A stretch of 64,000 bases of DNA from Tateyamaria omphalii (GTDB lineage Bacteria > Pseudomonadota > Alphaproteobacteria > Rhodobacterales > Rhodobacteraceae): NCBI RefSeq assembly GCF_019802125.1, contig NZ_JAHVHT010000009.1:1-64000 (forward strand), written 5' to 3'. The notes under the pieces are model-generated. The model worked only from the letters and a program-made list of their open reading frames with translations, was not told the DNA's origin and did not search any database. Positions 1 to 64,000 of the stretch are shown in pieces (position 1 is the first letter of the stretch; every line of letters begins with the position of its first letter). A program made the translations under genes and the position numbers.

Positions 1-652
1 CCGCTATGACGATCCGGCCCCGATCAGTTCGGTCATCCGCAAGACCTATATTCCCGGTCTCGACCTGATCCCGGGCAACCTGGAACTGATGGAGTTTGAA
101 CATGACACCCCCCGCGCGCTTGCGACAGGGGCGGCTGGCTTGTTCTTTTTCCGCGTGAAACAGGCTCTAACACAGGTCGAAAGCGACTATGACGTCGTGG
201 TGATCGACTGCCCGCCGCAGCTTGGCTTTCTCACAATGTCTGCATTGTCGGCGGCCACCGGTGTGCTGGTCACGATCCACCCCGAAATGCTCGACGTGAT
301 GTCGATGTCGCAATTCCTGCGCATGACGGCCGATCTGATGGATGTCATCGCGGAAAGCGGCGCCGACATGAAGCATGATTGGATGCGCTACCTGCTCACC
401 CGCTACGAACCGGCGGATGCCCCACAAAACCGTGTCGTGGCCTTCCTGCGCACCATGTATGGCGATCACGTGCTGAACGCGCCCATGCTCAAGTCCACCG
501 CGATCTCGGACGCGGGCCTGACCAAACAAACGCTCTACGAGGTGGAACGCTCCGCGTTCACCCGCTCCACCTATGACCGCGCGATGGAAAGCCTGAACGC
601 GGTCAACGACGAAATATCGGCTCTAATACAGGCAACTTGGGGGCGGACATGA
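1..652 (+). CDS. repA: RepA, ParA-like partition ATPase (5' end outside window)
   Basis: This is the C-terminal part of a ParA/MinD-type ATPase that segregates low-copy replicons and, in repABC systems, also represses its own operon. The reading frame is open from base 2, so the gene starts upstream of the window and its Walker A region is not visible. The visible part carries the hydrophobic strand ending in DVVVIDCPPQLGF, which is the Walker B/switch region typical of plasmid ParA proteins, followed by the HPEML and MSMSQFL segments characteristic of RepA. It overlaps repB by ATGA at 649-652, which implies translational coupling. The order repA-repB-repC identifies the family more firmly than the partial sequence does. 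Confidence 0.93.
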   Translation, partial: RYDDPAPISSVIRKTYIPGLDLIPGNLELMEFEHDTPRALATGAAGLFFFRVKQALTQVESDYDVVVIDCPPQLGFLTMSALSAATGVLVTIHPEMLDVMSMSQFLRMTADLMDVIAESGADMKHDWMRYLLTRYEPADAPQNRVVAFLRTMYGDHVLNAPMLKSTAISDAGLTKQTLYEVERSAFTRSTYDRAMESLNAVNDEISALIQATWGRT

Positions 653-1653
653 GCGACAGCCGCAAGAAACGTCTGTCGATGCTGGACAGCCTGGCCGCGG
701 CGCAGGCCCCTGCCCCGTCCAGCTCGATGATGACCACCAACCGCGCCCTGCGGTCCGCGCGCGATGCGGTCGATGCCCATCACGTCTGGGATCTTGATCC
801 CTGGGCCATCGACGATCTGCGTCCCGAGGACCGGATGGAAGCGGGCGACATTCACGACCTGCGCGGCGCGATCGAGGCGAACGGCCAGACCGTGCCGATC
901 CTCGTGCGCCGCAACCCCGAAGATGCCGACCGCTACCTGCTGGTCTATGGCCGGCGACGGCTCGAGGCGATCCGCCAGTCCGACAAGGTCGACAAGGTGC
1001 GCGCGCTCGTTGCGACGCTCGACGATGACGCCGCCGTCCGGGCGCAAATCTCGGAAAACATGGCGCGGCGCGACCTGACCTTCATCGAAAAGGCGCTGTT
1101 TGCGCGGTCGTTGGTCGATGGCGGCTTTGGCACCCAGGCCCAGGTGGCCGAGGTGCTGACCGTGACGAAATCGGCCATCTCCATGGCCCTCGCGGTCGTC
1201 GATGTCGTCAGCGTCGATCTGGCGCGCGCCATTGGCCCTGCCCCCGGTGTGGGCCGTCCGCGCTGGGACACGCTGGCACGGGCCATCGAAACCACGGGCA
1301 CCGATGTCAGCCACCTGATCCCCATCGCGCAGGACACGCATGAAAAGGCCGAACTGGACGCGGTCACAGACCCGATGGCACCCTTGCCCCAGGATCCTTC
1401 CATTACCGCCTTTGAGGCGGTTTTGGCTCATTTAGAGACGAAAAAGCCCGTCGAATCCAAGCCCAAGACCCGCACAGCAGGCAAAAGCCGGTCCGTGCAT
1501 TCCGGGGAGCGGCGCATCGGCACCGTACGGCGCATGTCACAGGGCGTGCGGCTGGATGTGGACGCAGGCAATTTCGCGGACTGGCTCGAGCGCAATGCCG
1601 ATGCCGTCCTCAAAGACCTTCACACGCGCTGGCAAACGCGCGGCGAAGACTAG
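649..1653 (+). CDS. repB: RepB, ParB-like centromere-binding protein
   Basis: This partition protein (334 aa) binds parS and works with RepA to segregate the replicon. The ParB/Srx core is visible: VYGRRRLEA near residues 99-107 and SENMARRDLTFIEKA near 135-149, followed by a helix-turn-helix at about 159-185 (GTQAQVAEVLTVTKSAISM). The N-terminus MSDSRKKRLSMLDSLAAA is typical of RepB. I chose the ATG at 649 because it gives the usual RepB N-terminus and an ATGA overlap with repA; a TTG four codons upstream is possible but unlikely. Candidate target sites lie just after repC at 3015-3074. Confidence 0.95.
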   Translation: MSDSRKKRLSMLDSLAAAQAPAPSSSMMTTNRALRSARDAVDAHHVWDLDPWAIDDLRPEDRMEAGDIHDLRGAIEANGQTVPILVRRNPEDADRYLLVYGRRRLEAIRQSDKVDKVRALVATLDDDAAVRAQISENMARRDLTFIEKALFARSLVDGGFGTQAQVAEVLTVTKSAISMALAVVDVVSVDLARAIGPAPGVGRPRWDTLARAIETTGTDVSHLIPIAQDTHEKAELDAVTDPMAPLPQDPSITAFEAVLAHLETKKPVESKPKTRTAGKSRSVHSGERRIGTVRRMSQGVRLDVDAGNFADWLERNADAVLKDLHTRWQTRGED

Positions 1654-1691
1654 GCAAGAGCAGTAACCAAAGGAGGCACGCACCAGAAAAG

Positions 1692-1748
1692 GCAAAAGAA
1701 AAAGGTCCCGCAAAGCGTTGGCGCCCCACGAGACCCTTGTGTTTAGCA
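1692..1748 (-). ncRNA. Candidate counter-transcribed RNA (ctRNA, incompatibility RNA) between repB and repC
   Basis: repABC replicons usually encode a short antisense RNA in the repB-repC spacer that limits RepC synthesis. On the minus strand here I see a possible promoter (TTGCGG, 17 bases, TACCTT with the -10 at 1754-1759). About 50 bases further comes a hairpin whose outer stem is 1704-1710 with 1729-1735 (7 pairs including one G-U), followed on the minus strand by a T-rich run (1691-1703). This layout matches an intrinsic terminator at the end of a roughly 55-nt RNA. The exact ends are estimates. Confidence 0.6.
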
Positions 1749-1824
1749 GCTTCAAGGTACGATTTCGCGCCCTCTCCCGCAAGTCCCAAGTGATTCGTGG
1801 ACTGGATTTTTTGTGCCTGCGTGA

Positions 1825-3012
1825 ATGAAATTCATGACCTATGTACCCATCACACCGTTCCGCGGGACGGTGACCGAAGTTCTGTTGGCCAACGAACACC
1901 TGGCTCGAACGACTGAAACCAGACCGCACGCCGACAAGTGGGATGTGCTGCGCGAGTTGGGTGTGGCAGGCCCCGAACTGGGGGTCTCGGACCGCCAACT
2001 CACCGTGCTCCAGGCCCTGCTCAGCTTCCACCCCGAGACCGAACTGGGCGGAGACGGCGATGCACCGGTTGTCTTCCCCTCCAACGCATCGATTTGCGAG
2101 AGGCTGAACGGCATGGCCTGCTCGACCATGCGTCGGCATCTTGCCGGGCTGGTAAAGGCCGGCCTGATCATTCGCCGCGACAGCCCAAACGGCAAACGCT
2201 ACACCAACAGATCAGGCCACGCTTTCGGCTTCGACCTCTCCCCCCTCGCCCTGCGATTTCCCGAAATTTGCGCAATGGCCGAGGCTATCCGTGCTGAACG
2301 TGACCGCCTGAAGCGCCTGCGGCAAACCGTAAGTCTCATGCGCCGCGATCTGGCCTCCCTGGCCATCTATGGTGCTGAAACGCGACCGGAGCTGAGTGTG
2401 TGGGACGCCTTTTCCGATCTCGCCATCCTCACAGCCCGGGACCTGCGTCGCCGACTTACCGAAGAGGATATGAACCGTCTCGGAAAACGTTTGGAAGAGG
2501 CGTTGGATAAAGCCCGTGATCTGCTGGAACCAAACAATCTGATCACCACAGATGCCGAAAATGAGCACCACAATCATACATCAAATACAAAAGTAACTGG
2601 TTTTGAACCAAGCCATGGAGCAACGCGCAAAGAAGCCAAAAACGACGAAGATGGGAAGTCTATACACAGAACGAGTCACGACAATGAGCCCGCCATACCG
2701 TTGGGCTTGATCCTCTCGATATGCGCTGAGATTCAGATCTACACCGAGGCGCCGATCAGACACTGGCACGATCTGGTGCGAGCGGCGGACATGGTCCGAC
2801 CGATGATGGGCATTCAGTCATCGGTCTGGTTGGAAGCAGTCGATACGATGGGTCCGGAACAGGCGGCGGTGACTGTTGCTGCAATGTTGGAACGGTTTGA
2901 CCAGATCAAGTCCCCGGGCGGGTATCTGAGGCATCTTGCGCGACGGGCTGGCGAGGGCAAATTCTCTTGTGCGCCGATGGTTATGGCATTGATGCGGAAG
3001 GATGCGGCGTGA
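1825..3012 (+). CDS. repC: RepC, replication initiator protein
   Basis: RepC is the replication initiator of repABC replicons; in studied members the origin lies inside the repC coding sequence. At 395 aa this protein has the usual family length. The N-terminus YVPITPFRGTVT and the winged-helix region with PSNASICERLNGMACSTMRRH and GLIIRRDSPNGKRYTNRSG are hallmark RepC segments. A less conserved acidic linker (about 245-285) separates it from the C-terminal domain, as is usual. A second ATG at 1834 is an equally reasonable start. Translation is probably limited by the antisense RNA encoded just upstream. No copy-number or compatibility group can be assigned from reading alone. Confidence 0.95.
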   Translation: MKFMTYVPITPFRGTVTEVLLANEHLARTTETRPHADKWDVLRELGVAGPELGVSDRQLTVLQALLSFHPETELGGDGDAPVVFPSNASICERLNGMACSTMRRHLAGLVKAGLIIRRDSPNGKRYTNRSGHAFGFDLSPLALRFPEICAMAEAIRAERDRLKRLRQTVSLMRRDLASLAIYGAETRPELSVWDAFSDLAILTARDLRRRLTEEDMNRLGKRLEEALDKARDLLEPNNLITTDAENEHHNHTSNTKVTGFEPSHGATRKEAKNDEDGKSIHRTSHDNEPAIPLGLILSICAEIQIYTEAPIRHWHDLVRAADMVRPMMGIQSSVWLEAVDTMGPEQAAVTVAAMLERFDQIKSPGGYLRHLARRAGEGKFSCAPMVMALMRKDAA

Positions 3013-3014
3013 GG

Positions 3015-3030
3015 GTTCACAGTTGTGAAC
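3015..3030. promoter_or_regulatory. parS-like palindrome 1
   Basis: The 16-base sequence GTTCACAGTTGTGAAC starts three bases after the repC stop. It fits the GTT-N10-AAC palindrome expected of repABC parS sites, with one central asymmetry (GT instead of GC). A second, perfect copy follows 28 bases further on. It is the likely centromere recognised by RepB. Confidence 0.75.
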
Positions 3031-3058
3031 TTTCTACCGTGCGGTCTGTTTACCAGAA

Positions 3059-3074
3059 GTTCACAGCTGTGAAC
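3059..3074. promoter_or_regulatory. parS-like palindrome 2 (perfect)
   Basis: GTTCACAGCTGTGAAC is a perfect 16-base palindrome, 44 bases centre to centre from the first copy, so both sites face nearly the same side of the helix. Its position downstream of repC is one of the usual locations of parS in repABC modules. Confidence 0.8.
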
Positions 3075-3160
3075 TTTGCGCACCAAGAGCAGGGCAGGGG
3101 AGCCGTGTCGGTCACTCATCGTGAGGTATTGAACTGGAAATGCACGATCCGAATAATCTT

Positions 3161-3179
3161 TACTTCTTTTATCGGGAAA
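3161..3179 (+). promoter_or_regulatory. Candidate iron-responsive box upstream of the haem receptor
   Basis: TACTTCTTTTATCGGGAAA lies about 80 bases before the receptor start. The first 15 bases match the sequence upstream of hmuS (55466-55480) at 13 of 15 positions although the two loci are 52 kb apart. It resembles the ACT...TCGG pattern of IscR-type sites. Rhodobacterales are reported to use a distinct Iron-Rhodo-box; I cannot verify the published consensus here. Confidence 0.5.
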
Positions 3180-3261
3180 GCTAACACAAGTGCCGATTGC
3201 GCGCCCCACCCCCTGACTTGGCAGGCCCCGCGCTGCCAACGACACATCAGGTGGGGATACC

Positions 3262-5310
3262 ATGCAGAAATGTATTCTGGGGGGCGTGGCCATGCTGGCC
3301 GCGGGTGCAACGACGGTGCAGGCACAGGACGATCCAGTGGAGTTGCCACCTCTGATCCTTGGCACAGCGCTGAGAGACGATCGAAACATCCGGGACATTC
3401 CTGTCGCCGCATCGGTTGCAGAAGGCGGGGAGTTGCAACAGCGGCAAGCCGACACGGTCGAAGAACTGATCGGGGATGTTCCAGGCGTGTCGATTGAGGG
3501 TGGGCCGCGCGGCGTGGCACAGGAAATCAATATCCGCGGCTTTCAGGACGAACAGGTCGTGCTGCGGTTTGATCGGGGGCGATTGAACTTCAACAGAGCG
3601 CATAGCGGGCGTTTCTTCTTTGATCCCGACATCGTCGAGCGGGTCGAGGTTGTGAGGGGCGGGGGGTCGACCCTGTTCGGATCGGGCGCAATCGGTGGTG
3701 TCGTCGCAGTTGAAACCAAGGATGTTGAAGACCTGCTTTTGCCCGGACAGACCACCGGCGCGCGGGTACGTCTGGGCTATTCCGACAATGGCGAAATCTG
3801 GAGCCCGTCCACAACGATTTATGGGGATTACGGCAACTTTGATGCGCTCGCCTTTTTCGGAGGGCGTGAGTTTGGCGCATCGCTTCAGGACGGCAATGGC
3901 GACAATATCCTGCGGTCCGAGGTGGACACGCTGAATGGCCTGCTGAAGCTGGGGTTTGAGCCGACCGAGGACCAGCGGTTCGAGTTGAACCTGTCCTATT
4001 ACGAGGATGACGGGCTGGTGCCGCCCAATGCCAATACCACGGCTGACCTGAACCCTGTGACCGGCAACGATTCCGAACGGTCGGCTGAGATTTTCACGTA
4101 CCGCCTGTCATGGGACTGGAACCCGGAAGGATCGGATCTGGTGGACCTGTCGGTCCTGTTCTACGGCAACACGCTGGAAATTCAGGATGATCGGATCCGG
4201 GATGGCCGTGCGGATTTCACGGAATACGACACGTTTGGTCTGGAGGTTACGAACCGGTCCAAATTCGATGTCGGGGTGCCGGTCGAGCTGGTTTACGGGA
4301 TTGAGGCATACCGGGATGAACAGGCGGGCACTCGCAGCGGTGCACCGCGCGTGCAGTTTCCTGATGCCGAGGCCACGACGGTGGGTGTCTTTGCCGAGGC
4401 GACATTCGGTATCACGGATCGGTTGGACCTGATCGCGGGCGTCCGGTTCGATCAATACGACCGCGATGTCGACGATCCTACATTGGCAGATGCCGACGAC
4501 GATTTCTTTTCCCCGCGGATCGGGTTCAGCTTCCGGCCCAACGAGAATTGGCAGATCTTTGGCAATGTGGCGCGGGCCTATCGTGCGCCGACGCTGACCG
4601 AGCTGTATAACGATGGGGTACATTTTTCTTATGGCGAGGATCGCGGGATCGAGTTCACGAACAATTTCGTGCCGACGCCAGACCTGGAGCCGGAAGAGTC
4701 CACACAGGTGGAGCTTGGGGCGCGCTTTGAGCGTGCCAACATGTTTCGGCCTGGTGACAGCCTGCGCTTTTCGGCGAATGCATACTATGCGGATGTGAAG
4801 AACTTTATTGATTCAGTTGTAACAGAACCTGATTTCATAGGCGCTGTAACACCGCCGTTTTCCACAATTGCGGGCACTTCCTTTCAGCGCAACATTGATG
4901 CCGAGCTGTACGGGTTCGAGGCGGAACTCGACTATGACGCAGGTTGGTGGTTTGGCGGGCTGGCCCTGACCTTGCCCGAGGGCGAGGCAAAGAATGGCGA
5001 GCAGTTGGGGTCGATCCCGCAGCCGCGCCTGACCGCCACATTGGGCTATCGACCGACGTCCGAGTGGACTGTGGGCGCGCGTGCGACCTTTGCCGGGGAT
5101 CAGAACGATTTTCCAGAGACCGGGCGGGCAGGGGAGGCGTACACCGTTGTCGATCTGTTCGGATCCTGGGCACCGGAGCAGGGTCTGTTTGAAAACGCCG
5201 TGTTCCGCGCGGGCATCGACAACGTGTTCGACGAGCAATACGTCATCTATCCCAACGAGTTGCCGCAGGCTGGCCGGTCGATCAAGCTTTCGGCGTCGTT
5301 CCAGTTCTGA
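3262..5310 (+). CDS. hmuR: TonB-dependent haem/haemoglobin receptor
   Basis: This is an outer-membrane gated channel (682 aa) for haem or haem proteins, powered by TonB. Residues 1-21 form a signal peptide ending VQA. The plug domain follows, with VEELIGDVPGVSIEGG, EINIRGFQDEQVVLR and VEVVRGGGSTLFGSGAIGG. The barrel contains YRAPTLTELY and PTPDLEPEESTQVELG, which correspond to the FRAP and NPNL-type boxes of the haem receptor family (HemR/HmuR), and the chain ends in an aromatic residue (F) as barrel proteins do. It stands alone between the replication module and the Mrp operon, but its upstream box matches that of the hmuSTUV operon at 55.5 kb, so the two probably form one uptake pathway. 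Haem specificity is inferred from the motifs, not proven. Confidence 0.88.
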   Translation: MQKCILGGVAMLAAGATTVQAQDDPVELPPLILGTALRDDRNIRDIPVAASVAEGGELQQRQADTVEELIGDVPGVSIEGGPRGVAQEINIRGFQDEQVVLRFDRGRLNFNRAHSGRFFFDPDIVERVEVVRGGGSTLFGSGAIGGVVAVETKDVEDLLLPGQTTGARVRLGYSDNGEIWSPSTTIYGDYGNFDALAFFGGREFGASLQDGNGDNILRSEVDTLNGLLKLGFEPTEDQRFELNLSYYEDDGLVPPNANTTADLNPVTGNDSERSAEIFTYRLSWDWNPEGSDLVDLSVLFYGNTLEIQDDRIRDGRADFTEYDTFGLEVTNRSKFDVGVPVELVYGIEAYRDEQAGTRSGAPRVQFPDAEATTVGVFAEATFGITDRLDLIAGVRFDQYDRDVDDPTLADADDDFFSPRIGFSFRPNENWQIFGNVARAYRAPTLTELYNDGVHFSYGEDRGIEFTNNFVPTPDLEPEESTQVELGARFERANMFRPGDSLRFSANAYYADVKNFIDSVVTEPDFIGAVTPPFSTIAGTSFQRNIDAELYGFEAELDYDAGWWFGGLALTLPEGEAKNGEQLGSIPQPRLTATLGYRPTSEWTVGARATFAGDQNDFPETGRAGEAYTVVDLFGSWAPEQGLFENAVFRAGIDNVFDEQYVIYPNELPQAGRSIKLSASFQF

Positions 5311-5355
5311 CTGGCGGGGCGGATCCTGTATAAGGATATGATTTTATTAAGAAAA

Positions 5356-5386
5356 GACGTCCGGCGCGTGTGATCCGCCGGACGTC
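5356..5386. terminator. Bidirectional terminator between the haem receptor and mnhG
   Basis: A perfect 11-bp stem (5356-5366 with 5376-5386, arm GACGTCCGGCG) closes a 9-base loop. On the plus strand ATTCATTTTTCT follows; on the minus strand TTTTCTTAATAAAAT follows. It can therefore stop both convergent transcription units. Confidence 0.88.
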
Positions 5387-5708
5387 ATTCATTTTTCTGC
5401 GGATCGGTGTCCTGTTGCGGGCTCCATGGGGTGATCCCGAGCCGGAGGGAGGCCCGCCCGACCATGTGCGCGCCGATGGGCGCTGTCAGCAGCAGGAAGA
5501 ACACCACCAGCACGCAGCGCAGGACAATGGCCGGGTCCGCGAAGTGGAGGGCGGCGCCCGCCATGATGAGCCCGGAGCCCAGCGTGCCGACCTTGGTTGC
5601 GGCGTGCATCCGCGTGAACACGTCCGGCAGGCGCAGGACGCCGATGCCTGCGACCACCGTCATGGCGGCGCCGAGGAAGACAAGGACTGCGGCGGCGAGG
5701 TCGATCAT
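5385..5708 (-). CDS. mnhG: Mrp cation/proton antiporter subunit G
   Basis: This small membrane subunit (107 aa) belongs to the group 1 Mrp antiporter, which exchanges Na+ (or K+) for protons across the inner membrane. Three hydrophobic segments are visible, and the conserved core GIGVLRLPDVFTRMHAATK is diagnostic of MnhG/PhaG. The start at 5708 (MIDLAAAV) overlaps mnhF and has the family N-terminus; the longer open frame upstream is arginine-rich shadow of mnhF. It is the last gene of the operon and ends at the bidirectional terminator. Confidence 0.93.
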   Translation of the reverse strand: MIDLAAAVLVFLGAAMTVVAGIGVLRLPDVFTRMHAATKVGTLGSGLIMAGAALHFADPAIVLRCVLVVFFLLLTAPIGAHMVGRASLRLGITPWSPQQDTDPQKNE

Positions 5709-6007
5709 GTGTTTTCCTCTTCTTCCTGTGCCTTGCGCCGGCCGACGGCCCGTTCGGCAAAGCGCGCAAGTGCCACCGTCGCAAGGAAGCCCACGAGTGC
5801 CAGAACGAGCGCCACATCGAGAAAGGCGGCGTCTTGGGAGCGGATCGCGGCGAGGCCGCAAAACGCAACGATGGAGACTGTCATCTGGTCCAGTGCAACC
5901 ACCCGGTCGGGCAGGGTGGGCCCGATGGCGAGCCGGATGAGCGCGAGCCCCACGCCGATGAAGACGAGCGCGAAGCCGAGCGTAAGAACGGTGTCCATGA
6001 GTGTCAT
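5705..6007 (-). CDS. mnhF: Mrp antiporter subunit F
   Basis: This 100-aa three-helix subunit belongs to the Mrp antiporter. The segment IGPTLPDRVVALDQMTVSI is the conserved MnhF/PhaF signature, where RxxGPxxxDRVxAxD is the usual pattern. The start ATG at 6007 overlaps the mnhE stop as ATGA; an internal ATG three codons on is also possible. The tail is short and acidic (EEEENT). It is co-transcribed with mnhE and mnhG. Confidence 0.92.
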   Translation of the reverse strand: MTLMDTVLTLGFALVFIGVGLALIRLAIGPTLPDRVVALDQMTVSIVAFCGLAAIRSQDAAFLDVALVLALVGFLATVALARFAERAVGRRKAQEEEENT

Positions 6008-6489
6008 TCCCGGTCCTCCACAGCGTCGATCACCCAGCGTTCCATCCCTTGTTTGAGCGAGCGGCACACCGCTTCGGGGTCGTCGGCAAACATGATGTGC
6101 AGCTTGAGCGTCTTGCGGTCCTCGCTCACGTCGATGGAGAGTGTGCCGGGGGTGAGTGAGATGAGATTTGTCACCAGCAGGATGCCGGCATCCGTTTTCA
6201 CGTCGAGCGGCATGTCGACTATCGCGGGGTTGGAGCGGTGTTTGGGCGTGAAGATGTCCCACAGCACTTCGATGCTGGAGACGATCAGTTCATAGTTGAA
6301 CATGACCAGCAGCCGGATCCAGTACCAGACCCGCTTGAAGTAGGTGGATTTCACGCCCGCCAGCGGCTGGATCAACATCAGTACGAAGTAGCCTACCGCC
6401 AGTCCGGACAGCACCGACAGCCAGGTGAACGTATTGAACAGGATCATCCACGCCACGGCGAAGAAGATGTTGGCGACCAGTGTGTTCAT
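6004..6489 (-). CDS. mnhE: Mrp antiporter subunit E
   Basis: This 161-aa subunit of the Mrp antiporter has two N-terminal membrane helices and a cytosolic C-terminal half. The conserved stretch LLVTNLISLTPGTLSIDVS is the MnhE hallmark (NSITLTPGT-type motif). It overlaps mnhD by ATGA at 6486-6489 and mnhF by ATGA at 6004-6007, so translation of D, E, F and G is coupled. Confidence 0.93.
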   Translation of the reverse strand: MNTLVANIFFAVAWMILFNTFTWLSVLSGLAVGYFVLMLIQPLAGVKSTYFKRVWYWIRLLVMFNYELIVSSIEVLWDIFTPKHRSNPAIVDMPLDVKTDAGILLVTNLISLTPGTLSIDVSEDRKTLKLHIMFADDPEAVCRSLKQGMERWVIDAVEDRE

Positions 6490-7985
6490 GCCTTACCCCC
6501 GAGTACCGTTGTGATATAGGCCGTCGGGTCCAGAAGTTGCGCGGCGGCGTCCTTGGCAAAGGTCACGAAGGGGTCGGGCGAGAAGCCGATGACGAGCGTC
6601 ATGGCTGCCAAACCTGCGATGGGGATCAGGAGGTGGCGGCGGGCCTGTGGTGTGAGCTGGCTGAGCGCGGGGTCGGCGCCTTCGGGGTGGGGTTTCCAGA
6701 ATGCTTCGGCCCAGATTTTCGTCATCGAGAAGATGGTGAGCAGGCCCACGAGCAGCGCGACGGCGGCGATGATCCAGCCTTGGTCTTCGATGGCGGCGGC
6801 GACCAGCACGTATTTGGCCCAGAAGCCCGAGAGCGGCGGGAAGCCGGCCAGAGAGAAGGCGGGGATGAAGAAGAGGATCGCCAGCAGGGGGGCGGATTTG
6901 TAGAGGCCGCCGATGCGGTCGAGGTTGGTGGAGCCTGCGGTGCGTTCGGCCACGCCCGCGATGAGGAAGAGGTTCGCTTTTACGACGATGTGGTGGACGA
7001 GGTAGAAGACGGCGCCCGCCACGGCGAGGGGCGTCAGCAGGGCGAGGCCCATGATCATGTAGCCGATCTGGCTGACGATGTGGAAGGACAGGATCTTGCG
7101 CATGTCGTTCTGTGCAGCGGCCCCCAGAACCCCTGTCACCATTGTCAGGCCCGCCACCCAGAGCAGGATCTGGTGGGTGAAGGCAACGTCGCCATCGAAT
7201 ACCAGCGTGAACATGCGGATGAGGGCGTAGACGCCAACCTTGGTCAGCAGTCCCGCGAAGACGGCGGAGACCGAGAAGGCGGGCGTGTGGTAGGCGGCGG
7301 GGAGCCAGAAGAAGAGGGGGAAGACCGCCGCTTTGACCCCGAAGGCGACCATGAACATCATCGCCACCACGGTCACGAGGCCCTGATTTTCGACCGTGTC
7401 CAATGTGCGGGCGATGTCGGCCATGTTGAGCGTGCCGGTCATGCCGTAGAGCAGGCCAATGCCCGACAGGAACAGGATGGTCGAGATCAGGTTGAGCGTG
7501 ACGTATTTGATGCCGCCGTCGATCTGGTCCTTGTTCCCGCCAAGGATCAGCAGGCCGAAGGACGAGATCAGCATGACCTCGAACCAGACATAGAGGTTGA
7601 AGAGGTCACCGGTCAGGAAGGCGCCCACGACGCCGCCGATCAGGATGTTGAAGAGCGCGTGGTAGCCGAGCCGTTCCTTGCGTGCGTCGATGTCTGTCAG
7701 GGCATAGACCGACACTGCGAGCGCCGTGATTGCGGTGATCACGACCATGACTGCCGACAGGTAGTCGGCGACCAGCGTGATGCCGAATGGGGCCGACCAG
7801 CCGCCCATCTGTGCAGCGATAACGCCCTGATCCAGCACGCGCACCATCAAGAGGATGGAGGCGGCAAGCAGCACGGCGTTGCCTGCGACGCTGAACCAGC
7901 GCCCGGCGGCGCCGTAGCGGGCAAGGAAGGCCAGTACCGCCGTCAGGAAAGGCAGTACGAGGGGTGTGGCAAGGGTCCAGGTCAT
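6486..7985 (-). CDS. mnhD: Mrp antiporter subunit D
   Basis: This 499-aa polytopic membrane protein is homologous to the proton-pumping NuoL/M/N subunits of complex I. Segments such as YVWFEVMLISSFGLL, FPLFFWLPAAYHTPAFSVSAVFAGLLTKVGVYAL and the lysine-bearing VHHIVVKANLFL are characteristic of the antiporter-like family and carry the membrane lysines used for proton transfer. With MnhA it forms the ion-translocating core. It overlaps mnhC by ATGA and mnhE by ATGA. Confidence 0.95.
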   Translation of the reverse strand: MTWTLATPLVLPFLTAVLAFLARYGAAGRWFSVAGNAVLLAASILLMVRVLDQGVIAAQMGGWSAPFGITLVADYLSAVMVVITAITALAVSVYALTDIDARKERLGYHALFNILIGGVVGAFLTGDLFNLYVWFEVMLISSFGLLILGGNKDQIDGGIKYVTLNLISTILFLSGIGLLYGMTGTLNMADIARTLDTVENQGLVTVVAMMFMVAFGVKAAVFPLFFWLPAAYHTPAFSVSAVFAGLLTKVGVYALIRMFTLVFDGDVAFTHQILLWVAGLTMVTGVLGAAAQNDMRKILSFHIVSQIGYMIMGLALLTPLAVAGAVFYLVHHIVVKANLFLIAGVAERTAGSTNLDRIGGLYKSAPLLAILFFIPAFSLAGFPPLSGFWAKYVLVAAAIEDQGWIIAAVALLVGLLTIFSMTKIWAEAFWKPHPEGADPALSQLTPQARRHLLIPIAGLAAMTLVIGFSPDPFVTFAKDAAAQLLDPTAYITTVLGGKA

Positions 7986-8347
7986 GTCGTGTCTTCTGTG
8001 CGCGGCTCAGCGATCCGCATGTCGTCCGAGTAAAGTGTGCCCAGTGTCGTGTAGGCGCGGAACATCAGTACGAGGGCAAAGGCGAAGAGGCCGAAGCCGA
8101 TCACGATGGCGGTGAGTACAAGCGCTTGGGGCAGGGCGTTGGCCACGTCGCCCACGGGGCCGTCGGCACCTTCGGGGATGAGGGGAGGTGCCCCGGCGGT
8201 AAGGCGCCCTGACACGAAGATAATCAGGTTCGCCGCGTTCGAGATCAGCACCAGCCCGAAGATGAAGCGCAGCACGTTGCGCGCGAGCATCAAATAGACC
8301 GAGGTCGCGACCAGCACGCCGATGGTTATGGCAAGGAGGGCTTCCAT
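7982..8347 (-). CDS. mnhC: Mrp antiporter subunit C
   Basis: This 121-aa three-helix protein is homologous to NuoK of complex I. The core FGLVLISNAANLIIFVSG with the preceding MLARNVLRFIFG is the MnhC signature. It is encoded directly after mnhB (stop and start adjacent) and overlaps mnhD by ATGA. Its length and order are standard for group 1 Mrp operons. Confidence 0.93.
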   Translation of the reverse strand: MEALLAITIGVLVATSVYLMLARNVLRFIFGLVLISNAANLIIFVSGRLTAGAPPLIPEGADGPVGDVANALPQALVLTAIVIGFGLFAFALVLMFRAYTTLGTLYSDDMRIAEPRTEDTT

Positions 8348-8767
8348 TCAGATCTCCTCTTCCATGGCGAAGACGATGGAGAGGATGGAGCCGAAGACCA
8401 CCAGGTAGACCCCGATGTCGAAGAACAGGACTGTCGAGATGGGGATCCCCTTGGAGTCTGCCGTTTCGTTGATGAAGAGCCATTGGCCCGTAAAGAGCGC
8501 ATCCCCGAAAAATGCTGCGAAGATGCCCGCCAGCAGTGCGATGCCAAGGCCTGCCATTGCGATGTTCTGAGGCATGACCTTGAGCGCATTGCGAGCGTCC
8601 GCGGTGCCGCAGGCGAGGGCGAAGAGCACAAAGCCCGTAGAGCCGATGAGGCCGCCGATAAAGCCGCCTCCGGGCTCGTTATGGCCGCGGATCAGCATGT
8701 AGAGCGAGAACAGCACGAGAAGTCCGCACAGGTACTGGGTGCCCACGCGCAGGATGATCGAGTTCAT
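8348..8767 (-). CDS. mnhB: Mrp antiporter subunit B
   Basis: This 139-aa four-helix subunit contains the MnhB motif RGHNEPGGGFIGGLI (GHxxPGGGF), which is invariant in the family, and VFFDIGVYLVVFG near the C-terminus. It overlaps mnhA by ATGA at 8764-8767. The large A subunit also carries an MnhB-related C-terminal region, so both forms are present as in other group 1 systems. Confidence 0.93.
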   Translation of the reverse strand: MNSIILRVGTQYLCGLLVLFSLYMLIRGHNEPGGGFIGGLIGSTGFVLFALACGTADARNALKVMPQNIAMAGLGIALLAGIFAAFFGDALFTGQWLFINETADSKGIPISTVLFFDIGVYLVVFGSILSIVFAMEEEI

Positions 8768-11034
8768 GGGTCTTTCCTTGGGTGTGTGGTGCGCAGGAGC
8801 GCGTAGGCCGAGAGGGCGGCGATGACGACCACGGCGATCTCGCCAAAGGTGTCGAGCGCGCGGAAGTCCACGAGGATGACGTTGACGATGTTGCGGCCGA
8901 AGGCTTCGGGCCAGCTTGTGACCTCGAAATACTCGGTCAGGCGCAGGTCGAGCGGGGTTTCAAGTACCGCCAGGAGCACAAGGGTGACCGAGAGGCCGAT
9001 GGCCCCGGCGAGGATCGCGTCAAGCGGGCGGTGGTCGCGTCCGTTTTCGTCCAGCACGGGCAGGCGCAGTAGGGCGACGGCCACCAGCACCACCACGAGT
9101 GTTTCGACGAGAAGCTGGGTGATGGCGACATCGGGCGCGCTGAACACGATGAAGATCATGGCGACGCCGATGCCGACCACCCCGAGCGCGGCCATGGCCG
9201 CGATGCGGGAGCTTGTCAGGGCCGTGAGTATTGCCCCTGCGCTGATCAGAACGACGAGGGCGATGTTCTGGAAGGTGACGTCCGACAGGTCGGGCAGGGT
9301 GGGCATGGCTTGTCGCGCGATCATCGTGCCGCCGATGGCGACCAGCACCGTGGCGAAGGTCGCAAAGATGTAGCGCCGCAGGATTCCGGGCTGGATGATG
9401 CGCGTTTGCCATGCGGCGAACCGCTTGAGCCCCAGGAGGAATTTGTCCCAGCCTTTGTCGAATTGCGGGGATGCATCGACCAGCCGCCCAAGCGCGGGGC
9501 GCAGGCGTTTGTGTGCGAGGTAAAGCGTGATGCCAAGGGCGACCGTGGCGATCGACATGATCAGGGGCATGTTCACGCCCGCCCAGAGCTTCAGTTCCTT
9601 GGAGTCCTCAATCGAGCCGAGCAGGGATTTCACTGTCGGGTCGACCAGAGAGGTTTGCAGGAGGTCGGGGTAGACGCCGAAGAGAGCGCCGAGGATGGCG
9701 AGGATCACGGGGCCCGCCAGCATGGTCCACGGCGCTTCATGCGGTTTGCGGGGGAGCGCAATGCCGGTGCGTTGCCAGAAGGGGCGCAAGGCAACGATGC
9801 CTGCGATTGCGAACATGAGCGCGTTGGCCAGGAGCAGGGCGGCGGCGAAGAGGAATGGTTCGGATCCGATGGCGAGGATGCCCGCGTATTTCAGTTCCTT
9901 GCCGATGAAGCCGAGGAAGGGCGGGAAGCCGGCCATCGAGAGCGCGGCCAGTCCTGCGGCGAAGGCCGTGACCGGCATGACGCGCCCGAGCCCGCCCAGC
10001 ACGTCCGCCTCCCGCGTGCCGGTGGAGTGGTCGATGCAGCCTACCACGAGGAACAGGGACGCCTTATAGAGCGAGTGGACCACGAGGAAGGTGGCGAACG
10101 CCGTCATGGCGTAGCCTGACGTCTGCCCGAGGAACAGCGTCAACGTGCCGAGCGCCATCAGTGTGGTGTAAGCCAGCGCTTGTTTCAGGTCCGTCTGCCG
10201 CAGGGCGAGGATGCTGGCGAAGACCGCCGTGAAGGCCCCTGCAATGGTGAGCGTCCAGAACCAGACATCGGTGCCCGCCATGCCCGGGTGCATCCGCGCC
10301 ATCAGGTACACCCCCGCCTTGACCATCGTGGCCGAGTGCAGGAAGGCCGAGACCGGTGTGGGGGCTGCCATGGCGTTGGGTAGCCAGAAGTGGAACGGGA
10401 ACTGCGCCGATTTGGTGAATGTACCCGCCAGGATCAGGATGAGGATCGGCAGGTACATCTCGTGCGCCTTGAGCGCGTCGGCTTGTGCGAGGATTTCCGA
10501 CAGCTCGAAGCTGCCCATGGAGAAGCCCAGCAGGATGAAACCCGCGAGCAGCGCCAGCGCGCCTGCGCCGGTGACAAACAGCGCCTGAAGGGCGGAACGC
10601 CGCCCCTTGGCCGTGTCGTGGCCGAAGCCGATCAGCAGGTAGGAGGTGATTGTCGTCAGCTCCCAGAAGACGAACAGCCCGATGAGGTTATCGGCCAGCA
10701 CCAGTCCCAGCATCGCCAGCATGAAGCTGGTCAGAAACAGGGCGAAGCGGGCGAATTGCGGGTGCCCGGCGAGGTAGGTGTTGGAATAGAGCAGCACCAG
10801 CGCCCCGATGCCCGAGATCAGCAGCGCGAAGGTCAGGCTGAGCCCGTCCAAGAGGAATGACATCGCAATGCCGAGCGACGGCACCCAGTCCCAGACGAGG
10901 CGCAGGCTCTGCCCTTCGGCAACTGCCGGGGCGAGGCTGAGGAACCAGCCAAAGAGGAGTAGGGCGATCCCGACGGGGATGAGGCCGACAAGGCCGTTTC
11001 CCTTGGGCTGTGTCGCGGTGGCGGTGTCGTTCAA
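8764..11034 (-). CDS. mnhA: Mrp antiporter subunit A (NuoL-like with C-terminal extension)
   Basis: This large core subunit (756 aa) combines an N-terminal NuoL-like half (FVFWELTTITSYLLIG, FPFHFWLPNAMAAPTPVSAFLHSATMVKAG) with a C-terminal MnhB-like extension (FSAPDVAITQLLVETLVVVL, VILVDFRALDTFGEIAVV). The mature complex needs A with B-G, all encoded here. The start is a TTG at 11034 that overlaps the upstream stress-protein stop as TTGA; an in-frame stop five codons upstream rules out a longer form. A TTG start in a coupled overlap may lower its translation. Confidence 0.93.
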   Translation of the reverse strand: MNDTATATQPKGNGLVGLIPVGIALLLFGWFLSLAPAVAEGQSLRLVWDWVPSLGIAMSFLLDGLSLTFALLISGIGALVLLYSNTYLAGHPQFARFALFLTSFMLAMLGLVLADNLIGLFVFWELTTITSYLLIGFGHDTAKGRRSALQALFVTGAGALALLAGFILLGFSMGSFELSEILAQADALKAHEMYLPILILILAGTFTKSAQFPFHFWLPNAMAAPTPVSAFLHSATMVKAGVYLMARMHPGMAGTDVWFWTLTIAGAFTAVFASILALRQTDLKQALAYTTLMALGTLTLFLGQTSGYAMTAFATFLVVHSLYKASLFLVVGCIDHSTGTREADVLGGLGRVMPVTAFAAGLAALSMAGFPPFLGFIGKELKYAGILAIGSEPFLFAAALLLANALMFAIAGIVALRPFWQRTGIALPRKPHEAPWTMLAGPVILAILGALFGVYPDLLQTSLVDPTVKSLLGSIEDSKELKLWAGVNMPLIMSIATVALGITLYLAHKRLRPALGRLVDASPQFDKGWDKFLLGLKRFAAWQTRIIQPGILRRYIFATFATVLVAIGGTMIARQAMPTLPDLSDVTFQNIALVVLISAGAILTALTSSRIAAMAALGVVGIGVAMIFIVFSAPDVAITQLLVETLVVVLVAVALLRLPVLDENGRDHRPLDAILAGAIGLSVTLVLLAVLETPLDLRLTEYFEVTSWPEAFGRNIVNVILVDFRALDTFGEIAVVVIAALSAYALLRTTHPRKDP

Positions 11035-11996
11035 TGCGTTTCCAGTTCTTCAATCGTAACGGGTGAAACAAAGCCTTCGGGTTTGACGGCAAGGACGGAG
11101 CACGTGACCCGGCTGAGGATGGTCTCGGCCGTGTTGCCGATGAACATGCCCGACAGGCCGGTCCGCCCGAGCGTGCCCATCACCAGCGTGTCGATATGCT
11201 GTTCATGGGCGTGCTGGGCGATGACGTCGGCGGCGATCCCCTTGACGTGCATGATCTGCATGCGGTCGGAAAACGCGGTGTACTGGTCCGTCAGCGCCGT
11301 CAGGCGGGCGTGGCTGTCCTGTTTGGTGGTGAGCAGGAGCGCCTCGATTTCTTCCGGCGGCGTGTGGACCCGGCTGGAGCGCAGGAGGTGCTCTTCGTGG
11401 AGATACCAGGCGTTCAGCACGTCGAGCTTGGCGTCGTCCTGCACGGAGAGGGAGGTTGCGAGTTGCATGATGTTGTTGTTGAGCGCGTCGCGGGTGGTGT
11501 CGCTCGGATCAGGGTCCACCGCTGCAACGATGTGCTTGGCCTTGGGCTCGGCCTTGCTGTTGAGGATCCAGACGGGGCAGGGGCATTTGCGCAGAAGGTG
11601 CAGGTCGGGCCCGCCCAGCACGTTCCATGTCGGGGTCTGGTCGGCGGCCTTGAGCACGAGATCGTTGCCTTGGGTCAGGACGTGGCGGATGACCTCGATG
11701 AACCCGACCCCCTGTGCCAGCACGGTGGAGACCTGTGCCCCGTCGTTGCGCAAGCCGTTTGCCACCTGTTCCAGTTGTTCCTTGCGCGCCGCGAGCAGAT
11801 CGGCTCCCACTTGCCATCCACGCTGACCCGACAGGGTCGACAGCATCCGGGCCAGATCGGATTGATCCGTTTCCGACACATCCAGCAACGTCAGACGGGC
11901 GCCGTTGGCCTTCGCCAGCCAGAGGGCGCGGGCCACGAGCGCGTCTGAGACGCCTTCGGGGTTCGAGACGACAAGGATGTTCTTAAAATGCTTCAT
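11031..11996 (-). CDS. Tandem universal stress protein (UspE-like)
   Basis: This 321-aa cytoplasmic protein has two Usp domains. The N-terminal one begins MKHFKNILVVSNPEG and the C-terminal one ends with MGTLGRTGLSGMFIGNTAE, the G-2x-G-9x-G type ATP-binding loop. The first domain lacks a clean copy of that loop, as in UspE. I chose the ATG at 11996 because it starts the first beta strand; an extension to 12092 would run through the promoter. It is the first gene of the Mrp operon, which suggests a response to salt, pH or oxidative stress. It is divergent from the OxyR-like gene, with the operator-like site between them. Confidence 0.88.
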   Translation of the reverse strand: MKHFKNILVVSNPEGVSDALVARALWLAKANGARLTLLDVSETDQSDLARMLSTLSGQRGWQVGADLLAARKEQLEQVANGLRNDGAQVSTVLAQGVGFIEVIRHVLTQGNDLVLKAADQTPTWNVLGGPDLHLLRKCPCPVWILNSKAEPKAKHIVAAVDPDPSDTTRDALNNNIMQLATSLSVQDDAKLDVLNAWYLHEEHLLRSSRVHTPPEEIEALLLTTKQDSHARLTALTDQYTAFSDRMQIMHVKGIAADVIAQHAHEQHIDTLVMGTLGRTGLSGMFIGNTAETILSRVTCSVLAVKPEGFVSPVTIEELETH

Positions 11997-12074
11997 GCAG
12001 CGGTCTCTTGGGGCAACAGAGGCTGAGATGGGCCTGAATTTCGATTGATCAAATTGAAAAATGAGAAAGAATTG

Positions 12075-12111
12075 ATAGATATGATCTATCATCTTGACAG
12101 GAGGGCGCTGT
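12075..12111. promoter_or_regulatory. OxyR-type operator between the stress protein and the OxyR-like gene
   Basis: ATAG-N7-CTAT occurs exactly at 12075-12089 inside the perfect palindrome TGATAGAT-ATG-ATCTATCA. In the same spacing a second, degenerate pair follows (ACAG at 12097-12100, CTGT at 12108-12111). Together they match 14 of 16 positions of the four-element OxyR site. The distal part covers the ribosome-binding site and start codon of the regulator, which suggests autorepression as well as control of the Mrp operon. Confidence 0.6.
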
Positions 12112-13030
12112 GCCGACGCTTCAGCAATTGCGTTATCTGGTCGCCGTGGCTGATACCGGGCATTTCCGGCGCGCGGCGGAGGCGTGCCATGTCACTCAAC
12201 CGACTTTGAGCGCGCAGCTCAAGGAGTTGGAAAACAAGTTGGGGGCGGTTCTGATTGAACGCAGCCGCGGTGCTGTTGTTGCCACCCCGCTGGGCGAGCA
12301 GATCATCCAGCACGCCCGGACCGCGCTGCGCGAGGTCGAGGAAATCCGCACCTTGGCGACGCTGCAGAGCGGGAGTTTGAACAGTACGATCAAGGTGGGC
12401 GTCGTACAGTCGCTGGGCTCATATCTTTTGCCCATTCTGGTGCCCGACCTGCACAAGAGCCATCCGCAGCTGAAGCTGTATGTGCGTGAAGGTCTACCCA
12501 AGCATTTGCTGGAGGCATTGGGGGCTGGATCGCTTGACCTGTTGCTGTTTCCCTTGCCGACGCGCGAGGCAGAATTTGAAACCCGGTCCCTGTTTCGTGA
12601 ACCCCTGTCGGTCGTGATGCCCTTCGACCATCCATTTGCCGGTGAAGAGACGATTGCCCCCAGTATGCTCAAGGGCGAGACGATCATGGCGCTGGAGCGG
12701 GGCCATCGGCTTTATGACAAGGTGGAGCGTATCTGCGAGCAGCATGGGGCGATCCTGTCGAGCGAGTACGAGGGCACGTCGCTGGACACGCTGCGCCAGA
12801 TGGTTGCGATGGGCATGGGGCTTTCGCTGTTGCCTGCCCTTTATGTCCGGTCCGAGGTCACGAGCCAGGAATTGGTGCTGGCCCGCCCGTTTCGTGGCAC
12901 GCCGCCGTCACGGACCATCGGCATGGTTTGGCGTCGCAGCACCGCGCGCGAGGCCGAATATCAAGACCTGGGCGATGAGATTGGCGAAATCCTCGCCCGC
13001 CGCGCGCGAGAGGTGATCGTTCTGGGTTAG
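12110..13030 (+). CDS. OxyR-like LysR-family regulator lacking the peroxidatic cysteine
   Basis: This is a 306-aa LysR-type transcription factor. The DNA-binding half (LRYLVAVADTGHFRRAAEAC, then HVTQPTLSAQLKELENKLG) is clearly of the OxyR type. In the sensor half the position of the peroxidatic cysteine of E. coli OxyR (Cys199, GHC) is Arg200 (ALERGHRLYDKVERIC), while the partner cysteine is kept as Cys209 with the same nine-residue spacing. A classical disulphide switch is therefore impossible. Start: GTG at 12110 with AGGAGGG six bases upstream. Its 3' end overlaps the TRAP gene by four bases in convergent orientation. Confidence 0.85.
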   Translation: MPTLQQLRYLVAVADTGHFRRAAEACHVTQPTLSAQLKELENKLGAVLIERSRGAVVATPLGEQIIQHARTALREVEEIRTLATLQSGSLNSTIKVGVVQSLGSYLLPILVPDLHKSHPQLKLYVREGLPKHLLEALGAGSLDLLLFPLPTREAEFETRSLFREPLSVVMPFDHPFAGEETIAPSMLKGETIMALERGHRLYDKVERICEQHGAILSSEYEGTSLDTLRQMVAMGMGLSLLPALYVRSEVTSQELVLARPFRGTPPSRTIGMVWRRSTAREAEYQDLGDEIGEILARRAREVIVLG

Positions 13031-15138
13031 GCGGGGCTTGGCCGTGCCCGCATCCCGCGGAGTGTGAGGAGCCCTGCAATGGCGATGCCCAACAGGTCGG
13101 TGCGCCAGTCGCCCGAGATCATGCAGATGGCCCCCAGCAGCAGGATGACCCGGATCACTGGTCCCGCGGCGCCCATGAACCAGCCCTGCACCGCGCCTGC
13201 CAGCATGTAGACCCCGATGAGTGCTGTGAGCAGGTTGCGCAGGCTGATATACCACGGTGCCTCCATCAACAGGCCGGGGCTGTAGAAGAACATGAACGGC
13301 ACGATGAATGCGGCGAGGCCGACCTTGAAACTGGTGACGGAGGTGCGCATCGGCTCGGACCCGGCGATGGCTGCGCCTGCATAGGCGGCAAGGGCCACCG
13401 GGGGTGTGATGGCCGAAACGACGGCGAAGTAGAAGACGAAGAAATGGGAGATGAGCGGGGTGATCCCGATCTCGATCAGGCCGGGTGCCACGACGGACGC
13501 GGCCACGGCATAGGCGGCTGTCGTGGGCATTCCCATTCCGAGGATGACCGAGATCATCATGGCGAACACGAGGGCGAGAAGCGTGCTTTGCTGGGCGAGA
13601 TCGAAGAGCAGGCTGGAGAAGCGCGCGCCGACGCCGGTGAGCGAGATGACCCCGACGATCAGGCCCGCGCAGGCGCAGACGATGATGATCTGCAGCGACA
13701 TGCGCCCGCCGTTGCCGAGTGCTTCGTAGACCTGTTTTGGCCCCATGCGGTAGGGCGTGAGCCAGCTGACCACTGCCGCCGAGGCGATGGCGAGCGTGCC
13801 CGCGCGGATCACCGAATAGCCGCTGAAAAGTGCGCCGATCAGGATGACGATGGGCAGGAAGAGGTAGGCTTGTTTGGCCAGATCACCGAGTTTCGGCAGT
13901 TCGTCCGCGCGCATCCCGCGCATGCCGGTGCGGCTCGCCTCGAAATCGACCATGAAGTAGATGGAGGCGAAGTAGAGGATCGCCGGGATCAGCGCCGCCA
14001 CCACCAGTTCGGTGTAGGGGATGCCCGTGATTTCCGCCATGATGAAGGCGCCCGCGCCCATGATCGGCGGCATGATTTGCCCGCCGGTCGACGCTGCCGC
14101 CTCGATCGCGGCGGCGGATTGGGGGCGGTAGCCGACCTTTTTCATCAGTGGGATCGTGAGAGACCCGGTGGAGACCACGTTGCCCGCCGAGGTGCCGTTG
14201 ATCATGCCCATGAGACCGGAGGCCAGCACCGACACCTTGGCCGGGCCGCCCTTGGCCCGTCCGGCGGCGGCGAATGAGAAGTTGACGAAATAGTCCCCGA
14301 CCTTGGAGCTTTGTAGGAAGGCGGCAAAAATGATGAACAGGATGATGTAGGTGGAGGACACGGCGGTGGTTGGGCCCAGCACGCCGTTGTCGGTGAAGAC
14401 GTAGGTGAAGAAGCGTTTGGCGTCGTAGCCGCGGTGTTCGAGGAAGCCCGGCATCCAGGGGCCCGCAAAGGCGTAAGCGATGAAGATCAGGGCGATGATC
14501 ACCAGTGCCAGCCCTGCGAGGCGGCGGGTGAGTTCAGCAATCATGATGATGATGACGAAAGCCGCCCAGCCGTTGTTCGGGTCGGCAAATGGGGTGCCTG
14601 CGCGCAGGCGCAGCGACAGGGTGTCGAGGCTGAACAGGATGAAACCGCAGGCAGCGAGTGTGGCCACGATCAGGGCGATGTCGGCGAGCGGGAGTTGTCC
14701 CTTGCGTGCGGGGTAGAGCCAGCCGGTGAGGATGGCGAGCAAGGTGCCGCCCGCGAGTGCGGGGCCGAAGGCTGCGAGTGTCCAGGGCGGTGGGGCAGGG
14801 GTGCCGGGTTCGAGGAATGCAATCGCGGCGACGAGGGAGCCGAGGCTGATGGTGGTCGCGAGAAGGGCGATGGCGCCCATGAGGTGGGACAATGGCCCGT
14901 TTGAGCCTTCGGTTGCGGGGCGGAGGGACATGGCCGCACTCGTGCCGAAGCCCAGGATCAGCGCGCCCGCGATGTGCATGATGCGGAAGGTCCAAGTCTC
15001 GAGCGGTGCGATGTTGAGCACGTAGAGGTGCCAGCCCGCGTAGATGGCGCAGAGCAGGAAGCCGATGCGCGTGAGCAGATCGGTGTCTGCCGCGCCCGGT
15101 TGTTCAACTGGTGTTGTTTGCGTCACCGTGTCCGTCAT
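13027..15138 (-). CDS. TRAP transporter fused 4TM/12TM permease (TAXI family)
   Basis: This single polypeptide (703 aa) fuses the small and large membrane subunits of a TRAP transporter, the form found with TAXI solute receptors. Numerous hydrophobic helices are visible. The large-subunit core includes SGLMGMINGTSAGNVVSTGS, AASTGGQIMPPIMGAGAFIM and GMGMPTTAAYAVAASVVAP, all conserved in DctM-like proteins. It drives sodium-coupled uptake of an unknown substrate delivered by the receptor encoded upstream. I chose ATG 15138 (MTDTV) with GGGGGA upstream; starts at 15147 and 15171 are possible. A hairpin separates it from the receptor gene. Confidence 0.92.
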   Translation of the reverse strand: MTDTVTQTTPVEQPGAADTDLLTRIGFLLCAIYAGWHLYVLNIAPLETWTFRIMHIAGALILGFGTSAAMSLRPATEGSNGPLSHLMGAIALLATTISLGSLVAAIAFLEPGTPAPPPWTLAAFGPALAGGTLLAILTGWLYPARKGQLPLADIALIVATLAACGFILFSLDTLSLRLRAGTPFADPNNGWAAFVIIIMIAELTRRLAGLALVIIALIFIAYAFAGPWMPGFLEHRGYDAKRFFTYVFTDNGVLGPTTAVSSTYIILFIIFAAFLQSSKVGDYFVNFSFAAAGRAKGGPAKVSVLASGLMGMINGTSAGNVVSTGSLTIPLMKKVGYRPQSAAAIEAAASTGGQIMPPIMGAGAFIMAEITGIPYTELVVAALIPAILYFASIYFMVDFEASRTGMRGMRADELPKLGDLAKQAYLFLPIVILIGALFSGYSVIRAGTLAIASAAVVSWLTPYRMGPKQVYEALGNGGRMSLQIIIVCACAGLIVGVISLTGVGARFSSLLFDLAQQSTLLALVFAMMISVILGMGMPTTAAYAVAASVVAPGLIEIGITPLISHFFVFYFAVVSAITPPVALAAYAGAAIAGSEPMRTSVTSFKVGLAAFIVPFMFFYSPGLLMEAPWYISLRNLLTALIGVYMLAGAVQGWFMGAAGPVIRVILLLGAICMISGDWRTDLLGIAIAGLLTLRGMRARPSPA

Positions 15139-15165
15139 GCGTTCCATCCCCCGACTGCATGAAAA

Positions 15166-15197
15166 CGGCACCCCGCCCGAAATGGGGCAGGGTGCCG
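15166..15197 (-). terminator. Hairpin between TRAP receptor and permease genes (possible attenuator)
   Basis: An inverted repeat (CGGCACCC ... GGGTGCCG, extended by four more pairs after one mismatch) is followed on the minus strand by TTTTC. It would reduce read-through from the abundant receptor into the permease gene, a common way to set unequal amounts in transporter operons. Confidence 0.6.
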
Positions 15198-15223
15198 GAG
15201 TAGCTTAGACGATGGGCAAGCGC

Positions 15224-16216
15224 CTAGTCAGCAAGTTCGGCCGGGATGTCGAACCCGTTGTCGCGGAACCACTGTGCCGCGCCCGGGTGCCAGGGCAGGA
15301 AGGTGTTCTTGTCGAAGTTCTCGGGCAGGGTTTCGACCGCGGCCTTGTGGATCTCGAGCATTTTGGGGTTGTTGCCCATCACGGTGTCGACGACGGCATA
15401 GACGAAGCTGTCGGGCAGATCCGCGTGCGCGATGGCGAAGTTCCACATGGACACCGAAAGCTGGTCTTCCTCAAGCGAGGGGTAGGTGCCTGCGGGGATC
15501 GTGAACTCGGCCACGGGTTGCGAGCCGATCACGGCCGCCTGTTCCTCGGGCGTGAAGCCGAAATAGGTGACGTCGGTTTGCGCGTCGAGCTGGCTGAAGG
15601 CGGGGTAGGGCAGGCCGCCCGCCCATGTGTAGACGTCGATCAGGCCGTCCTGGAGCTGTCCCGCCAAGTCCGCAGCGCCGCCGTTGCGAAACTCGACATT
15701 CTTGCCCATGTCTTCGAGGATGCGCGGCCAGTAGGTGCCGGGTGTGCCTCCGGCCGGCCCCACGCCCACGACGGCACCGTCGGGGATGTCGGCAAAGCTG
15801 GTGATGCCGGAGCTGGTGAGCGTGACGGCGTGGAAGCCGGTCTTGTACATCGGGAAGATCGCGCGGATCTGGTCATGTTGCAGACCGGGCGCCAGTGCGC
15901 TGTTGCCGTTGAGCGCGTCGAAGGCGGGGCCCATCGTGACCATGCCCATATCCAGATCGCCGGTCTGCACGAGCGCTGCATTCTGGACCGGGCCGCCGGT
16001 CACTTCGGTGCCGCCGGGGATGCCGAGCGCTTCGGAGACCATGTTGGCCCAACCGGCGCCGTAGACGAAGTATGTGCCGCCCTGGCTGGCGGTGCCGACC
16101 GAGAAGCTGTCGGGCCAGTCGCTGCGGTCCTGAGCGTTGGCGACCGTGGCGCCAAGTCCGACCGTGCCCGCCAGTACGGCAATGTGAACGGCCTTGAATG
16201 TCCGGGTGATGTTCAT
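15224..16216 (-). CDS. TAXI-type TRAP solute receptor
   Basis: This periplasmic binding protein (330 aa) has a signal peptide (residues 1-28, ending VANA). The mature part opens with FSVGTASQGGTYFVYGAGWA, which is the diagnostic TAXI motif (GTxxxGGTYYxxG), followed by GGPVQNAALVQTGDLDMG. It captures the substrate for the fused TRAP permease encoded 85 bases downstream. TAXI receptors are associated with dicarboxylates or glutamate in a few cases, but the substrate here cannot be read from sequence. The family name and pairing are secure. Confidence 0.92.
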   Translation of the reverse strand: MNITRTFKAVHIAVLAGTVGLGATVANAQDRSDWPDSFSVGTASQGGTYFVYGAGWANMVSEALGIPGGTEVTGGPVQNAALVQTGDLDMGMVTMGPAFDALNGNSALAPGLQHDQIRAIFPMYKTGFHAVTLTSSGITSFADIPDGAVVGVGPAGGTPGTYWPRILEDMGKNVEFRNGGAADLAGQLQDGLIDVYTWAGGLPYPAFSQLDAQTDVTYFGFTPEEQAAVIGSQPVAEFTIPAGTYPSLEEDQLSVSMWNFAIAHADLPDSFVYAVVDTVMGNNPKMLEIHKAAVETLPENFDKNTFLPWHPGAAQWFRDNGFDIPAELAD

Positions 16217-16408
16217 GGTGTCCTCCTCCTGTCAGATGACGCGCGCTGTTTGCAGCGGCTTTTGTAGCTGAACGATTTTTACGTAGGGTGACGTATGGTC
16301 AGGAGAAGCATGGGCGGCGGCAATCGGCTGATCCCTGCCCAGAGTTGCAATCATCCCAGTGACTTCCCGGCCTACACATTTTCTTGAAGGAGCCGTGTGG
16401 GGGATAGA

Positions 16409-17983
16409 TCAGAGTGCAAGCTGCCTCTCGATCCCGATCCGGTCGAGAAAGGTGTCATCGTGGCTGACCACGAGGATTGCGCCGTCATACGCGCGCAGCG
16501 CCGCCTCGAGTGTTTCCACGGCCTCGATGTCGAGGTGGTTGCTGGGTTCGTCCAGCAAAAGAAGCTGACGCGGCTGACTGTGTCCAAGAGTGCATGCCAA
16601 ACCTGCGCGCAAGCGTTGCCCACCGCTGAGCGCGCCAACCTTTTGCAAGGCGTCGTCGCCGCGAAACAGAAAACGCGCAAGCACTGCGCGCCGGTCGTTC
16701 TCGCTGGCGTGTGGGTCGAGACGGGCAATGGCGTCGCGCACCGTCTCGTCCGGGTCGAGGAGGCTCATGTCCTGATCCAGAAGGGCGGCGGGTACATGCA
16801 GCTGAACGGAGCCGTCGGGTACCGGGAGGTTGCCGTGGATACAGGCCAGCAGCGTGGATTTGCCGGAGCCGTTGGGTCCGGTCACTGCGATGCGCTCTGG
16901 TCCGCGGATGGCGAGAGACACGTTGTGCAGGATTGGGGCGTCCGACCCGTAACCGAATGTCAGCCCGTCGATCCGCAATACATCCCGCCCGCTGGCAAGT
17001 CCCGACGGTGGAATGTCCATGACCAGCGGCTCAAGAACCTCCACCGCCTCGCGGGCGTTTTCGAGTGCGGACCGGGCATCTTCCATCTGACGATTGCGCA
17101 GCCGCGCGGCGGCGCTGGCCGACCCTTCACTGCGTTCTTTCGCGGCATCGAGCAGAAGCTTGGGTTGACTGCCAGAGGCCCGCAGTTGTCTGCCCTGTCG
17201 GTCGGTGCGTGCCTTGCGTTCTGAGGCAACGCGGATGCGGGCCTCGGTCTCGGCCACAGTCCGGGTTGCGCGGGCCAGAATATCGTCTGCCCTGGCCAGT
17301 TCGGCGGATTTCATGTCGCGGTAGGCGGCGTAGTTTCCGCCATAGGTTCGTGCGCCGAGCGTCGTCAGTTCGACAATGGCGTCCATGTCGCCCAGCAGGG
17401 TGCGGTCGTGGCTGGCGATGATCGCGCAACCCGTCCACGCGCGCAGAGCCTCCATCACCTGCGTGCGCCCGTGCGTGTCCAGGTGGTTTGTGGGCTCATC
17501 CAGCAGAAGCGCGTCCGGTTCCTTGAACATGAGCGCCGCCAGCCCTGCACGGGTGCGCTGACCGCCCGAGAGTTTGCACAGTGGTGTGTCGATCGGCAGA
17601 TCGAGGCCGACTGCGGTCAGGGACGTTTGGAGGCGTGTCTCGAGCATCCAGTCGGCATTGGCGAGGTCGTCTGCTGTCGCCTTTCCCCGTTCGGCGCGTG
17701 CAAGCAACGCCAGCTCTGCTTGAACCGCGAAAAGGTCGGCCAGCGTGTCGTCGGGCCGTTCTTCGGGGTTCTGGCGCAGAAAGCCGACGGTGTGCGGGCG
17801 TGAGATGGTGCCGGCAGCAGGTTCAAGCTCACCCGCGATCAGGCGCAGGAGCGTCGTTTTGCCCGTACCGTTGCGCCCGACAAGCCCGGTGCGGCCCGGT
17901 CCAAACGTCAGGTCGAGATTGGTAAAGAGGGGGGTTGCGTCGGGGGTGTTCCAGCAGAGACCGGACAGGATGATGGAGGGCAT
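16409..17983 (-). CDS. ABC-F family ATPase (ribosome-associated type)
   Basis: This 524-aa soluble protein holds two ABC ATPase domains and no membrane segments. Domain 1 has Walker A GRNGTGKTT, signature LSGGQRTRAG and Walker B LLLDEPTNHLD; domain 2 has GPNGSGKST, LSGGQRLRAG and LLLDEPSNHLD. The basic, coiled-coil linker between them (about 225-310, rich in Arg, Glu and Ala) fits ABC-F proteins, which act on the ribosomal E site or in antibiotic protection. The ATG at 17983 was chosen over a TTG two codons upstream. It stands alone, and nothing around it reveals which ABC-F subgroup it belongs to. Confidence 0.9.
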   Translation of the reverse strand: MPSIILSGLCWNTPDATPLFTNLDLTFGPGRTGLVGRNGTGKTTLLRLIAGELEPAAGTISRPHTVGFLRQNPEERPDDTLADLFAVQAELALLARAERGKATADDLANADWMLETRLQTSLTAVGLDLPIDTPLCKLSGGQRTRAGLAALMFKEPDALLLDEPTNHLDTHGRTQVMEALRAWTGCAIIASHDRTLLGDMDAIVELTTLGARTYGGNYAAYRDMKSAELARADDILARATRTVAETEARIRVASERKARTDRQGRQLRASGSQPKLLLDAAKERSEGSASAAARLRNRQMEDARSALENAREAVEVLEPLVMDIPPSGLASGRDVLRIDGLTFGYGSDAPILHNVSLAIRGPERIAVTGPNGSGKSTLLACIHGNLPVPDGSVQLHVPAALLDQDMSLLDPDETVRDAIARLDPHASENDRRAVLARFLFRGDDALQKVGALSGGQRLRAGLACTLGHSQPRQLLLLDEPSNHLDIEAVETLEAALRAYDGAILVVSHDDTFLDRIGIERQLAL

Positions 17984-18340
17984 TGGCAATGCTCACTGCA
18001 GTGAAACCGGGAAGGTTGATCAATGTGCGAGTGTGCAATCCACGTGCCTGATCCTGTCTTTGGTACGCAAAACACATAGGTGCCGAGATATGGCGGCACA
18101 AGATGTGTGATGTGCGGCGGGACATACGTGGCGTGCGGCCGTTCCGGTCCAAGATCGGTTCATGTTCGGTCGGGGTGAGCGTTTCGGTTGCAGATGGAGG
18201 CCATCCCGGGTTTAAATTTCACGCCTGAAAGCCTTTGGCTTGAACCTGTCGCGGAATTGTATACTACAGCATACAATTTGCGCGCGGAGGACCGGAAACC
18301 GCGTGCGTCACTGTCGGAATGCAAGACGCGGATAGGCCCC
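17984..18340. other. Divergent intergenic region between the ABC-F gene and acnB
   Basis: This 357-base stretch carries both divergent promoters. Apart from the inverted repeat at 18255-18278 described separately, I see no gene, terminator or other repeat in it. Confidence 0.5.
18255..18278. promoter_or_regulatory. Inverted repeat upstream of acnB, candidate operator
   Basis: AATTGTAT and ATACAATT form a perfect 8-bp inverted repeat around an 8-base spacer, 63 bases before the acnB start. Its inner core can be written TGTATAC-N4-GCATACA (18258-18275). A site of the same design, TGTATAC-N4-GTATGCA, precedes the glyoxalase-like gene at 49449-49466. GntR-family regulators often bind GTATAC-like palindromes; the actual regulator is unknown. 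Confidence 0.5.
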
Positions 18341-21133
18341 ATGACCCTTTATACTGAATACCTGACCGAGATCGAAACACGCGCGGCGCAAGGGTTGAGC
18401 CCCAAGCCGATTGATGACGGTGCGCTGACCGGCGAAGTCATCGGCCATATTCGGGATGCAGGCAGTCCACATCGCGACGACTGCCTTAACTTCTTCATTT
18501 ACAATACGTTGCCCGGCACGACCAGCGCGGCAGGTGTGAAGGCGGCGTTCCTCAAGGAGATCATTCTTGGTGAGGTCGTGGTCGAGGAAATCACCCCCAC
18601 CTTTGCCTTTGAGTTGTTGGGACACATGAAGGGCGGCCCCTCGGTCGAGGTGCTGCTGGACCTGGCGCTTGGCAAGGATGAAGGGACGGCCAAGAGCGCG
18701 GCGGACGTTCTGAAAACGCAGGTCTTTTTGTACGAGGCGGACACCGACCGGATCAAAGAAGCGTATGAGGCGGGCAATGAAATTGCTGCGGAGTTGCTGG
18801 ATAGCTATGCCAAGGCCGAATTCTTCACCAAGCTGCCCGACATCGATGAAGAGATCAAAGTCGTCACCTATGTTGCCGCCGAAGGTGATATCTCGACCGA
18901 TCTGCTGAGCCCCGGCAACCAGGCGCACTCACGCGCAGACCGCGAATTGCACGGCAAGTGCCTGATTTCGGAAGAGGCGCAACAGGAAATCGAGGCGCTC
19001 AAACTCAAGCACCCGGATGCCCGCGTGATGCTGATCGCGGAAAAGGGGACGATGGGTGTCGGCTCGTCCCGGATGTCGGGTGTCAACAACGTGGCATTGT
19101 GGACCGGGAAACAGGCCTCACCTTATGTGCCTTTCATCAACATTGCCCCTGTTGTGGCCGGCACAAATGGGATTTCGCCGATCTTTCTGACCACCGTTGG
19201 TGTGACGGGCGGCATCGGTGTCGATCTGAAGAACTGGGTCAGGAAGATGGGTGAGGACGGCAAGCCGATCCTCAACAACGATGGCAACCCGATCCTGGAA
19301 CAACGCTATTCCGTCGAAACAGGCACGGTGCTGACCATCAATACCAAGTCGAAGAAGCTATACAGTGCGGATGGCAAGGATGAGCTGGTTGATATGGCCG
19401 GATCGTTCACGCCGCAGAAGATGGAGTTCATGAAGGCTGGCGGGTCCTACGCCATCGTCTTTGGCAAGAAACTGCAGACATTTGCGGCTGAGACGCTGGG
19501 CGTTGAGGCACCGGCGGTCTTTGCCCCTTCGAAGGAGGTCAGCCATGAGGGGCAGGGCATGACCGCGGTTGAGAAGATCTTCAATGCCAATGCCCTTGGC
19601 ACCACGCCGGGCAAGGTTCTGCACGCAGGATCCGACGTTCGGGTGCGGGTCAATATCGTGGGCTCGCAGGACACGACAGGCCCGATGACGGCGCAAGAGC
19701 TTGAGGCGATGGCGGCCACTGTCCTGTCTCCTTCCGTCGACGGCGCCTATCAGTCGGGGTGTCACACAGCATCGGTCTGGGATGCCAAGGCACAGGCCAA
19801 TACCCCGAAACTCATGCAGTTCATGAACCGCTTCGGTCTTGTCACCGGGCGCGACCCCAAGGGTCAGTATCACGCGATGACGGATGTCATTCACAAGGTT
19901 CTGAACGACATCACGGTCGATGACTGGGCCATCATCATCGGGGGCGACAGCCATACGCGGATGTCGAAGGGCGTGGCATTCGGTGCGGATTCCGGGACCG
20001 TCGCGCTGGCGCTTGCCACGGGCGAGGCGTCCATGCCGATCCCGGAGTCGGTCAAAGTCACCTTCAAGGGCAAGATGGCGGACCACATGGACTTCCGTGA
20101 TGTTGTCCATGCCACCCAGGCGCAGATGCTCGCCCAGCACGGGGACAACGTTTTCCAGGGCCGCATCATCGAAGTGCATATCGGGACGCTGCTGGCCGAC
20201 CAGGCCTTTACGTTCACCGACTGGACAGCGGAGATGAAGGCGAAGGCGTCCATCTGTATTTCGAACGACGACACGCTGATCGAAAGCCTGGAAATCGCTA
20301 AAAGCCGCATTCAGATCATGATCGACAAGGGGATGGAGCATGACAACGGTATGCTCGCCAAACTGATCAGCATCGCGGAACAGCGCATCGCGGATATCAG
20401 ATCGGGCACGAAACCCGCGCTGATGCCGGACGAGAACGCAAAATACGCGGCCGAGGTGGTCGTTGATCTTGACGAGATCATCGAACCCATGATCGCGGAC
20501 CCCGACGTCAACAACATCGATGTGTCAAAGCGTTATACCCACGACACCATCCGTCCGATTTCCTTCTACCGGGCCGAGAAGAAAGTGGACCTCGGCTTTG
20601 TGGGTTCCTGCATGGTTCACAAGGGCGACATCAAGATCGTGGCGCAGATGCTCCGCAATCTTGAGGCGCAGTATGGCAGTGTCACCTTCAAGGCGCCGCT
20701 TGTTGTCGCGGCCCCCACCTACAACATCATTGATGAGCTGAAGGAAGAGGGCGACTGGGCCATTCTGCAGAAATACTGTGGCTTCGAATTTGATGATGCC
20801 GCGCCAAAGGTCAAGGCACGCACCGAGTATGAGAACATCCTCTATCTCGAGCGTCCGGGCTGCAACCTTTGCATGGGCAACCAGGAAAAGGCGGCCAAGG
20901 GGGACACCGTCCTTGCCACCTCGACCCGGCTGTTTCAGGGCCGCGTCGTGGCTGACAGCGAAACCAAGAAAGGTGAATCGCTGCTCGGGTCGACCCCGGT
21001 CGTGGTCCTGTCCGCAATTCTGGGCCGCACACCGACGCTGGAGGAATACAAGGTCGCCGTCGACGGCATTGACCTGACCAAGTTTGCACCGCCACTGACC
21101 AAGCCGCTGGACAGCTTGTCGGTTCACTTCTGA
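18341..21133 (+). CDS. acnB: Aconitate hydratase B / 2-methylisocitrate dehydratase
   Basis: This TCA-cycle enzyme isomerises citrate and isocitrate with a [4Fe-4S] cluster; AcnB types can also dehydrate 2-methylisocitrate. The 930-aa chain is somewhat longer than E. coli AcnB (about 865). It has the N-terminal HEAT-like domain (about 1-160), the swivel segment, SGCHTASVWDAKAQ, GGDSHTRMSKGVAFGADSG, and the cluster cysteines in GFVGSCMVHKGD and ERPGCNLCMGNQEKA. The start at 18341 (MTLYTEYL) matches the family N-terminus; an upstream in-frame extension from 18188 is not protein-like. A core metabolic gene on a repABC replicon suggests a chromid. Confidence 0.96.
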   Translation: MTLYTEYLTEIETRAAQGLSPKPIDDGALTGEVIGHIRDAGSPHRDDCLNFFIYNTLPGTTSAAGVKAAFLKEIILGEVVVEEITPTFAFELLGHMKGGPSVEVLLDLALGKDEGTAKSAADVLKTQVFLYEADTDRIKEAYEAGNEIAAELLDSYAKAEFFTKLPDIDEEIKVVTYVAAEGDISTDLLSPGNQAHSRADRELHGKCLISEEAQQEIEALKLKHPDARVMLIAEKGTMGVGSSRMSGVNNVALWTGKQASPYVPFINIAPVVAGTNGISPIFLTTVGVTGGIGVDLKNWVRKMGEDGKPILNNDGNPILEQRYSVETGTVLTINTKSKKLYSADGKDELVDMAGSFTPQKMEFMKAGGSYAIVFGKKLQTFAAETLGVEAPAVFAPSKEVSHEGQGMTAVEKIFNANALGTTPGKVLHAGSDVRVRVNIVGSQDTTGPMTAQELEAMAATVLSPSVDGAYQSGCHTASVWDAKAQANTPKLMQFMNRFGLVTGRDPKGQYHAMTDVIHKVLNDITVDDWAIIIGGDSHTRMSKGVAFGADSGTVALALATGEASMPIPESVKVTFKGKMADHMDFRDVVHATQAQMLAQHGDNVFQGRIIEVHIGTLLADQAFTFTDWTAEMKAKASICISNDDTLIESLEIAKSRIQIMIDKGMEHDNGMLAKLISIAEQRIADIRSGTKPALMPDENAKYAAEVVVDLDEIIEPMIADPDVNNIDVSKRYTHDTIRPISFYRAEKKVDLGFVGSCMVHKGDIKIVAQMLRNLEAQYGSVTFKAPLVVAAPTYNIIDELKEEGDWAILQKYCGFEFDDAAPKVKARTEYENILYLERPGCNLCMGNQEKAAKGDTVLATSTRLFQGRVVADSETKKGESLLGSTPVVVLSAILGRTPTLEEYKVAVDGIDLTKFAPPLTKPLDSLSVHF

Positions 21134-21148
21134 TGCCGGAATATGCCG

Positions 21149-21188
21149 AACGGCGCGCGTGTGTTTCCGCTTGAGACTGCGTGCCGTT
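21149..21188 (+). terminator. Possible hairpin after acnB
   Basis: A 10-bp stem with one G-U pair (21149-21158 with 21179-21188, arm AACGGCGCGC) follows the acnB stop. The loop is 20 bases and the U-run after it is poor, so it may stabilise the transcript rather than terminate it. Confidence 0.35.
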
Positions 21189-21323
21189 TGGCGTGGGTGT
21201 TCCTCGGCCCGGCTCCGATACCTGGGTCCGGGTCCGCGGGCGTACCAGCACTGACGAGCCTAGGGCAGGGCGCTTTCGTTCAACGCTTTTGAGTCGATCA
21301 GATGCCGTCCCGGTGGCGTGCAA

Positions 21324-21908
21324 TCATTCCATTTTCATCGCTTCGGTTTCGATGTTGATGCGGACTTCGTCACCGACAAGACCGTTGTCGACGCCATATG
21401 TCATACCGAAATCGCTGCGCTGAATGGTGGCCGACATCGACAGCCCCAACACCTCGCGTTTGTGGCCGAAGGGGTATTCCGCAACCTTGTTGAGCGTCAC
21501 GTCGAGCGTGACGGGCTGGGTCACACCCAGAATGGTCAGATCGCCCGTGACGGTGCCACTTGAGTCGCCGGCTGCCGTTCCGCCATTGGCCACAAACGTG
21601 ATCTCGGGGTGTTCCGAGACATGCAGGAAATCACGGTTGCGCACGTGCCCATCCCGCGCTGCATTGAACGTGTTGACCGATTTGGCGTCGATCGTCACCG
21701 CAACTTCGCCAAGTTCCTGCGTGTCCACGTCATAGAAAAAGGCGCCGCTGAGGTCCGTGAAGATGCCCAGTGTCCGTGCATACCCGATGTGTTCGATGGT
21801 GAAGTAGACATTGGTGTGCTCTGTATCGAGCTCATAGCGGGCCATGTCGGCTTGGGCGCCTGCTGCAAGGGCTACGAAGACGGCGGTCGCTGCGAGAGTT
21901 GTGCGCAT
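21324..21908 (-). CDS. YceI family periplasmic protein
   Basis: This 194-aa protein has a signal peptide (1-20, ending AQA) and a lipocalin-like beta barrel that in the family binds isoprenoid or amphiphilic ligands. The mature start YELDTEHTNVYFTIEHIGYA, the central IDAKSVNTFNAARDGHVRN and the C-terminal MSATIQRSDFGMTYG are typical of YceI. It is transcribed towards acnB and is divergent from the operon starting at 22232. It is the only gene in its unit. The ligand is unknown, although the neighbouring lipid-type operon makes a lipid role conceivable. Confidence 0.9.
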   Translation of the reverse strand: MRTTLAATAVFVALAAGAQADMARYELDTEHTNVYFTIEHIGYARTLGIFTDLSGAFFYDVDTQELGEVAVTIDAKSVNTFNAARDGHVRNRDFLHVSEHPEITFVANGGTAAGDSSGTVTGDLTILGVTQPVTLDVTLNKVAEYPFGHKREVLGLSMSATIQRSDFGMTYGVDNGLVGDEVRINIETEAMKME

Positions 21909-22231
21909 GGTGTCATGTATCCTGTCTGGTGCGCTGGGGCGGGTGTTCGGGCGAAAGCATCGCCGCCGGACATGCGCGGGTTGAGTCTGATGGTAGTAAT
22001 ATAGTGCAGTGAGGCTGCAGGACAGGTTTGATCAAGTGCAACCGGCGTGCATCGCTTGTCATTGCGTCCGCCGGTTTGCAGGGACATCTGGGTCGCATCG
22101 CGCATTTGCGAGGTGCGGCCATTGTCACAGTTCCGTGACAATGGCGAATATTCCTGCGCGTGGCGTGTTTATCAAACTGTGCAATGCTGCGCGCGCATCT
22201 AGATTAGGCTGGAACGTGATTGGAAAACCAA
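21909..22231. other. Divergent intergenic region upstream of the seven-gene operon
   Basis: This 323-base stretch between yceI and the phosphatidyltransferase gene contains the 10-bp inverted repeat at 22119-22144. I see no other gene or convincing element in it. Confidence 0.5.
22119..22144. promoter_or_regulatory. Perfect inverted repeat upstream of the seven-gene operon
   Basis: CCATTGTCAC-N6-GTGACAATGG gives 10-bp perfect arms around a six-base spacer, 88 bases before the first gene of the operon. It has no following T-run, so an operator is more likely than a terminator. The cognate regulator is not identifiable here. Confidence 0.5.
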
Positions 22232-22954
22232 ATGTTTCGGAGCACCCCGCACATCGTTGCGCATAGGATCGAGAGCCAAACGCCGCTGAGGGGTTTTCTG
22301 GGTTTCACGGTCCTTTTCGGGCTGATGCTGGTGCTGGCGTCTCTTTATGCCTTTGGCACGGCCATCGTGCCGCTTGCGCTGTTTGGAAGTGCCGCTGTGG
22401 TTGCGGCATACGGACTGGTTTGCAGTTATGCCCACCCGGTACTGGGATTGTGTAATGTCATCACGCTGTTGCGCGTAGCCTTGGTCGCCTTTCTGGTCGG
22501 CGCCGTTTTTGCCCCTGCGGTGTCCGCGTGGGTGGTGTTTGCGGTGGCCCTTGTCGCCTTTGCACTGGACGGTGTGGATGGGTGGCTGGCGCGGCGTGCG
22601 GGCCTTGCGTCGGAGTTCGGCGCACGCTTCGACATGGAGACGGATGCCGGTCTGGGTGCGGTGATTGCCCTGTGGCTGCTGGTCAGCGGCACCACCGGGC
22701 CCGAGATCCTGGTCCTCGGCTTCATGCGCTATGCCTTTGTCGGCGCCGGGTTCCTTTGGCCTGCCTTGCGGGCGCCGCTGCCGCCATCGTTCCGGCGCAA
22801 GGTGATCTGCGTTGTCCAGATCGCGGCCCTTATCCTGCTGCTTTTCCCGCCCGTGCCGGATGTGATCGGTGTGCCCGTGGCCGCTGCCGCGGCAGTGCTG
22901 CTTGCCTGGTCCTTCCTCGTCGACATTCTCTGGCTTGCAAGGCGCTCTGCATGA
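22232..22954 (+). CDS. CDP-alcohol phosphatidyltransferase family protein
   Basis: This 240-aa integral membrane enzyme should displace CMP from a CDP-activated donor by an alcohol, as in phospholipid or inositol-lipid synthesis. The complete family motif is present: DGVDGWLARR, then GLASEFGARFDMETD, with the four metal-binding aspartates. Six or so hydrophobic helices surround it. The ATG at 22232 with GGAAAA upstream was preferred to a TTG at 22220. It is the first gene of the seven-gene operon and overlaps the next by ATGA. Substrates cannot be predicted. Confidence 0.88.
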   Translation: MFRSTPHIVAHRIESQTPLRGFLGFTVLFGLMLVLASLYAFGTAIVPLALFGSAAVVAAYGLVCSYAHPVLGLCNVITLLRVALVAFLVGAVFAPAVSAWVVFAVALVAFALDGVDGWLARRAGLASEFGARFDMETDAGLGAVIALWLLVSGTTGPEILVLGFMRYAFVGAGFLWPALRAPLPPSFRRKVICVVQIAALILLLFPPVPDVIGVPVAAAAAVLLAWSFLVDILWLARRSA

Positions 22955-24564
22955 CACGGGTTGCCGGGCTCGCTCTTGCCGCGGCGGTGATTTTTGCCGT
23001 GCTGGTGCTGCCGAACCACCCCGGTACGATGAAGTGGAGTGCGCTGAATCGCTGGCCCTTGGAACTGCCGGTTCTGCTGTTGGGGGCGGTGGCCATCGGG
23101 CGGCGCTGGGGCGTGACCCATGTCGGTGCCTTTGTTCTGGTCGCGGCGGTTGTCATCAAGCTGGCCGACTACGGGATGTTCACTGCGTTCAATCGGACGT
23201 TCAACCCGGTGCTCGATCTGTTCCTGGTGGGCGCCGGTCTGTCGCTCTTGCGGGACAGCGTGGGGACCATGTTGGCGGTGCTGGCCGTGGTCGGGGCTTG
23301 TGCCGGGCTTGTCATCCTTTTCATTGCGATTGAGCGCAGCCTGCGCGTCTGGGCTGCCTTGTCCCCCCGGCCGCTGGTGCGATGGTCGGCGGCGATACTT
23401 GCTGTCGTCGGTGCAGGCTGGGCCGCGGCGGATGCGGGACATCACCTGGACGTCTGGCGTTTCGACAAGAGCCCGCCCGGCACGGCGTGGACAACGCGCC
23501 TGACCGTCAAGCGCGGGATCGAGGTGCGCCAAACTGCGGTGGACCTGGCACGCTTTGCCGACGAGGCGCAGCGGGACGCCTATGCCGATGCCACCGGTCT
23601 GCTGGATGCGCTTGACGGGCGGGATGTCATCCTGATCTGGATCGAAAGCTATGGGCGTGCGAGTTTCGACAACCCGCTCTATGCGCCGACGCATCTGGCA
23701 ACGCTGCGCGCTGCCGAAGCCGAAATTGCCCGGACGGGAATGGCGATGAAGAGCGGTTGGCTGACGTCGCCGACCGCAGGCGGTCAAAGCTGGCTGGCCC
23801 ATGGCGCTTTGGCAAGCGGGCTTTGGACGTCCGACCATGGGCGCTACAAGGCGATGCTGGCCAGCGGGCAGAAGTGGTTGTTCCACTTCGCGCGGGACGC
23901 AGGCTACCGCACCACCGCCGTGATGCCCGCGATCACGATGGGCTGGCCCGAGAGCCTGGCGATGGGATTTGATCATGTCTTTCCCGCCGCAGATATCCCG
24001 TACGAGGGTGATCCGTTCCGCTGGGTGACGATGCCGGATCAGTTCACGCTGGCCGCATATCGTGACCTCTTGCCTGCCGATCCGCGCCCGGATTTCATTC
24101 AGATCGCGTTGATCTCGTCCCACGCCCCTTGGACACCTATCGCCGAGATGGTGCCGTGGGACGCGGTCGGGGATGGGACGATCTTCAACGACATGGCGGC
24201 GCGTGGCCCTGCGCCCAAGGATTTGTGGCGCGACCGGGATGCGGTGCGTGATGCATACCGCCGGTCCGTGGACTACGCTTTGCGCGTCACGTTTTCGCAC
24301 GTGGCGCGCCTGGGCGATGCCGCCCCGCTGGTGATCGTTGCGGGTGATCATCAGGCCGCAGGCTTCGTGGCGGGCAGCGACAACAAGGATGTTGCCGTTC
24401 ACATGATCGGCCCGTCCGATGTCATTGAGCGCATCGACCATTGGAACTGGACCGATGGGCTGATCCCTGCGGGCGACGGCCCTGTGCGGCGGATGGACAG
24501 TTTCAGAGACGACTTTCTTGACGCATTCACCCGCGCGCAGGTTTCGGAGATAGTGGCAAGATGA
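22951..24564 (+). CDS. Membrane sulfatase/phosphoglycerol transferase-like protein
   Basis: This 537-aa alkaline-phosphatase superfamily protein has five or so N-terminal membrane helices (to about residue 155) and a large extracytoplasmic catalytic domain. Catalytic-type segments are ILIWIESYGRASFDN (metal-binding E followed by the nucleophile region) and VIVAGDHQAAGF (metal-binding DH). The layout resembles LtaS/OpgB-type enzymes that transfer phosphoglycerol or phosphoethanolamine to lipids or glycans. ATG 22951 overlaps the preceding stop. An open frame extends upstream through the previous gene but is out-of-frame shadow. Head-group transfer is inferred from architecture. Confidence 0.78.
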   Translation: MTRVAGLALAAAVIFAVLVLPNHPGTMKWSALNRWPLELPVLLLGAVAIGRRWGVTHVGAFVLVAAVVIKLADYGMFTAFNRTFNPVLDLFLVGAGLSLLRDSVGTMLAVLAVVGACAGLVILFIAIERSLRVWAALSPRPLVRWSAAILAVVGAGWAAADAGHHLDVWRFDKSPPGTAWTTRLTVKRGIEVRQTAVDLARFADEAQRDAYADATGLLDALDGRDVILIWIESYGRASFDNPLYAPTHLATLRAAEAEIARTGMAMKSGWLTSPTAGGQSWLAHGALASGLWTSDHGRYKAMLASGQKWLFHFARDAGYRTTAVMPAITMGWPESLAMGFDHVFPAADIPYEGDPFRWVTMPDQFTLAAYRDLLPADPRPDFIQIALISSHAPWTPIAEMVPWDAVGDGTIFNDMAARGPAPKDLWRDRDAVRDAYRRSVDYALRVTFSHVARLGDAAPLVIVAGDHQAAGFVAGSDNKDVAVHMIGPSDVIERIDHWNWTDGLIPAGDGPVRRMDSFRDDFLDAFTRAQVSEIVAR

Positions 24565-25466
24565 CCCTGCACTGGATCAAGTTCGCGGTCTCCGCAGGCG
24601 GCCTTGCCCTGTTGCTGTGGTGGACGGATGCCCCAGGCGTGCTGGCCCGACTGCAGGGCGTGGATCACACTTGGACCCTGTTGGCGCTTCTCTCGGTCAC
24701 CGCGGCGACGTTCGCGATGGCGAGCCGTTGGATGATCGTGGCGCGCGCCTTTGACATTCACATCCCCTTTTTGGCCGCCTTGCGAGAATACTATCTCGCG
24801 CAGCTGATCAATCTGGCCCTTCCCGGCGGCGTCGCAGGTGACGTGACGCGGGCGGTGCGCGCCCGGCAGGCCGCCGATCTGAAGCGCGCGGCGCAATCGG
24901 TCATGGCGGAGCGGTTGCTGGGTCAGATCGTCATAATGGGTTTCATGCTGCTTGGTTTTGTCGGGGCGGTTGTGCTGCCGGGCGGGCTGAACTGGGGTGG
25001 ACTGGGTTGGTTCGTTCCGGGTCTGCTGGTTGTTTCCGTGATCGGCGCTTTGGCGATTGCGAAGACGGATACCGCAACGGCCCGGTTCGTTCGCATGACC
25101 GGTGACATGACCCGACAGCCGGTCATGCTGGTGCATGGAGCAGTCACGACCTTCTGCCTGATCTTCGGCTTCTATGCCTGCGCGCGCGCCACAGGCGTTG
25201 TCCTTCCTGTTGAGGCGTGGGCAACGCTGATACCGCTGGTTCTGACGGCGATGCTGATCCCCCTGTCCATTGGCGGTTGGGGGTGGCGGGAAGGTGCGGC
25301 TGCCGCGCTGTTTCCACTCATCGGCGCACCAGCCAGCGCCGGTGTCGCGACCGGTATCACATACGGGCTGGTGCTTGTGGCTGCGACGCTGCCGGCGGCG
25401 GTCTTCCTTCTGCTTCCAGGTTTTTCATCCACCCTCTCAACCAAAGGCAAAGCTGACATATCATGA
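24561..25466 (+). CDS. Flippase-like membrane protein (LPG synthase TM / YbhN family)
   Basis: This 301-aa polytopic membrane protein belongs to the family covering the membrane region of lysylphosphatidylglycerol synthase (MprF) and the AglD/YbhN proteins. Features include LREYYLAQLINLALPGGVAGDVTRA in the first half and MLIPLSIGGWGWREGAAAALF near 220-240, both conserved in the family. It lacks the cytosolic lysyltransferase domain, so lipid translocation is more likely than synthesis. ATGA overlaps join it to both neighbours. In this operon it could flip the product of the phosphatidyltransferase or glycosyltransferase. Confidence 0.82.
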   Translation: MTLHWIKFAVSAGGLALLLWWTDAPGVLARLQGVDHTWTLLALLSVTAATFAMASRWMIVARAFDIHIPFLAALREYYLAQLINLALPGGVAGDVTRAVRARQAADLKRAAQSVMAERLLGQIVIMGFMLLGFVGAVVLPGGLNWGGLGWFVPGLLVVSVIGALAIAKTDTATARFVRMTGDMTRQPVMLVHGAVTTFCLIFGFYACARATGVVLPVEAWATLIPLVLTAMLIPLSIGGWGWREGAAAALFPLIGAPASAGVATGITYGLVLVAATLPAAVFLLLPGFSSTLSTKGKADIS

Positions 25467-26455
25467 CGCAACCTGCACATCTCACCCGCCGTTTCTTTCT
25501 TCAGACCAGTGCTGCCGCAGGCATGGCCACCGCTGCCGCAGGCGTGCCTGCATTTGCGGCCACGTCCGTGAATTTCCAATTGTCCTGGCTGCATTCGGTG
25601 CAGTTCGGTGGCAGCTACATTGCTGCCAGCAAGGGGTATTGGAGCGACCTTGGTCTCGATGTCTCGCTGAGCCAGGGTGGCCCGAATGCGCCTGTGGAAC
25701 CGCCCGTGGTGTCGGGGACGGCGCTCGTCGGGATTTCCGCGGCTGACTATACCGCTGCCGCCGTGGCGCAGGGCGCGCCGTTCAAGATCATTGCCGTGGC
25801 GATGCAGAAGAACCCCTTTGCCATCGCGTCGCTGGCAGGCAATCCGGTGAACACGCCCGCGGACCTCATTGGCAAGCGTATCGGGATGGCAGTTGCGAAC
25901 ACGCCGGTGCTGCAGGCGCTGTGCACGCTGAATGACATCGACATCAACGATATTGACATCGTGCCGACGCAATACGATCCCGCCCCGCTTGTCAGCGGTC
26001 AGGTCGACTGTCTTTTGTGTTGGGAGACCGACCTGCCGGTTGCCATGACCGTGCAGGGTGTCGACAACACAACGATGCTGATGGCCGATCACGGCTATGC
26101 CTTGCATTCCCAGACCTACATCGCCACCGAAGATGCGCTTGCCAATCGGCGCGCCGATCTGGTGGCCTTGCTGAAGGGCGAAGTGATGGGCTGGAACGAT
26201 TACTTAGCGGACACCGATGCCGCCGCTGCCCTCGCGGTCGAGATGTTTCCCGATGCGGGGCTCGATCTTGAGGCGCAGAAGCTGCAGGCCGCGCGGCAGG
26301 TGCCGTTGATGTTCAGCGATCTCACGGCAGAGAACGGGTTTGGCTGGTTCACCGACGAAACGGTGGCCTCCAACATCGAAACGCTTGCCCTGCTGGGGCA
26401 GGATGTGTCGGCGGATCTGTGGGACCGGTCCCTGCTTGAAGAGGTGCATGGCTGA
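25463..26455 (+). CDS. NMT1/SsuA-type ABC transporter substrate-binding protein
   Basis: This periplasmic binding protein (330 aa) has a twin-arginine signal (LTRRFFLQTSAAAG, cleavage near AFA-A). The mature domain begins FQLSWLHSVQFGGSYIAASKGYW, the classic opening of NMT1/THI5 proteins (LxWxxxxQFAGxYxAxxxGYY), which bind pyrimidines, thiamine precursors, sulfonates or similar small molecules. It overlaps the flippase-like gene by ATGA, which is odd for a transporter gene and argues that both act together. It feeds the ATPase and fused permease downstream. Ligand unknown. Confidence 0.88.
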   Translation: MTQPAHLTRRFFLQTSAAAGMATAAAGVPAFAATSVNFQLSWLHSVQFGGSYIAASKGYWSDLGLDVSLSQGGPNAPVEPPVVSGTALVGISAADYTAAAVAQGAPFKIIAVAMQKNPFAIASLAGNPVNTPADLIGKRIGMAVANTPVLQALCTLNDIDINDIDIVPTQYDPAPLVSGQVDCLLCWETDLPVAMTVQGVDNTTMLMADHGYALHSQTYIATEDALANRRADLVALLKGEVMGWNDYLADTDAAAALAVEMFPDAGLDLEAQKLQAARQVPLMFSDLTAENGFGWFTDETVASNIETLALLGQDVSADLWDRSLLEEVHG

Positions 26456-26479
26456 GCCACCTGCGAGGTTTGCCCGGAC

Positions 26480-27223
26480 ATGGCCAGCGTCGACATAGAG
26501 TGCAGTGACGCCAGCAAGCGCTTTGGCGCGACGGAGGTCGTCGCACCCTTGTCGATCGCGCTGAAGGCCGGGCAGACGACAGCACTTGTCGGGCCCTCGG
26601 GCTGCGGAAAGTCGACGATCCTGCGCATGATTGCGGGGCTGGAGGACCCGGACACCGGCACCGTCATGCTCGGGTCCGAACCGCCTCGGGCCGTGGCGCG
26701 GCGTGGCGGTCTGGCGATGGCGTTTCAGGATCCTTCGCTGCTGCCGTGGCGCAGCGTGCGCGCCAATATCGCCTTGGGTGCGGAGCTGGCCCGCAAACCG
26801 GCCAAGGATGTCGATGCGCTGATAGAGCTTGTCGGGCTGGGCGGGTTTGCCGGACACCGGCCTGCGGAACTGTCGGGTGGTATGCGGCAGCGGGCGGCGA
26901 TTGCACGCAGCCTGATCTCGGCCCCTGATGTGCTGTTGCTGGATGAACCCTTTGGCGCGGTCGATGCCATGACGCGCCGACGTTTGAACACCGAGCTTCC
27001 GCCCCTGTGGCGGTCGCGCGGGGCGACGGTTGTCCTGATCACCCACTCCGTCCAGGAAGCGGTGCTTCTGTCTGACCGTGTCTTGGTACTGTCCCCGCGG
27101 CCCGCCTGTATCGTGGCCGACATCGCCGTCGATCTGACGGGTCCGCGCGATGCGCACTTGCTGGAGACGACCGAAGCGCTTGCATTGTCGCGCGAGGTGC
27201 TTTCGGCGCTGGAGGGTGTGTGA
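26480..27223 (+). CDS. ABC transporter ATPase (SsuB/TauB type)
   Basis: This 247-aa importer ATPase carries Walker A GPSGCGKST, Q-loop AFQDPSLLPW, signature LSGGMRQRAAIARSL, Walker B LLLDEPFGAVD and the switch histidine in LITHSVQEA. The Q-loop wording is typical of the nitrate/taurine/sulfonate class, which matches the substrate-binding protein. It begins 24 bases after the previous gene, the only real gap in the operon, and touches the permease gene at its stop. Confidence 0.92.
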   Translation: MASVDIECSDASKRFGATEVVAPLSIALKAGQTTALVGPSGCGKSTILRMIAGLEDPDTGTVMLGSEPPRAVARRGGLAMAFQDPSLLPWRSVRANIALGAELARKPAKDVDALIELVGLGGFAGHRPAELSGGMRQRAAIARSLISAPDVLLLDEPFGAVDAMTRRRLNTELPPLWRSRGATVVLITHSVQEAVLLSDRVLVLSPRPACIVADIAVDLTGPRDAHLLETTEALALSREVLSALEGV

Positions 27224-28755
27224 TGGCAGCCCTGCGTGCGCTTGGGTGGGGCCTGTTCTTTCTCGCGATTTGGGAACTTCTGGCGCGCGTCAGTGCTCAG
27301 GACGTGCTGCTGAGTGGTCCATCGGACATCGCCGTTCATATCAGCGGGAACGTTGGGCTTCTGGCGCGTGCGACACTCGAAACCTCGATCAACGCGATGT
27401 GGGGATTTGTTTGGGGCAACCTAGGCGCAGTGCTTTTGGGCGCTGTCATCATGCTGGTACCGCGCAGCGAGCGGACGCTGTTGGCGCTTGCCTTGCTGGT
27501 GTTCTGCGTGCCTTTGATTGCGAGTGGCCCGATCTTGCGGGTGCTGTTCGGAACCGGCACCGGGCCGCAGGTAACGCTGGGGGCGCTGGCTGTCTACTAC
27601 ACCACCTTGCTGACATTTCTGATCGGGCTGCGGTCGGTGTCGCAGAACTGGACCGACCTGATGCGCATCTACGGGCGAGGGGCGCTGTCCACGCTGATAC
27701 GTGTGCGTGCGCGGGCCAGTCTGCCGTATCTGTTTGTTGGCCTGCAGATCAGTGCACCAGCCGCCTTCCTTGGCGCGATGATCGGTGAGTTCACGGGGGC
27801 GGAACGGGGGCTGGGTGTTCTGACGTTGCGCGCCATGCGCGGGTTGGACACCGACGCGACATGGACTCTGGCGCTGGTTGCCGCCCTGATCGCGATGGCT
27901 GCCTATACAGTGCTTGGATGGCTTGGTCAGCGCGTCGTTGGCTACCGGCCGGTCGTTCTGTTGTCCGCACCGGCGTCATCCGGGCCAAGGACGCCGTGGG
28001 CCGCCCTTGCCGAGATCGGGTTCATCGTGTTCCTGGTCCTGATCCTGTGGCAAGCATCGATGGACGTGTTCGAGCTGAACCGCTTCTTTGCAAAACGGCC
28101 CGGCGATGTCTGGACCTTCGTGATGGAGCCGCAAAACCGAAGCACCCTGTTGTCTGCGTTGGGCGAGACATTGGCGTTTGCGGCGCCGGGCTATGTGGCC
28201 GGTTTGGCGTTGGGTGCCGGGCTTGCGGTCCTTCTGGTTCTGTCGCCGCGCCTGAGCACGGCGGCCATGCCCGTGGCCGTGGCGCTGCGTGCCGTGCCCA
28301 TCATAACCACGGCGCCTCTTCTCGTGCTCGCATTCGGGCGCGGGCTGGTCGGGACCATGGTGGTTGTCGCGGTGATGATCTTTTTCCCGACATTTGTTGC
28401 CTGTCAGCAGGGTCTGCGTCAGACGCCTGGCCAGATTGTGGACGTCTTCAGAAGCTACGGCGCCGGGCGTTGGCATGTGCTGCGCGCCGCGCAGGTCCCG
28501 GCAATGCTCCCTGCTTTCTTCGCCTCGGCGCGTATGGCGGTTCCCGCAGCGCTGCTTGCGGTCACGACGGTGGAGTGGCTTGCCACGGGCAAGGGGATTG
28601 GCGTCTTGATGGCCATGACGGCCAGCACATCGAACTACAATATGCTTTGGTCCTGCGTGGTCGTCCTCGCCATAGTTGCAACAGCGGTCTATGGGATTGT
28701 TGCCGGGATCGAGCGTGCGGTTCTTCGCATCTATGCAAGCGAGCAGGTGACATGA
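27223..28755 (+). CDS. Fused tandem ABC permease (two transmembrane domains)
   Basis: This protein has 510 aa, twice the usual size of SsuC/TauC permeases, because two permease domains are joined. Each has its own ATPase-coupling loop: RIYGRGALSTLIRVRARASL near residues 147-166 and DVFRSYGAGRWHVLRAAQVP near 406-425. The halves have diverged, so the transporter has an asymmetric membrane unit in one chain. ATG 27223 shares its first base area with the previous stop (TGATG); a GTG at 27220 is the alternative. It overlaps the glycosyltransferase gene by ATGA. Confidence 0.87.
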   Translation: MAALRALGWGLFFLAIWELLARVSAQDVLLSGPSDIAVHISGNVGLLARATLETSINAMWGFVWGNLGAVLLGAVIMLVPRSERTLLALALLVFCVPLIASGPILRVLFGTGTGPQVTLGALAVYYTTLLTFLIGLRSVSQNWTDLMRIYGRGALSTLIRVRARASLPYLFVGLQISAPAAFLGAMIGEFTGAERGLGVLTLRAMRGLDTDATWTLALVAALIAMAAYTVLGWLGQRVVGYRPVVLLSAPASSGPRTPWAALAEIGFIVFLVLILWQASMDVFELNRFFAKRPGDVWTFVMEPQNRSTLLSALGETLAFAAPGYVAGLALGAGLAVLLVLSPRLSTAAMPVAVALRAVPIITTAPLLVLAFGRGLVGTMVVVAVMIFFPTFVACQQGLRQTPGQIVDVFRSYGAGRWHVLRAAQVPAMLPAFFASARMAVPAALLAVTTVEWLATGKGIGVLMAMTASTSNYNMLWSCVVVLAIVATAVYGIVAGIERAVLRIYASEQVT

Positions 28756-29822
28756 TCAGAGCCGTTTTTGCGATACCCGGGGACAAGGATCGCCGCACAG
28801 GTGGTTTCATCTATGAGGCGCGCATTCTGGCAGAGCTGAACGCGCTGGGATGTGATACGGCGCATCTGCAACTGCCGGACAGCTTTCCCGATCCAACCCC
28901 GATTGACATGCACGCGGCCCTTGATGCGCTGAAGGCCGTTCCGGGGGACGTGCCGATCATACTGGATGGCCTGGTCTTTGGCGCAATTGATCCTGCGGGT
29001 CTCGCCCAAGTTGCTGCGCCCGTGATTGCGATGGTTCATCATCCTCTTGGTCTTGAAACGGGTCTGTCCAAGGCACGTGCCGACTTCCTGCTCCAAAACG
29101 AGGCAGAGGCGCTGCGTCACACCGACCATGTCATCGTGCCAAGCCCTGAAACGGCACGTGTCCTGTGCCGTGATCTGGGTGCTGATCCGGAGAGGATCAC
29201 GGTGGCGCTGCCAGGATTTGACAGGCCCACTGTCAACCGTGCTCCGATTTACCCTCCACTCATCCTGTCCGTCGGATTGCTTGCGCCGCGCAAGGGGCAC
29301 GATCTGTTGTTGTCGGCACTTGGGCAACTGCGAGATTTGAGCTGGCAGGCGGATATCGTGGGCAAGACACACGACCCGGAATACGCTGCCTCACTTCACG
29401 ATCAGACGGCAGCCTTGCGCATCGAAGATCGCGTTTCGTTTTCGGGTGAAGTGGAGCAAGCGGGACTTGCGGCCCGTTTCAATGCCGCGACTGTTTTCGC
29501 GCTCGCCACGCGCTACGAAGGCTATGGCATGGTCCTGAGCGAGGCCATGCAATACGGCCTGCCGGTCGTGTCGTGCAACGTCGGAGCCGTTCCGGAAACC
29601 GTTGGTGCGGCGGCCATGCTGGTCCCGCCCGAAGATCCTGCAACGCTTGCAACTGCATTGCGCCAGATCATTCAAGACCGGTCGAAAGCCAAGGAGTTGT
29701 CCGAGTTGTCAGTGAGCAAAGCTGCTACGCTTCCCCGATGGGAGGAGACTGCGGAGATATTTGTTTCGGTGATCAACCGTCTTGGTACGGACAATGCGTC
29801 GGAACGCTCGGGGTTTTCATGA
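28752..29822 (+). CDS. GT4-family glycosyltransferase
   Basis: This 356-aa cytoplasmic enzyme has the GT-B fold of family 4 retaining transferases. The C-terminal nucleotide-sugar domain shows LILSVGLLAPRKGHDLLLSA, ALATRYEGYGMVLSEAMQYG (the E-x7-E motif) and PVVSCNVGAVPETVG. The N-terminal half, with FAIPGDKDRRTGGFIYEARI, is the acceptor domain. It is the last gene of the seven-gene operon and overlaps the permease by ATGA, so it is translated together with a transporter. Donor and acceptor are unknown; a lipid acceptor made by the upstream enzymes is a reasonable guess. Confidence 0.85.
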   Translation: MIRAVFAIPGDKDRRTGGFIYEARILAELNALGCDTAHLQLPDSFPDPTPIDMHAALDALKAVPGDVPIILDGLVFGAIDPAGLAQVAAPVIAMVHHPLGLETGLSKARADFLLQNEAEALRHTDHVIVPSPETARVLCRDLGADPERITVALPGFDRPTVNRAPIYPPLILSVGLLAPRKGHDLLLSALGQLRDLSWQADIVGKTHDPEYAASLHDQTAALRIEDRVSFSGEVEQAGLAARFNAATVFALATRYEGYGMVLSEAMQYGLPVVSCNVGAVPETVGAAAMLVPPEDPATLATALRQIIQDRSKAKELSELSVSKAATLPRWEETAEIFVSVINRLGTDNASERSGFS

Positions 29823-29862
29823 ACCTCTCGCGTATGGCTTTGCCGATAATCCGAGTTATGTT

Positions 29863-30279
29863 TTATTCCGGTTCTGCGCCGATGGCTGCAAGGGCCGCGT
29901 GGGCGACATCCTTGTCCTGTTCCGCGGTACCTGATCCAACGCCAATGCCGCCGACACATGTGCCATCGACAAGGATCGGCAGCCCGCCGCCCAGCCGTGT
30001 GACCGCATTGTCGGTCGCGGCCGCAATGGCGGGTCCGACTGCTTCGGGGATGGCGTCACTTGGTGCGCGAATGGAGGCGGCGGTGCGGGCCTTGGTCTCT
30101 GCGCTTTTCAGGCTGAGGTATTTTGCCCCTGTCATGCGAATCTGACCAAGGGCGACGCCGCTGGCATCGACAATCACGATGCACTGCGGCTGGCCCATCT
30201 CTTCGGCCTTTGCAATCCCCGCCTGCAGCATGGCCATGACGGCCCCGTGTGTCAGGACAAGTGACTTTTCGACATGCAT
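29863..30279 (-). CDS. GlcG/HbpS-like protein
   Basis: This 138-aa small protein belongs to the GlcG/HbpS family (often found with glycolate, haem or sugar catabolism genes). Conserved parts are CIVIVDASGVALGQIRM, SAETKARTAASIRAPS and GGGLPILVDGTCVGGIGVGS. I chose ATG 30279 (MHVEKSL) because AAGGATGGAAG lies in front of it; a second ATG at 30288 is possible. A far longer open frame upstream runs antisense through gnd and is not real. It is divergent from gnd and shares the operator at 30303-30316, which places it in the sugar-acid regulon. Its biochemical role is uncertain. Confidence 0.82.
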   Translation of the reverse strand: MHVEKSLVLTHGAVMAMLQAGIAKAEEMGQPQCIVIVDASGVALGQIRMTGAKYLSLKSAETKARTAASIRAPSDAIPEAVGPAIAAATDNAVTRLGGGLPILVDGTCVGGIGVGSGTAEQDKDVAHAALAAIGAEPE

Positions 30280-30302
30280 GGCTTCCATCCTTTCGCCCTG
30301 TT

Positions 30303-30316
30303 TGTTATCGGTAACA
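30303..30316. promoter_or_regulatory. LacI/GntR-type operator between the GlcG-like gene and gnd
   Basis: TGTTATCGGTAACA is a 14-base near-perfect palindrome located 30 bases before the gnd start. It matches the operator of the idonate/gluconate genes (TGTTATCGATAACA at 53376-53389) at 13 of 14 bases, so the same LacI-family protein, probably the one encoded at 49856-50860, can be expected to bind both. Confidence 0.7.
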
Positions 30317-30345
30317 TAACAGCAGCTCCGGAAAGAGGAAAGCAT

Positions 30346-31764
30346 ATGTCTGCAGCAGAAATCGGTGTGATCGGGTTGGGGACGATGGGGGCGATGCTGG
30401 CGCTCAACATCGCGGACAACGGGTTCACGGTGGCGGTTCACAACCGTACGGCCTCGCGTATTCCGGAGTTCATGGACAAGGCGGGCGATCTGGCCGAGCG
30501 GATCACCGGCCATGCGGAACTTGAAGACTTCGTGAAAGGTCTGGCTACCCCCCGCAACATCATCCTGATGGTACCGGCGGGTGATACCGTCGATGCACAG
30601 ATCGAACAGTTGCGCTCGCTTTTGGACGCGGATGACATGATTATCGACGCGGGCAACGCGAATTTCCACGACAGCGAGCGAAGGGCGAAAGAAGCGGAAG
30701 CTGCCGGGGTTCCATTTCTGGGCATCGGCGTGTCGGGAGGGGCCGAGGGTGCCCGCTTTGGCCCGTCCATCATGGGCGGTGGCACACCGGACGCATGGGA
30801 CCGGGTGGCCCACATCCTGAAAGCCATTTCTGCCAAGTACGAGGGCCAGCCCTGTGCTACCTATATGGGTGCGGGTGGGGCCGGGCATTTCGTGAAGACC
30901 GTGCACAACGGGATCGAATATGCCGATATGCAACTCATTGCCGAAGCCTATGGCGTGATGCGCGACGGAATGGGCATGGATGCCGCTGCCTGTGGGGCGG
31001 TGTTCGACCGTTGGAACGAGGGATTGTTGCAGAGCTACCTCATTGAGATTTCTGGCAAGGTTTCCGCCGCGATGGATTCGGAGACGGGCAACCCGATGCT
31101 CGACATGATCCTCGACCGTGCCGGTCAGAAAGGCACCGGGCGTTGGACCGTCATCGAAAGCCAGATGCTGGGCGCGCCTGTGCCGGTGATCGAGGCTGCA
31201 GTTGTAGCGCGGAACTTGTCGGCGCAGCGCGATCTGCGTCTGGCGGGGGCCGAGGCATTCGGTCCGACAGGTGGCGCGATGGCCGACGGCACGCTCAGCT
31301 TCGACGATCTGGAACAGGCCCTGATCGCGGGCAAGGTGCTGTGTTACGCGCAGGGCTTTGAGTTGCTGACCAAGGCCAGTGCGGACTACGGTTGGGATCT
31401 GCCGATGGCCGAGATTGCCGAGGTCTGGCGTGAGGGGTGCATCATCCGATCCGCGATGCTGAACGACATGGCTTCCGCCCTGACGGACGCGCCCGAACGG
31501 AACCTGGCCTTGGCTCCCTATTTCGCAGACATTCTGCGCAAGAACATGACCGGTTTGCGCAAGGTGGCTGTGGTGGCAATGGGTGCGGGTCAGCCCGTGC
31601 CTGCGCTGGCGGCCGCGCTCAATTACTTCGACACGCTGACCAGCGCGCGGACCACGGCGAACATGCTCCAGGCGCAGCGCGATTATTTTGGTGCGCACAG
31701 CTTTGAGCGCACCGACAAAGATGGTGCGCATCACGGGCCTTGGCTGGATCAGCACATGCAGTGA
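30346..31764 (+). CDS. gnd: 6-phosphogluconate dehydrogenase, decarboxylating
   Basis: This oxidative pentose-phosphate enzyme (472 aa, full length) converts 6-phosphogluconate to ribulose 5-phosphate, CO2 and NAD(P)H. The N-terminal Rossmann motif is VIGLGTMG; the substrate region has GIGVSGGAEGARFGPSIM; the catalytic stretch KTVHNGIEYADMQL holds the Lys and Glu used in catalysis. The start ATG at 30346 is preceded by AGAGGAAAG. Its operator is shared with the gluconate/idonate genes, so it probably serves to burn gluconate rather than act in housekeeping only. Confidence 0.95.
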   Translation: MSAAEIGVIGLGTMGAMLALNIADNGFTVAVHNRTASRIPEFMDKAGDLAERITGHAELEDFVKGLATPRNIILMVPAGDTVDAQIEQLRSLLDADDMIIDAGNANFHDSERRAKEAEAAGVPFLGIGVSGGAEGARFGPSIMGGGTPDAWDRVAHILKAISAKYEGQPCATYMGAGGAGHFVKTVHNGIEYADMQLIAEAYGVMRDGMGMDAAACGAVFDRWNEGLLQSYLIEISGKVSAAMDSETGNPMLDMILDRAGQKGTGRWTVIESQMLGAPVPVIEAAVVARNLSAQRDLRLAGAEAFGPTGGAMADGTLSFDDLEQALIAGKVLCYAQGFELLTKASADYGWDLPMAEIAEVWREGCIIRSAMLNDMASALTDAPERNLALAPYFADILRKNMTGLRKVAVVAMGAGQPVPALAAALNYFDTLTSARTTANMLQAQRDYFGAHSFERTDKDGAHHGPWLDQHMQ

Positions 31765-31773
31765 ACGCGTGCA

Positions 31774-31792
31774 GTGCGCCGTGAAGGCGCAC
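31774..31792. repeat. Palindromic unit between convergent gnd and gluconolactonase-like genes
   Basis: GTGCGCC-GTGAA-GGCGCAC forms a 7-bp stem with a five-base loop, followed by CCTACACT and no T-run. It occupies most of the 36-base convergent gap. Short palindromes of this sort often occur as dispersed copies in Rhodobacteraceae genomes, but only one copy lies in this window. Confidence 0.45.
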
Positions 31793-31800
31793 CCTACACT

Positions 31801-32724
31801 TCAGACCGGTGAGACGCCGTTCACGTTGAGGAACACGGAATAGAGTGAGGTTGTCCCGGCAATAAAGAGCCGGTTCAGCTTCTCCCCTCCGAAGCAGACA
31901 TTTCCGACCAGTTCGGGGATGTGCACCTTGCCGATCAGAACACCGTCGCTGTTGATGCAGTGCACGCCGTCTGCGGCAGAGCTCCAGATCCGGCCATGGG
32001 TGTCGAGGCGGAAGCCGTCGAACAGCCCTTCGGTGCAGGTGGCGAAGACCTCGCCGCCGGATAGTGTGCCGTCCGTGTTCACAGTATGGCGGCGGATATG
32101 TTTGGGACCGTCTGCGTCATGGGTGATCCCGGTGTCAGCGATGTAGAGCAGGCTTTCATCCGGGGAGAAGGCGAGGCCGTTGGGTTTGACGTAGTCGTCG
32201 GCAGCGATGCTGATCTCGCCCGACGGATCGACGCGGTAGACATGGCAGGCGCCGATTTCGCTTTCTGCTCTGTCCCCTTCGTAGTCCATGAGGATGCCGT
32301 AGCTGGGGTCGGTGAACCATACCGAGCCGTCTGATTTGACCACAACGTCGTTGGGGGAGTTCAGCCGTTTGCCCTCGTAGTTGTCAGCGATGACGGTGAT
32401 GGAGCCGTCATGTTCGGTGCGCGTCACGCGGCGGGCGAGATGTTCGCAGGACACCAGCCGCCCTTGCCGGTCGACCGTATGGCCGTTCGAGTTGTTTGAC
32501 GGTTGGCGGAAGGTCGAGACGGACCCGTCGGTGTCATCATAGCGCAGGATGCGGTTGTTTGGGATGTCGGACCAGAGCAGGTAGCGCCCGGCGGCGAACC
32601 ACACTGGCCCTTCCGACCAGCGGGCGCCGGTCCAGAGCCGTTCGACGCGGGCGTGGCCCACGAAACACTCTGCAAATTCGGGTTCAATGACTTCGAACCC
32701 GGTCCCTTCGATCACGCCGAACAT
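31801..32724 (-). CDS. SMP-30/gluconolactonase family protein
   Basis: This 307-aa six-bladed beta-propeller lactonase probably opens sugar lactones to sugar acids. The metal-site motifs of the family appear in order: WSEGPVWF (Glu), LNSPNDVVVKSDGSVWFTDP (Asn), and ADDYVKPNGLAFSPDESLLY with FDGFRLDTHGRIW (Asp). No signal peptide is present, so it acts in the cytoplasm. The ATG at 32724 (MFGVIEG) fits the fold better than the one at 32751. It overlaps the preceding gene by 41 bases and is last in the CUT1 operon. Confidence 0.87.
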   Translation of the reverse strand: MFGVIEGTGFEVIEPEFAECFVGHARVERLWTGARWSEGPVWFAAGRYLLWSDIPNNRILRYDDTDGSVSTFRQPSNNSNGHTVDRQGRLVSCEHLARRVTRTEHDGSITVIADNYEGKRLNSPNDVVVKSDGSVWFTDPSYGILMDYEGDRAESEIGACHVYRVDPSGEISIAADDYVKPNGLAFSPDESLLYIADTGITHDADGPKHIRRHTVNTDGTLSGGEVFATCTEGLFDGFRLDTHGRIWSSAADGVHCINSDGVLIGKVHIPELVGNVCFGGEKLNRLFIAGTTSLYSVFLNVNGVSPV

Positions 32725-33427
32725 CGTCTTTTCCTTCTTTTGTCGTGCCAAACCGGCGCACGCCCCAGCCCGGAGGTGGGCCCTGGTTGCCGGGATGGGC
32801 CGGGTCGGTGCCCCAGATTGCCTGATAAGTGTCGATTGCCATGCCGCGTTTCTGCATCAGGGCGAAGGCCACCGCCAACAAACCCCACCATACCGCCAGT
32901 GTCAGCCACATCCAGACCGGACCGTTGGCTTTCCACAAGCCCAACACAATCGTGATGATCGCCAGCAGGATGACACCGTAGCCGATGCCCTTGTGCAGCG
33001 CTTCGAACATGCGCCGCCATGGAGTCATGTCGTAGTGGTGCCCGCGCATCTGCGTGTCTGTTGGTCCGCCTTTTGAGCCACGGAAGACGCCGAGAAGGAC
33101 TTGGGCCGTAGCCCCGGCAAGGACTGCATAGCCGAGCCAGTTGTGCAGGCTCATTGTTCCGAGGTCGCTGGGCAGCACAAGTGCCAGTCCAAAGATCGAC
33201 AGACCCACGACCAGCGACTGACCCATCCAGTGGCTGCGCCACCAAACCTGGTTGTCCACCTCGCGGGGCCAGTCCTGACCTGGCATCACCTTGAAGAACC
33301 GCGCGATCAGCACGGCCACCGGTGCAAGGATGCCCCACGCCAACACCATCGACCGGGCGTGCCACGAGATGGCGAAGCCGACCTCGTGCGCACGGCTTGG
33401 ATCAATGGGGGCGAGGAGCCAGTCCAT
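32684..33427 (-). CDS. Cytochrome b561-like membrane protein
   Basis: This 247-aa protein has about five hydrophobic helices. Histidines recur near helix ends in the pattern of b561 di-haem proteins: ISWHARSMVLAWGI, RSHWMGQSLVVGL, LHNWLGYAVL and ALHKGIGYGVILL. These four would ligate two haems b and allow electron transfer across the inner membrane. The start at 33427 (MDWLLAPID) shares one base with the permease stop (TGATG), and its end overlaps the lactonase gene. A b561 protein inside a sugar importer operon is unusual; I found no partner oxidase domain here. Confidence 0.7.
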   Translation of the reverse strand: MDWLLAPIDPSRAHEVGFAISWHARSMVLAWGILAPVAVLIARFFKVMPGQDWPREVDNQVWWRSHWMGQSLVVGLSIFGLALVLPSDLGTMSLHNWLGYAVLAGATAQVLLGVFRGSKGGPTDTQMRGHHYDMTPWRRMFEALHKGIGYGVILLAIITIVLGLWKANGPVWMWLTLAVWWGLLAVAFALMQKRGMAIDTYQAIWGTDPAHPGNQGPPPGWGVRRFGTTKEGKDDVRRDRRDRVRSH

Positions 33428-34362
33428 CAGCCTTTGACCGCCCCGGCGGTCATGCCGGTGATGATCTGGCGGCTGGCGAGCAGGGTGAAGATGATGGGCG
33501 GGATCGCGAGCAGCATGCCGGTGGCCATGATGACCCCCCACTCCACGTTGAACTCGGACATGTTGTTCACAATCAGGATCGGCACCGTGCGCGTATCACG
33601 GTCCGACAGGGCCGAGGCGAGCAGGTATTCGTTCCATGCGATGCGGAAGGTGAAGATGGCGGCGGCAGCAAGGCCCGGTTTGATCAGGGGCAGGACAACC
33701 TTGAAGAAGACCTGGAACGGCCCCGCCCCATCGACCCGCGCTGCTTCTTCTAGCGACCGGGGGACCTGAACGATGAAACTCTGCAGGATCCAGATCACAA
33801 AGGGTAGGTTCATCGCCACATAGATCAGGATGATACCGGAGTGCGTGCCGGCGAGGCAGACATCGCCTCGCCCGCCAAACGCGTCGCGGATCGCGCCTCC
33901 TATGATGCCATCGCGATCCAGACAGAACTCGTTATTCCACAAACCAAAAACAGGGACGAGCAGCACGGCAGGCGGCACCATGCGCACCATGAGCGTGCTG
34001 AGCGACACGGTGTCCCGCCCCATGAACCGGAACCGCACCAGCGCGTAGGCGGCCATGCATCCGATCACCAGTGTCAGCGCGGTAGAGATCAGAGCGATGA
34101 TCAGCGAATTGATGAAAGCGCCACCAAACTTGAGCGAGCAGAAGTCGAGGTGCTCGGGCTCGTACCAAAGGACATCACACAGCGCTTGCTCATAGTTTTG
34201 GATGGTCGGCATGAAGATCAGGCCGGACGTGCCCGAGATGATGTCCACATCCAGCTTGAACGAGTTCATGAACATCAGGATCACGGGGCCCACGGACATA
34301 AAGACCAGAAGGGCGATGACCGCATAGAAAGCCGGGTTGGCGCGGGAGTTGGGGGTGGACAT
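33427..34362 (-). CDS. CUT1 sugar ABC permease (MalG type) with cysteine-bearing insert
   Basis: This 311-aa inner-membrane permease has the MalG/UgpE-type coupling motif EEAARVDGAGPFQVFFKVVLP. It is some 30 residues longer than usual because two periplasmic loops are enlarged. These loops contain C62 and C75 (ALCDVLWYEPEHLDFCSL) and C147 and C169 (NNEFCLDRDG ... GDVCLAG), so two disulphides are possible. The coding start abuts the partner permease gene (34362). The second permease, ATPase and binding protein lie upstream in the same operon. Confidence 0.9.
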   Translation of the reverse strand: MSTPNSRANPAFYAVIALLVFMSVGPVILMFMNSFKLDVDIISGTSGLIFMPTIQNYEQALCDVLWYEPEHLDFCSLKFGGAFINSLIIALISTALTLVIGCMAAYALVRFRFMGRDTVSLSTLMVRMVPPAVLLVPVFGLWNNEFCLDRDGIIGGAIRDAFGGRGDVCLAGTHSGIILIYVAMNLPFVIWILQSFIVQVPRSLEEAARVDGAGPFQVFFKVVLPLIKPGLAAAAIFTFRIAWNEYLLASALSDRDTRTVPILIVNNMSEFNVEWGVIMATGMLLAIPPIIFTLLASRQIITGMTAGAVKG

Positions 34363-35273
34363 CAGCTTTCCTCCTCGACCAGCGCATTCAGCCGGGCGGC
34401 GCGGGCTTCCTGCCAGCGGTTGAAGGCGAACATGCCCACGGTCAGCAGCAGAAGCAGGATCAAGAGATAGTTGGACATGGCAGCGGCGACGCCAAGTTCC
34501 CGGAACTCAGTGGCGGTACGCGAGATGCGGAGTGCGAGGATTTCGGTAGATAGGCCCGGGCCGCCCTCGGTCATCACGAGGATTACTTCGAGGACCTTGA
34601 AGGCGTCGATCAGGCGAAGAAGAGCGGTCACGATCAAGACGGGCATCATCAGCGGCAGCTTGATGTGGATGATCTGCTGCCACCCCGTGGCGCCGTCGAT
34701 GCGCGCGGCTTCCAGTGCGGACCGGGGCAACGATTGCAGGGCGGCAAGCGACAGGATGAAGATGAAGGGGGTCCACTGCCAGATATCGGCAATGATGACG
34801 GAGGTCAGAGCGTAATCCCCCAACCAGTCCACACGCGGCAGACCAATGCTGTCGAGGAAGCGGTTAAACGTGCCGACAGTGGGGTGGTACATGTAGCGCC
34901 ACATGAGGCCCACCACGACGGGGGCGATCATCATTGGCAGGATGAACATGGTGCGGAGAAGCGAGATGCCGCGGATTTCGCGGTCGAGCAGTAGGGCAAG
35001 GCCCACTCCGATCACCATCTCGATCGTCACCACGAAGAAGGCAAAGCGCAGCGTCACGCCAAGGCTTTCGTGAAAATTCGGGTCGTTCCAGAGGAAGATG
35101 TAGTTCTTGAGGCCCACGAACTCGGCCTCGCCAATGGTCTGGCTCGGGTTCCAGTCGCGGAAGGAGCCCCAGACCATGTAACCCAGCGGGTACATCAGCG
35201 CGATTGCCATGATGATCGCGGCGGGTGCCATGAACATGTAAGGCGTCAGTCGGTTGGCCATCGCGGTACGCAT
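34362..35273 (-). CDS. CUT1 sugar ABC permease (MalF/UgpA type)
   Basis: This 303-aa permease with six predicted helices is the partner of the MalG-type protein. The coupling motif is ALEAARIDGATGWQQIIHIKLP (split here as LEAARIDGATGWQQ and IIHIKLPLMMP). The ATG at 35273 has GGAAAG nearby; an ATG four codons on (35261) is also possible. It follows the binding-protein gene after 82 bases containing a strong hairpin, and shares one base with the next permease gene. Confidence 0.92.
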   Translation of the reverse strand: MRTAMANRLTPYMFMAPAAIIMAIALMYPLGYMVWGSFRDWNPSQTIGEAEFVGLKNYIFLWNDPNFHESLGVTLRFAFFVVTIEMVIGVGLALLLDREIRGISLLRTMFILPMMIAPVVVGLMWRYMYHPTVGTFNRFLDSIGLPRVDWLGDYALTSVIIADIWQWTPFIFILSLAALQSLPRSALEAARIDGATGWQQIIHIKLPLMMPVLIVTALLRLIDAFKVLEVILVMTEGGPGLSTEILALRISRTATEFRELGVAAAMSNYLLILLLLLTVGMFAFNRWQEARAARLNALVEEES

Positions 35274-35309
35274 GGGTCAATCTTTCCGGGGTCTTGAAGG
35301 GGGCAAAGG

Positions 35310-35343
35310 GCCGGGGCGCGGGCGTGTCACCGCACGCCCCGGC
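35310..35343 (-). other. Intercistronic hairpin after the CUT1 binding-protein gene
   Basis: GCCGGGGCG (35310-35318) pairs with CGCCCCGGC (35335-35343) as a perfect 9-bp stem. No T-run follows on the minus strand. Such hairpins behind binding-protein genes usually protect the upstream mRNA and give more binding protein than permease. Confidence 0.6.
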
Positions 35344-35355
35344 AGGAGGAAAGGC

Positions 35356-36684
35356 TTACTGCCAGGTGTAGTAGCCGGCGTCATCCATCACGGCGCGGGT
35401 CCGTTCGGCCACGCCATCCAGCGCTTCCTGAATGTCCAGATCCTCGGTCAGCACCTTGGACATGGTCGTACCGATATCGGCGTTGATCTTGCCCCAGACG
35501 GGGATGATCGGACGCCAGTCGGGGTCGGCGAATTTCAGCGCTTCACCAAAGGTCGAGGCAAACGGGTATTTCTCGTTCAGGCCCGCGTCCTGGTAGGTCG
35601 AGAATCGCGAGGGGTTGCCGCCTTCCATGGCGACCATCAGGTCCCCTTTCTTGGACGTCAGCCACTGCATCAGGAGGAAGGCTGCTTCCTTGTTCTCGGC
35701 GTTTTTGGGAATGCCGATGCCGAAGCCACCGGTTTGCGACCCGCGACGGACACCTTCGGGGTGCATGGCATAGCCAACCTTGCCAACCACCTGGCTCCGC
35801 TCGGGATCCTCGAACCCTGGCATGAAGGCGATGGAATCCATGAACATGGCAGCCTGACCGCTGGCGAATGCGTTTGCTGCTTCGGAGGGACCAAAGCTCA
35901 TTGCGCCTTCGGGGCCGCAATCGACAATGGTTTTCAGTGCATTGGCCGCCTCGACACCGGCAGCGTTGTTGATGATCGGGTTCCATGCGTCGTCAAAGAC
36001 GCGACCGCCCAGCGGGGCGAGGTGCAAAAGGAAGGCGTGGCTGGCCTGGTGACCGGAGGCTGCGCGGGAAGCCATGCCGCCCATGCCCGGCTCGACCTCG
36101 GGGATCTTGCAGGCTGCATCGAGCAGTTGGTCGTAGTTCTCCGGGGTTGGAATCCCGTGCTTTTCAAAGATGTCCTTGCGGTAGGCCAGGACGGACGTTT
36201 CCGAACCAAAGGGGATGCCAAACAGGGATCCGGTCGGACCGGGCAGATACCCCTTGAAGCCGCCCGCGACGCCGATGTTCTCGACATAGCCGTCGATCAG
36301 GTCACCGGCATCATAGTTCGGGTCGGCCAGCTTGGGGTTCATGAAATACTTGGCGAGGTTTTCCAGCTGGTCGGCAAAGACATAGTCGGCCTTGGAAAAC
36401 ACGACGTAGGAGATCAGGTCGTACTCACCTTCATCCTGCGCCAGTTCCAGCGTCTGACGCTCGCGCATCTTGAGGTAGGGCAGTTGGTCCACTTCGACCT
36501 CGATGCCCGTTTCCTTGGTGAACTCGGGCAGCACCTTCATTGCGGCATTATAGTGCGGGTGCGCAGGGAAGTTCACGATCAGCGTCGTGCCCGCATATTC
36601 TTCGTAGGGGTTGGCATAGGCCGCCCCTGCCATGATGGCAGCGGTCGTCAGACCCACCGCGGTTGTTTTCAGTCCTTTGAACAT
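35356..36684 (-). CDS. CUT1 sugar-binding protein
   Basis: This 442-aa periplasmic solute-binding protein (family 1) has a signal peptide of about 24 residues (ending AYA-NP). The mature N-terminus TTLIVNFPAHPHYNAAMKVLPEF and the repeated two-lobe pattern with GSLFGIPFGSETSVLAYRKD are typical of carbohydrate receptors. GGGAGGAAC precedes ATG 36684. Because the operon also encodes a gluconolactonase-like protein, a sugar that is oxidised to a lactone is a possible ligand, but nothing in the protein fixes it. Confidence 0.9.
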   Translation of the reverse strand: MFKGLKTTAVGLTTAAIMAGAAYANPYEEYAGTTLIVNFPAHPHYNAAMKVLPEFTKETGIEVEVDQLPYLKMRERQTLELAQDEGEYDLISYVVFSKADYVFADQLENLAKYFMNPKLADPNYDAGDLIDGYVENIGVAGGFKGYLPGPTGSLFGIPFGSETSVLAYRKDIFEKHGIPTPENYDQLLDAACKIPEVEPGMGGMASRAASGHQASHAFLLHLAPLGGRVFDDAWNPIINNAAGVEAANALKTIVDCGPEGAMSFGPSEAANAFASGQAAMFMDSIAFMPGFEDPERSQVVGKVGYAMHPEGVRRGSQTGGFGIGIPKNAENKEAAFLLMQWLTSKKGDLMVAMEGGNPSRFSTYQDAGLNEKYPFASTFGEALKFADPDWRPIIPVWGKINADIGTTMSKVLTEDLDIQEALDGVAERTRAVMDDAGYYTWQ

Positions 36685-36713
36685 GTGTTCCTCCCTTAGA
36701 ACTTTATTGATTT

Positions 36714-37802
36714 TCAAAGTGCGTTTTCGGTTGTGCGGTCGAACAGGTGTACGCCGCGTTGGTTGACCGCGAATGTGAGGGTTTGGCCGAGCGCAACGGG
36801 GCTTTCAGAGTTCACCTCGACCATCACCTGCGCCGAGCCGCATTTGCAGAGCAGCACGGACTGCGCGCCGATATATTCGGAGACCTGCACGTCGAGCGTG
36901 AGTGCCGTTGCCGGGTCAGCTGCGTCGTCATAGCTGAGGTCAGAGGGCCGGATGCCCAGTGTCACCTCGCGGCTTGAATGCGCCTTGGCCTTGGCCGCAA
37001 TCTCGCCCGACAGTTTCAGGTCAAAGCCTTCCCCGGTGACCCATATCTCCCCTACCCGCTCTTCCAGTGCGCCGTCGAGGAAGTTCATCGGCGGCATACC
37101 CATGAAGCCGGCGACGAACTTGTTGACCGGGCGTTTGAACAGCTCTTCGGGCGTGCCCTGCTGCTGGATATAGCCGCCATGCATGACGACGATCCGATCG
37201 GCGAGCGTCATCGCCTCGATCTGGTCGTGGGTGACGTAGATCATGTTTTTCTGCACGCGCTGGCTCATGAGGGCCAGTTCGGCCCGCATCTGCCCGCGCA
37301 GCTTGGCGTCGAGGTTCGACAGCGGTTCATCGAATAGGAAGATGCCGGAATCTTTGGCCAAGGCGCGAGCCATGGCAACCCGTTGGCGCTGCCCACCCGA
37401 CAAGGCACCGGGCTTGCGGCCCAGGAAGTCGGTCAGGCCCACCATCTCGGCCACTTCTTTGACCTTGGCGTTGATCTCGGATTTCGGGCGGCGGGCCAGG
37501 CGCAGGGCAAAGCTGATGTTCTGCGCCACGTTCATGTGCGGGTAGAGCGCGTAGTCCTGAAATACCATCGCCAGATCGCGTTCCTTGGGCTCCAGATGAC
37601 TGACCGGTTTGTCGTCGACGTAAATCTCGCCATCCGACACATCCTCAAGCCCCGCGATCATGCGCAACGTTGTAGACTTGCCGCAGCCGGAGGGACCGAC
37701 GAGCACGGTAAATTCGTTCTCCGCCATCTCAAGCTCGATGCCGTGCAGCACCTCAACATTGCCGTAGCGTTTGACCAGATTGTCGAGCCGGATGGTGGGC
37801 AT
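36714..37802 (-). CDS. CUT1 sugar ABC ATPase (MalK/UgpC type)
   Basis: This 362-aa ATPase has Walker A GPSGCGKST, Q-loop VFQDYALYPHM, signature LSGGQRQRVAMARAL, Walker B FLFDEPLSNLD and a C-terminal regulatory TOBE-type domain (about 240-360). MPTIRLDNLVKRYGNVEVLH is the usual N-terminus. It is the first gene of the operon 37802 to 31801; the paired LacI operators sit 19-54 bases upstream. Some MalK-type ATPases serve several importers, which is possible here too. Confidence 0.94.
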   Translation of the reverse strand: MPTIRLDNLVKRYGNVEVLHGIELEMAENEFTVLVGPSGCGKSTTLRMIAGLEDVSDGEIYVDDKPVSHLEPKERDLAMVFQDYALYPHMNVAQNISFALRLARRPKSEINAKVKEVAEMVGLTDFLGRKPGALSGGQRQRVAMARALAKDSGIFLFDEPLSNLDAKLRGQMRAELALMSQRVQKNMIYVTHDQIEAMTLADRIVVMHGGYIQQQGTPEELFKRPVNKFVAGFMGMPPMNFLDGALEERVGEIWVTGEGFDLKLSGEIAAKAKAHSSREVTLGIRPSDLSYDDAADPATALTLDVQVSEYIGAQSVLLCKCGSAQVMVEVNSESPVALGQTLTFAVNQRGVHLFDRTTENAL

Positions 37803-37820
37803 AGGTGTTCTTCCGTTCTT

Positions 37821-37856
37821 TGTTACCGGTCACATTAACGATTGTGACCGGTAACA
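37821..37856. promoter_or_regulatory. Paired LacI operators in front of the CUT1 operon
   Basis: TGTTACCGGTCACA (37821-37834) and its exact reverse complement (37843-37856) are separated by eight bases, giving a 14-bp perfect inverted repeat in which each arm is itself a near-palindromic operator. The centres are 22 bases apart, two helical turns, suiting cooperative binding by two dimers of the regulator encoded next door. Confidence 0.8.
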
Positions 37857-37901
37857 CAAGAGAAATTACCCTGCGTAACCACCTGAAAACCCTTGGTTTC
37901 G

Positions 37902-38933
37902 CTATTTCGTGCTGTCGCGGAAGGTCAGATTTACCGGCACAGGAACCAGTGAGCGACTCACCGGCGCATCGTCTGACAGCAGCTGCCCGATTAGTTTCCC
38001 GGTCTCGCGCCCGATGGTTTTCGGGTCCACGGAGACGGTCGTGATCGTGGGGGTGGCAAAGCGCGACACCTCAAAGTCGCCAAAGCCCGCGATGCCAATA
38101 TCTCCAGGCACGGATTTACCGAGTTTCAGCATCACCGACAGCACGCCAAAGGCGGGGGCATCCGACACACAGAACACGCAATCGGTGTCGGGAAACTCTT
38201 TGAGCAAACGGGTGGCAGCCTCCGCGCCCTCTTCGATAGACAAGGGCGGCTTGCCGATTTTGAGCGCCCGATCTGTCGGCAGGCCCGCCTCCTTCATCGC
38301 ATCTAGATAGCCTTTGCGTCGGGCCGCGCCACGAGTCCAATCATCATCCGCCTCACCCACGAACGCGATGTTGCGATAGCCCCTCGCGATCAACGCCCGC
38401 GTCATGTCCGCCGCAGCCTTGCGGTTGGAAAAGCCGATGGTGTGGCCGATGGGATTGTCGGGCCGCTCCCACAGCTCGATCACCGGGATATGCGCATCGC
38501 TGAGAAGTGCGATGGTGCGATCTGAATGCCCATCATAGGACAGCACGATCGCCTCTGGGCGACGCTTGAGCATGTCCTCGACCAGCTGCTCCTCGCGATC
38601 CGGGGAATAGTCCGTGTGGCCCAGCAGGATTTGCTGCCCGATACCCTCCAGTTCTTCAGTCAGCGCTTGCACGGTTTCGGCAAAGTGCAGGTTGTTGAGC
38701 GATGGGACCAGCACCGCCACAAATCCCGAGCGCTTGGTCGTCAGACTGCCCGCCATTTGGTCGGGCACATAATTCATTTCACGCACGACCTTCAGGATAC
38801 GGTCGCGCGTGTCCTTGGAAATCGGGCTGTCCTTTTTCAGCGCACGGCTGACAGTCATGCGCGACACACCGGCCGCGCGGGCCACATCGCGCATCGTGAC
38901 GGGGCCAGAGGATTTGGACGGTGTCTGGGGCAT
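37902..38933 (-). CDS. LacI-family repressor of the CUT1 operon
   Basis: This 343-aa repressor has an N-terminal helix-turn-helix and hinge (VTMRDVARAAGVSRMTVSRA, then LKKDSPISKDTRDRILKVV) and a periplasmic-binding-protein-like sensor domain. It is most similar in this window to the regulator at 49856-50860. ATG 38933 was chosen over an upstream TTG at 38969 because the longer form would read through an operator-like sequence. It sits directly upstream of the CUT1 operon, with paired operators between them and another in front of its own gene, which implies local control plus autorepression. Confidence 0.92.
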   Translation of the reverse strand: MPQTPSKSSGPVTMRDVARAAGVSRMTVSRALKKDSPISKDTRDRILKVVREMNYVPDQMAGSLTTKRSGFVAVLVPSLNNLHFAETVQALTEELEGIGQQILLGHTDYSPDREEQLVEDMLKRRPEAIVLSYDGHSDRTIALLSDAHIPVIELWERPDNPIGHTIGFSNRKAAADMTRALIARGYRNIAFVGEADDDWTRGAARRKGYLDAMKEAGLPTDRALKIGKPPLSIEEGAEAATRLLKEFPDTDCVFCVSDAPAFGVLSVMLKLGKSVPGDIGIAGFGDFEVSRFATPTITTVSVDPKTIGRETGKLIGQLLSDDAPVSRSLVPVPVNLTFRDSTK

Positions 38934-38944
38934 AGCCTGCAGGG

Positions 38945-38958
38945 TGTGCCCGGTCACA
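38945..38958. promoter_or_regulatory. Operator-like palindrome upstream of the LacI gene at 37902
   Basis: TGTGCCCGGTCACA differs from TGTTACCGGTCACA of the downstream operators at only two positions. It lies 12 bases before the repressor start codon, consistent with autoregulation. Confidence 0.65.
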
Positions 38959-39201
38959 ACGCGCGTCAAGATGCAATTTCAGGGCATCTTTCATCCGTTT
39001 CGGCGCCTTGGAACCAGCACGACATAAACGGGCGTAAAATCGAAATACTTGGAGAATTGCGGATTTTGTAATAATCTGCGGTAGAAATTCATTTCTTCAA
39101 TACGCATCCGTCTTTTCTGGCGGTTCCATGAAACACATTGAAAATAGGCCGCTACGAGGTGGCAAAGGATATTCAACACTGACTTTTTGAAGGATTTTAA
39201 T

Positions 39202-40896
39202 ATGTCAGGGCTTACAAAACGGGATGGCGAAATTTCGCGCCTGCATCCTGCCATTCGCGACAGTGTCGCTACCATCCAGAAGAAGCTAAACGCCGAGAAA
39301 ATCCCGTTCCGGGTGTTCGAGGCATTCCGCACCCCGCACAGACAAGCCAGCCTTTACGCCAAGGGACGTACCAAACCGGGAAACAAGGTCACATGGGTTG
39401 GCCCTTGGGGTTCAATCCATCAGTACGGATTGGCGGTGGATTTCGTTCTGTACGAAAATGGGAAATGGAGCTGGGACGACAGCGGCGCCAAAGCGAAATG
39501 GTGGGCCCGGATGCACGAGGTTGCCGCCGAACACAACATGACCCCGCTTTACAACAAGAAGAAGCAGCTGATTGAAAAACCGCATGTTCAATTGGTGGGT
39601 GTTACATCTTCCGAATTGCGCGATGGCATCTATCCGGACGGCGGCGATGCTGTCTGGGCCGAGCATCTTGCCGACTTAATCGACAGTTGGAACGGAAGTG
39701 GCGCGCCCGCCAAGCCGCCTTCGGCACCGGAAAAGCCTGCGCTCGATCCCACGCTTGTCGTTGATGTCGACCCGGCTCCGACGGCGGCTCCAACGCTCTT
39801 GCCCAGCTCAGCGGATGCGGACGAACGTTTCGAGAAGCTACACGGTTTTATCAAATGGGCAGAGGGGGGTTTTGCCAATCACCCCGAGGATACGGGTGGG
39901 GCCACCAATTTCGGGATCACCCGCGAAACGCTTGAGGATTGGCGCGGCAAGCCCGTAACCGAAGAAGATGTGCGCGCCCTAGGCCGGGAAGAGGCGGACC
40001 TGATCCTGCGCACCAACTACTATGCACGCTGCCGCTGCGGGGAAATGCCGGACCGCACAGCAATGGTCGTTTACAACACCGCCGTCCTGTCCGGCACGGA
40101 CAAGGCAGTCCGGACTCTGCAGGAAGCGTTCAACACGATGGGCATGACGGTCAATGGCGGGCCTCTCAAGGTAGATGGGATCATCGGGCGCAACACAATT
40201 GCAGCCGCGCGCGAGACCGACGCCGAGGCCATGTCCGACACCTATGTCGACCTGTACGAAGCCTATCTCAAGACCCGCCACAACTTCGATACTTTCGGAA
40301 ATGGTTGGATGAACCGGATTGCGAAGCTGCGTGAATTCCTCACCACATTGCCAAAGGGGGCGGGCAAGCGCCCGACGACTGTCATGAAAGTATCCAACAA
40401 ACCCTTGGGCCTGGACTTGGATGCAGATGACCTGCTCTCCGTGATCGCCGCGGTGTCCACGGGTGGCAAAAGCGCTGCCGCGAAGCTGGTGTTGAACCGC
40501 ATCATCAAGAAGAAAGTCGCGCAAGCGGAGGACGACAGCGTGACCGAAAGCCTGCTGAAGGCGGCGCTGGAAGAGAGACTTGATGACCTCGAACCAGAGA
40601 CGCCGACACCTGACAAACCACCACTCACACCCGTCAATGCAGCGCTGGGAGAGACTGTCGGCAGGCTGCTGAACGGCAGGAAGTCCGTCATCGGGATCGT
40701 CGGGCTGGTCCTTACATCAGTTGTTCCGACCTTGTTCCCAGAGGGCGGCGGTATAATTCACCCTGACCTCTTGAAGCAGTTTGAAGACAACCCGGATATC
40801 CAGACAATCCTGTTCACTTTACTCAGCATCTTCACCGGGTGGGGCTTCCTGGGAAAAATCGACAAGGCGATCCGCGACGTGCGGGCGGAGATCTGA
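39202..40896 (+). CDS. Peptidase M15 - GH108 muramidase - holin-like fusion protein
   Basis: This 564-aa protein has four recognisable parts. Residues 1-150 form an M15/VanY-type D,L-peptidase with zinc motif SIHQYGLAVD (His73, Asp80) and EKPH (Glu125, His128). A Pro/Ala-rich linker follows. Residues 207-310 match GH108 muramidases, with catalytic Glu221 in KWAEGGFANHPEDTGGATNFG, and a peptidoglycan-binding region extends to about 380. The C-terminus has two membrane helices (about 495-513 and 534-553), like a small holin. No signal peptide is present. The start is ATG 39202 with AAGGA upstream, rather than TTG 39187. It is a lone gene with no phage neighbours. Confidence 0.85.
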   Translation: MSGLTKRDGEISRLHPAIRDSVATIQKKLNAEKIPFRVFEAFRTPHRQASLYAKGRTKPGNKVTWVGPWGSIHQYGLAVDFVLYENGKWSWDDSGAKAKWWARMHEVAAEHNMTPLYNKKKQLIEKPHVQLVGVTSSELRDGIYPDGGDAVWAEHLADLIDSWNGSGAPAKPPSAPEKPALDPTLVVDVDPAPTAAPTLLPSSADADERFEKLHGFIKWAEGGFANHPEDTGGATNFGITRETLEDWRGKPVTEEDVRALGREEADLILRTNYYARCRCGEMPDRTAMVVYNTAVLSGTDKAVRTLQEAFNTMGMTVNGGPLKVDGIIGRNTIAAARETDAEAMSDTYVDLYEAYLKTRHNFDTFGNGWMNRIAKLREFLTTLPKGAGKRPTTVMKVSNKPLGLDLDADDLLSVIAAVSTGGKSAAAKLVLNRIIKKKVAQAEDDSVTESLLKAALEERLDDLEPETPTPDKPPLTPVNAALGETVGRLLNGRKSVIGIVGLVLTSVVPTLFPEGGGIIHPDLLKQFEDNPDIQTILFTLLSIFTGWGFLGKIDKAIRDVRAEI

Positions 40897-40913
40897 GCCA
40901 TTTCACAAAGAAA

Positions 40914-40942
40914 ACGCCCCCGATCATTCGGACCGGGGGCGT
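40914..40942. terminator. Bidirectional terminator between the lysin fusion and the CUT2 operon
   Basis: A 9-bp stem (ACGCCCCCG, 40914-40922, with 40934-40942) closes an 11-base loop. The plus side is followed by ACTATTTTCT and the minus side by TTTTCTTTG, so both converging units can end here. Confidence 0.85.
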
Positions 40943-40963
40943 ACTATTTTCTGTAAACGCGAT

Positions 40964-42109
40964 TTAACGCTTGAGCGCGCCGACCCCTGAGAAGCGGAAC
41001 GCTTCCTGTTCCAGCGCATCAATCTCTTCAGCGCTCATCTGGTCATGCGCGACCGTGATCCGTCCGAGGAAGACAAAGGGCAAGTCGCCCGAGCGGCCTT
41101 CAAGATCAGCCTTGATCGCTTCGGCCGTGGCAGCGCCCACGTCGTCGCCCATGCGCATCGGTGTCGCGTCCAGCTCGCCTCGGCGGATGGCGTCGAGCTC
41201 CAGCCCAGTGCCGCCCCAACCGGTTGAGAAGATCTCTTTCTCCTTACCAACCGATACCTGCGCCTCAACCGATCCCATCGCCATCGCGGTGTTGGCGTTA
41301 TGGATAATCGTGGCCTCCGGGTAGGACTGCAGGATCAGCGATGTGCCGGCAAAGCCGCCCTCGCGCTGATACTCACCATAGTGTTCATAGACGGTGGTCC
41401 AGCCTGCTTTCTCCTCGACGCAGGCTTTGAAGTCACCCGAACGCTGGTTGTCGGTGATGCCGGGAATGCCGCGGTTCATCGCCATGGTGACACCTTCGCC
41501 CAGACGGCCGATCATGTAGTCGCACATGGTTAGTGCACCGGCGGCGGACGAGAAGTCGAACCAGGCCGCAGGCTGATGCTCCAGCTCTTTCAGCGGGGTG
41601 TGGAACGCCCAGACGTAAGTGGTCAGGTCGTCGGTCTCAGCCGCCAGTTTCGAGATGTTGTCGGCCTGGATCGCCAGTTCGGAAGGTCCAAAGACGACGT
41701 AGTCATAGATGTCTTTGTCCAGGACCACCTGATTGGCATAGGTCGTTTGCAGCGAGTGTTCGATCTGGCGCGAGGCGAACTCGGTGGTTTCATACTGAAT
41801 GCCCAACTGGTCAAGACGCTTGGTCATCGCCAGATAGTTACGCGCCCAGAAGTCCGAGGTGTCCGACGAAGGATAGATCAGCGCGATCTGGATCGGTGCA
41901 TCCTGCGTTCCACTGAACTTGACGGCGTCACCGCCGACAACAGCCTGCATGGCCTCTAGCTTACCTTCGGCATTCACCTCATCCGGCACCCAGTAATCGC
42001 GGTCTGCGATGTCGGGCAGCTCCTTCAGCGGCAGGGTTGCGTGACCATCGGCCATTGCCATTCCGGTCATCGCTGTTGCCACGAGGGCTGTTGTTGCTAA
42101 AAATCTCAT
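40964..42109 (-). CDS. CUT2-type sugar-binding protein (system II)
   Basis: This 381-aa periplasmic binding protein of the ribose/galactose (periplasmic binding protein family 4) type has a signal peptide ending near MAMA-DG. IQIALIYPSSDTSDFWARNYLAMTKRL and IIHNANTAMAMGSVEAQ are typical strands of the fold; the sequence also recalls TorT-like sensors. It ends the six-gene CUT2 operon and is separated from its permease gene by a large hairpin. Together with the genes at 42197-44082 it forms the second of two importers in the operon. Confidence 0.85.
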   Translation of the reverse strand: MRFLATTALVATAMTGMAMADGHATLPLKELPDIADRDYWVPDEVNAEGKLEAMQAVVGGDAVKFSGTQDAPIQIALIYPSSDTSDFWARNYLAMTKRLDQLGIQYETTEFASRQIEHSLQTTYANQVVLDKDIYDYVVFGPSELAIQADNISKLAAETDDLTTYVWAFHTPLKELEHQPAAWFDFSSAAGALTMCDYMIGRLGEGVTMAMNRGIPGITDNQRSGDFKACVEEKAGWTTVYEHYGEYQREGGFAGTSLILQSYPEATIIHNANTAMAMGSVEAQVSVGKEKEIFSTGWGGTGLELDAIRRGELDATPMRMGDDVGAATAEAIKADLEGRSGDLPFVFLGRITVAHDQMSAEEIDALEQEAFRFSGVGALKR

Positions 42110-42134
42110 TTCGGTTCCTCCCTTTGCAATGAGA

Positions 42135-42184
42135 GCGGGACCATCGGTCGGGTCGGGGCTGCACCCCCGGCCCGGCCATCCCGC
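42135..42184 (-). other. Large intercistronic hairpin between CUT2 permease II and binding protein II
   Basis: GCGGGA (42135-42140) pairs with TCCCGC (42179-42184), and GC-rich inner segments (GGTCGGGTCGGGG against CCCCCGGCCCGGCC) extend the stem with small mismatches. No T-run follows. It probably acts on mRNA stability or ribosome loading of the last gene. Confidence 0.55.
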
Positions 42185-42196
42185 ATTTTGGCCGGA

Positions 42197-43324
42197 TCAC
42201 CCGCTTGGCGCGACGTCCCCGGCAAAGATGCCGCCGATCGCCAACAGGGCAATCAGGACACCAATCAGTAATGCGGAAAACCGCACCAGTTTCTGGCCTT
42301 CAGCGGTTCTGAGGTCTGCAAACCAGCCCCCTGCCCCGTCGCGATCCTTCTTCTGGATCCAGGCATAGAGTGCCACCGAGCTGATGATCACGAAGCCCGA
42401 CGCCACCGGCTGCCAGAAGAACTCGATCCGAAGCGTGACCAGAGCATTCAGCATCATGGCGAGCAAGAGCACGCCCGAGAACGACCCGATGATCGACGCG
42501 CGACCACCAAAGAGCGACGTGCCACCAACAACCACCGCCGCGATGACGTGCAGGTTGAAGAAGGGGGCCATCGTCGCCTGAATTGCGTTCTGCTTGCCGG
42601 TCAGCATCAGACCCGCGAGGGCCGCACACGCACCACAGAGCACGTAGGCATAAACCTTGTGCCGCTTCACACCGATGCCGGTCAGTTCCGCCGATTCCGG
42701 GCTGGAGCCAATGGCGACCGTGTAACGACCGAAGTGGGTCCGTTGCAGGATGTAGTAGCCTGCGACCATGGTCAGGATGCCGATGACAGCCGGTGTCGGG
42801 ATGAAGAACGGCGTCTGACCACGGCCCATTTCCGTAAGGACATCTGGGAAACGCGCCAGCACCAAACCCTTGGCCAAGAGCAGCGCCAAACCCTTGTAGA
42901 CAAGGTCCATCGCCAGTGTCCCGATAAGGTCGGGCACATTGAAGCGTGTGATCACCAGACCGTTGATCAGGCCCAGAAGGGCTCCAATCGTCAAAGCAAT
43001 CGGGATACCGACATAGATCGAGAAGCCGAACTGCTTGACCAGAAACGCCATGATGATGGCCGACAGCACCGCGACCGAGCCGACCGACAGGTCGATCCCG
43101 CGTTGCGTGATGACAAAGGTCATCGCCATTGCCATCGGCATATACAGCGCCGCATCCTGCAGGATCAGCTCAAGGTTGCTAATCCGGTAGAACCGGTCGG
43201 GCGAGGCTACGGCCATGAACAGGAAGATGGCAACGATCATCGCCATCGGCGCAATCACCGCCATGTACGGCTCAAGCCGTTCGGTCAGCGGTGCTTTTTC
43301 ATTTGTCGCAACTGCGGCGTTCAT
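42197..43324 (-). CDS. CUT2 sugar ABC permease (RbsC type, system II)
   Basis: This 375-aa permease of the BPD_transp_2/RbsC family has about ten helices. The segment ITQRGIDLSVGSVAVLSAII is the family signature, and GKQNAIQATMAPFFNLHVIAAVV plus GGTSLFGGRASIIGSFSGVL match the conserved C-terminal part. It overlaps the ATPase gene by ATGA at 43321-43324. It is somewhat longer than typical RbsC (about 320) owing to N- and C-terminal tails. Confidence 0.92.
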   Translation of the reverse strand: MNAAVATNEKAPLTERLEPYMAVIAPMAMIVAIFLFMAVASPDRFYRISNLELILQDAALYMPMAMAMTFVITQRGIDLSVGSVAVLSAIIMAFLVKQFGFSIYVGIPIALTIGALLGLINGLVITRFNVPDLIGTLAMDLVYKGLALLLAKGLVLARFPDVLTEMGRGQTPFFIPTPAVIGILTMVAGYYILQRTHFGRYTVAIGSSPESAELTGIGVKRHKVYAYVLCGACAALAGLMLTGKQNAIQATMAPFFNLHVIAAVVVGGTSLFGGRASIIGSFSGVLLLAMMLNALVTLRIEFFWQPVASGFVIISSVALYAWIQKKDRDGAGGWFADLRTAEGQKLVRFSALLIGVLIALLAIGGIFAGDVAPSG

Positions 43325-44082
43325 GCGGCGTCCTCCTTGGCACCAACGATCATGCCCAGCACTTCCTGGGTCGAGCTTTCAGCGGTGAGGGCCACGCCCA
43401 CACATTGGCCGCGGCGCTGCACGTGGACGCGGTCGGCAACCTCGAACACATCATCCAGCGAGTGGCTGATCAGGATCACGGCCAACCCTTGCTTTTTCAG
43501 TGCCATGATCAGCTTCAGGGTCCGTGCCGTCTCTTGCGGACCAAGCGCTGCGGTCGGTTCGTCCATGACCAGCACGCGGAGCCCTTCGTGATAGACCGCG
43601 CGCGCGATGGCCACGGCCTGACGCTGGCCGCCCGACAGGCTGTCGGTCTGCGCATCCAGCGATTTCAGGCGAACACCCAGCCGTTCCATCAGAACGCGCT
43701 CGGTCTCCTCGCGCATCTTCTTGTTGTCTAGGACGGTGATGCCAAACACCTTCTTGGTCAGCTCATTGCCCAGGAACATGTTGGCTGCCGGATCAAGGTG
43801 ATCGGCCAGCGCCAGTGTCTGATAAACAGCGTCGATCCCAGCCTTGGCAGCATCGGCGTGGTTCGAAAACTCGACCTTCTCACCGTCGATATAGATCTCG
43901 CCTTCCGTCGGTTGGTAGACGCCGGTCAACACCTTGATCAGTGTCGACTTGCCTGCGCCATTGTCGCCGACGATGGCAAGAACCTCACCGGCATAGGCAC
44001 TCAAGTTCACATCTTGCAAGGCGGTCACCCCGCCGAAACGTTTGGTTATCCCGCGCATCTGCACGAGTGGCACATCAGCCAT
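43321..44082 (-). CDS. CUT2 sugar ABC ATPase, single domain (system II)
   Basis: This 253-aa ATPase has Walker A GDNGAGKST, signature LSGGQRQAVAIARAV, Walker B VLVMDEPTAALG and switch histidine ISHSLDDV. Unlike classical RbsA it has only one ATPase domain, like the FrcA-type ATPases of fructose importers in alphaproteobacteria. GGAGGAGAG precedes ATG 44082; seven extra codons upstream are possible. It forms system II with the permease and binding protein downstream. Confidence 0.92.
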   Translation of the reverse strand: MADVPLVQMRGITKRFGGVTALQDVNLSAYAGEVLAIVGDNGAGKSTLIKVLTGVYQPTEGEIYIDGEKVEFSNHADAAKAGIDAVYQTLALADHLDPAANMFLGNELTKKVFGITVLDNKKMREETERVLMERLGVRLKSLDAQTDSLSGGQRQAVAIARAVYHEGLRVLVMDEPTAALGPQETARTLKLIMALKKQGLAVILISHSLDDVFEVADRVHVQRRGQCVGVALTAESSTQEVLGMIVGAKEDAA

Positions 44083-44149
44083 ATCTCTCTCCTCCGGTTG
44101 CACGGATGCCGCGGGCTGCGCACGTGCCCGAGCGGTTCGGAATTGGGGT

Positions 44150-44181
44150 GCGGGGTCCCGTCACTCACGCCGGGACCCCGC
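44150..44181 (-). other. Intercistronic hairpin between the two CUT2 systems
   Basis: GCGGGGTCCCG (44150-44160) and CGGGACCCCGC (44171-44181) form a perfect 11-bp stem with a 10-base loop directly after the binding protein I gene. No T-run follows on the minus strand. It may shield the upstream mRNA and weaken expression of system II. Confidence 0.65.
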
Positions 44182-44193
44182 GGGGAGGGACCT

Positions 44194-45240
44194 CTACTTC
44201 CCCCAGATCTCGGCATAAGCCTCGCGGTAGGGGATGTCGGGGTCGAACTGATTGCTGTCACCCAGTTTGGCGAGCCCTTCGGGTGTGACCAGCGCGGGGG
44301 ATGTAATGTAGCCCGAGCACGCCTCGCCCTGGATGGCGCGGTTCAGCTCGTCCACCAACTGCCAGCCTTGCAGGTTCAGCGGCTCGGCCACGGTGATCGC
44401 CTGATAGCCGTTCGAGCGGATGCGTTGGAACGCAGCTTCGGAGCCGTCACCGGCAGAGCCAGCCAAAGGACCAGCATCAGGCGACAGACCAGCAGCGGCC
44501 AGCGACGGACCCATAAAGTCAAAGTACAGGTCGTTGATTGCCAGCGCGTGGGTCCAGCTTTCACCGTATTTCTGCAGAAGCGACGTGGTCAGCGGGCCCA
44601 TGCGGGTCGATGTGTCTGCAATCGGCGTATCCACGTATTCCAGAACCTTGCCACCTGCGGCCTCGACTGTTTCCTGCAGCCGGTCGGCCTTGTCGATGGC
44701 GATCTGGTAGGTGCTGTCGGTGAAGATCACGACACCGATCTCTTCGCCCTGCGCCTTGGCATCGTCGATCGCCCATTCTGCGGCCACTTCGGACACGGTC
44801 ATTGCGTCGGTCGACACGTTGGCAAAGATGCCACCGGGCGCATCACAGCCGATGACGGGGCCAGAGTGCCACGCAACCATGGGCACGCCTGCGTCCACGA
44901 CGCCTTCCAAAGCGGCTTGCTGTTCGACAGCGTCAAAACCGTTGATGATGATACCGTCAGCTTTTAGCGCCAGCGCCTGACCAATCGCAGCCGTACGACC
45001 TTGGATCGAACCTGCACCGTCTAGCACGCGCACATCCCAGCCGATCTTCGCGGCGGCTTCTTCAACTCCGGTGGTCACACCCAGGATGCCGCCATTCTTC
45101 AGGTCGCCCGCGACCACCACGATGGATTTGCCATCAGCCGCCGTTGGTCCACTTGTCGGCCCGTCCCATTCGGCCAGAGCGGGCACGGCTGTCATCATGG
45201 TCGTCGCCAGAAGCCCTGCGATAAAGGTCCGTTTTTGCAT
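44194..45240 (-). CDS. CUT2-type sugar-binding protein (system I)
   Basis: This 348-aa periplasmic binding protein has a signal peptide (1-24, ending ALA-EW). SIVVVAGDLKNGGILGVTTGVEEAAAKIGW and ALALKADGIIINGFDAVEQQAAL are the standard first strands of ribose-type receptors, in which each strand-loop recognises the sugar. ATG 45240 has GGGAGG upstream. It follows the system I permease and ends at a strong hairpin. It has only limited similarity to binding protein II, so two different ligands are likely. Confidence 0.9.
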   Translation of the reverse strand: MQKRTFIAGLLATTMMTAVPALAEWDGPTSGPTAADGKSIVVVAGDLKNGGILGVTTGVEEAAAKIGWDVRVLDGAGSIQGRTAAIGQALALKADGIIINGFDAVEQQAALEGVVDAGVPMVAWHSGPVIGCDAPGGIFANVSTDAMTVSEVAAEWAIDDAKAQGEEIGVVIFTDSTYQIAIDKADRLQETVEAAGGKVLEYVDTPIADTSTRMGPLTTSLLQKYGESWTHALAINDLYFDFMGPSLAAAGLSPDAGPLAGSAGDGSEAAFQRIRSNGYQAITVAEPLNLQGWQLVDELNRAIQGEACSGYITSPALVTPEGLAKLGDSNQFDPDIPYREAYAEIWGK

Positions 45241-45324
45241 AGTTTCCTCCCTTTGCAATGTTTCTTTCTTGTCGTGCAGTTTGGCCCAAAAACCGGTTCC
45301 CACTTTTTGGACTGCACTTGTGCG

Positions 45325-46347
45325 TCAGCGCTTGTCTGCACCTTTTTTGCGCTGCGCGTAGCCTGCGATGCCGATGGCAACCAGCAGGGTTACTCCGTTG
45401 AACAGCGGCTCGACCCAGAAGGAGCCGCCGAATTGTTGAATGCCTGAAATGCCCACGGCAAGGATGACAACACCCACGACTGTGCCCCACACATTGACCC
45501 GTCCGGGCTTGATCGTGGTGGAGCCAAGAAAGGCACCCACAAGCGCAGGCAACAGGAACTCGAGGCCCACCGACGCCTGCCCGATCCGCAGCTTCGCGGC
45601 CAGCAGCACACCGGCCAACGCCGTCATGGTGCCGCTCGCAACAAAGGCGCCGATCACATACTTCCGCGTGGGAATGCCGTTGAGTTGCGCGGCCCGCTGG
45701 TTCGCACCAATGGCATAGAGGTAGCGACCGATGGGCGTGTATTCGAGCACGATCCACATCACCACGGTGATGACGATCAGGTAGTAGGCGGTGATGGGCA
45801 GACCGAACACAAAGGTGGTGTTCAGTGCATAGAACCCATCTGGCAACAGCCCCACCATCTGGCGCCCGCCCGTATGCCACAGGGCAAGGGCATAGAGCAC
45901 GGTCCCGGTACCAAGCGTCGCGATGAAGCTGTCGATCTTGGCAACCTCAACCAGCAAGCCATTCAGGAACCCGGTCAGCGCGCCCAGCAGCAGAACGATG
46001 GCAACAGCCATCGGCCAGGGCAGGCCCAACATGGTCTGCAAGCTGATGGCAAGGATGTGCCACAGCACGATACCATAGCCGACGGTCAGGTCGATCCGCC
46101 CCGCCGCCATCGGGATCATGGCCCCAAGCGACAGCAGCGCAATGATCGCTTTGTCCGAAATGATGGACCGCAGGTTCAGCATCGTCGGGAACGTGTTGGG
46201 CAACAGGACCGAAAACAGCCCGATCAGGAAAACGGTCAGGATCACCAGGCCATAGACCGGCAGGAACCGCATCAACCGCTTGCCAATGGGCAGCCCTTTG
46301 AGTTCCGCCTTGGTTGGCTCGAGTGCGCTGGATTCAAGCGACTGCAT
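45325..46347 (-). CDS. CUT2 sugar ABC permease (RbsC type, system I)
   Basis: This 340-aa permease has about ten helices. MIPMAAGRIDLTVGYGIVLW occupies the place of the ISxGxIDLSVG family signature, and AFLGSTTIKPGRVNVWGTVVGVVILA is the usual C-terminal core. It overlaps the two-domain ATPase gene by 14 bases, a sign of translational coupling. Confidence 0.92.
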   Translation of the reverse strand: MQSLESSALEPTKAELKGLPIGKRLMRFLPVYGLVILTVFLIGLFSVLLPNTFPTMLNLRSIISDKAIIALLSLGAMIPMAAGRIDLTVGYGIVLWHILAISLQTMLGLPWPMAVAIVLLLGALTGFLNGLLVEVAKIDSFIATLGTGTVLYALALWHTGGRQMVGLLPDGFYALNTTFVFGLPITAYYLIVITVVMWIVLEYTPIGRYLYAIGANQRAAQLNGIPTRKYVIGAFVASGTMTALAGVLLAAKLRIGQASVGLEFLLPALVGAFLGSTTIKPGRVNVWGTVVGVVILAVGISGIQQFGGSFWVEPLFNGVTLLVAIGIAGYAQRKKGADKR

Positions 46348-47860
46348 GCGAACCGCCCCCTTCTGTCTTGATGTTGCCAGCCGACGCGGACTGGATCAGG
46401 TTTTCAGTTGTCAGCCGCGTGCCGCTGAGTTCGTCAACGATGGCCCCTTGGCTAAAGACGATGGCGCGGTGGCAAATCGTGGCGATCTCTTCAAAGTCGG
46501 TAGACATGATAAGGATCGCGACCCCCTCACCCAAGGCGCGGTTCAGCAGGGCATAGATTTCAGACTTCGCGCCCACATCCACACCGGCTGTCGGATCTTC
46601 GCAGATCAGCAGCTTGCGCTTGGTGGCGAGCCAACGGCCAATGACAACCTTTTGCTGGTTCCCGCCCGACAGCGCTTCGATGGCAAGGGTCGGGTCATTG
46701 GGCGACAGGCCCAGCTCAGCCCCGATGATCGCGGCCTGCTCGGCTTCGACACGGGGCGACAGCATGTTCAGCAGCTTGCGGCCGATACCATCGGGGTTGA
46801 GAAACGTGTTTTCGCGAATGGACAAAGACATTGCGACCGACTCTTCGGTGCGGTCCTTGGCGACCAGCCCGACGCCGGAATGCAGCGCCTTTTGCGGCGA
46901 CGCCAAATCAGGCGTCTGGCCATCCAACGTGACCTGCCCGTCAAAAGGAACCAGTCCAAACAGCGCGCGCGAGATCGCCTCGTGCCCTGCCCCGCGCAGA
47001 CCGACAAGGCCCAACACCTCATTCTTCTGCAAATCGAAGTCCAGCTTCTGCATCCCCGGCACTTCGAAATTGCGCAAGGACAGAACCGCCTCACCAATCT
47101 GATCGGTCGCCTTGACCGTCTCCCGCGTCTTGCGACCGACAATCTTCTGCACCAGCTCCTCGGGCGTGGTGTGGTCGATGCTCCGCACACCCACCATTGC
47201 GCCGTCGCGCAACACGGCCACACGGTCGGCAATCTGGAAAATCTCATCCAGGCGGTGCGAGACATAGATCATCCCCACCCCCTTCTCGCGCAGCGGTCGG
47301 ATGGCGGCAAACAGCCGCTCGACCTCGTCCGCGGGCAGCGATGCCGTGGGTTCGTCCAGCACCAAAAATTCGCTGTCCACAGCCAGCGCGCGGGCAATGG
47401 CTACCAGTGACTTCTCGGTCCGGGTCAGGTCCTCGACACGGGTCGTGGGATCAAATTCCGCATCCACCTTGCGCAGCGCTTCGATGGCGAAATGCTCCAC
47501 ATCCTTCCAGCGGATCAGCCCATTCTTCTTCGAAAAGCCTAACGCCAGGCCGATGTTCTCGGCCACCGTCATCCATTCGATCAGCCCAAGGTCCTGGTGG
47601 ATGAACGCCACCTTCTGGCGCTCGCCAAACCCTGCCGGTTTGTGGTGGTACGGTTCACCATCAATCAGCACCTGCCCGGCGTCCGCCGTATGGATGCCGC
47701 CCAGCACCTTGATCAACGTGGACTTGCCCGCACCGTTCTCACCCAGCAGGGCCACGATCTCGCCGCGACCGACGCTCAGCGACACATCCTTCAGCGCATA
47801 GGTGCCGCCAAAATGCTTGTCGATGCTGTCGAAAAACAAACCTGTCTGCAGGTCCGGCAT
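46334..47860 (-). CDS. CUT2 sugar ABC ATPase, two domains (RbsA type, system I)
   Basis: This 508-aa ATPase has two ABC domains. The first has GENGAGKST, the Walker B LVLDEPTASLP and ISHR-type switch (YVSHRLDE); the second lacks a proper Walker A (GLRGAGHE) but has ALSGGNQQKVVIGRWL and LLICEDPTAGVD, exactly the RbsA/MglA pattern. The first signature motif is weak (TRTEKSLVAIARAL). ATG 47860 was chosen; ten extra codons upstream are possible. It is the first gene of the six-gene operon, with operators at 47903-47973 upstream. Confidence 0.92.
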   Translation of the reverse strand: MPDLQTGLFFDSIDKHFGGTYALKDVSLSVGRGEIVALLGENGAGKSTLIKVLGGIHTADAGQVLIDGEPYHHKPAGFGERQKVAFIHQDLGLIEWMTVAENIGLALGFSKKNGLIRWKDVEHFAIEALRKVDAEFDPTTRVEDLTRTEKSLVAIARALAVDSEFLVLDEPTASLPADEVERLFAAIRPLREKGVGMIYVSHRLDEIFQIADRVAVLRDGAMVGVRSIDHTTPEELVQKIVGRKTRETVKATDQIGEAVLSLRNFEVPGMQKLDFDLQKNEVLGLVGLRGAGHEAISRALFGLVPFDGQVTLDGQTPDLASPQKALHSGVGLVAKDRTEESVAMSLSIRENTFLNPDGIGRKLLNMLSPRVEAEQAAIIGAELGLSPNDPTLAIEALSGGNQQKVVIGRWLATKRKLLICEDPTAGVDVGAKSEIYALLNRALGEGVAILIMSTDFEEIATICHRAIVFSQGAIVDELSGTRLTTENLIQSASAGNIKTEGGGSHAVA

Positions 47861-47902
47861 AACGTCTCCTCCGGTGTCACGCGGCCCCAACCTCCCCGTT
47901 GA

Positions 47903-47920
47903 GTTACCCGTAACGTTACG
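47903..47920. promoter_or_regulatory. LacI operator 1 for the CUT2 operon
   Basis: GTTACCCGTAAC at 47903-47914 continues into the overlapping perfect palindrome CGTAACGTTACG (47909-47920). It lies 43 bases before the ATPase start. The same 14 bases recur at 47960-47973. Confidence 0.72.
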
Positions 47921-47959
47921 CTAGCATCGGGTCAGAGCGCGGGAAGTGTCAAGGCTTAA

Positions 47960-47973
47960 GTTACCCGTAACGT
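47960..47973. promoter_or_regulatory. LacI operator 2, at the start of the divergent LacI gene
   Basis: GTTACCCGTAACGT is an exact repeat of the sequence at 47903-47916, 57 bases away. It ends three bases before the LacI start codon, so a bound repressor would block its own gene; together the two sites control both divergent units. Confidence 0.75.
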
Positions 47974-47976
47974 GAA

Positions 47977-49020
47977 ATGGCTGTGAGCGTGGATAAAGCA
48001 AATAAAAACAATAAGGTAAGCCTGTCTCAGGTGGCCCGCGCCGCTGGTGTCTCAAAGATGACCGCAAGCCGTGTTTTGCGGGGCGAAGGCGGATATTCGG
48101 AAAACACCCGCGTCAAGGTGATGGAGCAGGTGGACGCCCTTGGCTACCTACCGAATCGTTTGGCGACGGTTTTCGCCGGTGACCAGAGCTCGACCTTCAT
48201 CGGCGTGTCGATCCCGGACCTCGGGAATGAGGTGTTCGCGCAGGTCCTGGAAGGCATCGACCGCAAGCTCGGGACCTTTGGATACCAGTCCGTATTGGGC
48301 CTTACCCAGCACACCCAGCAAGAGGAAGAGAACTGGATCAGGACGGTGCTGTCGTGGCAACCCGCGGGCCTCATCCTGACCGGTCGATACCACTCGCCCC
48401 GTGCCACCGACATGCTGCGAAACGCTGGGATCCCGGTCGTCGAAATCTGGGATCTGAATGCCGCGCCTCTCGACATGAGCGTCGGCATCAACCACTTCGA
48501 CAGCGGCTTTGACATGGGCCGCTACCTGACCTCTCTGGGCTATCAGAACATTGGCTATGTGGGCACCTCCCACGACACCGCCAACGCCGCGACCGAGCGG
48601 CTGAACGGCTTTTGCAAGGCGGTCGAAGGGGCCGGCGGCGCGGTGGTCAAACAGCTCTGCCTGCACGACACGGCGACTTACTATCCTGGCTTTTACGGCA
48701 CCGAACAACTGCTCGCTGCGACCCGGAACATCGAATGCATCTTCTACCAGAACGACGCCATGGCCTTTGGCGGTCTGCAATACTGCGCGTCAAAGGGGTT
48801 GAGCGTACCCGATGACATCGGCATCGCAGGCTGGGGCGACTTGCCGATTGCATCCGTGATGAACCGGCGGCTCACTTCCTGCCACGTGTCGCACCTGAAA
48901 CTGGGCCAAAAGGCCGCCGAGATGATGATGGGGCGGCTCACGGACGAGCCGGTGCCGACATGCACCGACATCGGGTTTCGTTTGATCCCAGGGTCTACGG
49001 TGCGGAACAGCGGGGTTTAG
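47977..49020 (+). CDS. LacI-family repressor of the CUT2 operon
   Basis: This 347-aa LacI-type regulator has DNA-binding segment VSLSQVARAAGVSKMTASRV and a sugar-sensing domain (SSTFIGVSIPDLGNEVFAQVLEG through DIGIAGWGDLPIASV). It is divergent from the CUT2 operon with two identical operators between them. No ribosome-binding site is visible before ATG 47977, because the operator occupies that space; translation may be leaderless or start at the GTG codons 47983 or 47989. The recognition helix (KMTASRV) differs from the other two LacI proteins here (RMTVSRA, PMTVSRA), which fits its different operator. Confidence 0.92.
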   Translation: MAVSVDKANKNNKVSLSQVARAAGVSKMTASRVLRGEGGYSENTRVKVMEQVDALGYLPNRLATVFAGDQSSTFIGVSIPDLGNEVFAQVLEGIDRKLGTFGYQSVLGLTQHTQQEEENWIRTVLSWQPAGLILTGRYHSPRATDMLRNAGIPVVEIWDLNAAPLDMSVGINHFDSGFDMGRYLTSLGYQNIGYVGTSHDTANAATERLNGFCKAVEGAGGAVVKQLCLHDTATYYPGFYGTEQLLAATRNIECIFYQNDAMAFGGLQYCASKGLSVPDDIGIAGWGDLPIASVMNRRLTSCHVSHLKLGQKAAEMMMGRLTDEPVPTCTDIGFRLIPGSTVRNSGV

Positions 49021-49154
49021 GGGCGCTACAGCCAATTTCCTGCAAGACCAATCCAAAAAATAGGCGCCGCACCGCCGTTTCGCGCAAAGATATGGAAAAA
49101 GGTTGAGCCGTGCACGTTCAGCGGCAACACCTTTGCTGGAAATTGGAGTATTTC

Positions 49155-49283
49155 ATGCAGTGGTGGCCCAAATCTGGAGAAGGTTGGCGAAGTGGCCCGT
49201 GGTGGACAGTCGGTCCGTCACGTTTCGTGTATTTGCCACTCTTGGCTTTGGTCGTATTTCTTGTTTTGCGGTACCTGATTTAG
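49155..49283 (+). CDS. Candidate small membrane protein (42 aa)
   Basis: A 43-codon frame starts with ATG six bases after GGAG (TGGAGTATTTC). The product has a tryptophan-rich N-terminus (MQWWPKSGEGWRSGPWW) and then a single hydrophobic helix (YLPLLALVVFLVLRYLI) that runs to the C-terminus. A good ribosome-binding site, a clean membrane helix and its position in an otherwise empty 469-base gap support it. I do not recognise a family, and a chance frame remains possible. Confidence 0.45.
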   Translation: MQWWPKSGEGWRSGPWWTVGPSRFVYLPLLALVVFLVLRYLI

Positions 49284-49448
49284 ATCACGGTCGGTTTTGA
49301 CCGCGCATTTGCGCAAATGATCCTCATGCCGTTTGGCCAACTCCGTTCGCCCCACACCGATCCCACGCTATTCCGTGCAGGCCCACAACCCGCCTCCGAA
49401 GTTCCTCGGCCATCACATCTCAGACGGTAGCGCTGCGACACAAAAGGA

Positions 49449-49466
49449 TGTATACAATAGTATGCA
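49449..49466. promoter_or_regulatory. GTATAC-type inverted repeat upstream of the glyoxalase-like gene
   Basis: TGTATAC-N4-GTATGCA has the same 7-4-7 design as the site before acnB at 18258-18275. It lies 24 bases before the proposed start. The spacing suggests an operator overlapping the promoter or leader. Confidence 0.45.
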
Positions 49467-49489
49467 GAACTGTCGCCCGGAGTCTTCTT

Positions 49490-49855
49490 GTGATCGAAGA
49501 CCTGCATCACATCCAACTCGCCATGCCGAATGGCCGCGAAAATGACGCGCGCGCTTTCTACGTGAATGTCTTGGGCTTTTCGGAAGTCGACAAACCCGAC
49601 ACCCTACGCAAACGCGGTGGTGTTTGGTTCGAGAGCAACGGCGTGCAGCTACATCTTGGCGTGGAGCAGCCATTCTCACCGGCAAAAAAGGCACACCCTG
49701 GTTTCAGAGTGAAATCCTTGGATGAAACGATTCAGCATCTCATCAATGCCGGTATCGCTTATCGCACTGACATAGACTTGCCAGACATCCAGCGCATCTA
49801 CGTCGATGATCCGTTTGGAAACCGCATTGAACTGCTAGAAGTGATATCTGCCTAG
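49490..49855 (+). CDS. VOC/glyoxalase-superfamily protein
   Basis: This 121-aa protein has the vicinal-oxygen-chelate fold, which covers glyoxalases, dioxygenases and antibiotic-binding proteins. IEDLHHIQLAMPNGRENDARAFYVN starts the first beta-alpha-beta module, and RIYVDDPFGNRIELLE ends the second; the His and Glu at those places are the usual metal ligands. I propose GTG 49490 with GGAG upstream; the frame is open from 49448, but that start would include the palindromic box. Its 3' end abuts the convergent LacI gene. The reaction is unknown. Confidence 0.8.
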   Translation: MIEDLHHIQLAMPNGRENDARAFYVNVLGFSEVDKPDTLRKRGGVWFESNGVQLHLGVEQPFSPAKKAHPGFRVKSLDETIQHLINAGIAYRTDIDLPDIQRIYVDDPFGNRIELLEVISA

Positions 49856-50860
49856 CTAGCTCGTCTCGCCGACTACCAGCGCCGAACCCACATCAACCCG
49901 CACCGGATCATCGACTGCACCGTCAAAAATCCCCTGCAACAGAGCCACAACCTGCCGCCCGATATCCTCGGCCTGCACATTCACGGTCGTGATCCGCGGG
50001 TTCGATACTTTCGCCACCTCAAAGTGACCAAAGCCGGTGATCGCAAGATCGTCGGGCACACGCAGACCCATCCGCTGCGCGGAACTCAAACAGCCAAACG
50101 CCACCGGATCCGAAACGCAGACAAGCGCATCGTATTGCGCCACGTCCCGCCCCATCGCCTCGATCACTGCAGCGCCGTGGCGCATGGACACGGGCGCGGG
50201 CCCGGCATCGATCATAGCAACCTCGGGCAGGCCATGCGCCCGGGCTGCCGCGACCACGCCAGCCCGGCGTACCGCGCCGCGCATGTCGGCACCTTCTGAC
50301 GCCCCGACAAAGGCCAGCTTGCGCCGCCCCGTCGCCACCAGGTGATCCACGATATGCGCCATCGCATCGCTGTTTGAGAAGCCAACTACATGGCCCAACG
50401 GATCCTCGGGCAGGTCCCACATCTCGATCACCGGCAGGTCGCGGGCCTGTACCAACCTGCGCATCTCGTCGGTATGATGCCCGCCGGTCAGCACCAGCGC
50501 CTCGGGGTTGCGAGTCAAAAGCTGGCGCACCAACTCCTCCTCCCGCTCAACCCGATAATTCGTGCTGCCCAAAAGCAGCTGCAGCCCCGCCTCGCCCAAC
50601 CCATTGGTCAAAGCCCTAAAGGTTTCGGCAAAATTCGCATTGTTCACCGACGGCAAGGTCACGGCGACAAACCCGCTCTTTTGCGTGCGAAAGGCCTGCG
50701 CCGTGCTGTCGTAGACATAGCCCAGATCGTCCGCCACCTGCCGCACCCGCGCGCGCGTCTTGGCATTGACCGTCCGGTCATCGCGGAGGGCGCGGCTGAC
50801 GGTCATGGGCGACATGCCCACCGCCTGCGCCACGTCCCGCATGGTGACACGCGCACCCAT
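49856..50860 (-). CDS. LacI/GntR-type repressor of the idonate/gluconate genes
   Basis: This 334-aa LacI-family regulator begins VTMRDVAQAVGMSPMTVSRA and has a sensor domain of the gluconate-repressor type (GntR of E. coli). It is the last gene of the minus-strand operon 53332-49856 with idnO-like, gluconokinase and two other genes, so control is through the operators at 53376-53403, and thus autoregulated. The same operator core stands before gnd. Recognition-helix residues are close to those of the CUT1 repressor, so some cross-binding cannot be excluded. Confidence 0.92.
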   Translation of the reverse strand: MGARVTMRDVAQAVGMSPMTVSRALRDDRTVNAKTRARVRQVADDLGYVYDSTAQAFRTQKSGFVAVTLPSVNNANFAETFRALTNGLGEAGLQLLLGSTNYRVEREEELVRQLLTRNPEALVLTGGHHTDEMRRLVQARDLPVIEMWDLPEDPLGHVVGFSNSDAMAHIVDHLVATGRRKLAFVGASEGADMRGAVRRAGVVAAARAHGLPEVAMIDAGPAPVSMRHGAAVIEAMGRDVAQYDALVCVSDPVAFGCLSSAQRMGLRVPDDLAITGFGHFEVAKVSNPRITTVNVQAEDIGRQVVALLQGIFDGAVDDPVRVDVGSALVVGETS

Positions 50861-50863
50861 GGC

Positions 50864-51196
50864 TTACGCCTTGAACTCGTTGAGCTGCGTGACGTGGTGA
50901 TGAATGCGCCCGTCAAAATGCTCGGCCACGATCTCGCCCGTCACATCGCGCGACTGCGCGCGGAAAGGGCTGTCCAAAGCACTCTCCATCGCCGCCTCAT
51001 CCGGGTAGGTGATGGCGAGGATCAGCGGAAACTCGGGCGCGCCTTCATCCCGGTCATCACTGAACATCACGCGCACATCCGTGTTGCCGGGAAACTGCCT
51101 CCACAAGGGCACCAACCGCTCCAGCACAGCCGCGCGAAAGGCATCGGTCTGGCCCGGTTTCACCGACCCTTCGAACAGGGCAAAGCGTGTGATCAT
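50864..51196 (-). CDS. Small alpha/beta-barrel protein of unknown function
   Basis: This 110-aa protein shows a repeated beta-alpha-beta pattern (MITRFALFEGSVKPGQ and FPLILAITYPDEAAMESAL) like dimeric ferredoxin-fold (EthD/DUF) proteins. I do not recognise a defined family. The start ATG at 51196 overlaps the stop of the dehydrogenase gene, and its stop is three bases from the LacI start, so it belongs to the gluconate/idonate operon. In such operons proteins of this size may be isomerases or mutarotases of sugar acids; that is only inference. Confidence 0.75.
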   Translation of the reverse strand: MITRFALFEGSVKPGQTDAFRAAVLERLVPLWRQFPGNTDVRVMFSDDRDEGAPEFPLILAITYPDEAAMESALDSPFRAQSRDVTGEIVAEHFDGRIHHHVTQLNEFKA

Positions 51197-52080
51197 GTCT
51201 CTATCTCCTCTTTCGCACCTTGGAAAAACTCCATCAGCGCGGCCTGATCTTCTCCGCCGAGTCCGGCGGCCGTCAGCATCCGGTGAATTTCGGCGCAGAG
51301 CGCGGTCATGGGCATCGACGTGCCGGTCTGCCGCGCCAGATCGTTCACCATATTCAAATCCTTGACCATATTGTCGATCCGTCCCGTGCGTCGGTAATCC
51401 TTGGTCGCGAAACGCGGCAGATACTCCTGCAGCAGAGCCGAATCCGCCCGGCCCCCTTTCAGCGCCTGCGGGATTTTCTCCGCATCCACGCCCGCGTCTA
51501 GCGCAAGCTGCGTGGCCTCCGCCACAGCCATGAAGCCCAGACCGCACAGCACCTGATTGATCAGCTTGGTGGTTTGCCCGGCACCGGATGGCCCCATATG
51601 CGTGTAGTTCGCCGCCACATGCTTCAGCGCCACGTGGGCGTGCTCCACGTCCTTGGCCTCGCCACCCGCCATAAGGGTCAACTCGCCAATCAGCGCCTTG
51701 GGCGCCCCACCTGACAACGGGCTGTCGACCCAGGCCAGCTCACGCTCAACGGCCATCTTCGCAAATTTCCGCGTCGCATCCGGCTCGATCGACGACATAT
51801 CGATGATCAAGGTCCCGGGCTTGGCCCCGTCTGCGATCCCATCCTTGCCAAAGGCCGCAAGGCCCACGATGCGCGACGCGTTCAGGCTGGTGATCACAAA
51901 GTCCACGTCCTTCGACGCTTCGGCAGCAGAGACAGCCGCAACCGCCCCCTTCTCGACCAGCGCGTCCACCCGCGCCTTGTCCAGATCAAAAACGTTCAGG
52001 GAATTCCCGGTCGCCAAAAGCCGTTCGCCAATAGCGCCGCCCATGGCCCCCGCCCCGATCAGGGCAATCTTCTCACTCAT
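51193..52080 (-). CDS. 3-hydroxyisobutyrate/tartronate-semialdehyde-type dehydrogenase
   Basis: This 295-aa beta-hydroxyacid dehydrogenase has Rossmann motif IALIGAGAMGGAIG, substrate-binding DSPLSGGAPKA and the catalytic lysine in GAGQTTKLINQVLCG. The family includes GarR/GlxR, 3-hydroxyisobutyrate dehydrogenase and L-threonate dehydrogenase, and the exact substrate cannot be told. It overlaps gluconokinase by ATGA (52077-52080) and the small protein gene by four bases. Its place in a sugar-acid operon favours a hydroxyacid derived from aldonate catabolism. Confidence 0.88.
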   Translation of the reverse strand: MSEKIALIGAGAMGGAIGERLLATGNSLNVFDLDKARVDALVEKGAVAAVSAAEASKDVDFVITSLNASRIVGLAAFGKDGIADGAKPGTLIIDMSSIEPDATRKFAKMAVERELAWVDSPLSGGAPKALIGELTLMAGGEAKDVEHAHVALKHVAANYTHMGPSGAGQTTKLINQVLCGLGFMAVAEATQLALDAGVDAEKIPQALKGGRADSALLQEYLPRFATKDYRRTGRIDNMVKDLNMVNDLARQTGTSMPMTALCAEIHRMLTAAGLGGEDQAALMEFFQGAKEEIET

Positions 52081-52577
52081 ATCATCGTCCCCCGTACGTA
52101 ATCTTCCGACTGCGCGATCACCTGTTCAAAGGGCCGCGCGATGTCGATCTCTCCACCCCATTCGTCATCGCCCAGCCGCTCCAAGGTCGCGAACTGGCTG
52201 TCGAGCAGGGAGGCAGGCATAAAATGCCCGGGCCGATGCGCGACCCGCTTTGCCAGCACATCACGCGGCGCATCCAGATGAATAAAGTGCACCGGCTCAT
52301 CCACATGTTCGCGAATCCAGTCGCGATACTTCTTCTTCAGGGCCGAGCAGCCAATGGCGATGGCGCCCTCGTGCCGCGCCAGCATCCGCCCCACATCGGC
52401 CAGCCACGGCGCGCGGTCCTCGTCATCCAGCGGCACGCCCTGCGCCATCTTGTCGATGTTCTCCTGCGGATGCAGGTCATCGCCATCCACGAACGCCATG
52501 TCGCACATCACCTGCAAGGCCGTCCCCACGGACGACTTCCCGCAGCCCGACACGCCCATCAGCACATAGCACCGCAT
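52077..52577 (-). CDS. gntK: Gluconokinase
   Basis: This 166-aa kinase phosphorylates D-gluconate to 6-phosphogluconate. The P-loop is VLMGVSGCGKSSVG; VDGDDLHPQENIDKM and GCSALKKKYRDWIR are the substrate-binding and family-specific segments, and the length is that of GntK/IdnK. The start ATG 52577 shares one base with the preceding stop (TGATG); a longer open frame upstream is shadow of that gene. Its product is the substrate of Gnd, whose gene carries the matching operator. Confidence 0.94.
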   Translation of the reverse strand: MRCYVLMGVSGCGKSSVGTALQVMCDMAFVDGDDLHPQENIDKMAQGVPLDDEDRAPWLADVGRMLARHEGAIAIGCSALKKKYRDWIREHVDEPVHFIHLDAPRDVLAKRVAHRPGHFMPASLLDSQFATLERLGDDEWGGEIDIARPFEQVIAQSEDYVRGTMI

Positions 52578-53332
52578 CAGAGCGACGCCGTGATGCCGCC
52601 GTCCACGAACAGCGTGTGACCGTTGACAAAGCTCGACGCGGGCGAGGACAGGAAGACGGCGGCGCCCACCAGCTCCTCGACCTTTCCCCAGCGGCCCGCA
52701 GGCGTGCGTTTCTCCAGCCAAGCCGAAAACTCAGAATCCGCCACAAGGGCTGCGTTCAGTGGCGTGTCAAAATAGCCAGGCGCAATCGCATTACACTGCA
52801 AGCCATGCTTGGCCCAATCCGTCGCCATCCCTTTGGTCAGGTTCGCCACAGCTCCCTTCGTTGCCGTGTAGGGTGCGATGCCCGGCCGGGCCAACGCCGT
52901 CTGGACCGACGCGATGTTGATGATCTTGCCCGCACCGCGCCCGATCATGTGCCGCGCCACGGCCTGCCCCACATGGAACACGCTCGCGATGTTTGTCTGC
53001 AAGAGCCGCTCAAACGCATCAGCGGGGAAATTCTCCAACTCCGTCCGGTGCTGCATCCCGGCGTTGTTGATCAGGATATCGATCGCGCCTTTGTCCGCCT
53101 CGAATCCGTCCACCGCAGCCCGCACTGCATCATGGTCCGTCGCATCAAAGGCCAGCGTATGCACGTTGCCGCCCAACGCCTCTGCCGCCGTCGCCAGCTT
53201 GCCCTCATCGCGCCCGTTCAACACGATCTCCGCCCCGGCCTCCGCCAGCCCTTTGGCCAAGGCAAAGCCGATCCCTTGCGACGATCCGGTGATCAAGGCG
53301 CGACGGCCCGAAAGCGAGAAAAGGTCAGACAT
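52577..53332 (-). CDS. idnO: SDR-family gluconate 5-dehydrogenase (IdnO-like)
   Basis: This 251-aa short-chain dehydrogenase probably reduces 5-keto-D-gluconate to D-gluconate. LITGSSQGIGFALAKGLAEA is the cofactor motif (TGxxxGIG), NNAGMQHRTELENF is the NNAG motif, and the catalytic Tyr-Lys are in YTATKGA. The pairing with gluconokinase and L-idonate dehydrogenase supports IdnO, because SDR sequences alone seldom fix the substrate. It is the first gene of the minus operon and divergent from the dehydrogenase at 53427, with operators between. Confidence 0.88.
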   Translation of the reverse strand: MSDLFSLSGRRALITGSSQGIGFALAKGLAEAGAEIVLNGRDEGKLATAAEALGGNVHTLAFDATDHDAVRAAVDGFEADKGAIDILINNAGMQHRTELENFPADAFERLLQTNIASVFHVGQAVARHMIGRGAGKIINIASVQTALARPGIAPYTATKGAVANLTKGMATDWAKHGLQCNAIAPGYFDTPLNAALVADSEFSAWLEKRTPAGRWGKVEELVGAAVFLSSPASSFVNGHTLFVDGGITASL

Positions 53333-53375
53333 GCGACACTCCGAATTTTGAGGACGGGATTGACGCCCGCCGAAT

Positions 53376-53403
53376 TGTTATCGATAACATGATACCGATA
53401 ACA
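53376..53403. promoter_or_regulatory. Tandem LacI/GntR operators between the divergent idonate/gluconate operons
   Basis: TGTTATCGATAACA (53376-53389) is a perfect 14-base palindrome. Immediately next to it TGATACCGATAACA (53390-53403) matches it at 11 of 14 positions. They lie 44 bases from the idnO-like start and 24 bases from the divergent gene. The first site equals the gnd operator except at one base. Confidence 0.82.
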
Positions 53404-53426
53404 TCGCGTGTCAACGAGGAATCGCA

Positions 53427-54374
53427 ATGACCAAACCCATCGTTCTCCAAGTCGGCCCTTATCCAGATTGGGATCAGGACCCGCTGGACGCCGCCTTTGA
53501 CGTCAAACGCCTGTTCGAAGCATCCGACGCCCCCGCTTTCCTCGCCGAACACGGCCCCAACGTGCGCGCCATCGCCACACGCGGAGAACTTGGCGCCGAT
53601 GCCGACATGATCGCGGCCTGCCCATCGCTCGAACTCATCTCAGTCTATGGCGTGGGCTACGACGGCGTAGATCTCGACGCCTGCAAACCGCGCAACATCC
53701 GCGTCACCAACACGCCCGACGTGCTGACCGAAGACGTCGCCGACCTCGGCGTCGCCATGATGCTCTGCCAGTCCCGCGGCATGGTTGGGGCGGAAAGCTG
53801 GGTGCGCGACGGCTCATGGGCGGCCAAGGGGCTCTACCCGCTCAAGCGCCGCGTCTTCGGACGCAAGGCGGGCATCCTCGGCCTCGGCCGCATCGGCTTC
53901 GAAGTGGGCAAACGGCTCGCGGGCTTCGGCATGGACATCGCCTATTCCGACATCGCGGCCAAGGACTACGCCCCCGACTGGACCTTCCTCGACAACCCGC
54001 TGGCACTGGCTGAACACGCCGACTTCCTCTTTGTCACGCTCGCCGCCTCGGCCGAGACACGGCACATCGTGAACCGCGACATCATCGAAGCAGTCGGCCC
54101 ACACGGCATGATCATCAACATCTCCCGCGCTTCCAACATCGACGAAGACGCGCTGATTGACGCCCTGCAATCTGGCGCACTCGGCTCCGCAGCCCTTGAC
54201 GTATTTGAAAAAGAACCCGCGCTCGACCCGCGCTTTCTCGACCTCGACAATGTGCTGGTGCAGCCGCACCACGCCTCGGGTACAATCGAGACACGCAAGG
54301 CCATGGGCCAGCTTCTGCGCGACAACCTGACCGCCCACTTCGCAGGCGACGCCCTGCTGACCCCCGTTCTGTGA
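53427..54374 (+). CDS. D-2-hydroxyacid dehydrogenase family protein
   Basis: This 315-aa NAD(P)-dependent reductase has the GxGxxG motif GILGLGRIGFEVGKRL, the catalytic Arg in IINISRASNIDE, the Glu in LDVFEKEPAL and the His in NVLVQPHHASGT. VYGVGYDGVDLDACK is the usual N-terminal signature. In a gluconate/idonate cluster it may be a 2-ketogluconate/hydroxypyruvate reductase (GhrB-like), but substrate is inferred only from context. It starts 24 bases after the operators and is followed 11 bases later by idnD. Confidence 0.9.
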   Translation: MTKPIVLQVGPYPDWDQDPLDAAFDVKRLFEASDAPAFLAEHGPNVRAIATRGELGADADMIAACPSLELISVYGVGYDGVDLDACKPRNIRVTNTPDVLTEDVADLGVAMMLCQSRGMVGAESWVRDGSWAAKGLYPLKRRVFGRKAGILGLGRIGFEVGKRLAGFGMDIAYSDIAAKDYAPDWTFLDNPLALAEHADFLFVTLAASAETRHIVNRDIIEAVGPHGMIINISRASNIDEDALIDALQSGALGSAALDVFEKEPALDPRFLDLDNVLVQPHHASGTIETRKAMGQLLRDNLTAHFAGDALLTPVL

Positions 54375-54385
54375 AAGGCCACCCC

Positions 54386-55414
54386 ATGAAAGTCATCGTT
54401 GCCCACGCGGCCAAGGACCTGCGGGTCGAAACCCGCGACATGCCCACGCCCGGCCCAGGGCAGGTGCTGGTCAGGATGGCCGCGGGCGGCATCTGCGGCT
54501 CGGACCTGCATTACTACAATCACGGCGGTTTCGGCCCGATCCAATTGAAGGAACCGATGATCCTCGGGCACGAAGTGGCGGGCCATATCGAAGCCGTGGG
54601 TGATGGCGTCACGGACCTCGACACAGGCGCGCTTGTCGCGGTGTCGCCCTCCCGCCCCTGCGGTCAGTGCAAATACTGCCTCGAAGGTAAACAAAACCAC
54701 TGCCTCAACATGCGGTTCTACGGCTCCGCCATGCCCTTCCCGCACATCCAGGGCGCATTCCGCGAATACATAGTCGCCGACGCCGCCCAATGCGCCCCTG
54801 CGGGTGATCTGAGCGCGGGCGAGGCCGCCATGGCCGAACCCCTCTCCGTCGTCCTGCACGCCGCCAAGCAAGCGGGCGACCTCATGGGCAAGCGCGTGCT
54901 GGTCACCGGCTGCGGCCCCATCGGCCTGCTCGCCGTCCTCGTCGCGCGGGCGGCTGGTGCGGTTGACATCGCCGCCACCGACATCTCGGACTTCACGCTG
55001 GGCAAAGCCCGTGACGTCGGCGCTGATAACACGATCAACGTCGCCCAAACCCCCGACGGCCTCAGCCGTTTTGAAGTGGACAAGGGCCACTTCGACGTGC
55101 TCTTCGAATGCTCCGGCGTCGCCTCTGCCCTCGCCTCCGCCGTCCCGGCCCTGCGCCCCAGCGCCACCATCATGCAACTGGGCCTCGGCGGGGACATGAC
55201 CCTGCCCATGCAGGCGATGACGGCCAAGGAACTGCAGCTCAAAGGCTCCTTCCGCTTCCACGCCGAATTCTTCACCGCCGTGGAAATGATGCGCACAGGT
55301 CGGCTCGATGTGACCCCGCTCATCACCCACGCCATCGGCGTCGACGCAGCAGTCGAAGCGTTCGAACTGGCAGGCGACCGGTCACAAGCGGTCAAGGTCA
55401 ACATCACGTTCTGA
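54386..55414 (+). CDS. idnD: L-idonate 5-dehydrogenase
   Basis: This 342-aa zinc-dependent medium-chain dehydrogenase oxidises L-idonate to 5-keto-D-gluconate. The catalytic zinc site has GICGSDLHYYNHGG and GHEVAGHIEAVGDG; the structural zinc is bound by the four cysteines of CGQCKYCLEGKQNHC; the cofactor motif is TGCGPIGLLAV. GGICGSDLHYYxHGG is characteristic of IdnD. I chose ATG 54386, since the in-frame codons before it overlap the preceding gene. Together with the idnO-like protein, gluconokinase and Gnd it completes a route to the pentose phosphate pathway. Confidence 0.92.
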   Translation: MKVIVAHAAKDLRVETRDMPTPGPGQVLVRMAAGGICGSDLHYYNHGGFGPIQLKEPMILGHEVAGHIEAVGDGVTDLDTGALVAVSPSRPCGQCKYCLEGKQNHCLNMRFYGSAMPFPHIQGAFREYIVADAAQCAPAGDLSAGEAAMAEPLSVVLHAAKQAGDLMGKRVLVTGCGPIGLLAVLVARAAGAVDIAATDISDFTLGKARDVGADNTINVAQTPDGLSRFEVDKGHFDVLFECSGVASALASAVPALRPSATIMQLGLGGDMTLPMQAMTAKELQLKGSFRFHAEFFTAVEMMRTGRLDVTPLITHAIGVDAAVEAFELAGDRSQAVKVNITF

Positions 55415-55420
55415 TGACCT

Positions 55421-55445
55421 GCGGCGGTGCAAAACGCATCGCCGC
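55421..55445 (+). terminator. Probable terminator after idnD
   Basis: GCGGCGGTGC (55421-55430) pairs with GCATCGCCGC (55436-55445) around AAAAC, with one G-U pair, giving a 10-bp stem followed by TTGTCCTTG. The weak T-run lowers certainty. It separates the sugar-acid and haem operons. Confidence 0.5.
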
Positions 55446-55465
55446 TTGTCCTTGCCCATAAAGTC

Positions 55466-55483
55466 TACTATTTTTATCGGAAA
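55466..55483 (+). promoter_or_regulatory. Candidate iron-responsive box upstream of hmuS
   Basis: TACTATTTTTATCGGAAA lies 70-87 bases before hmuS. TACT-NN-TTTTATCGG is identical to the motif before the TonB receptor at 3161-3175. It is a likely binding site of an iron regulator shared by the haem uptake genes. Confidence 0.55.
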
Positions 55484-55552
55484 TCACAGAACACAGCCAA
55501 GCCACCCGGCCCAGCCATCCCTTGCCCTTGTTTAGCATCAGGATCTGGTCGC

Positions 55553-56593
55553 GTGTCTGCATCTCACATTTCCGCCGAAACCATCCGCGCCCGCCGCGCG
55601 GATAAACCCGACCTCCGCGATCGCGACTTTGCCGAACAAAACGGCATCAGCGAGGGCGCGCTCGTCGCCGCATATTGCGGCCACGGCGTCACCCGCATCG
55701 ACGCGCATCCCGACGTGGTCATGGACGCCGCCCAGCAACTGGGTGAGGTCATGGCACTGACCCGCAACGCCTCCTGCGTGCACGAGAAGATCGGGACTTA
55801 CGACAACTACCACCCCGGCCACCACGCCGCGATGATCCTGACCGAAGACATCGACCTGCGCATCTTCCCCAGCCACTGGCAGCATGCCTTCCTCGTCGAA
55901 CGCGAAAGCGACGCAGGCACGCGGCGCAGCCTCCAGGTCTTCGATGCCGCAGGCGATGCGGTGCACAAGATCATCCTGCGCGACGGATCGAACCACGCAG
56001 CCTTTGCCGACCTGACGAAGAAGCTGGCCACCGACGACCAATCGCCGGACGCCAATTTCGCCGACCGTCAACCGCCCGAAGCCCCTAAGATCGCCGAGGA
56101 CAAAATCGACATCCTGCGCAAGGAATGGCAGCGCATGACCGACACGCACCAATTCCTCCGGCTCGTGTCCAAGCTCAAGATGAACCGCCTCGGCGCCTAC
56201 CGCGCCGCCGGTGCCCCCTTTGCCCGGTCGCTCGCTCCCTCTGCCATCGACACGCTGCTCACCGATCTGCAACGCACGGAAACCGAGGTGATGCTCTTCG
56301 TCGGCAACCGCGGCTGCATCCAGATCCATACCGGTGCGCTGCACACGCTCAAACCCATGGGCCCATGGCAGAACGTCATGGACCCCCGCTTCAACCTCCA
56401 CCTGCGCCGCGATCACGTGGCCGAGGTCTGGGCCGTGGACAAGCCCACGCAGCGCGGCACCGCAACCTCGGTCGAAGCGTTTGATGCTGACGGCGCGCTG
56501 ATCTTCCAGGTCTTTGGCGTACCGAAGGAGGGTCGCGACAGCCGCCCGGCCTTCCGCGCCATCGTGGCCGACCTCGACGGGGTCGCCGCGTGA
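55553..56593 (+). CDS. hmuS: HmuS/ChuS-type haem-degrading or haem-trafficking protein
   Basis: This 346-aa cytoplasmic protein takes up imported haem and in some members breaks it down. Two homologous halves are visible, as in ChuS: RKPDLRDRDFAEQNGISEG-like start (DLRDRDFAEQNGISEGALVA) and LVSKLKMNRLGAYRAAGAPFA beginning the second half, with FVGNRGCIQIHTGALHTLKPMGPWQNVMD split as NRGCIQIHTGALHTLK and GPWQNVMDPRFNLHLR. GTG 55553 is preferred because upstream codons cover the promoter box. It is the first gene of hmuSTUV and touches hmuT. Confidence 0.9.
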   Translation: MSASHISAETIRARRADKPDLRDRDFAEQNGISEGALVAAYCGHGVTRIDAHPDVVMDAAQQLGEVMALTRNASCVHEKIGTYDNYHPGHHAAMILTEDIDLRIFPSHWQHAFLVERESDAGTRRSLQVFDAAGDAVHKIILRDGSNHAAFADLTKKLATDDQSPDANFADRQPPEAPKIAEDKIDILRKEWQRMTDTHQFLRLVSKLKMNRLGAYRAAGAPFARSLAPSAIDTLLTDLQRTETEVMLFVGNRGCIQIHTGALHTLKPMGPWQNVMDPRFNLHLRRDHVAEVWAVDKPTQRGTATSVEAFDADGALIFQVFGVPKEGRDSRPAFRAIVADLDGVAA

Positions 56594-57441
56594 TGGAGCG
56601 CCGCGACTTCATCGCCCTGTCGCTGGCCCTCGCCGCAACGCAGCCCACCCGCGTACTTGCCGCAACACAAGACACCATCGCCATCGGCGGCGACGTGACC
56701 GAGATCATCTATGCCTTGGGCCAGCAACACCGCCTGCTCGCCCGCGACGCCACCTCCACCTACCCGCCCGAGGCGCAGGCGCTGCCGGACGTCGGCTACA
56801 TGCGCCGCCTGTCTGCCGAAGGGGTCCTGTCCTTCGCCCCCTCCCTCATCATCTCAGCAGAAGGCGCCGGCCCGCCCGAGGTGATCGACATCCTTCGCGC
56901 CGCCTCCATCGACTATGTCGAGGTGCCCGAGGGCTATGATCCCCAAGCCATCACCGCCAAAATCACCGCCGTCGGCGCGGCCCTCGACGTCCCCGACGCA
57001 GCCCAGGCCCTCGCCGACCAAACCGCAGCGGCATTGGACACCGCCCTCACACGGGCAAGCGAAACCAACGGCACCCCGAAGCGCGTCATGTTCATCCTCT
57101 CGACCCAAGGGGGCCGCATTATGGCCTCCGGCACCGGCACAGGGGCCGACGGCATCATCGGCATGGCAGGAGGCACCAACGCCATCTCCGCCTTCGAAGG
57201 ATACAAGCCACTGTCGGACGAAGCAGCAAGCGCCGCCGCCCCTGATGTCATCCTGATGATGGACCGCAGCGGCGACCACGCCTCGACCGACGAAGAGCTG
57301 TTCAGCCTCCCCGCCCTGCAAGCCACCCCCGCGGCGCAGAATAGGTCCGTGGTCCGCATGGACGGCCTGTTCCTCCTCGGCTTCGGCCCGCGCACGGCGG
57401 GGGCGGTCACCGCCCTCAACCGCGCACTCTACCCCGCCTGA
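56593..57441 (+). CDS. hmuT: HmuT periplasmic haem-binding protein
   Basis: This 282-aa periplasmic binding protein (TroA/BtuF fold) has an N-terminal signal (MERRDFIALSLALAATQPTR...VLA). GDVTEIIYALGQQHRLLARD, STYPPEAQALPDVGYMRRLS and FAPSLIISAEGAGPPEVID are hallmarks of HmuT/ShuT; the Tyr in STYPPEA is positioned like the haem-ligating tyrosine of the family. The start is ATG 56593 (GTG 56590 possible). It hands haem to HmuUV. Confidence 0.92.
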   Translation: MERRDFIALSLALAATQPTRVLAATQDTIAIGGDVTEIIYALGQQHRLLARDATSTYPPEAQALPDVGYMRRLSAEGVLSFAPSLIISAEGAGPPEVIDILRAASIDYVEVPEGYDPQAITAKITAVGAALDVPDAAQALADQTAAALDTALTRASETNGTPKRVMFILSTQGGRIMASGTGTGADGIIGMAGGTNAISAFEGYKPLSDEAASAAAPDVILMMDRSGDHASTDEELFSLPALQATPAAQNRSVVRMDGLFLLGFGPRTAGAVTALNRALYPA

Positions 57442-57445
57442 GCCC

Positions 57446-58504
57446 ATGGCACTGGCCGATCACCTGCCACAAAGCCGCGTCGCACGGGCGCGCATCCTGC
57501 ACGGCTGGCTCGCACTGGCCCTGATCGTCGTCAGCCTCTTCAGCCTCACGGTCGGCGCCACAGAAGTCTCCTTCGGCCCAGCCCTCTGGAAACTCGCCAC
57601 CGGCGAAGCCCTCACGCGGATGGAAGCCATCGTCCTCTGGGACATCCGCATGCCCCGCCTCATCCTCGGTCTGCTCGTGGGCAGCGCCCTCGCGGTCGGC
57701 GGCGCCGTCATGCAGGGCCTCTTCCGCAACCCGCTCGCCGATCCGGGCCTCGTCGGCGTCAGCGCGGGCGCGGGCCTTGGCGCCATCACGGCCATCGTGC
57801 TGGCAGGCCTAGCACCGCTCTGGCTCTCCCGCATCGCAGGCGACCAACTGGTGCCTATCGCCGCCTTCTTCGGCGGCTGGGCCAGCACAATCCTCCTCTA
57901 CCGCGTCTCGACCCGGCGCGGCCGCACCTCCGTCGCCACGATGCTCCTCGCGGGCATCGCCCTCGGCGCACTCGCGGGCGCGCTCTCCGGCATCCTCGTC
58001 TACATGTCCGACGACCGGCAACTGCGCGACCTCACCTTCTGGGGCCTCGGCTCCCTCGGCGGCGCAAGCTGGGCCAAGGTCGTGGCCGCAGGCCCTATCA
58101 TCGCCCTCGCCCTCATCGCCGCCTGCACACTCGGGCGCGGCCTCAACGGTCTGGCCCTCGGCGAAGCCACCGCCGCACATATCGGCCTCAACGTCCAACG
58201 GGTCAAAGGGCTGGCGATCCTCACCGTCGCCGCAGCCACCGGAGCAGCCGTCGCCGTCTCGGGTGCCATCGGCTTCATCGGCATCGTGGTCCCCCACCTC
58301 CTCCGGCTCGGCACCGGCCCCGACCACAGACCACTCCTGATCAACGCCGCCCTCCTCGGTGCGCTGCTGCTGGTCCTCGCAGACGTCATCGCAAGGGTGA
58401 TCATCGCGCCCGCCGAACTGCCCATCGGCATCGTCACCGCAGTGCTGGGCGCCCCCGTCTTCCTCTGGATCCTGCTCCGACAGCGCGGAATGGTCGACCT
58501 GTGA
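57446..58504 (+). CDS. hmuU: HmuU haem ABC permease
   Basis: This 352-aa permease of the FecCD family has about ten membrane helices. It shows MPRLILGLLVGSALAVGGAVMQGLFRNPLADPGLVGVSAGAG (parts: RLILGLLVGSALAVGGAVMQ and RNPLADPGLVGVSAGAGLG) and FIGIVVPHLLRLGTGPDHR, which are conserved in iron-chelate permeases. It begins five bases after hmuT and overlaps hmuV by GTGA. Dimerises in the membrane to transport haem. Confidence 0.94.
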   Translation: MALADHLPQSRVARARILHGWLALALIVVSLFSLTVGATEVSFGPALWKLATGEALTRMEAIVLWDIRMPRLILGLLVGSALAVGGAVMQGLFRNPLADPGLVGVSAGAGLGAITAIVLAGLAPLWLSRIAGDQLVPIAAFFGGWASTILLYRVSTRRGRTSVATMLLAGIALGALAGALSGILVYMSDDRQLRDLTFWGLGSLGGASWAKVVAAGPIIALALIAACTLGRGLNGLALGEATAAHIGLNVQRVKGLAILTVAAATGAAVAVSGAIGFIGIVVPHLLRLGTGPDHRPLLINAALLGALLLVLADVIARVIIAPAELPIGIVTAVLGAPVFLWILLRQRGMVDL

Positions 58505-59295
58505 CGCTCGTGGTACGCAACCTCACGGTCCGCTACGGCCCCAAAACGGTGATCAAAAACCTCGACGCCGACGCAGTTCCCGGCGCGCTCACCGCCATCG
58601 TCGGCCCCAACGGCTCCGGCAAATCGACCCTGATCAAGGCGATCTGCGGCGACCTGCCCTACACCGGCCAGATCACCCTCAACGGCACCGACGTCGCCAC
58701 CGCCCAGCCATGGGAACTGGCGGGCCTGCGCGGTGTGCTGCCCCAGGCTTCCAGCCTCGCCTTCCCCTTCCACGCCATCGAGGTCGTGCGGATCGGGCTG
58801 ACCTCCGGTCTCGACGCCGAACACCACCACCGCGCCGAAGCCGCCCTCGCCCGCGTCGGCCTCGCAGGCTACGCCAACCGCTACTACCAGGAACTGTCGG
58901 GCGGTGAACAACAGCGCGTGCAACTGGCCCGCGTGCTGGCGCAGGTATGGTCGCCGGGCACGGCAGACGGCCCGCGCTGGCTGATGCTGGACGAACCCGT
59001 CTCCAGCCTCGACATCGCGCACCAGCTTCAGGTGATGACCATCGCGCGCAACTTCGCACGCGCGGGCGGCGGAGTCATTGCGGTGATGCACGACCTCAAC
59101 CTCACGGCCCTCTTTGCCGACCACGTGCTGGTCATGGCGAACGGCCAGCTTCTGGCATCAGGACACCCCGCAGACGTGATGACGGACGACGTGCTGTCAC
59201 GCGCCTACGGCTGCACCCTAAGGGTCAACACCCCACCAACGGACACCATCCCCTACATCCTGCCCCATTGCGCCGCACCCCATGCCGCCGAATAG
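58501..59295 (+). CDS. hmuV: HmuV haem ABC ATPase
   Basis: This 264-aa ATPase of the iron-chelate class has Walker A GPNGSGKST, Q-loop VLPQASSLAF, signature LSGGEQQRVQLARVL, Walker B WLMLDEPVSSLD and the switch histidine VMHDLNL. GTG 58501 overlaps the hmuU stop. It powers haem uptake. The regulator gene follows after 36 bases and is probably in the same transcript. Confidence 0.94.
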   Translation: MTLVVRNLTVRYGPKTVIKNLDADAVPGALTAIVGPNGSGKSTLIKAICGDLPYTGQITLNGTDVATAQPWELAGLRGVLPQASSLAFPFHAIEVVRIGLTSGLDAEHHHRAEAALARVGLAGYANRYYQELSGGEQQRVQLARVLAQVWSPGTADGPRWLMLDEPVSSLDIAHQLQVMTIARNFARAGGGVIAVMHDLNLTALFADHVLVMANGQLLASGHPADVMTDDVLSRAYGCTLRVNTPPTDTIPYILPHCAAPHAAE

Positions 59296-59331
59296 CGCCT
59301 CACGAGCCAAGAAAAACACAGGACACGCACC

Positions 59332-59790
59332 ATGAAACTCAGCACCAAGGGACGCTATGCACTGGTCGCCCTCGTGGACCTCGCCTTTCACCAGGATGCC
59401 CGCCCCGTCTCCATGGCCGAGATCAGCCAACGGCAAAACATCTCGCTCCCTTACCTCGAACAGCTCTTTGCCAAACTGCGGCGGCACGGACTGGTGCTGT
59501 CGATCCGCGGGCCCAGCGGCGGCTATCGGCTGGCACGCGCCCCGCAAGACATCCGCATTGACGAGGTGCTGAGCGCCGTCGACGAATCCGTCGATGCCAT
59601 GCGCACAGGCGCCGGGGCCAAGGGCGGATCGTCAGGAACGCAGGCGCAGTCGCTGTCCAACCGTTTGTGGGAGGGGCTAAGCGCGCATGTCTACGTTTTC
59701 CTGCACAAGACGACGCTGGCGGATGTGATCGGCAACACGCTCGTCCCCTGCCCCGCCATCCCCGCATTGTTCGAAGTCGAAGACGCCTGA
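59332..59790 (+). CDS. IscR-like Rrf2 regulator without the three cluster cysteines
   Basis: This 152-aa Rrf2-family regulator follows IscR closely: STKGRYALVALVDLA (wing and first helix), ISLPYLEQLFAKLRRHGLV and SIRGPSGGYRLA (recognition), then VDESVDAM. In E. coli IscR three cysteines follow; here the segment reads MRTGAGAKGGSSGTQAQSL with none. Only one cysteine exists, near the C-terminus (VPCPAI). Rhodobacterales IscR is reported to have non-canonical cluster ligation, so this may be such a protein or an apo-type paralogue. It lies behind hmuV and could control the boxes described here. Confidence 0.88.
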   Translation: MKLSTKGRYALVALVDLAFHQDARPVSMAEISQRQNISLPYLEQLFAKLRRHGLVLSIRGPSGGYRLARAPQDIRIDEVLSAVDESVDAMRTGAGAKGGSSGTQAQSLSNRLWEGLSAHVYVFLHKTTLADVIGNTLVPCPAIPALFEVEDA

Positions 59791-60043
59791 TCACGCATCA
59801 CGCATCACGCCGCCGCGCTGGCGACCGCGGCGGACGATGGGCATAAGCGTCCATCGGATGCGTCATCACGCGCAGCGCTTCGGGCCGCACGCCAGCGCAC
59901 GCCCTCCGAAGCCAAAGGCGCAACCATCTGTACGTCACCGGATGAAGATACAAACCAGCACTCCTTGACACGGGTCGTCTAAGGACACTCTGCCGGGCAA
60001 ACAGCGGTTGCTGAGGCTGGGTGACAGAAACATGACAGAAAAA

Positions 60044-60070
60044 GTCGGGATTCTGCAATCGATTCCCGAC
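60044..60070. promoter_or_regulatory. Inverted repeat upstream of the ferric-iron binding protein gene
   Basis: GTCGGGA (60044-60050) and TCCCGAC (60064-60070) are perfect arms around 13 bases. It could be a hairpin in an upstream transcript or an operator. The TCGGG core recalls the iron box. Confidence 0.35.
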
Positions 60071-60115
60071 AATTTCGCTCAGAAAGGCTTGCCTTAGCGG
60101 CAGAAGCCTGTAATT

Positions 60116-60134
60116 GACTATTTCTGTAGGATTT
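60116..60134 (+). promoter_or_regulatory. Weak copy of the iron box before the iron-binding protein gene
   Basis: GACTATTTCTGTAGGATTT matches the hmuS box (TACTATTTTTATCGGAAAT) at 13 of 19 positions and lies 28 bases before the start. A TTGACT -35-like element overlaps it. Confidence 0.35.
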
Positions 60135-60161
60135 AGATCAATGGAAACAGGGAGTATTTCC

Positions 60162-61181
60162 ATGACCACCAGAACGTGTTTCGTCACCCTCGCCGTCGCA
60201 GCGATCACCGCCACCACAGCCGTGGCCGAGGGCGAACTGAACCTCTACTCGTCGCGCCACTACGACACCGACGAGCGGCTTTATTCCGACTTCACCGACG
60301 CCACCGGCATCACCATCAACCGGATCGAAGGCAACGCCGACGAACTCATCCAAAGGATGACGGCCGAGGGCGCCAACTCCCCCGCCGACATCCTGTTGAC
60401 GGTCGACACCTCGCGCCTCGAACGGGCCAAGGAAGCAGGCGTTCTGCAATCCATCGAAAGCGACGTGCTCGAAGCCCGCATTCCCGCCGCCCTGCAAGAC
60501 GGCGACAACCAGTGGTTCGGCTTCAGCCAACGCGCCCGGATCATCTTCTACGACAAGACCGACGTAGAAAACCCGCCCACCAGCTACGTGGACCTCGCCG
60601 ACCCCGCATACGAAGGCATGGTCTGCCACCGCTCCTCGTCCAACGTCTATTCCCAGACCCTGCTGTCGGCGATCATCGAAAACCACGGTGAAGACACGGC
60701 CAAGGAATGGGCCCAGGGCCTCGTGAACAACTTTGCCCGCGCGCCCCAGGGCGGTGACACCGACCAGCTGCGTGGTCTCGTGTCGGGTGAATGCGACATC
60801 TCGATCTCGAACACCTACTACTTCGCCCGCGCCATCCGCAAAGAGGTCGACGGCCTGCCCGCCGACGCACGCGAGAACATCGGCTGGATCTTCCCCGCCC
60901 AGAACGCCGAAGGCGCGCACATGAACCTGTCGGGCGGCGGCGTTGCTGCCAACGCACCGAACCGCGACAACGCGATCCTGTTCATGGAGTACCTGGCCAG
61001 CGATCAGGCGCAGGAATACTTCTCTGCCGGCAACGATGAGTACCCCGCTGTGCCAGGTGTGGGCCTCAGCCCCTCTGTCGCCGCTCTGGGTCTCTTCCGC
61101 CCCGACGCTGTGGACCTCACCGAAGTGGCCAAGAACGTGCCCGCGGCCCAGAAAATCTTTAACGAGGTCGGCTGGGAGTAA
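60162..61181 (+). CDS. Ferric-iron ABC transporter substrate-binding protein (FutA/FbpA type)
   Basis: This 339-aa periplasmic iron-binding protein has a signal peptide (1-22, ending VAEG-type site). ELNLYSSRHYDTDERLYSDF is the conserved N-terminus of ferric-binding proteins; the tyrosine pair in ISNTYYFARAI corresponds to the iron-ligating tyrosines. ATG 60162 has AGGGAG upstream; ATGs at 60141 and 60114 are less likely. No permease or ATPase gene is next to it, so its partners must lie elsewhere. It ends at a strong terminator. Confidence 0.92.
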   Translation: MTTRTCFVTLAVAAITATTAVAEGELNLYSSRHYDTDERLYSDFTDATGITINRIEGNADELIQRMTAEGANSPADILLTVDTSRLERAKEAGVLQSIESDVLEARIPAALQDGDNQWFGFSQRARIIFYDKTDVENPPTSYVDLADPAYEGMVCHRSSSNVYSQTLLSAIIENHGEDTAKEWAQGLVNNFARAPQGGDTDQLRGLVSGECDISISNTYYFARAIRKEVDGLPADARENIGWIFPAQNAEGAHMNLSGGGVAANAPNRDNAILFMEYLASDQAQEYFSAGNDEYPAVPGVGLSPSVAALGLFRPDAVDLTEVAKNVPAAQKIFNEVGWE

Positions 61182-61204
61182 GCAAACCTCTGCCCAAAAT
61201 CTGG

Positions 61205-61234
61205 AAGGCGCGGCATCCCACCGCGCCTTTTTCT
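61205..61234 (+). terminator. Intrinsic terminator after the iron-binding protein gene
   Basis: A 9-bp stem (61205-61213, AAGGCGCGG, with 61221-61229) closes a 7-base loop and runs into TTTTTCTTTTCTT. This is one of the clearest terminators in the window. Confidence 0.92.
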
Positions 61235-61239
61235 TTTCT

Positions 61240-61258
61240 TACTGTATTAGTCAGGATT
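61240..61258 (+). promoter_or_regulatory. Weak copy of the iron box before the hemP operon
   Basis: TACTGTATTAGTCAGGATT shares the TACT start and T-rich to TC-GG end of the hmuR and hmuS boxes (10 of 16 positions). It lies 98 bases before the microprotein start. Confidence 0.35.
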
Positions 61259-61355
61259 GACGATCCCGACAAAAACAATCAACATATCTGCAATGAGTCT
61301 CAGCCACCCCTGAACGGGCAGCCCGGACGCCGGTGACACCAACTGGAGGTGAGAC

Positions 61356-61508
61356 ATGGTGAGACGAGACAAGGACCAACGCCCGCGCACCCGCGCCTGC
61401 TGCGACAAACCCTGCTGTCAGGAACTGCTGCAGGGGGCCGTCGACGGGCACTACTCGAACGATCACTGCCTGGAACGTATGCTCGATCATCTGGAGCGGG
61501 CGGCATGA
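61356..61508 (+). CDS. Cysteine-rich microprotein (50 aa) upstream of hemP
   Basis: A 51-codon frame starts at ATG 61356 with GGAGGTG six bases upstream and ends in an ATGA overlap with hemP. The product contains five cysteines, four of them in RACCDKPCC and one in NDHCLERML, and is basic at its N-terminus. The CC-N3-CC cluster followed by a HxxC pattern could bind metal or an Fe-S cluster. It may recall bacterioferritin-associated ferredoxins, but it lacks the full spacing. I know no named family for it. Translation coupling with hemP strongly supports it as real. Confidence 0.75.
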   Translation: MVRRDKDQRPRTRACCDKPCCQELLQGAVDGHYSNDHCLERMLDHLERAA

Positions 61509-61678
61509 ACGCGATGACACAAGTCCCGAACACAACCGCTGCACCGGATCCGCAGCAAATGGATACCTACGATGCGCGTGATCTGATCAAGGACGGGGTG
61601 CAAGCCTCCATCGTCCTCGACGGCCAAGTCTACTACCTGCGCATCACCCGCGCGGGCAAACTGATCCTGACGAAATGA
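61505..61678 (+). CDS. hemP: HemP-family haem uptake protein
   Basis: This 57-aa cytoplasmic protein ends in the family signature VYYLRITRAGKLILTK, with the middle DARDLIKDGVQASIVLDGQ. HemP-type proteins are linked with haem uptake, and in some bacteria HemP activates expression of the receptor. Here it is translationally coupled to a cysteine-rich microprotein upstream (ATGA at 61505-61508) and an unknown protein downstream (ATGA at 61675-61678). Confidence 0.9.
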   Translation: MNAMTQVPNTTAAPDPQQMDTYDARDLIKDGVQASIVLDGQVYYLRITRAGKLILTK

Positions 61679-62157
61679 CAGCGCCTCACCACGCCCGCGG
61701 CGGGGCCACCGTTGCCGTGCTCAACCGGATGGAGGCATGGGAGGCGAACCTCGTCCTGAACCTGCGCCTCTGGTGCGAAGGGCCAACCGGCCAGCACCAC
61801 GCGCGCGAGGATTACCTCAACGCCCTCCCCGCCGCCGAAGCCGAACGCGCCTGGGCCACATTCCAACGTCTGACGCGCAAGATCCTGTGCACCGCCCCGC
61901 GCCCCCTGATCCGGCACGCGGTCGGCTGCAATTGCGTGGGCTCGGATGAATGCGTCTTTGTCCACCTGGTGCGCACAGCGTCCGACGGGCACCTGAATGA
62001 CGCCGCCCTGATCGCCACCCTGCTCACCGGTCCCGCCCATGCCGAACATATCGCACTGATGGCGGGTGAGGTCGGCAGCACCATGCGCAGCATTCACAAC
62101 AAAAAGACAGAACCGCTTTCACCCGCAGCCGCGCCGAACGTGGTGCGTCTGCACTAA
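61675..62157 (+). CDS. Uncharacterised protein coupled to hemP
   Basis: This 160-aa protein has no signal peptide or clear membrane helix. It is mostly helical, with WEANLVLNLRLWCEG and the cysteine-bearing stretch RHAVGCNCVGSDECVFVHLV in the middle; the C-N-C and later C could bind iron or haem. No known family is recognised. ATGA overlap with hemP and the iron-gene surroundings suggest a role in haem or iron handling. It ends 37 bases before the imelysin-family gene. Confidence 0.8.
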   Translation: MTAPHHARGGATVAVLNRMEAWEANLVLNLRLWCEGPTGQHHAREDYLNALPAAEAERAWATFQRLTRKILCTAPRPLIRHAVGCNCVGSDECVFVHLVRTASDGHLNDAALIATLLTGPAHAEHIALMAGEVGSTMRSIHNKKTEPLSPAAAPNVVRLH

Positions 62158-62194
62158 CCAAAGTCAGAACAAAAACCCAAAGGGGACGTTACCT

Positions 62195-63454
62195 ATGAAA
62201 CTGACACGGACAACGGCACTCGGGACAGTGCTGCTGGCAGCCACCCCCGTACTCGCGGACAAGGCAGCCGTTCTGGACAACTACGCCGACATCGCGCTGG
62301 CCAAATACACCGACAGCCTGACCACGGCGCAGGCCCTGCTCGATGCGGTGAACACGCTCACCGAAACGCCCTCCGCCGAGGCGCTCGAAGCGGCCAAGGC
62401 GGCCTGGATCATCTCCCGCGTCCCCTACCAACAATCCGAGGTCTACCGCTTCGGCAACGCCATCGTCGACGACTGGGAGGGCAAGGTAAACGCCTGGCCG
62501 CTGGACGAGGGGCTGATCGACTACGTGGATCCCTCCTATGGCGGCGCCACGGATGAAAACGAATATGCCGTGCTGAACGTGATCGCGAATCCATCCTTCA
62601 CGCTCTCGGGCAACACCATCGACGCCTCGACCATCACGCCCGACCTGCTCGAAGGGGCGCTGCACGAGGCCGACGGCGTGGAATCCAACGTCGCCACCGG
62701 CTACCACGCCATCGAATTTCTGCTCTGGGGCCAGGATCTGAACGGCCACGGCGCGGGGGCAGGCGCACGGCCCTGGACGGACTACGCCCAGGACGACGCC
62801 TGCACCGGCGGGAACTGCGACCGCCGTGCCCAATATCTGACAGCAGCAACGGAGCTGCTGGTGTCCGATCTGGAATGGATGGTGGCACAATGGCAGGACG
62901 GCGGGGACGCCCGCGCCCAACTTACCGCAGACGAAAACGCAGGGATCAGCGCGATCCTCACCGGCATGGGATCCCTGTCCTACGGCGAACAGGCGGGCGA
63001 ACGGATGCGGCTTGGAGTGCTGCTGAACGACCCCGAAGAAGAGCACGACTGCTTCTCCGACAACACGCACAACAGCCACTTCTACGACGCCCTCGGCATC
63101 CGCAACGTCTACCTCGGCAGCTACACGCGGATCGACGGCACCATCGTGTCGGGCGACAGCCTGTCGTCGCTGGTGGCCGCCGCAGATGCAGGCGTGGACA
63201 CGGAACTGAAAGCCAAGCTCGACACCACGATGCTGGAAATGTCCGAAATGAAAACCGCAGCGGAGGCCGGGTTCGCCTATGACATGATGCTCGAACGCGG
63301 CAACGATGCGGGCGAGGCGCTGATCATGGGCGCGGTCGACGCGCTGGTGGACCAGACACGCTCCATCGAACGGGCGGTTGCTGTGCTCGGCGTCGACGCC
63401 ATCGAATTCGAAGGGTCCGACAGCCTCGACAACCCCGATGCGGTCTTCCAGTAA
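62195..63454 (+). CDS. Imelysin-family (M75) periplasmic iron-related protein
   Basis: This 419-aa protein of the imelysin/EfeO-M75 group has a signal peptide (about 1-21, ending VLA). The GxHxxE motif is present in NVATGYHAIEFLLWGQDLNG. These proteins are iron-regulated and thought to bind iron or haem at the cell surface, and they do not have proven peptidase activity. The start ATG comes after AAGGGG. The N-terminal frame extends upstream through the previous gene but is not protein-like there. It is last in this iron cluster before two short genes. Confidence 0.9.
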   Translation: MKLTRTTALGTVLLAATPVLADKAAVLDNYADIALAKYTDSLTTAQALLDAVNTLTETPSAEALEAAKAAWIISRVPYQQSEVYRFGNAIVDDWEGKVNAWPLDEGLIDYVDPSYGGATDENEYAVLNVIANPSFTLSGNTIDASTITPDLLEGALHEADGVESNVATGYHAIEFLLWGQDLNGHGAGAGARPWTDYAQDDACTGGNCDRRAQYLTAATELLVSDLEWMVAQWQDGGDARAQLTADENAGISAILTGMGSLSYGEQAGERMRLGVLLNDPEEEHDCFSDNTHNSHFYDALGIRNVYLGSYTRIDGTIVSGDSLSSLVAAADAGVDTELKAKLDTTMLEMSEMKTAAEAGFAYDMMLERGNDAGEALIMGAVDALVDQTRSIERAVAVLGVDAIEFEGSDSLDNPDAVFQ

Positions 63455-63615
63455 CCGTTTCCCCGTGCGCGGCAGGTCCGTTCCCAAAGACGCGCCGCGC
63501 ACCCGCCGCCTCCCCGGGCGGCGTCTGCGCGCACCGGCGGCCAGCCACGATCCGGTGCGCGCATTGCAATTCCTGACCAAAAGACCCAGCTATATCCAAA
63601 CCAGCGAGGTTTCAC

Positions 63616-63873
63616 ATGGCCAAGACCCCAAGCCCCTGCATCGACGTCTGCAAGTTCAAGCGCGAAGGCCACTGTATCGGCTGCTCGATGACCAAGGTGC
63701 AGAAGTCGATGTTCAAGGACCTGAAGAAAGACAAGCACCGCGAGGCGTTTGTCCAGATGCTGATCGGTCAACAGTCACGGCTTGGCAAATACCGCCACTG
63801 GGCGCCGCAATACCTGCGCAAATGCCTGAAGAAGAAAGTGAAACCCATCGCCGAAGTGCGCGACGCGGCCTGA
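63616..63873 (+). CDS. DUF1289 domain protein
   Basis: This 85-aa protein begins with the DUF1289 cysteine motif SPCIDVCKFKREGHCIGCSMTK (CxxxC-N8-CxxC), a likely metal-binding knot, followed by a basic helix-rich tail. It is widespread in proteobacteria and its function is unknown. It stands nine bases before the next gene. Confidence 0.88.
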   Translation: MAKTPSPCIDVCKFKREGHCIGCSMTKVQKSMFKDLKKDKHREAFVQMLIGQQSRLGKYRHWAPQYLRKCLKKKVKPIAEVRDAA

Positions 63874-63882
63874 GGAGTTGAT

Positions 63883-64000
63883 ATGCGCCTCCCCCTGATC
63901 GCCCTCTGCGCCCTTGCGGCCACCCCGGCCCTCGCGGACTACAGCCTCGAACTGACCGAGATCGGCAAGCGTGACTACTACTGTACGATCACGGTTGCGC
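63883..64000 (+). CDS. Exported protein, 3' end outside the window
   Basis: A frame opens at ATG 63883 with GGAG upstream and encodes a signal peptide (MRLPLIALCALAATPALA) and the start of a mature protein, DYSLELTEIGKRDYYCTITV. The rest lies beyond the window, so no family can be given. It is probably translated together with the DUF1289 gene nine bases upstream. Confidence 0.75.
   Translation, partial: MRLPLIALCALAATPALADYSLELTEIGKRDYYCTITVA

Follow-up and report, generated by a model that had tools for sequence, protein, structure and literature searches.

An importer and a PTPS-IV gene set replace each other beside one glycosyltransferase: a seven-gene operon of Tateyamaria omphalii and its proposed role in an envelope pathway

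A run of seven genes at 22232..29822 in a 64,000-nucleotide stretch of DNA from Tateyamaria omphalii (that whole stretch is called the window here) raises the question of what could unite lipid head-group enzymes, a flippase-like protein, an NMT1-type importer and a glycosyltransferase. The original prediction, made from the sequence alone, was that these genes form a single system in which the importer supplies a small precursor that is built into, or moved with, a modified membrane lipid. All seven genes are on the plus strand and Pfam recovers the family that had been named for each of them:

A, 22232..22954, plus strand: PgsA-like CDP-alcohol phosphatidyltransferase (PF01066, 56 bits)
B, 22951..24564, plus strand: membrane transferase of the alkaline phosphatase superfamily, LtaS/OpgB-like (Pfam Sulfatase, 31 bits)
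C, 24561..25466, plus strand: LPG_synthase_TM flippase-like protein (PF03706, 102 bits, residues 5-275 of 301)
D, 25463..26455, plus strand: NMT1/THI5-type binding protein with a twin-arginine-like signal (PF09084, 129 bits, cut-off 20.5)
E, 26480..27223, plus strand: ABC ATPase (PF00005, ABC_tran, 115 bits)
F, 27223..28755, plus strand: fused double permease (PF00528, BPD_transp_1, in two stretches)
G, 28752..29822, plus strand: GT4 glycosyltransferase (PF00534, Glycos_transf_1, 107 bits)

A is one of four PF01066 matches in the genome, and its translation reads through the complete motif DxxDGxxARx8Gx3Dx3D, the active-site motif of CDP-alcohol phosphatidyltransferases. In an alignment of 20 sequences of B, residues E232, S280, D466 and H467 are invariant and no cysteine is invariant or nearly so; the CxPxR cysteine of formylglycine-type sulfatases is not conserved in B. 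The Tat export proposed for D stands as far as a twin-arginine start is visible by eye; the NCBIfam Tat model is not among the matches of D. Likewise, the ATGA overlaps said to join nearly all of the genes are present at four of the six junctions (A/B, B/C, C/D and F/G); E and F overlap in a different register (TGATG with the ATG start of F, GTGTGA with a GTG at 27220, an alternative start), and D and E are separated by a 24-base gap, the stop ending at 26455 and the following ATG standing at 26480.

The grouping of the seven genes is not due to chance. Relatives were collected in two partly overlapping sets, namely named loci found through G, where the best 80 of 557 GT4 relatives were taken and which lean to close kin, and a panel of 149 genomes; six named rows (L133, L134, L140, L148, L157 and L194) share their GT4 with a panel genome. 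D is present in 57 of these best 80 loci, always together with E, F and G (G being the search query), with A and B in 48 each and with C, often absent beside D, in only 36; the complete order from A to G on a single strand is found in 34 (overlaps in the named loci were counted from the nearest possible start, which favours overlaps). In the panel, D was detected in 14 genomes, a count that leaves out G024 (36%) and a second copy in G048, and B in 20, with both in 12 (Fisher p 6e-11, phylogeny ignored). It is because the one-strand order recurs in 34 of 57 loci and because D and B co-occur in the panel that the grouping exceeds chance; lipid and importer genes, far from lying mostly apart in relatives, which would have refuted the original prediction, accompany each other, A and B with D in 48 of the 57 loci and B in all but two of the 14 panel genomes that have D. 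Median identity to the window, measured on the best tblastn piece, is highest for D (74%), followed by E (60), F (56), G (51), A (49), B (47) and C (41). The order with the GT4 gene is kept on contigs of up to 2 Mb and on plasmids. The operon is plasmid-borne in several species.

The importer is tied most closely to the glycosyltransferase, not to the lipid genes. G is found in 14/14 panel genomes with D, and two of them (G011 and G125) combine the importer and GT4 with an MdoH-type glucosyltransferase in place of B; A-B-C is therefore not always required. In three panel genomes (G018, G065 and G094) A and B stand with a sugar-type ABC importer while D, PTPS and G are all absent, so A and B are able to serve something else.

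What stands beside G when the importer does not is a set for de novo synthesis, consisting of PTPS-IV, a SAM-methyltransferase, a RibD_C reductase, mostly a Zn-alcohol dehydrogenase (ADH) and sometimes RibA. Within the locus stretch, the best 80 of the 557 GT4 relatives divide into 57 with D, 11 with PTPS, none with both and 12 with neither, and PTPS, ADH, methyltransferase, RibD and RibA have no match in any of the 57 D loci. The separation extends to whole genomes of this set: PTPS occurs in one of the 43 genomes covered for the 57 D loci, and D in none of the 10 covered for the 11 PTPS loci. For the 12 loci with neither, whole-genome searches gave PTPS without D in four cases, D in four and both in one, and in four named genomes PTPS was located outside the GT4 locus. 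In the panel, 21 of the 22 genomes with G have D or PTPS, and the remaining one, G147 (73% complete), has a permease piece adjoining G.

Three genomes have both importer and PTPS. In G063, the one panel genome where the two are found together, the importer genes are broken, D being frameshifted with an in-frame stop and F disrupted (several lesions, in a draft assembly); G194 shows one lesion, which shifts the frame of the ATPase, also in a draft assembly. The genome of Roseivivax halotolerans (G177) carries an importer cluster and a synthesis cluster, both with a separate GT4 and free of stops in the stretches that matched. When D, E and F were inspected for stops and frame changes in the 57 D loci of the best 80, a single locus turned up, L117, with one stop inside the match to the permease.

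Importer and synthesis genes have been exchanged more than once. On the GT4 tree the smallest number of changes between the two states is six, two of which are forced by well-supported branches, and the AU test rejects a tree in which the synthesis rows all fall on one side (p 0.0007). For this tree, stop codons in tblastn rows were replaced by X and four rows (L153, L179, L082 and L146) were left without a state; five (L120, L147, L178, L187 and L089) were scored as import on a permease adjoining the GT4 gene, and whole-genome searches supplied the states of L118, L136, L168 and L172 (synthesis) and of L134 and L157 (import). The replacement of importer and synthesis set beside one GT4 is a new finding; the accessible text of open-licence literature on biofilm plasmids, the gene combination, pterin with periplasmic glucan, SCO6650/SCO6655, COG0720 and PTPS-IV yielded no description of the seven-gene system. 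PTPS with the FGPAQ signature is absent from the genome of the window at E 1e-20, and we propose that the operon is an import replacement and, by the PTPS feature, not a member of the PTPS-IV clusters. That biosynthetic genes of GTP/pterin type take the place of the importer beside the GT4 gene lends support to the view that the importer brings in a precursor.

PTPS of the same type was found in 44 of 385 class-level genomes, a panel with few genomes from the window's own family, and 20 of the 44 loci, found via PTPS and hand-picked, mostly high-scoring, were opened. ADH, PTPS, GT4 and methyltransferase occur together in all 20, and the GT4 next to PTPS matches, in every one of them, either G or the homologue of G from Rhizobium, Streptomyces or Methylosinus. 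A is found in five, the MdoH subclass in five and neither within the stretch in 10; a neighbouring CDP-alcohol transferase or MdoH subclass, present in half of the loci, is thus common and not universal, and the window operon shares the CDP-alcohol transferase feature with part of the PTPS-IV clusters. Of seven additional PTPS loci on plasmids, two are without the ADH-PTPS-GT4 run. The FGPAQ signature is present in 14/14 aligned synthesis-form PTPS sequences, in 11/11 named loci of the best 80 of 557 and in 29/30 class-level loci checked, and the solved structure 3d7j matches the synthesis-form PTPS profile with 175 bits; a demonstrated product for this kind of PTPS was not found in the accessible open-licence literature. 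Clusters with A and C are also present in actinobacteria. One contig, L170, labelled Microbacterium kunmingense, may be contamination; its GC content is 0.727, against 0.657 to 0.714 for three further stretches of that genome.

On balance, we consider it probable that the operon represents the scavenging version of a pathway for a GTP-derived, pterin-like envelope compound, whose ligand, step order and lipid or glucan end point we infer. This reading is favoured because of the linkage, the importer/PTPS replacement, the repeated exchange of the two gene sets, the decay of importer genes in a genome with the synthesis set, the conservation of D and the pyrimidine-related matches of D; linkage and replacement likewise support the single system originally envisaged. 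Weighing against it are Roseivivax halotolerans with its two clusters, the importer genomes that lack B, the A-B pairs with a sugar-type importer, the PTPS genes outside the GT4 locus, the plasmid PTPS loci lacking the ADH-PTPS-GT4 run and the missing ligand name for 4nmy. D-E-F would import a small GTP-derived pterin-like molecule, such as a pteridine or diaminopyrimidine, that other bacteria would make with PTPS-IV, Zn-alcohol dehydrogenase, SAM methyltransferase, RibD_C reductase and sometimes RibA. In the cytoplasm G would add a sugar to it, A would couple the glycosylated product to the phosphatidate of CDP-diacylglycerol, C would bring the lipid into the outer leaflet, and B, on the periplasmic side, would act upon the head group and perhaps hand it over to a periplasmic glucan.

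The last step touches the best-surviving alternative, which we judge rather unlikely, in which the pathway ends not in a lipid but in a decorated periplasmic glucan: the lipid made by A would be a donor intermediate flipped by C, and B would pass its phosphate-linked head group to the MdoH/MdoG glucan in the manner of OpgB. OpgB moves phosphoglycerol onto periplasmic glucan. The 25 panel genomes with importer or PTPS carry the LtaS-like gene in 16 cases, an MdoH subclass in eight and a partial MdoH in one, never both, and this subclass is confined to eight of the 149 genomes, all eight with D or PTPS and none with B. Moreover, mdoG is found in 18 and mdoH, subclass included, in 17 of the 57 D loci of the best 80, and in Dinoroseobacter shibae the two adjoin cytochrome b and A. 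Against a glucan, MdoH of any kind is present in 74/149 panel genomes, and its presence therefore says little, the subclass alone being informative; A and C cluster in actinobacteria, which are not known to have such a periplasm; and none of the solved structures proved related to B at the thresholds applied. A modified membrane lipid is the likely destination of the precursor but not the only one, since G011 and G125 have an MdoH-type enzyme and no B.

The nature of the ligand bears on a second alternative, in which the importer carries something else and importer and PTPS-set genomes make two different envelope compounds with GT4 and A-B-C in common. D matches the solved proteins 4nmy and 3ix1, a binder of formylaminopyrimidine, as well as THI13/THI5; its best phmmer match, 4nmy, reaches 47 bits, a low similarity, and the listing names no ligand for it. 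Importer paralogues gave no further clue, the neighbours of the second copy in G048 (48%) and of that in G024 (36%), which include a CoA-transferase, an RNA helicase, an FAD oxidoreductase/GcvT fusion and a ProC-like protein, being uninformative. The sequence leaves the ligand unfixed, the SAM methyltransferase is lost along with the rest of the set, and the sugar-importer variant shows A and B with another supply; however, the near-complete mutual exclusion beside a common GT4, the identity of the two downstream modules and the pyrimidine-related matches of D make two compounds unlikely. Linkage alone separates neither pterin from pyrimidine nor lipid from glucan.

A far more improbable view is that of an ordinary thiamine-pyrimidine or sulfonate importer merely adjoining envelope genes on plasmids. 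D does belong to the NMT1 family, with weak SsuA/TauA scores far below cut-off, and several species carry the operon on plasmids, but the window has no TPP riboswitch or other Rfam match at the gathering threshold, on which ground a ThiXYZ importer was rejected, the order with GT4 is kept on large contigs as well as plasmids, and no panel genome has D without G. A part in coenzyme F420 biosynthesis, to which PMC5041015 assigns PTPS-IV from unpublished work, can practically be dismissed, given that the FO synthase CofH is above cut-off in 7/149 panel genomes and in 0/25 of those with D or PTPS (matches in G122 and G130 are far below it).

Returning to the scavenging reading, it is conceivable, though we hold it only tentatively, that a glycosylated pterin-like molecule is anchored in the envelope as a phospholipid head group or on a glucan, made from GTP in most lineages and scavenged by Rhodobacterales such as the present host, and that the cytochrome b near many of these loci exchanges electrons with this redox-active compound. 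A pterin-like envelope product, if real, would add a new class to the molecules of membrane or periplasm, and some bacteria would live on pterin-like molecules released by others. A strain that apparently imports the compound offers a short route to the product of an uncharacterised bacterial pathway, with D as a ready tool for identifying the ligand; mutants of such a strain are expected to lack the product unless they are fed.

Among known systems, the PTPS-IV neighbourhood (FGPAQ-type COG0720; S. coelicolor SCO6650, PDB 3d7j) shares its FGPAQ PTPS with the synthesis form; in the study of 3d7j the protein reportedly had lost zinc and PTPS activity and kept a pterin-like pocket. GTP cyclohydrolase II and RibD_C are its published neighbours (PMC5445326), whereas the accessible text on PTPS-IV mentions neither a constant association with GT4, Zn-ADH and SAM-methyltransferase nor modules of the CDP-alcohol/flippase/LtaS-like or MdoH kind nor replacement by an importer. 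C shares the LPG_synthase_TM domain with flippases of the MprF type but has no synthetase domain, is only 301 amino acids long and scores far below the cut-off of the bifunctional MprF model. With the phosphoglycerol transferases LtaS and OpgB, which take phosphoglycerol from phosphatidylglycerol, B has in common a Sulfatase-superfamily domain after an N-terminal part and a conserved Glu/Ser/Asp-His pattern, comparable to the LtaS residues; it differs in having no NCBIfam or solved-structure match at the thresholds applied and in adjoining a CDP-alcohol transferase in an operon with GT4. Finally, D belongs to the binding-protein family of the NMT1/THI5-type pyrimidine importers and shares their solved relatives (3ix1, THI13/THI5), but D-E-F is set apart from them by low similarity, a window free of TPP riboswitches, a fused permease and the tie to a GT4 glycosyltransferase.

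The seven genes of the operon all belong to the families named in the original prediction and lie on the plus strand of the window, in this order:

within 22232-29822, plus strand: A, CDP-alcohol phosphatidyltransferase, first of seven genes
within 22232-29822, plus strand: B, LtaS/OpgB-like membrane transferase, second gene
within 22232-29822, plus strand: C, LPG_synthase_TM protein, third gene
within 22232-29822, plus strand: D, NMT1 binding protein, fourth gene
within 22232-29822, plus strand: E, ATPase, fifth gene
within 22232-29822, plus strand: F, fused permease, sixth gene
within 22232-29822, plus strand: G, GT4 glycosyltransferase, seventh gene

The expected ATGA overlap at nearly every junction is found at four of the six; E and F overlap in another register, and D and E are separated by a 24-base gap. 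The window covers the first 64000 bases of contig C9, which is 73.6 kb long, in a genome of 4.49 Mb. This contig is probably a plasmid, because the Tateyamaria omphalii plasmid pDOK1-4-2 matches 76% of 20000-44999 at 83% (25 kb compared) and has an identical seven-gene order, and the seven genes also lie on pDSHI05 of Dinoroseobacter shibae. The same plasmid-like contig bears an aconitase B (AcnB) gene at 18188-21133, recognized from its translation; AcnB annotation is absent from the T. omphalii plasmid stretch viewed, and AcnB is present on Leisingera caerulea plasmids.

The conservation of the operon was analyzed in a family panel of 149 genomes, each of a different genus by group codes, and in named genomes, for which the GT4 alignment was used as query and the best 80 of 557 relatives gave 80 loci. 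In the panel, B occurs in 20 genomes, D (at least 72% identity) in 14 and both in 12, and most D-containing loci, among the 18 of 20 B loci opened, have the order A-B-C-D-E-F-G or close variants; in G037 the importer is about 5 kb from A-B, in opposite orientation. D is present in 57 of the 80 named loci, all 57 of which, having been found through G, include E, F and G, while A and B occur in 48, C in 36 and the complete order on a single strand in 34. Taking the nearest start choice, which favours overlaps, four-base overlaps were counted in these named loci (from the best 80 of 557) at A/B (34/43), B/C (22/34), C/D (10/36), D/E (0/56), E/F (43/57) and F/G (47/57). The idea that lipid and importer genes form a single system is thus well supported by the recurrence of the gene order in 34 of 57 named D loci and by the joint presence of B and D in 12 of 14 panel genomes with D. 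The best-conserved gene in the operon is that of the binding protein, D (median 74% vs 60% for the ATPase), whereas binding proteins are usually the most variable.

A Rhizobium and an Agrobacterium have plasmids on which homologues of A, B, C and G are accompanied by RibA, a RibD_C reductase (RibD), a PTPS-like protein (PTPS), a Zn-alcohol dehydrogenase (ADH), a SAM methyltransferase (SAM-MT) and cytochrome b, and the eight panel genomes with B and without D were therefore examined for these synthesis genes. ADH, PTPS, SAM-MT and RibD are at the B locus in three of them (G074, also with RibA, G106 and G104) and on a separate contig in G118. In three others (G018, G065 and G094; loci L028, L029 and L042) A-B is joined to a MalE/UgpC-type sugar importer, accompanied by MdoG in G018, and panel searches found neither D, PTPS nor a G-type GT4; this is a third supply variant. 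In the last, G147, the B locus is truncated at a contig edge and a permease piece adjoins G. Panel-wide, 12 genomes have PTPS and 22 have G, the latter including all 14 with D, and every genome with G except G147 has D or PTPS (21/22). Four genomes (G008, G017, G054, G101) have PTPS without G at threshold, with a more distant GT4 beside PTPS. Only G063 has both D and PTPS: its D is frameshifted with an in-frame stop and its permease broken (L025, 11340-14300), and the PTPS set is on another contig.

The named loci, which partly overlap the panel, agree with it on this replacement: among the best 80 of 557, 57 have D, 11 PTPS, none both and 12 neither within the stretch examined. None of the five synthesis genes matched in any of the 57 D loci, and the 11 PTPS loci all have SAM-MT and RibD, with ADH in nine and RibA in five. 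Genome-wide, PTPS was searched in 50 named genomes and was found in one of the 43 with D at the locus, Roseivivax halotolerans (G177; L153, L210), which has one synthesis and one importer cluster, each with a separate GT4 and stop-free in its matched parts. D was searched in 22 genomes and is absent from all 10 with PTPS at the GT4 locus. Among the 12 undecided loci, four (L118, L136, L168, L172) have PTPS elsewhere in the genome and no D; four have D (L134, L157, L120, L147; the PTPS search covered the first two); L179 has both, with a shifted ATPase frame; and L146, L178 and L187 make up the rest. As a decay control, the importer genes (D, E and F) at all 57 D loci were inspected for stops and frame changes, revealing one stop, inside the permease tblastn match of L117 (Litoreibacter arenae), and no frame change. 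The GT4 tree (107 rows) requires at least six changes between import and synthesis states, of which well-supported branches force two; placing all synthesis rows on one side was rejected (AU p 0.0007). There is thus good support for an exchange between importer and synthesis set.

In a class-level set of 385 genomes, D (E 1e-60) occurs solely in the window's own genome and PTPS (E 1e-20) in 44. ADH, PTPS, GT4 and SAM-MT are grouped in all 20 of the 44 PTPS loci opened, mostly high-scoring ones, accompanied by RibD (16/20), A (5/20), an MdoH subclass (5/20) and B (2/20). PTPS was also found in 20 plasmid records, of which seven further ones were opened. In five of these, from Streptomyces fungicidicus, Microbacterium, Methylosinus, Thiodictyon and Neorhizobium, ADH, PTPS and GT4 are accompanied by a fourth gene whose annotation is methyltransferase or hypothetical; in Streptomyces sp. 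NBC_00028 PTPS is without ADH, GT4 or methyltransferase neighbours, and the Rhodobacteraceae bacterium SC52 locus is without GT4. On the Microbacterium plasmid (L227) the cluster is of the synthesis type, A-ADH-PTPS-GT4-MT-C-RibD; an actinobacterial contig labelled Microbacterium kunmingense (L170), possibly a contamination, has the importer form A-C-D-E-F-G. The importer thus seems to be a later substitute, chiefly in Rhodobacterales, for a more ancient set of biosynthetic genes.

The envelope part also varies. Of the 25 panel genomes with D or PTPS, 16 have B, eight a particular MdoH subclass and none both; in the remaining genome, G008, part of an MdoH gene lies where a contig ends. This subclass (L214-L221) occurs in eight of 149 panel genomes, all with importer or PTPS. 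The two members examined gave their highest score with NCBIfam NF003963, below its cut-off, and passed those of two other MdoH models. Instead of a general periplasmic-glucan synthase, the subclass may represent a dedicated enzyme. Counting G063 twice, the combinations are D with B (12), D with the MdoH subclass (2), PTPS with B (5) and PTPS with the MdoH subclass (6). All four pairings are thus represented, and we read the pathway as one in which both the supply part and the envelope part can be exchanged while GT4, which connects them, stays constant.

Judging from the gene families, the operon probably performs import, glycosylation and lipid chemistry. D-E-F would take up a pterin-like molecule, to which G would attach a sugar; A would link the glycosylated molecule to phosphatidate, C would flip the resulting lipid and B would act on the head group outside, perhaps handing it to the MdoH/MdoG glucan. 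MdoH/MdoG genes are often near the operon (in Dinoroseobacter shibae and in named D loci from the best 80 of 557). A small b561-type cytochrome b, a possible redox partner, is found in 40 of the 57 named importer loci (best 80 of 557), usually beside A (e.g., L064, 10829-11386); the cytochrome b query had no match within the window.

The gene families point to a diaminopyrimidine route from GTP, hence the molecule would be pterin-like. Pyrimidine binders are among the solved members of D's family. Paralogous NMT1 importers with fused permease (L061, 9310-12732, 48% to D; L062, 6881-10156, 36% to D) had no match to GT4 and lipid genes nearby in the stretch examined. A creatininase-family gene is near PTPS in Streptomyces fungicidicus, with weak matches in four of the 20 class-level PTPS loci opened; this family includes FAPy hydrolases in archaea. 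No CofH over cut-off was found among panel genomes with D or PTPS; a passage of PMC5041015 places PTPS-IV in archaeal F420 biosynthesis, citing unpublished work. The PTPS of synthesis loci carries FGPAQ in 14/14 aligned sequences, 11/11 named loci (best 80 of 557) and 29/30 class-level loci, the signature published for PTPS-IV, whose neighbours are reported in a passage of PMC5445326 as RibD_C and PF00925, there named GTP cyclohydrolase I and in Pfam GTP cyclohydrolase II. Among solved structures, the closest to this PTPS is S. coelicolor SCO6650 (3d7j, 175 bits), and in the alignment of 14 sequences the PTPS has HGA at the position of HGH, the motif of known PTPS subfamilies as described in part of PMC5041015.
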